Part shown: piece after piece, positions 1 through 37,194 of the stretch
How the letters are laid out: each line of letters opens with the position of its first letter
How positions within the stretch are numbered: position 1 is the stretch's first letter
Assembly (NCBI GenBank): GCA_000620005.1
Contig: JHVF01000009.1
Coordinates: 1-37,194, forward strand
Length of the DNA stretch: 37,194 nucleotides
Direction: 5' to 3'
Source of the DNA: Metamycoplasma spumans ATCC 19526
GTDB taxonomy: Bacteria; Bacillota_I; Bacilli_A; Mycoplasmatales; Metamycoplasmataceae
The notes under the pieces: model-generated
Seen by the model: only the letters and a program-made list of their open reading frames with translations
Database searches by the model: none
What the model was told of the DNA's origin: nothing
Translations under genes and position numbers: made by a program

Positions 1-255
1 CTTTTCAATTTCAGAATCCACAAGATCATCGCTAAACTTTTGTCTATATTTATTTCCTTTATTTTTGTGTGAGACATTAAATGTTCCGTCAAAATTTATA
101 GATTTCTTAATTTTAGAAACTGTAAAACGACTAACCTCGTGTTTTATGGCGATTTGGTTTATTGTTAATTTTCCATTAGTTATATCTGTATAAATATCTT
201 TTCTTTTTTTCTCAAAATCTGTTAAATTCTGGATTTCTATTTTTTTATATTTCAC
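1..255 (-). mobile_element. Insertion-sequence transposase, N-terminal part, cut by window edge
   Basis: The reading frame starts at GTG (253-255), preceded by GGAGG on the same strand, and stays open for 85 codons to the left edge. The first 50 residues are charged and contain a helix-turn-helix of resolvase/transposase type (around INQIAIKHEVSRFTVSKIKK). A Ser-His-Lys-Asn-Lys-Gly segment follows, resembling the HKNRG stretch after the HTH in IS1202/ISNCY-like transposases. The catalytic domain lies outside the window. The upstream flank carries two iterated copies of a repeat, as expected for transposase-binding sites at an IS end. The HTH and repeats are seen; the IS family is a guess, and whether the rest of the gene is intact cannot be seen. 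Confidence 0.65.
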
Positions 256-287
256 ATTACCTCCTATAATGATTTTAAACTATAGGA

Positions 288-339
288 TGTTGCAAAATGA
301 TTGAGAATTACAATGTAGCAAAATATTTGAGAATTCACA
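288..339. repeat. Iterated IS-end repeats (two direct copies)
   Basis: Two direct copies of about 25 bp, 288-312 (begins TGTTGCAAAATGATTGAGAA) and 314-339 (begins TGTAGCAAAATATTTGAGAA), sit between the transposase start and the next operon. They differ at only a few positions. Location and iteration suggest transposase-binding sites at the IS terminus, with the element probably ending near 340. Confidence 0.6.
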
Positions 340-429
340 ACATATCTATTATAATATAACTGAAACTAAACCAAAATAATTTAATATAATTTATATACTA
401 GTTTATACGATTTTAGAAAAGAGGTTTTC

Positions 430-765
430 ATGGAGTATAATGAAGGAAAAATAATTAAAGCAAAAGTTGTTAAAGTTTGAAAAAATGTTGTAAATTTAAT
501 AACAAAAGATAATCGCAAATGTTTTTTAAACATTAATGAGGTTAGTGATTATTACATAAACAATTTAAATTTAACTTTTAAAATTGACGATATTAAAGAA
601 GTGCAAATCATTCAAGTTATGCCAAACGGAGATTTAGTCGTTTCTTTTAAAAGAATACATCCTAAGGAATTGAGAAATCCATTTGAATTTAGATTAGATA
701 AAGAAGATACTAATTTTGAAGCTTTACTTGACTTTACAAATAAAGGAATTAATTATGGTAAGTAA
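430..765 (+). CDS. Small S1-type RNA-binding domain protein
   Basis: This 111-residue protein starts at ATG 430 after AGAGG at 419-423 and has one UGA-coded Trp (residue 17). It reads as a single OB-fold S1 domain: an N-terminal Gly-Lys-Ile-Ile-x-Ala-Lys-Val strand, a central Phe-Leu-x-Ile-x-Glu-Val-Ser segment, and a C-terminal NGDLVVSFKRIHP, as in general-stress-protein-13/YugI-type single-S1 proteins. A role in RNA or ribosome binding is inferred from the family. The stop lies inside the next gene: the two overlap by 11 nt, so translation is probably coupled to the PGI-like gene. The first gene after the IS end, it may have its own promoter in the AT-rich 345-420 stretch. The S1 match is by eye and divergent. 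Confidence 0.6.
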
Positions 766-2080
766 AGATAAAATTAAATTTGATTTTTCTTTAGCAGTTA
801 AAGAACATTCAATTGAAAAGTATCGCCCCTTAGTTGAAAAAATAAGCAATAAACTTAAAAAGAGTGATGTTGAGTATCACCAATTTTTAGGCTCTTTTAA
901 AATAAAAAGAAATCAACAAAAAAATCAAATTGATTTAATTAAAGAATTGCCTAAAAAATTGTTATCAGAAAATATTGACACTTTAGTAATTATTGCTCCT
1001 CAACATGTATGTTTGCAAGCCCAAGCACTAACTAATTTAGTCAATGGAAAATATCCTGAAAGCTCTTCTAAAAAGCTTGATCTAATTTTTGTTAATGAAA
1101 CGATTAATGGCCGCGATATTGCGCAATTAATTAGATTATTAGAAACAAGAAACTTTGCAATTAACGTAATCAGTCAAAATGGCGAATCGTTTGAAATATT
1201 ATTGATTTTTAGAGAACTTAAATTATTATTAACTAAAGCCGTGGGATCGGCGAATGCTGCCAAGTATATCTATATAACAACCAATAATAATTATGGAAAA
1301 TTATTTAACGAGGTTCAGGTAAATAAATATAATCATTTAATTTTACTTGATAACTCTACTGAAAAGTTTTTTAGCTACTCTGCAGCAATACTTCTGCCAT
1401 TGGCGTGTTCAGGTGTTGACATTGATGAGTATTTAGAAGGCGCAATTGAAGCTAATGAATATTATGAAAATGCGGATTTAAAAAACAATTCAGCTTATCA
1501 ATATGCCATAGTTCGTTTTATATTGTGAGACAACTTATATCGTTTAGAACATCTAAATTATTATTCAAATTCAGAAGCAAAATTATCTAATTTATTCAAA
1601 ATGTATTTAACTGAAGGTTCATTAAGAAAAAACAAAGGAATTATTGTTATGTCAAATCAACAACCCGCTGATTTGAATAGCTATTCTGAAAATCAAGTCA
1701 ATTCATTTATAAAAACTTTCGAGACTTCTATTATTTGCGAAAATCCAAAAATTGACTATTCAATATCGCTATCACATGAAAATGACGATGATTATTACAA
1801 CTATTTATATAATTTCACATATAATAAAATAGGAAAGATTATTAATAACACGTTAATCGATAATCATGTTAATAACTTTAAAATCCCGAATCTAAAAATC
1901 ATAATTGAAAATTATGATTATAGAACATTGGGTTGAATTATAGCGTTTATTCAATGATCAACATTAATGTGTGCAAATTTATTAGAAATAAATCCATTCG
2001 ATAATGTAGGAGTAAAATCTTATCACGTCGAATTAATTAAAAATATTACCGAATTGGCCGGAGGTTCAAAAAATGACTAA
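755..2080 (+). CDS. pgi: Phosphoglucose-isomerase-fold protein, probably catalytically dead or repurposed
   Basis: ATG 755 (overlapping the S1 gene by 11 nt) opens a 441-residue frame, close to the 440-450 residues of short bacterial glucose-6-phosphate isomerases. The collinear match is clear: FDFSLAV at the N-terminus, NFAINVIS near 145, a stretch around residue 215 ending in LLPLACSGVDIDEYLEGA, SAYQYAIVRFIL near 255, and NPFDNVGV near the end. The functional signatures are altered, however. The GIGGS-type loop reads APQHVCLQA, the SGTTTEP phosphate loop reads NGESFEI, the Glu-bearing QEGRR helix is replaced, and the C-terminal catalytic Lys (PGVEAYK) is His. The fold is known to interconvert glucose-6-P and fructose-6-P; here isomerase activity is doubtful. 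The stop overlaps ldh by 8 nt (coupled). Confidence 0.75.
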
Positions 2081-3044
2081 AATCGGAATTATCGGAGTTG
2101 GTGCAGTAGGTAGTGCTTATCTATATGCATCATTAAATAAAAGTATAGAAGCAGATTACATTTTAATTGATGCTTTTGCAGATTATGCTAAAGCACAAGC
2201 TAAAGATTTAAATGATGCCGCAGCGTCAATGAATAACTGTGGTTCAACATTTAAAACAGGTGATTATAACGATTTATCGGATGCTGATGTTGTTGTTATA
2301 ACCGCATCTGTTAAACCAAAAGATGGGGCATTAAAAGACCGTTTAGAATTGCTAACTGACAACGCCAAATTAATGCAAGAAATTGGAAACAAAATTAAAG
2401 CAGCGGGATTCAAAGGAATTACTATTATTGCATCAAACCCAGTTGATATTATGGCATCAGTTTATCAACAAGTTACTAAATTTGATTCAAGCAAAGTTAT
2501 TTCATCTGGAACCATTTTAGAAACAGCCAGAATGAAAAAATTCTTATCTGAAAAAATTAACGTTAAAGCTTCATCAATTACTGGTTTTGTAATTGGTGAA
2601 CATGGCGCTCGTTGCTTAATTCCATTTTCAAAAATGAGAATTGGTCTAGGTTCATTAAAAGACTGATTAGCAAACGGAATGGTAACACAAGAATGACTTG
2701 AAGGATTAAACCAAAAAGTTAAAAACGAAGCATTTGAAATTATTTCAGGTAAAGGTATTACAAACTTTGGTATTGGTGAAAACCTAGCCGAAATTACTCA
2801 TGCAATTTTAGCAGATAGACAATCTGTTTATTCATTAGGTGTTGAATTACCTAAAGAATATAAAAATCACGGTGTTTATTTCGGATTGCCTGTAATTTTA
2901 GGACGTAACGGATATAGACATTTACCAAAAATTAGATTAGAAGAAAACGAACAAGAAATGTTCGATTCATATTCAGCCGAAATGAAAAACACTGTTATTG
3001 AAGTGCTAAATAATTTAGGTGTTAAATACGAAGACAATAATTAA
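2073..3044 (+). CDS. ldh: L-lactate dehydrogenase
   Basis: A 323-residue NAD-dependent L-lactate dehydrogenase that reduces pyruvate to lactate in the cytoplasm and regenerates NAD. It shows the N-terminal Rossmann motif GVGAVGS, the ASNPVDI strand, and the active-site loop GEHGA with catalytic His about residue 177. An Arg-bearing helix (LKDRLELL) is in the usual place for substrate-binding Arg. Length is normal for the family (310-325). The start at ATG 2073 follows GGAGG at 2060-2064 and overlaps the PGI-like gene by 8 nt. Several tryptophans are UGA. Allosteric fructose-1,6-bisphosphate control cannot be judged from the sequence. The gene is followed directly by a strong terminator, making it the last gene of the S1-pgi-ldh operon. 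Confidence 0.92.
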
Positions 3045-3061
3045 TGTTTAGTTTTATTGAG

Positions 3062-3086
3062 ATAGTGGCGATGCCACTATTTTTTA
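3062..3086 (+). terminator. Rho-independent terminator of the S1-pgi-ldh operon
   Basis: A perfect 8-bp stem ATAGTGGC (3062-3069) / GCCACTAT (3073-3080) with a 3-nt loop is followed by a run of T. It begins 18 nt after the ldh stop. Confidence 0.9.
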
Positions 3087-3242
3087 TTCTGCGTTTTTTA
3101 ATATTTAATAAAACATTTATGGTTTGCCAACTTTTTATTGTTATTGGCAATATATTTGCTTAAAAGATTTAATTATTTAATTTATATTAGATTTGACTTT
3201 ATCAATAGATTTATTTTATCTATAAATAGCGTTTAGTTAAGT

Positions 3243-3248
3243 TATAAT
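3243..3248 (+). promoter_or_regulatory. -10 hexamer (TATAAT), leaderless start of the ABC ATPase
   Basis: TATAAT ends 7 nt before ATG 3256. The interval is TCTTTTT, with no purine-rich Shine-Dalgarno, so the transcript should begin at or next to the start codon. No clear -35 is seen. Confidence 0.6.
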
Positions 3249-3255
3249 TCTTTTT

Positions 3256-3999
3256 ATGAATCAATTAGAATTTAAAAATGTGTTTGCTACGTATAAAAAA
3301 AATCAAGATTTAGTTTTGCAAGATGTCTCTTTTGAAATAAAAAAAGGTGAAATGGTAGCAATTATTGGAAAATCAGGAGCTGGTAAATCAACGATATTCA
3401 ATGCAATATTAAAACAGCTGAAGATAACTAATGGAGATATTTTTTTAAATGGCAGTAGCTATAAAAAAATGACAAACAAACAATGAAAAAAGGAGCTAGC
3501 AAATATTGGTTTTTTAAGCCAACAACCAAATTTAATTGAAGATTTAAATGTTTATGAAAATATATTACATTTCTATACCAAATACAAAAATTTTATATAT
3601 AGTTGAGTAAAAATATTAACAAAAAAACAAAAACACGAAATTTATGAAACGCTAGATAAATTAGGAATATTTGATAAAAGTTTTACAAGAGTTTCAGAAC
3701 TAAGTGGCGGACAAAAACAACGTGTTGAAATAGCAAAGTTACTCTTACAAGATGTGTCAATAATTTTAGCTGATGAACCAACTTCAAATTTGGATATTAT
3801 AAATGCCGAAGAGGTTTTGTCATTATTAATCAAAATTCAAAAAGAAAATCAAACAACTATTTTAGTTAACATACACGATTTATCTTTAATTAAAAAATTT
3901 TTTACAAAATATATCTATGTCGAAAATGGCAAAATTCTTAACATCGGAGATACTGATTTATTAACTGAAAATGATTTGAAAAAAATATATCAAGAATAA
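3256..3999 (+). CDS. ABC transporter ATP-binding protein, PhnC-like, without partners
   Basis: This 247-residue complete ABC ATPase has Walker A GKSGAGKST (about residue 37), Q-loop FLSQQPN, signature LSGGQKQ, Walker B ILADEPTSNLD and an H-loop in NIHDLS. The spacing and the tail (VENGKI followed by a C-terminal LKKIYQE) resemble PhnC-type ATPases. In mycoplasmas these occur as the p29 ATPase of P37-type uptake systems, with a binding protein and a permease. Here neither partner is adjacent: ldh lies upstream behind a terminator, and a P-type ATPase lies downstream behind another. The substrate is therefore unknown. The start is supported by a -10 box 7 nt upstream and no SD, i.e. leaderless translation. 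UGA Trp codons occur at 3484 and in the middle. Confidence 0.85.
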
Positions 4000-4032
4000 T
4001 ATTCAATAAATATCAATTAATTAAGTTAAATT

Positions 4033-4056
4033 AGAGTTATTATTTAACTCTTTTTT
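4033..4056 (+). terminator. Rho-independent terminator after the ABC ATPase
   Basis: Stem AGAGTTA (4033-4039) / TAACTCT (4045-4051) with a 5-nt loop leads into a T tract to 4056. It isolates the ABC ATPase from the downstream P-type ATPase. Confidence 0.8.
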
Positions 4057-4107
4057 AATTTATAAGCCAATTTGTTATAAAATTATGTTATTAAATTAAC
4101 GAAAGGA

Positions 4108-4221
4108 TAGGTTCTATGGATATACCTAGTTATGAGCGGAGTTATAAATTAGTTAATAAGTTTATTAGAACTTATCTTTTTTAATTTATTCTGCTCTCCT
4201 TAATTTTTTAAAAGAAGGAGG
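4108..4221 (+). promoter_or_regulatory. Structured 5' leader of the P-type ATPase: candidate attenuator or riboswitch-like RNA
   Basis: Four elements are visible. (1) A 5' hairpin TAGGT (4108-4112)/ACCTA (4124-4128) holds a start codon in its loop. (2) A long hairpin pairs GAGCGGA (4134-4140) with TCTGCTC (4190-4196) and ATAAATTA (4144-4151) with TAATTTAT (4182-4189). (3) Inside it, ATAAGTT (4156-4162)/AACTTAT (4169-4175) is followed by C and six T, an intrinsic terminator by itself. (4) CTCCTT (4196-4201) is exactly complementary to the Shine-Dalgarno AAGGAG (4215-4220). A possible -10 (TATAAA) lies at 4076-4081. Control by attenuation and/or SD sequestration, perhaps by Mg2+, is inferred. 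No M-box consensus was recognised. Confidence 0.6.
4116..4184 (+). CDS. Possible 22-codon leader peptide (uORF)
   Basis: ATG 4116 follows AAAGGA (4102-4107) at an 8-nt distance and opens a 22-codon frame (begins MDIPSYERSY) that ends with TAA at 4182-4184. The frame runs straight through the internal terminator and stops at the end of its T tract. It includes a CGG arginine codon, which appears rare in this window, plus one Pro and three Tyr codons. This geometry suits a leader peptide whose translation influences the hairpins, but a frame this short can arise by chance in AT-rich DNA. Confidence 0.35.
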   Translation: MDIPSYERSYKLVNKFIRTYLF

Positions 4222-4224
4222 AAT

Positions 4225-7038
4225 ATGAAGCAAAATTTAGATAGTAATAGTGTTAAAGCGATTGCTGTTAAACAAAACAAAATGTCGGCAAAGGCCTTGA
4301 AAATTGAAAAACAACATAAATTAATTCGTGATCGATTAATTGATTCTTCTATTGCTGAAAAAGAAGAATTATTTTCTAAATACAACACATCATTTAATGG
4401 GATTAAAAATGAATATGTTATTGATGAAAATAGATCTGAATATGGTGTAAATAAGATTACGAAAAAAGGTGCTGATACTGTTTGAAAAAGATTATTTAGA
4501 TCATTTTTTAACTTGTTTAACATTATTTTATTTATTTTATCAATGGTTTCATTGGTGGTTGATGTTATTTTACCGATTATTGAAAAAGATCCGAACAATT
4601 CGCCTAACTATATAACTGTAATTATTATTTTAGTAATGGTTTTTGCAAGTAGTATAGTTCATTTTATTCAAGAACAGAAGAGTGCTTCATCGGCTAACAA
4701 GTTAATCGAAATTATTGAAACGACTTGCTTAGTTGAACGAAATGGAATATTAAAAGAAATTCCAATGGATGAAATTGTCGTTGGTGATATTGTTCACTTT
4801 GCTGCTGGAGATATTATTCCTGGCGACGTAAGAATTTTACAAGCTAAAGACTTATTTGTTTCGCAATCATCATTAACAGGCGAAAGTGAACCAATTGAAA
4901 AATATGCAACAATTGATCCAAACAAAAGTTATGACAATATTACCGACCGTCCTAATTTAGCTTTTATGGGTTCAAATATTATTTCCGGTTCAGCAAGAGC
5001 TATTGTAATTGTTACTGGAAATGATACTTATATTGGACAAGTGGCTTCAAAAGTCGGTGAAAAACAAGTTCAAACAAGCTTTGAAAAAGGTATTAAAAAG
5101 ATTTCAATTATGCTAACTGTAATTATGGCAGTTATCATACCAATCGTATTTTTAGTTATTGGTTTAACTAAAACTGATGACCCGGTTAATAGAAGATGAA
5201 TTAATGCATTGTTATTTGGTATTTCTATTGCTGTTGGTTTAACTCCCGAGATGCTTCCAATGATTGTAACAGCCTGTTTATCAAAAGGTGCTATTGCCAT
5301 GGGTAAGGCTAAAACAATTGTTAAAAACCTTAACTCAATTCAGAACTTTGGGGCAATGGATATTTTATGTACTGATAAAACTGGAACGTTAACGCAAGAT
5401 GAAGTTATTTTAGAGCGTCATTTAGATGTTAATGGAAAAGAAGATACTCACGTTTTAAAATATGCTTTTTTAAATTCTTATTATCAAACTGGGTTAAAGA
5501 ATCTATTGGACAAATCAATTATTAAAAAGACACTAGATTTGGCAGATGAAGAAAAATCGTTAGATAATTTAGAATTACATTATGAAAAAATTGATGAAGT
5601 TCCTTTTGATTTTCAACGTAAGAGAATGTCGGTTCTTGTTAAATCATTAAAAAATGACAAAGTTACTTTAATTACAAAAGGCGCTGTTGAAGAAATTATT
5701 AACGTTTGTACAAGAATTTATCTAGATGGAAAAGTTGTTCCATTGGATAAAAAAATTATTCGTAAGGTTCTAAATAGAGTTGAAGAATTTGGCGAAGAAG
5801 GAATGAGAGTTATTGCAATTGCTTCTAAAAAATCACAAATAGATGCAGTAGGTAAAATTTCGGTAGCTGATGAAAGCGATATGACTTTAATTGGTTATTT
5901 AACTTTCCTTGACCCCCCAAAAGATTCGGCTGAAGATGCAATTAAGAAATTGCACAATTTAGGTGTTGAAGTTAAAATCTTAACTGGTGATAATCCACTT
6001 GTAACTAAAGCAGTTTGTGCAAAAGTGGGTATTCCATATGACAGGATTTTAATTGGTAAAGATATAATTGATATGACTGACCAAGAGTTAGCTATCGAAG
6101 TAGAAAAAACACAAATTTTTGCCAAACTAAGTCCTGATCAAAAGGCAAGAATAATCAGCATTTTGCGTAAAAATGGTCACGTAGTTGGCTATATGGGCGA
6201 TGGTATCAATGACGCCCCTGCTATGAAAGTTGCTGATGTTTCTATTTCAGTTGACACCGCAGTTGATATTGCAAAAGAATCTGCTAATATTATTTTGTTA
6301 GAAAAAGATTTAAACGTTTTAGCTACTGGTATTGTTGAAGGTAGAAAAACTCATGCCAATATAAACAAGTATGTAAAAATGACTGTTTCATCAAATTTTG
6401 GTAACGTATTAAGTGTATTAATGGCTTCATTTATCTTGCCATTTATTCCAATGGCTCCTGTTCAAATTATATTCTTGAACTTAATTTACGATTTATCGTG
6501 CGGAACTTTACCATGAGATAATGTCGATAAAGAATTCATTCAAAAACCACGGAAGTGAGAACATAAATCAATCTGGAAATTCATGTTGTGGTTTGGTCCG
6601 GTTAGCTCAATAGTAGATATAATGACATTTGTTGTTTTATATTATGCAATCATTCCGAATCTACATTACAATGGCGAAGTTATGGGTTCTTATAAAACAA
6701 TAACTGATATTGCAAAACAAGCTGAGTTTAGAAAATTATTCTGAGCAGGTTGACTAATAACCTCTATGTGAACACAAACTTTTGTAATTCATTTCTTAAG
6801 AACAAATAAGATTCCATTCATTAAATCTAACGCATCAACACCAGTATTTATAATGACTTTATTAGGTGTTGCTGCCGTTACTGCTGTACCTTATATAAAA
6901 CCAATTAATAGCTGATTGCAATTGTCACCATTACCTCCAATATTCTATGCATGACTTGCAATGTTTATGGGCTCATACATCACATTGGTTGAGGTTACTA
7001 AAATCATATATAGAAAAGTACACAGAGAATTTTTATAA
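4225..7038 (+). CDS. mgtA: P-type ATPase, magnesium-transporting (MgtA/MgtB type)
   Basis: ATG 4225 after AAGGAGG opens a 937-residue membrane cation pump. Order of domains: basic N-terminal tail; first membrane pair (about residues 95-150); actuator domain with SLTGES; membrane pair including VGLTPEMLP; phosphorylation site DKTGTLT (Asp about 384); nucleotide-binding domain; hinge MGDGINDAPAM; and C-terminal membrane helices. VGLTPEMLPMIV and the IWKFMLWFGPVSSIVD-like stretch near residue 785 are typical of the P3B MgtA/MgtB group, which imports Mg2+ across the cytoplasmic membrane using ATP. The length is normal. Trp is mostly UGA, but two UGG occur at 6574 and 6589. The gene is monocistronic, between two terminators, and is preceded by an elaborate leader that probably controls it. 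Confidence 0.92.
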
Positions 7039-7041
7039 TTT

Positions 7042-7070
7042 AAATCGTGCTATTGCGCGATTTTTATTTT
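7042..7070 (+). terminator. Rho-independent terminator of the P-type ATPase
   Basis: Stem AAATCGTGC (7042-7050) / GCGCGATTT (7055-7063) has one G-U pair and a 4-nt loop, followed by T-rich sequence. It begins 4 nt after the stop. Confidence 0.85.
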
Positions 7071-7177
7071 AAAGCTTATCAAAGTGATTAAATTTCGTTA
7101 AAAAATATATATACTTTTTATATATAAAAAGCAAAATGTTTATATTTATATATAAACAAAAGAATAAGGAAGGAAAT

Positions 7178-8146
7178 ATGAAAAAAGTAGATGACAATGT
7201 AGTAATTTTCGGAATGGAAAATTCTAAGAAATTAGCTGATGAAATTGGTCAATTTTTGAATAGAGAAATTACACCTGTACAAAAAATAACATTTGCAGAC
7301 GGAGAACAATTATTATATTCAGATACAACCGTTAGAAATAAAACTGTATTTATTGTTTGCAATACATCAAAACCAGTCAATGAAAATTTAATGAGTTTAT
7401 TAATTTTTATCGACTCATTAAAAAGAGCTAGCGCAAAAAGAATCATTTGTGTAATGACATATTACGGATATGCACGTCAAGATAGAAAAGCAAGTGGACG
7501 TCAACCAATTACTGCTAAATTAGTAGCAGATTTATTAGAAGTGGCAGGAGCTGCTAAAGTTATTACAATTGATTTACACAATCCATCAATCCAAGGTTTT
7601 TTCAACATTCCAGTTGATGATTTAAGAGGTCAATTTATCTTTTCTAATGAACTTAGAAAACGTGAAGACAAATTTGTCATTGTTTCACCTGATCACGGTG
7701 GTGCAGTTAGAGCAAGACAACTTTCAGAACTATTAAATACTGGCGAACAAATTGCTATTATTGATAAAAGAAGAACAGGACCTAATGTTTCAGAAATTAT
7801 GGGTGTCTTAGGTAATGTAAAAGACAAAAATGTAATTATCTATGACGATATTATTGATACTGGTGGAACAATAATTCACGCTGCAGAAGCATTAAAAGCT
7901 CAAGGCGCTAAAAAAGTTATTATTGCAGCAACACACGGGTTATTTTCAAAAGGATTTGAAATGTTTGAAAATAATGAAATTATCGATGAAGTTATTATTA
8001 CAAACTCAATTGATCACAGTTCAATGTCTCATTTTAAAAAACTAAGAGAATTGTCAATGGCACAATTTTTAGGAATGGTTATACAGGCAAATATTAACAA
8101 CAGTTCAATAACTGAAATATACGATGCTTACAGCCACGGAAACTAA
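7178..8146 (+). CDS. prs: Ribose-phosphate pyrophosphokinase (PRPP synthetase)
   Basis: A 322-residue cytoplasmic enzyme making PRPP from ribose-5-phosphate and ATP for nucleotide synthesis and salvage. Family motifs are complete: FADGEQ in the N-terminal domain, YYGYARQDRK in the flexible catalytic loop, the DLHNPSIQGFF metal-binding segment, SPDHGG, and the PRPP-binding DDIIDTGGT near residue 225. Met at 7178 is chosen rather than an earlier in-frame one at 7136 because AAGGAAGGAAAT lies directly upstream and homologues begin there. The 3' end overlaps rsmG by 23 nt, so the two are an operon. The stretch before the gene (7085-7160) is nearly pure A/T and probably contains the promoter. Confidence 0.95.
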   Translation: MKKVDDNVVIFGMENSKKLADEIGQFLNREITPVQKITFADGEQLLYSDTTVRNKTVFIVCNTSKPVNENLMSLLIFIDSLKRASAKRIICVMTYYGYARQDRKASGRQPITAKLVADLLEVAGAAKVITIDLHNPSIQGFFNIPVDDLRGQFIFSNELRKREDKFVIVSPDHGGAVRARQLSELLNTGEQIAIIDKRRTGPNVSEIMGVLGNVKDKNVIIYDDIIDTGGTIIHAAEALKAQGAKKVIIAATHGLFSKGFEMFENNEIIDEVIITNSIDHSSMSHFKKLRELSMAQFLGMVIQANINNSSITEIYDAYSHGN

Positions 8147-8834
8147 TCAACTATTCACAGAGTATTTAGGTAATGTATCAGAAGATACTCTTAATAAACT
8201 TTATGAATACTATGCATTAATAGAAGAAGAAAATCAAAAGTATAATCTTACTGGATTTTATAATGAAAAACTTATAAAAGAAGGGTTGATTGAATCGATT
8301 TTAATTTTTAAAAAAATTGATGCAGAAATATTGAATTTAGATTCTAAAAGTATTTTAGATATAGGTAGCGGTGCGGGATTTCCAATCGTTCCCTATTTCA
8401 TTTACTCGCCAAATTTTGACTTAACCATTTATGAACCCCAACAAAAAAGGGTAAATTTTCTTAACCTAGTGATTGAAAAATTAAAGCTAAAAAATATTAA
8501 AGTTAAAAAACTTAGAGCTGAAGAATCTTCTGAATTTAATACATTTGATTTCATAAGCGCTAGAGCTGTTAGTGAACTTAAAAATTTAGCAGAAATCTCG
8601 CATAAGTTAGGTAAACAAAATTCAACATTTTGCTTTTTAAAATCCAATAATTATGAAGCTGAAATAAATAATGCTTTATGAATAAAAAATAGACTAAATT
8701 TAACATTTGAAACTTTAAAATTAGGTGTATTTTTTTCGATTGAAAATAATTTAGTTTACTATAAAAAAACAATTAAAACCCCTCCTGATTTACCAAGGAA
8801 ATGAGCGCAAATAATAAAAAATAATCTTAAATAA
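8124..8834 (+). CDS. rsmG: 16S rRNA (guanine-N7) methyltransferase RsmG (GidB)
   Basis: A 236-residue SAM-dependent methyltransferase that modifies G527 (E. coli numbering) of 16S rRNA. The N-terminal helical part contains NQKYNLTGF, typical of RsmG. The SAM-binding motif is LDIGSGAGFP (about residues 74-83), followed by YEPQQKRVNFL and the SARAVSEL motif. The C-terminal 50 residues are read through three UGA tryptophan codons. ATG 8124 lies inside prs (23-nt overlap) and has no good Shine-Dalgarno of its own, which indicates translational coupling. The length is normal. A terminator follows 28 nt after the stop. Confidence 0.92.
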
Positions 8835-8861
8835 ATCTTGATTTTTGTCAAGAAAGAACAT

Positions 8862-8909
8862 AAAAACTGCCTTAAAATTGTTAAAAAACTTGAAATAAGG
8901 CGGTTTTTT
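8862..8909 (+). terminator. Rho-independent terminator of prs-rsmG
   Basis: A 12-bp stem AAAACTGCCTTA (8863-8874) / TAAGGCGGTTTT (8896-8907) with one G-U pair and a 21-nt A/T-rich loop is followed by T. Because it is flanked by A on the other side, it could also work in reverse. Confidence 0.85.
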
Positions 8910-9003
8910 CTTATATTTTTCGCTAAAAGTATATAATTTACCATATTTATCTATACTATTTATTTATGTAATAAATAAAATATAAATTTAATGAGGAGAT
9001 ATT

Positions 9004-12000
9004 ATGAAAAGATTGTTTAAAGAGGTGTTTAAATCCCTTTCTAAGAATAAAGTAACATTAATTTGTTTAACAATATTAATATTTTTAACTACATTTTTAT
9101 TTACTTTATTAAACAATGTTAAAAGTAGTTACTCAGGTACAATTAATGCCTATGATAAGGTATCTAGATTACATGATATAACTGTTGATTTAGATGTTAA
9201 TCCATCTGGAATTGCACCCAATTCAGGCTTTAGTCAAGTTGGCGAAGATAATAACACTGTTGTAAAATCTCCAATTAAATTTGAGTCATCTGATAATGGT
9301 TTTAATAAGACATACTCAATTAATTTATTACCATCTCAGCAAAACTATATTAAATTAAAAGACACATTTGAAAATTGAAATGTTAATAATGAAAATTACT
9401 ACATTAGTACAGAAGATTTTATGAGATTTCTTTACGAAGGATCAAATTCTGTTTCTAGTGTTGATTTTGAAATTTTAAAGTCCAACCCCAACGAATCTAA
9501 AATAAGAAATTTTACATTTTCTGGTAAGGACCGTCAATTTAAAATTTATTTAAAAGATGGAAACAAATTTGTTCCACATACAGCAAAAGTATCGATTAAT
9601 AAGAATCAAGAATTAACTTTTGTAAAAGCCTTTAAAATAAGTGATATTGCAAATATTGGTTATGCCGCAAGAGGAGCTAATGGAGCTCAAAACGAAAGTG
9701 ATTTTTTATACAATCCCTCACCTTTATTCATAAATATCCAAACTAACGAAGCATCATTTGATACTGTTGATTTTGATAAATGAAATGCTGAAAATAATTT
9801 AGTTGTTATATCAGGATCTGATGTAATGGAATTGTTAGGATTTGAAAAAGCAGAAAATCATAATAAATACTTTTTTAATGAAGAAAATGCTAAAGTGGCT
9901 GATATTAAATTAGCATCTAATTTTAAAACTAACAATATGACAATTGAAGGCAATGATGAGTTAGTTTTAAGCTTTAACTTAAATTCTTATTTAGATAAAA
10001 ATGAAATTAGCAAAGATATTAATCAATACGAAACATTAGCTGCTAATCAAATTTATAAAATACCAGCAAGTTGAGTAAGATCTTCTGAAACATTAACAAC
10101 TTATAATTGATATCGTTATATTTTGAACTGAAATGAATCAAGCGACGAAAATGAATCAAACTGAAAGGGTTCGTATTTCAAATTTATTTCTGAATTTAAA
10201 GAAAAATACCCACAAGATTATAAAAAATATTCATATTTTACTTATTGAAATAAAACATTGGTTACAACATATAAAACCAATCTTAACCAAGAAGTGATTA
10301 CTAAAACAGTTCCAATAACAAAAGAAGATGCATTAGCAGTGTTTAAAAATCCATGAGATGGCGGAACTGAAAATTCAAAAATTCCTTCTGAAAATAAAAA
10401 TATTGAAAGAAAAAAATTACACAATATTAAACAAATTGAATTTAACGAATTTGGCGATTCATTAATTTCTAATGAGCAATATAACAAAATTTCGAATGTT
10501 AATAATTTAAAAGAACATCAAAATTTTATTCGTTCAGGTTCTGATAATTATGCCAAGACTTCAATTATTAATGACATTAGAAAGCAAGTTGGAGAAGAAA
10601 ATCTTGGTATTAGACAAAGTATAACTGTAGAAACCGTTAATGAAGAAACGGCGCAAAAGAATGTTTACCATTTTGTTAATATGGGTGATAAAGATCACAA
10701 ATTAATGGGAATAACACAAAATGTTGATAAATTATACAATGATACTCTAAATCCATCAGTTCTTAATTCTTCAATTACAGATACCAACGTTGATGAGTTT
10801 ATTTTGAAGTCAAACCCTAATTCGAATTTAATTCAAAAAATCCCTTCTGTTTACACATTTTCAATTATTCAAAAAATATTTGAAAAGTTTACACCCGATA
10901 TTAATTATTTCAATCCTGATATTAGATTTGAAAAATATTATGATTTCTTAGCCAAAACAGAAGTTCCTTATTTAGTAAATGGAAAAATTTTAGGTATTAC
11001 AACTGCAACGGCAGAACCTATGAATCCAAAAGGATCAACTTTAATAGGTGCAATAGCAATGCCAAGCAATGGTCGTTATATTCTATTAAAATATTCGCCA
11101 ATAAAAAACTTTACAGAAAGAAATGTTTGAAATAAGGTTTTAGTTGATGGCAAAGAATATTTAACAATAAATGAATTATACGAATTTATGGTTAAACAAG
11201 ATTACACTGTTAGAGGTGATATTGGCCCTAATGGTTGAGCTCAAGTTAATCCAACATTTAAAAACTCAATTAGTTTGCCAATTGCGTTCGGTGCTATTTC
11301 AAGTGATTTAACTAATGAAATTATTCAAAAGAAAACAATTAACGGATTAATTGAAAGAGTAAGAACAATCATTTTAAGTTCTGATATTGCTAAATTATTC
11401 AAAAAGGATGATTTATACCGTGTGTTTAATGCAGTCTCAAAAAGTGTTGAATCTAATGACTTTCACACTTTATTAGCTGTAGGTAAGACAAATAACTTTA
11501 TTTTACAAAAAGTAATTTTAGATGTTATTAAATTTTTAAATGAACCAATTGATCATAGTAAGAATAAGAATTTAGAATTCAATAATATGAATGCTAATAC
11601 CTTTATAAAAAATATGTTAGGTACAGTAATTGATTACTTTGAGAATATTTATAATAATTCTTCTTCGACGCCAGCTGGCCGTGATGAATATTTAATTAAG
11701 CAATTAGAAAATTTAAACAATATAATCAACTTAAGAAATTTATATGTAATTCCTCAACTTAAATTAAGTTTATTTGATTTAATTAACCTAATAAAAGATA
11801 AGTCAATTATCTTTAGTGTTTTAAAAGGGATTATAAATTCAATTGACTTTGTGAAGTTTTCTGCAATAGTTCAAGACTGATATGAAAAGCATCCATATAA
11901 ACCTTTCACATCTCAAAAAGATACTTATTGAACAATGTCTTCTTCAAGATTGTTTATTAGCTTTTTAAGATCTGTTGATGAATATGCAATTAAAAAATCA

Positions 12001-15000
12001 ATTCAACAAATTATTAACGCTGTAGATTTTTCAAAATTTTTAAGCCCTGAATCACCTACTGGATACTATCAAAGATGATTAGTTGCTAATGAGCTTGCTC
12101 AAGTTAATTTAAGCCAAGAAACTAAAAATAATGTTAAAGAAATATTTAATAAGTTAAATGGAGCTGAAGATAATGAACAACCTTATAGCAATATTAATAA
12201 AGGTTTATTTAATTTAATTAGTAACTTTAACTTATCTCGTTTTACATCATCACTTGAAGGTTTGATTCAACATCAAAAATATCCAGTTATTGCTAATAAT
12301 AAAATTTATCCAGATTATAATACTGAAAGCATATCTCAACCTGATTATTTAGCTTCGTTTTTAACATCAATAAACTCGGCTGATATTGAAAATGTAAATA
12401 GCGGTAAAATTTTACAAATTCAAAAAGCAATTAATCAAATATTTAATTTATCTTCAAAAACTGATAATGTTGTTAAAGAGTTAAATATAGCAATTCCTGC
12501 TAAAGATAATAAAAAAATATCTCTTCTAGATTTACCAACTCTTTCATCGTTAGCATTTCCTAGTTCTGTTGCAAATAGCGACTTACCTACTACAATTACA
12601 TTGCCAATAAATAGATATAATGTAAATGATATTAATAAAGTCTTGTCAAAAATTAGAGATGCTAAAGAAAATAATAGTTCGTTAAAATTAACCGAAAATG
12701 AATACAACTTTATTAGAGGTCCGATTAAAGCGAATAATTTAGATATTTCTAATTTACAAAGTTTAGAAAATAAAATTATTGAATACCGTGATTTTGTTTC
12801 AAAATTATTTATTACTAATTATTTACCACAAAATGGAAAATATGATTTTGATAATCGTGGACTATTAAATAAAGATATTAAAACTTACGGTGATTTGGCT
12901 TATCGTTCAGCATTGATTAATCCAAATGATCCATTACACAAAAATGATGGAGAAATATTACAAACATTACATAGCGTTTTAGCACGTAATTTCGTTGGTG
13001 ATATGTTAGGCTCTGGCCAAGAAGGAATTATTAGAAATCAATTGGCAATGTATAGTCTATGAATAAAAATTGCTTATCAACTAAATAGATTAGCAATTGC
13101 TCACGAAAAAACCATTACCGACCCAACAACTGGTGATAAATATTTGGATTATACATATGAAAAATTCTTGAGTTACGATCAAATTAGTTTAATACTAAAT
13201 GAACTTTTGAACACTGCTAAAAGTGCTGAAATTAAAAACTTAATGGCTAATTACGACGCTGTTATTAATCCTATTCCAAGCATGGGTATTTTAGGAAGCG
13301 ACAATAACTATCGTTCAACATTATTAAAAATCGCATACGCAAATGCTTCAACAACATATGCAAACAAAGAATTAATTAAGGCAATTAACGACAGCCAAAC
13401 ATTTAAAGCAATGTTTGATAAGCTTAAAAAAATGGGTATTAATGATGAAGTTATTAAACTAATTAAAGACGTATTTATTAGAAATTCAAATGAACTTTCA
13501 TATAACTTTGGATACATAGCTTCAGCTGATCAAATGCCAACGTTTTATTTAGAATCATTGAATACATTTTTATCTTCATTTATTAAAACCACTAATAAAG
13601 AATCAAATACTCAATTACAACCTTTAGTAACATCTGATTTTATTTTTGATATTTTATACTCACAAACTCTAGAATCAACAAATTTACCTGAACATTTATC
13701 ATTATTAAATATTCCAAGGAACTTATTGAATCCATTTACTTTCATGAGCTTCCCACAAATTTTGATGTACTATGTTTTAAGTCCAAATCCTAATGAAGGA
13801 AATCTTGGCTATATTGTTAAAAAACTTTTAGATAACCTTCAAGGTGCAGACATTAAGGATATCAAAAACCAAATTATCTCGATAACACAATCATTCGGTT
13901 CTGGCCCTATATTAATTGAAAGTAAAAGCGATGAAGCTGTCAACTTAGATATTTCATATTTTAATTACTTGCTAAATCAAAAATTGGTTGCTCCAAACGG
14001 AAAAGACTTAGTATTATTCGATTTAAATATTTCAGAAACGATTAGAAATGCTTTGGCAGACGTTATTAAACCAGTTGTTATTAGTAACTTAATTTCATAC
14101 ACAGATTCCGGTTCATATTTTGCAAAAGTAAATTATGGATACATGAATGCCAATAATAAAGAAGTCTATACAGGTGACGTTACACAATATTTATCAAACC
14201 CTTATAAAATGCAATTATTTATTAGCTCGCTTGAAGATAAATATAAAATTAAAGTTAACAGTCAAGAGTATTTAATCATTGGTATTGACGGTACTGCTGA
14301 CTATCTATATCCAGTTGTTAACGAAGAAAATATTCAAGTTAACACCAAAAACCAAGCTATTATCTATGTAAACTCAAAAGGTTTTGACAGAATTTATTCG
14401 GCTTATCCTACATTTGCCGTTAAAACATATGCATTAGTGAAATCGCCAACCAATGCAAGAGGCAGGGTTTTAGAAAATAAAACTCCAGAAGAATTAAAAG
14501 TTGAATTTAACAAAATTATTGATAATGTTGCGCAAAGTTCAACTAGAAAAGTTTATTTAAAAGATGAACAAGACAATATCAACCCTGAAAGATACATCAG
14601 AGTAATAACTATTAGATCAATTGTCTCATCAATTAGAAATGCAACAATTTATTTAAGTACTATTTTAACTATCTTGGTTGCCTTTATTGTTTACTTTATT
14701 GTTAAGAGATACATCGAAGCAAGAAATAAAGTTGTTGGTATTTTAAGGGCCCAAGGTTATAAAACAACAGAAATAGCTCTTTCATTCTGTGCATTCGGTT
14801 GATTGCCGGCTGGTATTGGTGGTTTATTTGGCTATATTTTAGGATTTGCCTTACAATTACCTGCGATGAGAGTTCTATCTTCGTATTGAACACTAGAAAA
14901 TAATGTAATACCGTTTAATGCACTTACGATGATATCGACATTATTGGTTCCTATTTTATTTGTTTCGGTGTTAATTTATATTATTACAAGAATTTCAGTA

Positions 15001-17406
15001 TCTAAAAAACCGACTGAATTAATGAGCGGTTTAACAGAGGTTTCAATAGGAAACATCGGACAAAAGATTTCAGCTTTATTTAGAAGATTACCTGTTAAAG
15101 CAAGATTCATAGCTTCAATGGCCTTGAATAATTTCTGAAAAATGTTTTCACTATTTCTTGCCTTTTCAACTACTTCATTAATTTCGATGTTCTTCTTATC
15201 ATCGAATAATGTATTTAACAAGGCTATATCGAAAACATATAAAGATAGGTTATATAATTTCAAACTTGATTTAGAAAGCCCTACAACTGAGGGTGGCCCA
15301 TATACAACATATAATAAAAATGACATTAACAATCTGTTGTATGTTCCTAACGATTTAGCGGGTGGAACATCAACGAATGGAAGCCAATTGGATTATGATA
15401 ACCCGAACTTTTTAAGACCTGGCGGATCATTTAACACTGATGTTATCCATCATCCTTATGATCCTACAGTTATTACAAAATCTTCATTAGACATTTTGAT
15501 GGATTTATCGGTTGAATTATCACCTTGAGATGTTACATATGCAAACATGCCAGAAACTCAAAGAGCGCGGGTTGCACAGATATTTAAACGTGTATCAATC
15601 GAAATGCAAAATACTCAGTTCTTAATTGATTTAAGAAAATTAAAAGCGAACAAAGACTACACAAATATTACTACCGGATTATTAGATGATAACAATAACA
15701 TAATAGCCGTTAGAGATATTAAGAAATTTATTGAAGATCATAATTCAGGGAAGCCTGAAGATTTATCAAACAGAGCAAGTTACTTTATATTCGGGGGTCC
15801 AGGTTACTTTGATGATAGTGTTGACCAATCTGGCGGTGATGGTAAAATTACTGAACAATTTAGATTTGTTGAATGAGACCCTGTCAATGAAATATATCTA
15901 AAACCTAAAAAAGTAACAACAGCAAGGTTTAGACAAGAATATCGTAATTTTCTAGTTAATGCATATCGTAAAATCAATAGCAATGATTTCTTTGTTTCAT
16001 TTGGTGGAATTTTCTGAAATGAACCTACAAATGAGAAATATACCTACGCAAAAGCATTAATTAATGGTAAAGAAAATAGAATTTATGGATATTACGACGA
16101 TAGTAAATTTGTTAAATTAGAAAATAAAAAAGGAGAAGATTTAACTAAAAAATTACGTGAATATAATTATCATTTTGATAGCAATGATGCAATTCCAGTT
16201 GTTATAAATGAAGTTGCCTTACGTAAATATAAACTAGATATAGGTTCGGTATTTTACGGTGAATTATTGAACCACGTTGATAGATACAGTCATAAAGCTT
16301 TATTACAACAGGCTCCAAGAACTGGATATAATTTCAAAGTTATTGGAATATCTCAAACATATATTAATACTGAAATTTCAACTAGAAAAGATATTTTAGA
16401 CCACATTCTTGGATATGACACACTAAGTCAAAGATTGAAAAAAGCTAGAGAATGAGAACTTGAAAAAGATATATATTTAAACCCTGAAAATTCTGAAAAA
16501 ATTAAAAGAGAATTTGACAGAAAATATGATGCATTTAATGGTGTCTTATCAAATGATAATACTCCTGTTCAAACAATCGACACTTTAACAACATATTCAT
16601 CAACAGGATTCTGAGGTGCGGCAGCTTCGTATGATGTTGATTCATCAAGCGACCAAAGTGTTTGAACATTCTTTAAGAGAATATTTATTTCTAATAAGAG
16701 TTTAAATTATGTTTCTGTATATGAACATAATGTTAAAGCTTATAATGAAGCTCACCCAGAAGCTAAACTAGATTACAAAACTCAGTTATTTAAATTGTTA
16801 AATATCGATGAAGAAAAATTCCAAGAAATTGTTAAAGAAGCTAATGCTAATGAGAAATATAAAGTATTGGCACGTAAAATACTAACTAAATTTTATGGTA
16901 CTCAACCAGATTCAATATATGGTAAGAACATAATGTATGGTGCTTCATTTGATGTTAATAGTAAAGATATCGAAGCGGGATTTACGGCAGGTATATCTAA
17001 TACAATTAATACTATCTTAGTAGCGTTTATAATTGTTTCGTTAGTTATTTCAATTATTATTTTAATTGTTATTACTAATATTATGATTGCTTCAAATCAA
17101 AGATCAATAGCAACATTTTCAGTGTTAGGTTACACTAACCGTGAAAAAATATTCTTGTTCTTCTTTAACTTTGTTCCGGCAATTATATTAGCTTGTGTTT
17201 TAATGATTCCAGTCACACTTTCAATAATTGCATTGTTTAATGCGTTTATGATGGTAACAAGTCAAATTGTGCTTCCGTTAGTATTGCACGCCTCAACAAT
17301 TATTTTAAGTACAGTAATTTGTTTATCAGTATTTATTGCAACTTCTGTTGCTACATGAAAGAGTCTAAATAAAGTTAAGGCTGTTGATGCCTTGAAAGGA
17401 AAATAA
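9004..17406 (+). CDS. Giant FtsX/MacB-type ABC transporter permease (2800 residues)
   Basis: One frame, open only with UGA=Trp, runs 2800 residues from ATG 9004 (SD GAGGAG). TM1 is at about residues 16-38, followed by about 1840 residues that must be outside the cell. Then come TM helices near 1877-1901, 1929-1955 and 1976-1998, and a second anchor near 2045-2066 preceded by RFIASMALNNFWK. A second extracellular part of about 600 residues follows, then TM helices near 2667-2697, 2718-2750 and 2760-2785. The end, VKAVDALKGK, and the 1+3 / 1+3 helix plan match duplicated FtsX permeases (LolC/MacB class). The extracellular domains are rich in Asn, Lys and Ile and contain no enzyme motif I recognise. 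The stop overlaps the ATPase start (TAATG), so the two form one transporter. Substrate unknown; export or lipoprotein/lipid handling is inferred from the class. Confidence 0.88.
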
Positions 17407-18347
17407 TGTCTAAAGAAAAAAAATCAGTGACTAAAAAAAGTAAAAAATTAGTTGATGAACAAACTTTGCAAGATATTAATCTAATTAACATTAAGAAACA
17501 TAAAGAACCTTTCGAGGTTAAAGATGAAGGTGTTAAAATTAAAGTTTTAGACGCTGCCACACTTAAAAAATTTAAAAAGGCTAATAATAAGCCAAGAAAA
17601 AAAGACGCCGACTATAATCAAAAAAATACAGGCGATAATATTGTGGAAGTTTCCGATGTTAAAAAAACATATTTATCAGGTAATGTTGCGACTGATGTTT
17701 TAAAAGGTATAAGCTTTGAAATTAAACGTGGTGAGATTGCAATATTATATGGTAAATCAGGTTCTGGTAAATCAACACTACTAAATATTATTAGTGCATT
17801 AGATCGTCCAACTTCGGGTAAAGTGATTGTTAATAATGTGAACTTACCTTATTTAAGTGATAATAAACAAACTTTATTTAGAAGAGAAAATATTTCATTT
17901 ATTTTCCAAAACTATAACCTATTGCAAAATTTAAATAGTTATGACAATGTTGAATCTGGATCATATTTGCAAAAAGATAAGTCAAAGCATTTGGATATTA
18001 AAAAATTATTTAAGGATTTCGATTTACAAGAATGTATGTACAAATATCCTTCGCAAATGTCCGGAGGGCAACAACAACGTGTTTCAATTTTAAGAGCTAT
18101 TGCTAAAAACTCTGAAATACTCGTAGCAGATGAACCTACTGGTGCTTTGGATGAAAAAACCGGTTTAACAGTTTTAAAAATATTGCAACAAATTAATCGT
18201 GATTATGGAACTACAATTATCGTTGTTTCACATGATCCCGATGTCGCTAAAATGGCTGATAAAGTTATTTATTTAGAATTAGGTCATATAAAAGAAATTG
18301 CAATTCAAGAACGCGAATGATTAATTGAAAAAAATGCAACAAATTAA
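17406..18347 (+). CDS. ABC transporter ATP-binding protein (LolD/MacB class), partner of the giant permease
   Basis: A 313-residue protein translated from a TAATG overlap with the permease gene. Residues 1-77 form a Lys-rich, charged N-terminal extension. The ABC domain starts near NIVEVSDVKKTY (79), with Walker A GKSGSGKST (116-124), Q-loop IFQNYNLLQNL, signature MSGGQQQRV, Walker B LVADEPTGALD and H-loop VSHDP. The LLQNLNSYDNVE and ADEPTGALD segments are characteristic of the LolD/MacB/FtsE branch that drives FtsX-like permeases by mechanotransmission. The C-terminus needs one UGA Trp at 18318 to reach TAA 18345. The basic extension is unusual for this family and could contact membrane or nucleic acid. 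Confidence 0.93.
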
Positions 18348-18352
18348 TTTTT

Positions 18353-18383
18353 AAAAAGACACGAGTTATATCTCGTGTTTTTT
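18353..18383 (+). terminator. Rho-independent terminator of the permease-ATPase operon
   Basis: A perfect stem ACACGAG (18359-18365) / CTCGTGT (18372-18378) with a 6-nt loop has A before it and T after it. It begins 11 nt after the stop. Confidence 0.88.
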
Positions 18384-18772
18384 ATGTTGAAAAGTAGATT
18401 AAAATTATTGAAATTTAATTAATGTAAATTATCATTAATTTATGCTTTTATGTGGAGCTTTATAAATCTAGTATAAATTATAACTATATGTTCATACCGT
18501 AAGTTCTATTAAATAAAATGTATGTTTATTTAATTATGCAAAGTGAAACTATAACTAGTTATATGCGACTGACTATATCTTGAAAAATCAAAGAGGTACA
18601 TTTGATCGGCAAAATCAAATATTTGATAAGAATAAAACAAAAAAGCCGATGATTTACTTTTTTTGTTATGATTTTAAGTTAAATATTTACATAAAAAAAC
18701 AACGATTTTGTTAAAAAAAGTGTTTATATATTATAATTATTTTAACAATATTAAATGAAGATAGAGGGAAAT
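18384..18772 (+). promoter_or_regulatory. Gene-free 390-bp stretch with several dyads upstream of the HTH-metalloprotease gene
   Basis: No gene is seen. It holds a perfect 14-bp palindrome at 18550-18563 (TATAACT/AGTTATA), an inverted repeat ATCAAA-N8-TTTGAT (18587-18606), a perfect 14-bp palindrome at 18614-18627 (ATCAAAT/ATTTGAT), and an outer arm ATCGGC (18605-18610)/GCCGAT (18645-18650) that encloses it, followed by a T run near 18657. A TATAAT (18731-18736) before the SD AGAGGGA is the likely promoter of the downstream gene. These could be operator sites or a small RNA with a terminator. Nothing here matches tmRNA, RNase P RNA or 4.5S RNA that I recognise. Confidence 0.4.
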
Positions 18773-19861
18773 ATGGCTAATCAACACATATGTGATATGA
18801 AGCACATAAAAACGCATGGAGAAGACTTTACACAAGAATTGGAATATTATCTTAATAAATTCTCAATGACTCAAAAAGAGTTGGCTTTAAGATTAGGAAT
18901 TAGTATTAAACATATTAATTCAATTATGAATAATGAAGTAAATGACATTAGTATGAATGTTATCGAAGCCTTAGAATATGCCTTTCATTTAGAAACTGGT
19001 ACGCTAACAGAAGTTTATCACATATATAACAATAAAAATGAAGTTATGAAAAATGAAGGAATTGAGCATAAACTTAATAAATATGGAGCGCCATTTTTGA
19101 TTGAGCATCCAGAATTAGCACTAGCAGCTAATATTTCAATAAAACAAAATACACCACTTCATATTAAACTTATGATGTTAAAGAGATTTTATGGCGTTAG
19201 TGATTTGACATTCTATGACAAATATTTAGAAGAAAATATATTGGCTGAACCAAGTACATATGAGAATCCAAATAGTAAAATTTGAATCAGATTTTGTGAG
19301 CTTTCGGCTGCTAATATTTCTGGATTAAATCAACTTGGAACATTCAGAAAGTCAATGTTTGATTCACTTTATAAAAAGATTTTGAATATTATTGGTAATG
19401 AATCAATCACTTTTAAAGATAAATTTGTATTGATTAAAAAAGTCCTTTTAAATAAAGGAATTGTTTTGATAACAATGCCATTTATTAAAAACAGTTTAAT
19501 TAGAGCTGTTTCACTAAAAAAAGGTGCAAAAAGATTTATTTTTCTATCTGATATGAATAAACTTGAAGGTCATATATTTTATTCATTACTTCATGAAATT
19601 GTTCATTGTTACTTCCCTGACTTTTCAGAAAATGAAATTGATAATAAAGTAATTTCAGAATATTATGAATGAGAAAAATCTAGGGTTTCAAATTATAAAG
19701 CTGTTTATGATGCAATTAACGCTTATGAACAAAGTAGAATTATAAAAGAACGCAATAAGGATGTAGATATTTCTTATATTTGAACTTTATTGAAAGAAAA
19801 ATATCCTTATGTATCGTTTGAAACAGAAGAAATAGAAAGTGAAATTTCCGAAAAAGAATAA
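18773..19861 (+). CDS. HigA-like HTH regulator with ImmA/IrrE metallopeptidase domain
   Basis: A 362-residue protein. Residues about 10-75 form an XRE/HigA-type helix-turn-helix (THGEDFTQELE, then MTQKELALRLGISIKHINS). The C-terminal half contains a zinc-metallopeptidase HExxH site, HEIVH at residues 274-278, preceded by GHIFYSLL, as in ImmA/IrrE (DUF955) proteins. Proteins of this build are known as regulators that cleave repressors or as antitoxin-like parts of stress and mobile modules. Met 18773 is chosen over an earlier Met at 18755 because AGAGGGA lies between them. No HigB-type toxin is next to it: upstream is 425 bp without a gene, downstream a convergent LicD-like gene. It may regulate itself through the dyads upstream. 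Probably an accessory gene. Confidence 0.8.
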
Positions 19862-19872
19862 ATTTTAATATT

Positions 19873-19901
19873 AAAAGATAGCGAATAATGCTATCTTTTT
19901 T
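19873..19901 (+). terminator. Rho-independent terminator of the HTH-metalloprotease gene
   Basis: A perfect 10-bp stem AAAAGATAGC (19873-19882) / GCTATCTTTT (19890-19899) with a 7-nt loop, 11 nt after the stop. Confidence 0.88.
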
Positions 19902-20136
19902 ATTGATTTTTAAGGGATATTTTTCTTTTATACAATATAAACAATCAATAAGTATTTTATAATTCCGATATATGCAATTCACAACCTCTTTTGAAGTAGT
20001 TGTTTTGTTTTATTGATTTTTAGTTTATAGCGCAATTCAGAACCAGGGAATAGTTTTTGCTTTTTTGTATTGCTATTTTTTTCTATTATCCCAGCGTTTA
20101 TAATAATAATGACATTGTAGCATAAGGTCTTAAACT
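19902..20136. other. Gene-free spacer between convergent genes
   Basis: No gene is seen. There is an imperfect direct repeat of 13 bp (GCAATTCACAACC at 19974-19986, GCAATTCAGAACC at 20032-20044) and a weak hairpin ACAAC (19981-19985)/GTTGT (19999-20003) followed by T. A TGTAGCATAA at about 20115 faintly recalls the IS-end repeat at 314; this is too short to call an IS remnant. Confidence 0.35.
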
Positions 20137-20159
20137 AAAAAAACTAGGAAAATCCTAGT
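20137..20159 (-). terminator. Rho-independent terminator of the LicD-like gene
   Basis: On the minus strand, ACTAGGA/TCCTAGT (plus-strand 20143-20149 and 20153-20159) with a 3-nt loop is followed by seven T (plus-strand A 20137-20143). The stem overlaps the stop codon of the gene. Confidence 0.8.
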
Positions 20160-20940
20160 CATTTTCTTTATTTTCTAAATCTTCAAATGCATCGCTTTGA
20201 TTGTATTTAACTATATCAACTGGATTAACAAACATTAGATTGTTAAATATAGAAGAAATCTTTTTGTATTTTTCGCCATAAATGTTAATCAAGTACTGGT
20301 CATATTCGTTAATATATTTAATATCAATATCTTGAATCTTATCGTCGCTTATTTTATAGCTCACATTAGATATTCATTTATTTGTTGAACTTTTTTTAAT
20401 AATTGGTTCGGTGATGATAAAGCCTTCGTGAGCGTCATCGAATAAGGAATTAACAATATCCTTGTAAGTTATTAATTTTGTGCGTTTTTTTAATAATTTT
20501 GAGAGATTGATTTTATTGTTAAGTTTTCCAACGTTACTGCTTGATAAGGTTGCGTAGTAATTGACAAAACTCTTATAACGATTAGAAAATCTAATATATT
20601 GTTTTACTTTTTTTAATTTAGTAGGAATGATTAAATTTATATTTATAAATGACTGCTCTTCATAAAAATTATTAGGGTTTTCTAGAAATTTATTTTGCAA
20701 ACTATAATAATCTGAATGTAAGGTTGAGTCTAAAATTAATTCAGGAACAACATTTTTTAGTTTTGAATATGAAAAAATATCCATCATAACATCAAAATGA
20801 TCGAGTTCTTCTAGTAAATTATTTTCAGAAAACAAGGCTAGCAAACTATGAGAATCTAAGCTTCATCATAGATTATTTTGTTTGCAGATGTCACTAAATT
20901 TTTTTAGTATTTTATACTTCTCTTCTTTGACTTTATTCAT
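20155..20940 (-). CDS. LicD-family nucleotidyltransferase-fold protein, degenerate active site
   Basis: A 261-residue protein starting at ATG 20940, open only with UGA=Trp (two adjacent Trp at residues 25-26). The N-terminal part, FSDICKQNNLWW followed by LDSHSLLALF and LDHFDVMMDI, matches position by position the LicD pattern of iC..nni.y.ldgGTLLGA...fi.WDDDiDv.M. The C-terminal YINEYDQYLINIYGEKYKKI matches the LicD ending with its YL..YG..Y motif. LicD proteins transfer phosphocholine or similar groups to surface glycans or glycolipids. Here the Gly-Gly-Thr motif is Ser-His-Ser and DDDID is LDHFD, so a key metal-binding Asp is lost. No membrane helix. The family call is by eye; the activity is doubtful. 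Confidence 0.6.
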
Positions 20941-20956
20941 AATAAATAATTATAAA

Positions 20957-20983
20957 TTATTACATTAAAAGTGCATGTAATAA
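20957..20983. promoter_or_regulatory. Perfect 9-bp inverted repeat in the divergent licD-like / P80 promoter region
   Basis: TTATTACAT (20957-20965) and ATGTAATAA (20975-20983) are exact inverted repeats separated by 9 nt, midway between the starts of two divergent genes. No T tract follows, so an operator is more likely than a terminator. Confidence 0.4.
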
Positions 20984-21033
20984 ATAGCTTAAAAAATGGT
21001 AAAATTATCTATAGTATATTTAGAAAGGGAAAT

Positions 21034-23196
21034 ATGTCAAGCGAAAATAAAAAAACAAGAACAACAGAACAAAAAGCTAAAAGAAAAAAAATGCTTTGAG
21101 GTATTACGTTTGGAATAGCTGGTGCAGCTATTTTAACTGCGGGTATTGGGATTCCATTAGTACAAGCACAAAAAGCATTACCTAAACCAACTCCACTTTT
21201 AAAAGACGATTCAATTTTAATGACTTTAACAGGACCAGATGGTAAAGCGATTGAAGTTACATGAGGTGATGTTAATACTGTTCACGAAATTGTAAATGCA
21301 AATAAAAATATTGCAACTGGTGTTGAAAGCCATTTAACAAAATATTTATACGAACAAGAATATAAAGGTTCATTGTGATATGAAGCTGTTTATAATGCTG
21401 ATAAAGCTAAAAAAGATGAACGTAAATTTGCATTGCAATCGATTGAAAGCATTAGAACTGAAATTACTAAAAGCTTAAATGATTTAGAAAAAAAATATCA
21501 AGAACAATTCGGTCTAGAAAAGAAATGAGAAGAAAAGTTCCTTGCCGATTTATCATCACCGGCATATGGTAATTCAAAATCAAAATCTGAAGCTATCGAA
21601 TACAAGGTTACTGAGAGATTAAATAGAGATGCTTATAGAAGATATGAAACTCAAGTTAATACTGATTTTAGCTATAATGAATTAAAAAATGGTATTGTTG
21701 CTAACAAAGATGTTTTTTATACATACGAAGGCAAGAGAGTTGATATCGCTAAAAAAGGTGATGTTATTAATTTACAATTTGCAGTGGAAAATAAAAACTA
21801 TGTTTTACCAGCAGCGGATACTATCGAATTAAAAACAGATAATAAAGATGATATAAAAATTCCAATTTTTACAACCAGATCATTTATTAATGAATACAAA
21901 AATGCTGATAGATTTATCGCACCTTGAATAGCTAGAAAGCAATCAATTGTTTCTTCAATGTCATTATCTGCGCATCCTAATGCAAAAGACAGCAGCGCGC
22001 CTTGAACTATAACAAAAGCCGAAGCGATTAAACTATTGACTTTTAGTTCATATTTATCAAATAATAACCAAGTTGAATTGGCATTAGGTATTGATAAACT
22101 AAAAGACTTTAGTGGTGTTAGTCCTTTATTATCATCAGCGACTATAACCGTTGAAGAAGAATTAAAAGTTAAGAATACTGAAAGATTAATTCAATATGTT
22201 GCTTCAGATCAATCGTCAGCGTCAAAATATGGTTCAGAGGGTTATAAAAATATAGCTGATCAAATTTCAAGTAATGACCCAGCTAAATATATTCCACTTA
22301 TATCAATTTTATTAGGCGATGCAAATCAAGAATCTGGAATTTATAAATTCAAACAAGATGATAACTTATTTAAAACACTAAAACAAAAATTAGTTGCATT
22401 ATTTGAAGAAAATGAATTTTCATATGATGCTACAACTAAGAAAAAATTTAAAGAAGTTTTAACTGAAGAACCAAAAACAAAACAAAAAACTGATAACTAC
22501 GTTGAAGAGTATACAAAATACAATGATGCAATTAAAAAGTTCATTAACGACATGGATGACAAAGAATTTAATGAAAAATTTGGAACTGCATTAAGAGATA
22601 CATTTGGTGATTCAAATGATAAGTATAAAATTTCTTCAATAATTAAAGTAAATGATAATTATGTTGAAGTTTCTGGTACGGGAATTGTAATTAAAAGCGT
22701 TTTCCAATTAAATGATAAAGAAGCTGTTGAGAGATTAATTACTCATGATTTAGCTATTCAATCAAAAGCAAATTATACAAATACATTAACAACACAACTA
22801 TTTAACCTAAGCACTATTTTTTCAGAAATTCTAACTAAAGATTTTATGGTAAATGATTTATTATCACAAACCGAATTTAAAAACTACATTAAAGATCAAG
22901 AATTCACTAATTTAGATAGCAAAAAAGTTAAATTTACTGACGATGATATTACAAAAGCATTAAATTATGAAAAATTACTTGACGAAAGCAAGAGATACAA
23001 TTTAATTCAAAACAAGGCAAATCAAATTAAAGATTTTATTAAATCAAAATTTGACAATGGACTTTATTCAGACTTTAAATATGACTCAGCATCAAATCAA
23101 TTTTACTTAGATCCACATACAAATAAAGATGTATTAGAATACTTGTTTGATACTATTATTAACTTTATTAAAGGAATATACGGAGGGACAAAATAA
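21034..23196 (+). CDS. p80: P80-like membrane protein of the P80-P60-HinT cluster
   Basis: A 720-residue protein beginning at ATG 21034 after AGAAAGGGA. A Lys/Arg-rich cytoplasmic head (residues 1-19) is followed by one strong hydrophobic helix (about 21-44, ending in GIGIPLVQAQ). A long, charged, mostly helical extracellular part follows, with no enzyme motif I recognise. The gene stops in TAATG with a lipoprotein gene that is followed by hinT. This order, P80-P60-HinT, is the one described for M. hominis, where P80 and P60 form a surface-exposed membrane complex that HinT binds from inside. The name rests mainly on this context and on overall features rather than a remembered sequence. Six or more UGA Trp codons are read through. 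Confidence 0.75.
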
Positions 23197-24944
23197 TGAA
23201 AAAATCAAATAAAATATTAGCGTTATTATCACCTTTGGCAATTATTCCAGCATCAGCAGTGGTGGCATGTAGCAATAAAGACGTGGCAAAAGATAATCCA
23301 GGAAATCAAGATAGAGTTTTAAAAGAAAATCTAACTAGAAATCAAATTCTAACCGCAATTACAAATAAATATTTAACTTCTTTTTATGCTAATGAAGTTT
23401 CAACGGTTTCAGAAAACGATAAGAAAAATGACCCAATTTTAGTTTTATTAAACCGTGATGCATCTAATTTATTTAAAGATGCTAAAGATATATTTCAATT
23501 TTACGCAACTAGTAAATTAAAAACTAACCCTCAGTTTTTCTGAGCTTTAAAATCAGATTATATTAATGCAAATATTGATACATCTGATTTTAACCCAGCA
23601 CCATTTGCAATACCTAGTGATTCAGATTTTAGATTCATGTTAACAAATTCACACTTAATCTCAACTAATATTCGTTTAGATATTCAAAAATTATTATTGA
23701 ATCGTTTATATTTATTAAAAAATCGTGACGAGTATAGAAAATTAGCTAATAACGAAAAAGGTCAAGATAAATATCAATTATCTTTGTCAAAAAAAATGGA
23801 AGATAAAGATACATCATTGTTGCAAAAAGATATTTATAAGTCATTAAACTTTGCTGATAATTCACTTTATTTAGTTAAATATTTAATTGACAACCCAATA
23901 CTTGAGTCATGAAGCTTTACAGATAATAGGGACATGAATTTACGTTGAGGAAAAGCTAATATTTCAACATTTGCAGAATTCAATGCCTTAGCTTCATATA
24001 ATCCGTCAGGAAACCCTCAATATGATTTAAATCCAAAAGCTAAATATCCAACTGAACTAATTGCAACTGGTAAAGCAGAAGGTAATGATGTTTTGAATAA
24101 TTTATTAGCTTATAAAGGTATTATTAAAAATAGCTACACAAGTGGAATTTTATCTTCATCACTTTATGGAATTCAAAATAATTTAGCACCAGTTTACGGC
24201 TTTGTAGACCCCGCAAATAACCGTGTGTATTCACAAGACAGTTTTAAATTTGCTGCAATTTTAGCTCATTTAATAAACCAACCTAACGCAAAGGTTACAG
24301 AAGCTTTAAATAATAAAGCTAAAGAAGATAAGTTGACTTCATTTAATGCAAATGATTTCGAATTTGAAAATTTAACTAGAAATAATAAAAATACTTCGCT
24401 ATTTACAAAATCAGTCACTTTATCAGGTTCTGAAACTTACAATGTTGAATATAAACAACAAGGTACTATTTCATTTGACGGACAAGTTTTAAATATTCCA
24501 ATGCGTTTAACTGTTAAAGAGCTATCATTAAACAATTATTATGATTTTAATGCTAAACTTAACTATGATAAAGCAAATAAAACATTTAGCGCTCAAACCG
24601 AAACTATTGCATTTAATTTAGACAAGTACCCAACAAAAATAGATGTTATTAAAGATAATCAAATCAATGCTCAATATGTAGTTAAAATAGCTCCTTTATA
24701 TCAAGAAGCTAAAGTACTAGATGTTGAAGGTAAAGAATTTACAAGAAAAGTTTTATCATTCGCTAACACTCCATGATCAGAAGAAAGTCAACAAAAAATT
24801 ATTGCTAATAATATTATTATTAATAATTTAGATGCAATTTTTAGAGATGCAGTTGCTTACTTTAAATTTATTGGATTTGAATTTGATACTACAAAAATGA
24901 ATAAAACTGTTTTAGATATATTAAAAATAGAAGGATTAATATAA
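23196..24944 (+). CDS. p60: P60-like surface lipoprotein
   Basis: A 582-residue lipoprotein. The signal peptide (MKKSNKILALL, then a hydrophobic core) ends in the lipobox VVAC with Cys25 as the predicted lipid-modified residue, so the mature protein is anchored on the outer face of the membrane. The rest is Asn/Lys-rich with no recognised domain. The start codon overlaps the P80 stop (TAATG), and the stop is 1 nt before hinT, so all three are co-translated. By context this is the P60 partner of P80 in M. hominis-type HinT complexes. UGA Trp codons occur at 23541, 23910, 23952 and 24774. Confidence 0.75.
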
Positions 24945-24945
24945 G

Positions 24946-25272
24946 ATGGAAAGAGACATATTTCAAAGAATTATAGATAGAGATATCCCAGCAACAATTA
25001 TTTATGAAGATGCGCAAGTTATTGCCTTTTTAGATATTGACCCAGAAACTAAAGGACATTTTTTAGTTGTTCCTAAAAAATATTCAGAGAACTTATATGA
25101 TATTAAAGACGAAGAACTTGCAAACTTAATTTTAGTAGCTAGAAATTTAGCTTTAGAGCAAGTTGAAAAATTAAATGCCGATGGTTTTAAACTTCAAATT
25201 AATAATAATGAATCAGCTGGTCAATCTGTATTCAGAACACATGTTCACATTATTCCTTGCTATGAAGATTAA
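24946..25272 (+). CDS. hinT: HIT-family nucleotide hydrolase HinT, first His of the triad replaced by Arg
   Basis: A 108-residue HIT protein: N-terminal DIFQRIIDRDIP, the AFLDIDP strand, KGHFLVVPK, and the C-terminal histidine triad. The family triad is H-x-H-x-H followed by two hydrophobic residues; here the stretch reads FRTHVHIIP, so the first His is Arg97, while His99 (the expected nucleophile) and His101 remain. HinT proteins hydrolyse purine nucleoside phosphoramidates and acyl-adenylates. In M. hominis, HinT is bound by the P60/P80 membrane complex encoded next to it, as here. The gene begins 1 nt after the P60 stop, with AAGGA upstream. A terminator follows 5 nt after the stop. Confidence 0.93.
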   Translation: MERDIFQRIIDRDIPATIIYEDAQVIAFLDIDPETKGHFLVVPKKYSENLYDIKDEELANLILVARNLALEQVEKLNADGFKLQINNNESAGQSVFRTHVHIIPCYED

Positions 25273-25277
25273 TAATT

Positions 25278-25303
25278 AAGATAACAGCGATGTTATCTTT
25301 TTT
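25278..25303 (+). terminator. Rho-independent terminator of P80-P60-hinT
   Basis: Stem AAGATAACA (25278-25286) / TGTTATCTT (25291-25299) with a GCGA loop, then T. Confidence 0.88.
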
Positions 25304-25317
25304 ATTTGCCATTAATT

Positions 25318-25323
25318 TATAAT
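25318..25323 (+). promoter_or_regulatory. -10 hexamer (TATAAT), leaderless start of recO
   Basis: TATAAT ends 6 nt before ATG 25330. The interval TTAATT has no Shine-Dalgarno, so transcription should begin at the start codon. Confidence 0.6.
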
Positions 25324-25329
25324 TTAATT

Positions 25330-25986
25330 ATGGAATATGAAATAGTTGGAATAGTAATTGATAAAAAAGAAATTAACGAATTTGATGAAATAGTTACAGT
25401 TTTATCAAACAATGGCGTAATCAAGTTTTTTGCTCAAAGTACGAGGAAATTAACATCTAAAAATGCACCTAGTTTAAATATGTTATTTTTATCAAATTTT
25501 GAGCTAGTAAACACTGAAACCAATACGCTTCTGCCGAGATTAAAACGTGCTACAACTATTAAAAGCTTCCCTTTAAAATCAAATTTATTAACAGAAATTA
25601 ATGATTTAAAATACTTTTTATCTAAAATAGAAAAGGCAAATTGTCAGGAGTTAATTTCGACATATGAAGAGATTATTGAAGATATTGAAAATTCAAAGGA
25701 TAAGGTAATTATTTATATCTTGAATAAAATACTTCTAGTGATGGGGCTTTATCCAATATTTGGGCAATGTTCTGAATGCGAGAATACAAATAACATTGTA
25801 GATTTTAAATTCCATCGTGGCGGTTTTTTATGCCGCTATCATTCAAATGATAAATTGGATTATAATGTGTTAAACTCACTTTATTGACTTAGCAAAACAT
25901 ATTGAAGTTTCAAAGATGAATGTGATTATTTATCAGCATCTCTAATTAGAAAAATGATCACGTTTTATTTGATTGAAAATATATAG
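25330..25986 (+). CDS. recO: DNA repair protein RecO
   Basis: A 218-residue RecO. The N-terminal OB fold begins EYEIVGIVIDKKEINEFDEI, followed by GVIKFFAQSTRK, the usual opening of RecO. A helical middle follows, then a zinc-finger-like part with GQCSEC (about residues 146-151) and Cys-Arg-Tyr-His about 25 residues on. RecO anneals single strands and loads RecA in RecF-pathway recombination. Length is slightly below the 240-250 of larger bacteria. ATG 25330 is preferred to an in-frame TTG at 25306, because the -10 box and homology put the start there. The last 33 codons require two UGA Trp. It is followed 10 nt later by a membrane-protein gene with its own SD. Confidence 0.85.
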
Positions 25987-25996
25987 AAAGGAAATT

Positions 25997-26401
25997 ATGA
26001 AAAAAGTTATAAAAAAACTTAATCATTTACTTGGTTATTATATATCTGTAGCTTCATTGGGCTTTTTATTTATTATTGCCTCTATGGTAGTTTTTATGAA
26101 AAGATTTGAAATCAAATTAACAGATGTGGCCTATTCAATGACAGTTTTAAGTTTAATAACAACAGGTCTTGCCTTATTTTTTATATTTATAAGATTGAGT
26201 TTTTTTAATATTACATTAAAAAAAGTGATGAAGCAACTTAGTCAATATGTAACTGATTCAAGATTATCAGTTGATGAAATTAATATCTTACAAGCCAAAA
26301 AAGTTATCGAATATAACGATATTAGATTGAAATCAAGTTGTTTATTTTATAAAAAATATTTAAAAAATTCAGTTGTGGAGTGAAGTGATGAACAATATTA
26401 A
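25997..26401 (+). CDS. Two-TM membrane protein of unknown function (134 residues)
   Basis: ATG 25997 is preceded by AAAGGAAA (25987-25994). A Lys-rich head is followed by two hydrophobic helices (about residues 14-34 and 44-67) and a C-terminal cytoplasmic-looking helical part with LSVDEINILQAKKVIEYND. Read with UGA=Trp at 26381, the frame ends at TAA 26399. The next gene starts inside it (14-nt overlap) and encodes a protein of the same plan, so the two may act as a pair. I recognise no family. Confidence 0.65.
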
Positions 26402-27101
26402 CGAAAGATATGTCAATTTAAATAAAAGAATCAAAAAATCAACTAAAGTTACATCAATATTAAGCGTTTTATATTATGTTTTCTTGGCTTTATCTCTAGG
26501 ATTTACATTTTCTTTTGGTTTGCTAACTCCATATACTAAAACAATAAGCAATATTATTAATCCAATCGGCTATACTTGTTATACTCTGACAATTTTGTTT
26601 ATGATTTTATTATTCGTTTTTGAAAAGAAAAGGAGAGTGAACAATATTGAAAATATAATTCTCTTTAATCACATTTTATTAGATGATGAAGAAATATTAT
26701 ATTCTTTAGCAAAGAAACATTCACTTAACTTTAACAATATAGTTAATAATCTAAACATAAACGATATAGTAAACTTTGATAAAGAAACTACTGAATATAT
26801 TTTAAAAGAGTTAAATGAAAATAAAGATAAAACTATTTATTTAAAATTTGCCAATTTTGAAGGTGATGAAAAACTTAGAGACTTAATTAAAAACCACCCT
26901 AAAATTAGTCAAGGATATCAAATAGAAGATGATGTCTTAACTTTTATTGTTAACAAAAGTTATATTCCAATTATCGAGGTTATTGACTGCTTAGAGTTTA
27001 AAAAACTTAATGTTTTTACAAACTCTAAACAGCTAAAAATTATTATTGATTATCATAGTAGAATTAAAAACATTTCTATTGATTGCGAATTGATAAAATA
27101 A
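26388..27101 (+). CDS. Two-TM membrane protein of unknown function (237 residues)
   Basis: ATG 26388 lies inside the previous gene, 7 nt after TGGAG; translation is probably coupled. After a basic head there are two hydrophobic helices (about residues 21-45 and 56-79, ending FEKKRR). A soluble domain of about 155 residues follows, rich in Leu, Asn, Lys and Ile, with short alpha/beta alternation (for example TIYLKFANFEGDEKLRDLI). No enzyme motif is recognised. The plan (two TM, then a cytoplasmic domain) is shared with its neighbour. The stop is part of a strong bidirectional terminator. Confidence 0.7.
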   Translation: MNNINERYVNLNKRIKKSTKVTSILSVLYYVFLALSLGFTFSFGLLTPYTKTISNIINPIGYTCYTLTILFMILLFVFEKKRRVNNIENIILFNHILLDDEEILYSLAKKHSLNFNNIVNNLNINDIVNFDKETTEYILKELNENKDKTIYLKFANFEGDEKLRDLIKNHPKISQGYQIEDDVLTFIVNKSYIPIIEVIDCLEFKKLNVFTNSKQLKIIIDYHSRIKNISIDCELIK

Positions 27102-27121
27102 AAGCCAGAATTCTGGCTTTT
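27100..27121. terminator. Bidirectional terminator between convergent genes
   Basis: A perfect 22-bp palindrome, AAAAGCCAGAA and its complement, has A and T runs on both sides. It serves the two-TM gene (plus) and the acid phosphatase gene (minus), whose stop is 6 nt away. Confidence 0.85.
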
Positions 27122-27126
27122 AAATT

Positions 27127-28272
27127 TTATTTTTTTCAGCTATATTCTTTGATTAATTCAATGCTTTTTTCGTATTCTAGATCATTGCTTCCAATAATTT
27201 GTTTTATTCAACTTCCGTAAACTTGATTTCCAGGAATAAATACATAACTTGCACTTCATTGTTGTTTGGTTCAGGTTTTAGTTTTGTCATCATATGTTAC
27301 TGATTTATTATTTAAATCTGTATTACCAAATAGTTTTCCATATCCTGATTCATCAGAGTATAATGCGCTATTTATTGATTGTAAACTAATTTCTTTTGAT
27401 TTTGTAAAATTATCATTAAAATCAGAAATGTCATCACCAACTCTCATAACAACCTTAAAGCTAATATCTGCAACTCCATCGATTGTGAATTTCTTGTCGC
27501 TTACTGCATTCATTCTAGTTTCTTTATTATCAAAACCATTTGTTGTTGTTCAAGGAGTGGCACTTTTTGTATCCACGCCCTTCATTCATCAAATTCAATC
27601 TGGCATGTATTTTTCGTCTAATTTTAAGGCTTTAAGGTTGTTAAATGAACCTTGCTTGTGTTCTGACATTTTACGGTTAGAGTTAAACATTACAACCCCA
27701 CCTTTTGATCAAACATATTTTATAAAATCGATTGCGCCAGGAACTTCTTCTGATATACCAGCACTTACAAATTCACTTCATAAATTATAGTCATATGTTT
27801 TTCCATTTAATAAAAAGTAATTTTGTAATTTAAAGTTATCTAAAACAGTTTCATCTAAGTCCATAAATACAACTGGAATAGATTTTCCTTCGTCAGGTTT
27901 TGTTAAAGCAACCCTGTCAGCATTTACTTTTACATTGGTTGTTGAAATCATATCTTGAGTAATCATTTTGTCAAATGCAACCTTAGCATTTGCATACGCT
28001 TGTAAACTTTGTGCCACTTTATCGCCACTAAATGAGTTTCAAACATTTGATTTTAAACCAATTGCTACGTCAAGTTTGTCATTAGCTTCTTTGACTTTTT
28101 TATTTGCTTCTGTTAATTTTGTATTAAGTGCTGTAATTTGGCTTTTTAAATCAGCATTTTCTTTATTTAGTTTTTCAGAATCAGCATTATTTGTATTGCA
28201 AGCTGCTAATGCTAAAGGAGCTGCGGCTACCAATGATGTGGGTATTAAAAATTTAAAAATATTCTTTTTCAT
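27127..28272 (-). CDS. Surface lipoprotein, e(P4)-family (HAD, class C) acid phosphatase
   Basis: A 381-residue lipoprotein. The signal peptide begins MKKNIFKFLIP and ends in the lipobox ALAAC (Cys25). Residues 30-75 form a charged coiled coil rich in Glu, Lys and Asn. The catalytic HAD domain has the nucleophile motif VFMDLDETVLDN (Asp138 and Asp140), and MFNSNRK and MRVGDDISDFND, the second and fourth HAD motifs. The family is known as e(P4) 5'-nucleotidase/acid phosphatase, releasing phosphate from nucleotides at the cell surface so that nucleosides can be taken up; this fits a parasite that salvages nucleotides. Read with about nine UGA Trp. An AAAGG site lies upstream of the ATG. Substrate in this species is inferred. 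Confidence 0.88.
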
Positions 28273-28332
28273 TTATTTATATAACCTTTCATTTTTATAT
28301 CCTACAAAATAATTATATAGAATAAATATATA

Positions 28333-28360
28333 TAAAAAATAAAATACCATAAGGCATTTT
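28333..28360 (-). terminator. Rho-independent terminator of the RNase J gene
   Basis: On the minus strand, AAAATGCC/GGTATTTT (plus-strand 28353-28360 and 28341-28348; one G-U pair, 4-nt loop) is followed by a T-rich tract. It begins 12 nt after the stop. Confidence 0.7.
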
Positions 28361-28371
28361 ATTCTAAATAA

Positions 28372-30183
28372 TTATTCAAACTTTATTGATGTTTTGGGAT
28401 TTAATTTTTTAGCTTCATTATTTAATTTTGCATCTCTTTTGTTTACTTTACTTTTTTGAGTTGTCGAGCTTTTCTTATCAATATTGTTTTCATCATCTTC
28501 AACTTCTGATTTATCGTGGTCGGTAAATAATATAGTTGGAATAATAACAACATTTCTACGTTTGTTTTTATAGAAAAATGGAACTAGTCTGTCAATCATT
28601 AATTGTTTTAATTGAGGTACTGTTCAATCGTTTGAATTTTTAATAGTATATAAAACAGCACCATGAACAAGTCTTTTGGCTTCTTCAATTAAATGCAATG
28701 AATTTTTAACAAAAAATGCGCCTCTTGAAACTATTCTTGGTTTACCCAAAATTAGATTTTTTTCTTTATTGATTGCAATGATAACATGCATAAATCCGTT
28801 TTGGCCTAATTCCATTCTTTCTTTCATAATTTGTGTGTTTGTTTTAGAAAGAATATTTCCATCGATAAATACAGGACCAAAATATCTTTTTTCTTCCGAT
28901 AATCTTAGTTTATGATCTTCTAAATAATATACATCGCCAAGCTTTGCTATAAAAATATTTTCGGGGTCAACACCTGATTCAGTTGCTGTATAACCATGAA
29001 CAACACTCATTCTATATTCACCGTGGTAAGGCATGAAATATTTAGGTTTTGTTAATTCAAAAATCTTTTCATGTTCTTCTTTATATGCATGCCCTGAAGT
29101 ATGTAAATAACCATCAATACCGTTTTCTCTAATAATTGCACCTAATTTGTATAATCTATTAACTAAAAGTTCAATTTTTGACCTATTACCAGGAATAGGA
29201 CTTGAAGAAAAAATAACTGTGTCTTTAGGTTTAATAGTTACATTAGGATGCTTTCCAAAACTCATTTTAGCAAGTCCGGCAAGCTCTTCTCCTTGCGATC
29301 CTGTTGTTAAAATTAATAACTCATTGTCGTCAAATTTAGACATATTCTTTTTGTCTATGAATATTTCATTAGGGGCCTCAATGTATCCTAGTCTTCTACC
29401 AATGTCAATATTATCAACCATTGAACGACCAAAAGCAATAACTTTTTTACCCATTGAAGAGGCTAATTCAATAATGGCCTTAATTCTAGTTAAATTTGAC
29501 GCAAAAGCAGTAACGATAATTTTTTTCTCTGCTTCTTTCATATATTTTTCAATATCTTTTAATATATCGCTTTCAGAAGGTGAATGGTTTGGACGCATAG
29601 CGTTTGTTGAGTCTGAAAATAAAATATCTAAACCTTCGTCGCCAATTTGTTTTAATTTACTAAAATCAGTCATGTTTCCGATCGGTGTATAATCAAATCT
29701 AAAGTCACCAGTCATCATTAGAGAACCATTAGGTGTTTTAATTCTAACTCCAAAAGCATCGGGAATCGAATGTTGCGCAGTTCAAAAATCAACTTGACAA
29801 CTTCCAAAATTTCAAACAGCATCTTTAGTAGTCTCGATAAATTCAATATTTCTCTTAATTTTAAAATCCTCAAATTTTAGCTTTAAATATTGTATTGCTA
29901 TTCTAGGGGCAAAAATTCTTTTAACATCGACTTGTTGAACTAAATAAGGAACACCACCGATGTGATCTTCGTGCCCGTGAGTTATAAATAATCCTTCAAT
30001 CTTTTCTTGATTTTCAGTTAAATAGGTAAAATCAGGAATAGAACCATTAACACCTGTTGCAAACGAATCGCAAAACTTAATACCAGTATCAATAATAAAA
30101 ATATGCTTATCATATTCAATTACTAATGTACTTTTTCCTATTTCTTGCATTCCACCTAAACCAAAAATTTTAGTAGGTTTCAT
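28372..30183 (-). CDS. rnj: Ribonuclease J
   Basis: A 603-residue metallo-beta-lactamase/beta-CASP ribonuclease of the RNase J family, which matures and degrades RNA by 5'-3' exonuclease and endonuclease action. The zinc site is THGHEDHIGG (His69, His71, Asp73, His74). GDFRFDYTP follows, the beta-CASP domain contains LFSDSTNA and LTTGSQGE, and SGHAYKEEH and MPYHGEYRM come near residues 370-400. These are all intact. Beyond the normal C-terminus there is a Lys/Asp-rich tail of about 45 residues (after VVIIPTILF), likely disordered. The start ATG 30183 has GGAGG 5 nt upstream. The 5' leader contains a perfect 16-bp tandem duplication. Confidence 0.93.
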
Positions 30184-30194
30184 ATTTCCTCCAT

Positions 30195-30226
30195 TTTTTA
30201 TTATCCTAAGTTTTTATTATCCTAAG
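30195..30226. repeat. Perfect 16-bp tandem direct repeat in the RNase J leader
   Basis: TTTTTATTATCCTAAG occurs twice head to tail without mismatch (30195-30210 and 30211-30226). It starts 12 nt upstream of the rnj start codon, immediately before the Shine-Dalgarno. Read on the coding strand the unit is CTTAGGATAATAAAAA. Confidence 0.85.
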
Positions 30227-30432
30227 AAATTGTTTAAGACTTTAACGATATTATTTTAACAAATATAAATATTAATAATTGTAAAAATAGTATTTATTTA
30301 TCGTTTTTCATTTTAATAATGATTTTGATAAAAAAATAACTTGTTTTTATTAATATTTATCATTTTTTTCGATATATATTTTCAATGAAAATAAAAATTT
30401 AATTTATTTTTAGAAAAAAAGCAAAAATAATG

Positions 30433-30438
30433 TACTAT
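30433..30438 (+). promoter_or_regulatory. -10 hexamer (TACTAT), leaderless start of mscL
   Basis: TACTAT ends 7 nt before ATG 30446; the interval TTTTACC lacks a Shine-Dalgarno. The match to TATAAT is 5 of 6. Confidence 0.5.
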
Positions 30439-30445
30439 TTTTACC

Positions 30446-30958
30446 ATGACCAGAAAAGAATTAGAAGAAAAAAAACATTTCGTAAAAAAATCATATTCTG
30501 ACGCTAAAAAAGTCGTTTTACGTGGAAACATGTTTATGCTTGCTATTGGTTTATTATTAGGAGCATCATTTGGTGCACTAGTATCATCATTAGCAAATGA
30601 CATTATTATGTCAGCAATTACAAGAGCAATTAGATTGAACGTAAATGACTGAATTTTATGACCTTTAGTAAACAATGGAAAAGTTGAAGGTGGTATTTAC
30701 ATCGGTAGATTTTTATCAGCTTTATTACAATTTGTAATTGTTTCTTCATTTATTTTTGTTGGTTTATTAATTACTTTTACAATCAAAAACTCAATTGATT
30801 ATTATAAAGCTAAAAAACAACCAATCGAAGAAGAAAAAGTTGAAGAAGTTAAACCAACTACAGAAGAATTGATTTTAGAAGAATTACGTAAAATGAATTT
30901 AGAAATGTTAAAATCAAAAAACACTACTACAAAAACAACAAAAACAAGTACTAAATAA
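30446..30958 (+). CDS. mscL: Large-conductance mechanosensitive channel MscL
   Basis: A 170-residue channel that opens under membrane tension and releases solutes during hypo-osmotic shock. TM1 is in VVLRGNMFMLAIGLLLGASF, the RGN-x-x-x-LAxG type start of MscL with the pore-lining Gly-rich helix, followed by SSLANDIIMSAI. TM2 lies near residues 87-110 (LSALLQFVIVSSFIFVGLL). The C-terminus carries the bundle helix TEELILEELRKMNLEML, like the TKEE...LRDLL of MscL, after an acidic, Glu/Lys-rich insert that makes it longer than the usual 120-150 residues, and a Thr/Lys tail. The gene is monocistronic with a leaderless-type start. Confidence 0.88.
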
Positions 30959-30961
30959 GTT

Positions 30962-30990
30962 AAAGTGGCTGACTAGCCGCTTTTTTATTT
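30962..30990 (+). terminator. Rho-independent terminator of mscL
   Basis: Stem AAAGTGGCT (30962-30970) / AGCCGCTTT (30975-30983) with one G-U pair and a 4-nt loop, then T-rich sequence. Confidence 0.88.
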
Positions 30991-31073
30991 TATTTTTAAA
31001 AATGGCAACATAATCAATAAAATGGACGAGTTATTACTATTTTTGTGTAATAAACTTTTAAAAACAGCATTTT

Positions 31074-31125
31074 TTAGACTAGTTTTTAAATTATAGTATA
31101 ATTTTAAGCGTGTTATATATACACG
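31074..31125 (+). promoter_or_regulatory. Promoter and 5' leader hairpin of argF-arcC
   Basis: A -10 TATAAT (31097-31102) preceded by TAG, and a -35-like TTAGAC (31074-31079) at 17 bp spacing, lie about 80 bp before argF. The first transcribed bases can form CGTGT (31109-31113)/ACACG (31121-31125), a 5' stem-loop that could stabilise the mRNA. It is the most complete promoter I see in the window and fits strong expression. Confidence 0.6.
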
Positions 31126-31183
31126 TAAGAATGTCTAAAACACAAAAAATAAAACTAAATTTACATAAGGAGAAAAATTAAAT

Positions 31184-32227
31184 ATGCCTATGAATTTAAA
31201 AGGTCGTAGTTTAGACTCAGCTCTAAACTTCACCACAGAACAAATTAACTACATTTTAGATTTATCACAAGAATTAAAAAGAGCTAAAATGCAAGGATTA
31301 CATGTAAACAACCGTCCATTAGTTGGAAAAAACATTGTTATCTTATTCCAAAAAGACTCAACTAGAACACGTTGTTCATTCGAAGTTGCTGCAGCTGACT
31401 TAGGTGCAAGCTGTACATACATTGGCCCAACAGGATCAAACTTCGGTAAAAAAGAATCAGTTGAAGATACAGCTATGGTTCTTGGAGAAATCTACGATGG
31501 TATTGAATTCCGTGGATTCAAACAATCAGACGTTGAAGCTTTAGCTAAATACTCAGGTGTTCCTGTATGAAACGGTTTAACCGATGCTGAACACCCAACA
31601 CAAATGTTCGCTGACTACTTAACAATGAAAGAATTCGTTGGAGACTTAAAAGGTAAAAAATTAGTATTCGCTGGTGACATTAAAAACAACGTTGCTCGTT
31701 CATTAATGATCGGTGCTGCATTCTTTGGTGTTAACATCGTTTTATGCGGACCTAAAGCTCAATGAGACATCGTTAAAAACGGTGAAGACCACAAACCAGT
31801 TTACGATGCTTGTTTAAAACTATTCGAACGTAATGGTGGATCAGTTTCATTCTCAGACAACAAATTAGAAGCTGCTAAAGATGCAGATGCTATTTACACA
31901 GACGTTTGAGTATCATTAGGTGAACCATTCGAATTATTCGAACCACGTATTCAAGAATTAGGTGCTTTCCAAGTTGATATGGCTATGATTAAAGCTGCTA
32001 AAGAAAGTGTTATCTTCCTACACTGCTTACCTGCATTCCACGATGACAAAACTTTATTCTCAGCTGAAATCAAAGAAAAACTTGGATCAAAATACCCAGT
32101 TGTAGCAACCGGTGCTATGGAAGTTACAGACGAAGTATTCCAATCAAAATACAACAAATCAATTCAACAAGCTGGAAACCGTATGCACACAATTAAAGCT
32201 GTTATTCTAGCAACATTAGGATACTAG
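31184..32227 (+). CDS. argF: Ornithine carbamoyltransferase, catabolic (arginine dihydrolase pathway)
   Basis: A 347-residue enzyme that in the catabolic direction converts citrulline and phosphate to ornithine and carbamoyl phosphate. It shows the carbamoyl-phosphate loop [13 protein letters not shown] (Ser59-Thr-Arg-Thr-Arg63), the HPTQ motif, and the active-site HCLP (His280-Pro283). The ending NRMHTIKAV is typical. The start ATG 31184 follows AAGGAG by 11 nt; a second Met at 31190 is also possible. Codons are strongly biased to C-ending forms (AAC, TTC, TAC, ATC) compared with neighbours, a sign of high expression. It is followed 2 nt later by arcC. arcA (arginine deiminase) is not in the window. 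Also called arcB in catabolic operons. Confidence 0.96.
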
Positions 32228-32229
32228 TT

Positions 32230-33162
32230 ATGAGTAGAATTGTTATTGCATTAGGCGGAAACGCTTTAGGAAATAACCCTGCTGAACAAAAAGAATTAGT
32301 TAAAGTTCCAGCTAAAAAAATTGCTGAACTAGTTAAAGCAGGACACGAAGTTATTGTTGGACACGGAAATGGTCCACAAGTTGGTATGATTTTTAACGCA
32401 TTCGTATCAGCAAACTCAGTTAATGAAAAATCACCATTAGTACCATTACCTGAAGCTGGTGCAATGAGTCAAGGTTACATCGGATACCACATGGTTAATG
32501 CTATTACTAATGCATTCCAAGCTGAAGGATTAAAAGATAAAGAAGTTCTTTATGTTTTAACACAAACATTAGTAGATGCGAAAGACCCAGCATTCGAAAA
32601 CCCAACAAAACCAATTGGCCCATTCTTTGCAACACGTGAAGCAGCTGAAGCTGCAAACCCAAACAGTGTTATTGTAGAAGATGCTGGTCGTGGATACAGA
32701 AAAGTTGTTGCTTCTCCAAAACCTTTAAACTTTGTCGGAATTAACCAAATCGAAAAAGCTATTAATGCAGGAGCAACTGTAATCGTTGGTGGTGGTGGAA
32801 TTCCAACCATTAAAGACGAAAATGGTTTCATTCAAGGTGTTGATGGTGTTATCGATAAAGACTTTGCTTTAGCAAAAATGGCTGCTTTAGCAAAAGCTGA
32901 TTTCTTCATTGTTTTAACAGCTGTAGATTTCGTTAAAGTAAATTACGGAAAACCAGATCAAAAAGATCTAAAAGAAGTAAATAAAGAAGAATTATTAAAA
33001 TACATCGATGAAAAACAATTTGCACCTGGAAGCATGTTACCAAAAGTACAAGCTGCTATTAAATTCGTTGAAGAAGGTGGAAAAGCTGCTTACATCGGAG
33101 ATTTAAAAGATTTAGAAGACATTATTGCTGGTAAAATCGGAACTAAAGTTACTCTAAACTAA
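32230..33162 (+). CDS. arcC: Carbamate kinase
   Basis: A 310-residue amino-acid-kinase-fold enzyme that transfers phosphate from carbamoyl phosphate to ADP, giving ATP, CO2 and ammonia: the energy-yielding last step of arginine breakdown. Motifs: ALGGNALG at the N-terminus, VGHGNGPQVG near residue 45, a Gly-rich VIVGGGGIPT near 180, and DKDFALAKMA near 210, all typical of carbamate kinases. It starts 2 nt after the argF stop, with only a weak AGGA upstream, so it is translationally coupled. It shares the highly biased codon use of argF. A strong terminator follows. Confidence 0.96.
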   Translation: MSRIVIALGGNALGNNPAEQKELVKVPAKKIAELVKAGHEVIVGHGNGPQVGMIFNAFVSANSVNEKSPLVPLPEAGAMSQGYIGYHMVNAITNAFQAEGLKDKEVLYVLTQTLVDAKDPAFENPTKPIGPFFATREAAEAANPNSVIVEDAGRGYRKVVASPKPLNFVGINQIEKAINAGATVIVGGGGIPTIKDENGFIQGVDGVIDKDFALAKMAALAKADFFIVLTAVDFVKVNYGKPDQKDLKEVNKEELLKYIDEKQFAPGSMLPKVQAAIKFVEEGGKAAYIGDLKDLEDIIAGKIGTKVTLN

Positions 33163-33181
33163 TTAAGTTTTTATATATGAA

Positions 33182-33215
33182 AAACAACCGAATTAATCTC
33201 GGTTGTTTCTAGTTT
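33182..33215. terminator. Bidirectional terminator between arcC and rlmB
   Basis: A perfect 10-bp stem AAACAACCGA (33182-33191) / TCGGTTGTTT (33199-33208) with a 7-nt loop has A before and T after it, so it can serve both arcC (plus) and rlmB (minus). Confidence 0.87.
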
Positions 33216-33228
33216 TATAATTGCATTT

Positions 33229-33909
33229 TTACTTTGTTAGCTCATATAAGATAATTGAAGTAGCTGATGCAACATTTAAAGATTGAACTGAGTCACTTTT
33301 TTGTTCGATATAAATAACTTCATCAGCATGTTTTATTAATGTTGATGATACACCTTTTTCTTCGTTTCCCACAATGACACAAGATGGTTTTGCAAAATTT
33401 GTTTTATGCAGCTTGCTTGCTTGATTATTAAGAGCCGAAGCATAAACTCAAAATCCATTTTTCTTTAGTTGTTCACAAGCTTCAAATAATGAAGATACTT
33501 TAATAATTTTGACATTTCTGAAACCACCAGAAGAAACCTTCATAACTGTTGATGTAACATCACACGCTCTATCTTTAGGAATTATAATGTGTTTAATTCC
33601 AAAAACATTAGCAGAGCGAATTATTGCTCCGAAATTTTGTGGGTCTTGAATATGATCTAAAATTAGTACATTTTCAGGCTTGTCTTTTAAAATGGTTCCT
33701 AAATCATAGTATTGATAGTCGTCAATTTCCGCTATATAACCTTGATGGTTTTCTTTGGTCATTTTGTCCATTTGAATACCATCAACATAGACAATATTTT
33801 TGAATTTAATTTCTTTATTAATTAAACCTTTTCTTAAATAAAGTTTTTTAATTGGATAGTTTTTATTAAGTGCTTCTAAAACTGAATTTTTTCCACAAAT
33901 TAATTTCAC
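33229..33909 (-). CDS. rlmB: 23S rRNA (guanosine-2'-O-)methyltransferase, SpoU/RlmB family
   Basis: A 226-residue SPOUT-class methyltransferase. The N-terminal substrate-binding part (GKNSVLEAL, then KENHQGY) is followed by the three SpoU motifs: DPQNFGAIIRSA, VGNEEKGVS and SLNVASATSIILYE near the C-terminus, which form the knotted SAM site. By family it methylates the 2'-O of a guanosine in 23S rRNA; other SpoU members cannot be excluded by eye. GTG start at 33909; its G is shared with the cysS stop (TAGTG), and AAGGAG is 8 nt upstream, inside cysS. Thus cysS-rlmB is a coupled pair, a gene order common in Firmicutes and Mollicutes. Confidence 0.88.
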
Positions 33910-35114
33910 TATATAAGCTCCTTATCCTTTAATATATTTCTTAACTTGTCTGCTTGTTCGTAATTTTTATTAGCAACTTCTTTTTTTCAACTAGCATATA
34001 ATTTTTTATCTTCTTCGGTGATTGTTTCTTTTACAAAACTAAAGCCTAATATTTCCATCACTCTTAAAAATGTGTTGAAATCTTCACTTTTTTTAGTTAA
34101 TTTAATAATTTCGGCATAAGCCTTTGAAAATTCTAATTCAGCTACGAATTGAATTATTCTTTTAACGGTTTCGTTATTAACACCATTGTTAATTGATTCT
34201 AAAATAACTTTACTATTTATTTGTTTAAATTTATTTACTTGTGCATAATTAACTTCAAATAATTCATCAGTTAAGTTAATAGGTTTACTGTAGCTTGTTG
34301 TTAACATCAAAAGTTTATAAGTATCTGAGTTATATTTGGCTAAAAAATCGTGTGGGTATATAATGTTTCCTATTGATTTTGACATCTTTTGACTTTTGTA
34401 ATTTAATGTTCCAAAATGCATTCAACCAGAAGAAATATCCTCGTTATGTAATGCATAATGTTGAATATTTTCATTTTCGTGGTGAGGAAAAATTAAATCT
34501 ATACCTCCACCATGAATATCTAATTGTTTACCTTCAAAATATTTATTTATAAAGCAACTACATTCTGTATGTCATCCTGGTCTTCCTAATCCAAATGGAC
34601 TGTTATATTTTATTCCATCTGTTGTGTCTTTTCATAGTGTAAAATCGTATGGGTGTTTTTTACCCAATATTCCGTCTTCGTCTTGTAAAAGATTTTCAAG
34701 TTTTTGATTGCTTATCGAGCCGTAATGGTCTTTGAATTTTTCAATATCAAAAAATACATTGCCTCCAACTTGATATGCTGAACCACTGTTGATTAAATCT
34801 TGAATATAGTCATACATATCTTGTAGCGAATCGGTAACTCTAATAACTTTAGTTGGCTTTTCAATGTTGAACTTATCAAATAAATCTAAGTAGTAATTTT
34901 CAAAAAATTCACTAATTTCTTTTTCTGTTTTATTTTCTTGCTTAGCTTTATTGATAATTTTGTCATCAATATCTGTAATATTGTGTAGATAAAATACTTC
35001 CTCTCCCAAGTATCTTTGAGCTCTGATCATTAGATCGAATGTAATTGTTGGTCTTAAATTTCCAATGTGTGGATAGTTATAAACAGTTGGGCCACATAAA
35101 TAATATCTTTTCAT
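33909..35114 (-). CDS. cysS: Cysteinyl-tRNA synthetase
   Basis: A 401-residue class I aminoacyl-tRNA synthetase that charges tRNA-Cys. It has [13 protein letters not shown] with a zinc Cys7 and the HIGH-type HIGN (residues 16-19), the zinc-site segments GWHTECS and HHENE, and KMSKSIGN (about 243-250). The C-terminal anticodon-binding part is short: about 150 residues, against a usual total of 450-470, as in other mycoplasmas. The start ATG 35114 has a TATAAT 8 nt upstream and no Shine-Dalgarno, so the mRNA looks leaderless. The gene is divergent from argS with 84 bp between the two starts, and its stop overlaps the rlmB start. Confidence 0.95.
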
Positions 35115-35122
35115 AACAATAA

Positions 35123-35128
35123 ATTATA
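35123..35128 (-). promoter_or_regulatory. -10 hexamer (TATAAT on minus strand), leaderless start of cysS
   Basis: TATAAT on the minus strand ends 8 nt before ATG 35114; the interval TTATTGTT contains no Shine-Dalgarno. Confidence 0.55.
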
Positions 35129-35185
35129 TATAAACTGCTAAATTTGTCGTTAAGTTATTTTATAAAATAAAAGTTTAATATTTTA

Positions 35186-35191
35186 TATAAT
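35186..35191 (+). promoter_or_regulatory. -10 hexamer (TATAAT), leaderless start of argS
   Basis: TATAAT ends 7 nt before ATG 35199; the interval TTTAATT contains no Shine-Dalgarno. It shares an 84-bp divergent region with the cysS promoter. Confidence 0.6.
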
Positions 35192-35198
35192 TTTAATT

Positions 35199-36821
35199 AT
35201 GAACGCAACAAAAGATATTATCATCGCTTCGATTGTTGAAGCGCTAAAAAAAATGAACATTTCTAAATCAGTAATTTTAACAGAAGCTAAAAACTACGGA
35301 GATTACTCGACAAATATTGCCTTAACTTTACAAAAAGAATTAGGTAAAAAAGCAGTTGAAATAGCAGAAGAAATTATCAAAAATATTGATTTAAAGAAAT
35401 TTACAGAAATTAGCGAAGTAAAAGTTGCTGAACCTGGTTTCATCAACTTTTGAGTTTCGAATTCTGTTTTAGCAGATACGGTAAATACAATTAATAAATT
35501 AGGTGAACACTATGGTGATATCACCGGAAGCAAAGGAGCACGTAACGTTGAATTCGTATCAGCTAACCCTACTGGATATTTACATATAGGACACGCAAGA
35601 AATGCTGCTATCGGAGCAACATTGTGTAATGTTTTAGAAAAAGCAGGACACAGAGTTATCCGCGAATATTTAGTAAATGACTACGGAAATCAAATGAATA
35701 ATCTAGCAGCATCAATTTTTGCTAGATATCAACAAATTTTTGACAAAGATTTCCCAATGCCTGAGGATTCATATAGAGGTGGAGACATCATCGAATTTGC
35801 TCAAGCATTTTATGAAAAATACGGTGATAAATATAAAGGTGTTGAATACACAGACGAAATGCGTAAATTTTTCCGTCAATTTGGACGCCAATTTGCGTTA
35901 GAAAATATTGAAAAAGATTTAAAACGCTTTGGTGTTTGATTTGATTTATATACATCAGAATCAGAACAATACGAAAAAGACTTGGTTTGACCAGTTATAA
36001 GAAGATTAAAAACAACATACAAAAAAGACGGGGCAACTTGATTAGAAACAACTAAAGGCGAAAGAGATGACAAAGACCGTGTAATTATAAAATCAAACGG
36101 TGACTCAACTTATTTATGTGCCGATATTGCATACCATGAACAAAAATTTGTTCAATTGAATGACCCTAAAGACGGTGTTATTATTGATGTTTGAGGAGCT
36201 GATCACTCAGGTTATGTTGAACGTGTTAAATTTGCTTTTGAGGATTTAGGTTGAAGACGTGACCAATTAGAAATTTTATTATTTCAATTAATCAGAGTTA
36301 TGAAAGATGGTAAAGAAGTTAAAATGTCAAAACGTTTAGGAACTTCTTTAACATTAAGAGAGTTATTAGACTTAGTTGGTAAAGATGCTATAAGATTTTT
36401 CTTAATTGAAAGATCATATAACTCAAAAATTGATTTTGATATTAATAAAGTGAATAGAGCTGATGAATCTAATCCAATGTTTATTATCAAGTATGCACAT
36501 GCACGTTGTGTGCAATTATTAGAAAAAGCTAATATAGAAAATCCTGTAGCAAAAGAATTTAAAGATGAGTATGCTCAAAAATTAGTAGCCGAATTAAAAG
36601 AATATCCTGATTTAATTGCTACAATGGCAAAAACACACAAAGTTAACTTATTGCCACCATATCTTCTAAAATTAGCTGGCTCATTTAATTCATTTTATTC
36701 AAATACAAAAGTTATTGGTTCTGAAAATGAAGAAGATTACATTGCATTAGTTAAAGCAACTAAAACAGTTTTAGCTGATGGTATGAAATTAATGGACTTA
36801 GATATTCCAAATAAAATGTAA
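35199..36821 (+). CDS. argS: Arginyl-tRNA synthetase
   Basis: A 540-residue class I aminoacyl-tRNA synthetase that charges tRNA-Arg. It has the N-terminal Add-1 domain (with [10 protein letters not shown] and VAEPGFINF), the HIGH motif in [15 protein letters not shown] (His129-His132), the ADIAYH segment, the conserved [22 protein letters not shown] as the KMSK loop (about residue 375), and the C-terminal helical anticodon-binding domain ending in [17 protein letters not shown]. Length is normal. Translation apparently starts without a leader. Its enzyme competes with arginine catabolism for arginine in such species; nothing in the sequence shows specific regulation (no T-box in the 84-bp upstream region). 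Confidence 0.96.
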
Positions 36822-36918
36822 TAAATTACAAAACTAATATCATTTTTTAAAAATAACACATTCCTTGATGGAATGTATATTAGGATAAAAAAATTAGACA
36901 CATTTAAATTTTTCTTTG

Positions 36919-36943
36919 GAGCACGCAATTGTGTGCTCTTTTA
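36919..36943 (+). terminator. Rho-independent terminator downstream of argS
   Basis: Stem GAGCAC (36919-36924) / GTGCTC (36933-36938) with an 8-nt loop, followed by TTTTAAA. It lies about 100 nt after the argS stop. A weaker hairpin, ACATTCC/GGAATGT (36858-36864, 36870-36876), precedes it. Confidence 0.75.
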
Positions 36944-37194
36944 AATTTATTATAATGAAAAAAATAAAAAAAATATACGAAAATACGCCTTTGGCGTGCC
37001 TTACGGTTAATAAAGTAGCATAACACTTTTTTAGCGTGCTTATTTTGCGATTTGAATTTTTGCTAGTAAGCTTTGCCTACACGGCTTGTAGAAAGTTTTA
37101 AATTTGGTTAAAAATCTTTTTATAAATAATTGTTAAAACTTTTTCAGTACGAAAAAGGTGTATGATATTTTAAATTTTTTTGTGGTCTTTCAAA
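36944..37194. other. Gene-free right end with elevated GC patches and small hairpins
   Basis: No gene is seen on either strand. Three tight inverted repeats are present: ACGCC/GGCGT (36985-36997, 3-nt loop), CTACA/TGTAG (37077-37091, loop CGGCT) and CTTTTTC/GAAAAAG (37139-37157, loop AGTAC). The stretch 36985-37095 is less AT-rich than other intergenic DNA here. It could be an RNA gene, the edge of a repeat family, or a degenerate mobile element; I cannot tell which. Confidence 0.3.

Follow-up and report, generated by a model that had tools for sequence, protein, structure and literature searches.

How does a mycoplasma, an organism in which regulators of transcription are very few and the control of metal uptake is poorly known, set the synthesis of a magnesium pump? 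The question is raised by the leader of a gene in a 37,194-nucleotide stretch of DNA from Metamycoplasma spumans ATCC 19526 (hereafter the window, which forms contig C9 in a genome of 836 kb). This gene, mgtA, matches the magnesium-translocating P-type ATPases (TIGR01524, E 7e-302; NF011702 above cut-off), as had been proposed in a sequence-only reading of the same DNA. Upstream of mgtA lies an ABC-type ATPase gene (3256-3999), and a terminator-like A/T hairpin with a T-run (4028-4056), located 3' of this ABC ATPase gene, separates it from mgtA. Farther along the window, an ORF of 2800 codons (9004-17406) is directly followed by an ABC ATPase gene (17406-18347).

On balance, we consider it probable that the mgtA leader works as a bistable attenuator of translation, controlled by the ribosomes on a uORF and responding to Mg2+, the attenuator architecture itself being more secure than its Mg2+ reading. 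The heart of the leader is a pair of exclusive folds and not a terminator. Its parts are as follows (SD-like runs, open frames and anti-SD elements are counted over the 10 leaders described below).

4078-4083, + strand: TAAAAT, probable -10 box from its sequence; transcription start expected at about 4089-4092
4101-4121, + strand: segment s1, 5' arm of helix P0, with the uORF SD and start codon; pairs with 4160-4181
4102-4107, + strand: uORF SD, AAAGGA; SD-like purine run before the uORF ATG in 10/10 leaders
4116-4184, + strand: 22-codon uORF, MDIPSYERSYKLVNKFIRTYLF; ATG at 4116, stop TAA at 4182-4184; frame open in 10/10 leaders
4134-4151, + strand: segment a, 5' arm of helix P1 (4134-4140 and 4144-4151, bulge GUU at 4141-4143); pairs with 4182-4196
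4137-4139, + strand: uORF codon 8, CGG, a rare Arg codon by codon counts, conserved as CGN
4156-4175, + strand: hairpin P2 (s2:s3), arms 4156-4163 and 4168-4175, the 'terminator' of the sequence-only reading; -4.3 kcal/mol, covaries across lineages, excludes P0
4160-4181, + strand: segment s3, 3' arm common to P0 and P2 by pairing and covariation; runs into U6 at 4177-4182
4182-4196, + strand: segment b, 3' arm of P1, next to the anti-SD and partly overlapping it; P1 and P3 overlap by 2 nt here and by 2-8 nt in the other leaders
4195-4201, + strand: anti-SD UCUCCUU, 5' arm of helix P3, complementary to 4215-4221; anti-SD in 10/10 leaders
4215-4221, + strand: mgtA SD, AAGGAGG, 3' arm of P3
4225-7038, + strand: mgtA, 937 aa, genetic code 4

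Several of these elements had already been described: the SD-preceded uORF of 22 codons whose frame spans the supposed terminator, the 15-bp stem with a 3-nt bulge within 4134-4196, and the exact complementarity of CTCCTT (4196-4201) to the AAGGAG of the gene (4215-4220). All are present as described. The sequence-only reading had nevertheless missed the largest helix, P0, which uses the same 3' arm as the 'terminator' hairpin. With -21.6 kcal/mol including its inner fold, P0 dominates the default fold and buries the uORF SD and start codon. Absent from that reading too was the long stem P1 as an element predicted to free the mgtA SD. Given the TAAAAT box, transcription probably starts upstream of the uORF; no -35 consensus was found before this box, and a TANAAT box is located 32-45 nt 5' of the uORF ATG in 9/10 leaders.

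Is the leader a peculiarity of the window? Since a BLAST search of 58 genomes with the leader DNA detected, apart from the window itself, nothing but AT-rich noise, orthologous leaders were found via the MgtA protein, which has orthologues in 19 of the 24 genomes of the genus and in 46 of the 135 genomes of the family. The same leader, composed of an SD, a 21-26-codon uORF, a hairpin in its 3' half, an anti-SD and an SD, precedes mgtA at 10 of these 19 genus loci. The element proposed to regulate the pump gene is real and conserved. The nine remaining loci of the genus, as well as all examined loci of the family genus g3, have different or short leaders. In the MgtA tree, 9/10 leader-bearing genes fall into a single 12-member clade (support 100/99), inside which losses have occurred, the broken gene of genome G016 being represented by its intact C-terminal part only. 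The tenth leader, from genome G007, stands outside this clade and is the least certain member: it aligns poorly, and its locus (L125, 1335-1452) contains two possible uORFs, the first without the codon-8 Arg and the second, starting ATG AGG CGA, behind an SD that is covered by a P0-like helix.

Two other loci deserve mention in their own right. At L130 (genome G016), the leader is intact and the mgtA frame apparently interrupted, with one in-frame TAA and a single long intact stretch, beginning at query residue 228. At L122 (genome G020), inside the leader-bearing clade, mgtA is preceded by a leader of another kind, ~130 nt in length, which forms a long A/U hairpin (AAAAAAGTAATTT...AAATTACTTTTTT), lacks a conserved uORF and has possibly replaced the conserved leader.

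A profile search of the 135 family genomes (model R1, built on sequence only because RNAalifold gave no consensus pair) retrieved the nine seed leaders, each from a different genome and always at mgtA; beyond them it gave nothing credible, only noise. Rfam has no match to the leader, neither at gathering score nor at E 10, in agreement with the sequence-only reading, which had recognised no M-box, mgtL or other known riboswitch consensus in it; a match to the sRNA SpF43 (18 bits vs a gathering score of 70) was dismissed as a chance similarity. In the open-access literature, we found no account of this leader.

As this RNAalifold run on the MAFFT alignment of the leaders found no consensus structure, the case for covariation rests on our own pairing tests. 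In the alignment-free test, the 5' segment of each leader was paired with its own 3' segment and with those of the other leaders, a real pairing being expected to make the cognate combination better. For P1, the cognate mean was -12.6 kcal/mol vs -8.9 kcal/mol for non-cognate pairs, and 0/20,000 permutations were as good (10 leaders). A scan across the leader for covarying interactions returned three, P1, P2 and P0. As the ten leaders come from about six lineages, their relatedness limits these pairing statistics; with one representative for each of the six lineages, the cognate pairing was matched by 2/720 permutations in P0, by 3-7/720 in P2 and by 7-38/720 in P1. Control segment pairs showed no such signal. 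The compensatory changes in the 4134-4151/4182-4196 stem that the sequence-only reading had hoped for in orthologous leaders are thus found, and the anti-SD:SD pairing (4196-4201/4215-4220) is kept in 10/10 leaders, being too conserved to leave a covariation signal (52-233/720 permutations as good across six lineages). Dinucleotide shuffles over the 10 leaders gave Stouffer z values of -10.1 for P1, -8.3 for P0, -8.1 for anti-SD:SD and -4.4 for P2, vs -0.2, +2.1 and -3.2 for three control pairings, the last of which (s1 with b) probably reflects the SD-like sequence in s1. The resemblance between the two SDs also suggested a pairing of s1 with the anti-SD, but this does not covary and was rejected.

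In 10/10 leaders, s3 serves as 3' arm for both P0 and P2, which are hence mutually exclusive; P0 and P1 would cross and could coexist only as a pseudoknot. A static structure has no need for covariation in each of two exclusive helices with a common arm, and we regard it as highly improbable that the leader is a constitutive structured 5' UTR that stabilises the mRNA or fixes its translation at a low rate, even though P3 is predicted to be stable in nearly all states and nine mgtA orthologues manage without this leader.

At which level would such a switch act? The sequence-only reading had placed a complete intrinsic terminator in the leader; on a version of that reading, termination at 4182 would be the main event and anti-SD control an extra. 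The hairpin (4156-4175) and the U6 run (4177-4182) are indeed there, and in the window both P0 and P2 run into this U-run. However, the hairpin is weak and A-U rich, no consensus terminator was called, and a matching U-run is absent from the other nine leaders, so that the GC-bearing hairpin followed by a U-run, typical of intrinsic-terminator attenuators, is not conserved across the orthologues; mainly intrinsic termination is barely plausible. Of the two control points formerly proposed, the translational one is general, with anti-SD:SD in 10/10 leaders, but the transcriptional one is confined to the window genome, where P0, which also ends in the U-run, would probably add transcription termination. 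Because a U-run follows the hairpin only there, the output that all leaders have in common is translational control.

Forcing the alternative folds in silico indicates how this output could be set. With P1 forced, the predicted openness of the mgtA SD rises in 10/10 leaders (mean 0.62), as compared with 0.09 when P0 is forced and 0.10 when segment a is blocked, and the predicted openness of the uORF SD is 0.68 with P1 vs 0.32 with P0. From these values, we assign P0 with P3, in which both SDs are hidden, to the OFF state and P2 with P1 to the ON state. In the OFF state, P0 would hide the uORF SD and start codon, and the anti-SD would hide the mgtA SD. Ribosome loading at the start of the uORF, which is presumably translated, would keep s1 off s3 and allow P2 to form; with segment a clear, P1 (a:b) would then form in competition for the anti-SD and leave the mgtA SD exposed. 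In contrast, a ribosome held over codons 4-12, notably by the poorly decoded CGA or CGG at codon 8, would cover segment a and leave mgtA OFF. In the model, the mgtA SD stays closed with a ribosome on these codons (0.09-0.10) and partly opens with a ribosome from about codon 14 onward. When Mg2+ is low, an early departure of the ribosome from the uORF would free segment a once P2 had formed, and mgtA would turn ON. A ribosome at the uORF stop was rejected as the common ON signal, since it frees the mgtA SD in only 3/10 leaders. Since P3 comes out on top in free-energy models under almost every condition, the switch may be modest; in genome G000, where P1 and P3 overlap by only 2 nt, forced P1 raises mgtA SD openness to just 0.23.

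The leader has two hallmarks of uORF-based translational attenuators, namely a gene SD sequestered by an anti-SD (10/10 leaders) and exclusive helices with one arm inside the uORF (P0 and P2 share s3, and the 5' arm of P1 is in the uORF). Could the RNA rather sense a metal or another ligand directly, with P1/P2 or a P0xP1 pseudoknot as aptamer and the uORF as an incidental feature? A G-N-N-C-G sequence in segment a is conserved even where it is unpaired, and a pseudoknot is the only way for P0 and P1 to coexist. Yet little sequence is invariant beyond the uORF start and codons 5-8, the SD, start and open frame of the uORF are kept in 10/10 leaders and Rfam offers no match, making a riboswitch very unlikely.

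If ribosomes govern the leader, the place where they would be held can be sought in the uORF itself. Its most conserved coding feature is an Arg at codon 8 following Glu or Asp (Gly in G016), within a motif S-x-[ED]-R-S at codons 5-9 that is present in most of the 10 leaders. Outside G007, codon 8 is CGN in 9/9 leaders, CGA or CGG in eight and CGC in one. CGA and CGG together account for 5% of the Arg codons of the same loci, and in window genes each represents 2 of 10,873 codons (codon usage computed from the window and the retrieved loci). The window genome has tRNA-Arg genes with anticodons ACG, TCT and CCT, and no tRNA-Arg(CCG) gene was found among the 30/34 tRNA matches that could be typed; in the neighbouring loci, three of the remaining four were typed as Ser or Leu, the fourth being of the 90-nt long-arm type. 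As mollicutes of the Hominis group are reported to lack tadA, all CGN codons must be read by unmodified A34 (PMC3711424), whose pairing with A and G is weak (PMC11066159). The sole deaminase match in the genome, to PF14437, was rejected as TadA: the protein is dCMP-deaminase-like and far below the TadA cut-off. Moreover, [ED]-R is kept at codons 7-8 in three leaders whose P1 has shifted to other nucleotides, and pairing alone does not explain its conservation. With a codon that is conserved beyond what pairing explains, rare and weakly read, it is reasonable to infer that the ribosome is slow at codon 8.

A slow codon for arginine opens the possibility that the same RNA switch responds to arginine or to the charging of tRNA-Arg(ACG): when Arg-tRNA is short, the ribosome would wait at codon 8 and cover segment a, with mgtA OFF. 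The prominence of the Arg codon in the uORF and the closed mgtA SD under a modelled ribosome at codons 4-12 both fit this proposal, as does the gain of ATP from arginine in M. hominis-group species (PMC2751442). Synthesis of this ATP-driven pump would in that case be confined to times of plentiful arginine fuel. The uORF, however, has only one Arg codon, whereas classical amino-acid attenuators use several, mgtA is a Mg2+ pump gene and not an arginine gene, and arginine may not be the only fuel since the window genome also has PGI and LDH genes; an arginine signal is thus less likely than Mg2+, though a serious rival to it. Returning to Mg2+, a more specific version in which the leader senses this ion through decoding quality appears quite unlikely: CGA and CGG would be read by the unmodified A34 tRNA at a speed that, for such weak pairing, should depend on Mg2+. 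Were it correct, one uORF codon would report cellular Mg2+ through the position of the ribosome and set the translation of the pump, with no need for Rho, a protein regulator or a riboswitch aptamer.

The known kind to which the leader belongs is that of uORF-controlled leaders of Mg2+ transporters, of which it is a new variant. For enterobacterial mgtL, translation of early codons has been proposed to select between RNA conformers of the mgtA leader (PMC11282234). Both have a short SD-preceded uORF in the 5' leader of a gene for an mgtA-type Mg2+ P-ATPase, and this analogy, together with the identity of the gene, suggests Mg2+ as the most likely signal. Unlike mgtL, whose output is Rho-dependent termination, the mycoplasma leader is predicted to act on translation by SD sequestration, differs in sequence and fold, and has a rare Arg codon as its conserved core. 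No Rho scored above cut-off in the 24 genus genomes (best 57 bits vs a cut-off of 509, likely other ATPases), and Rho-dependent termination therefore cannot apply. The uORF peptides (MDIPSYERS, MELPSCERY, MEVQSSDRT, MKKPDGERS and others) contain one or two acidic residues and in some cases proline, with no clear EPDP destabilising N-terminal motif.

Other families share parts of this design. In erm and cat translational attenuators, the uORF pause site lies inside one arm of alternative helices and the downstream SD is hidden by an anti-SD. The mgtA leader likewise combines a uORF, with a putative pause site in a helix arm, and an anti-SD over the downstream SD, but no antibiotic is involved, the SD of the uORF is itself hidden in the OFF fold, and pausing of the ribosome is expected to hold the gene in its OFF state. 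Amino-acid attenuators have conserved codons in a uORF overlapping alternative helices. The conserved, poorly decoded codon of the mgtA uORF is similarly placed, except that it is single and that mgtA is outside the pathway of that amino acid. With the M-box (ykoK) and the Rfam Mg-sensor family, the leader shares its location before a Mg2+ transporter gene but, as stated, no match.

In sequence, fold and output, the leader of this mycoplasma Mg2+ pump is thus unlike enterobacterial mgtL. If our reading is correct, a different form of ribosome-based mgtA control would have arisen in a minimal genome that lacks Rho, and a decoding peculiarity of mollicutes, the reading of CGN codons by one unmodified tRNA, would be tied to gene regulation.
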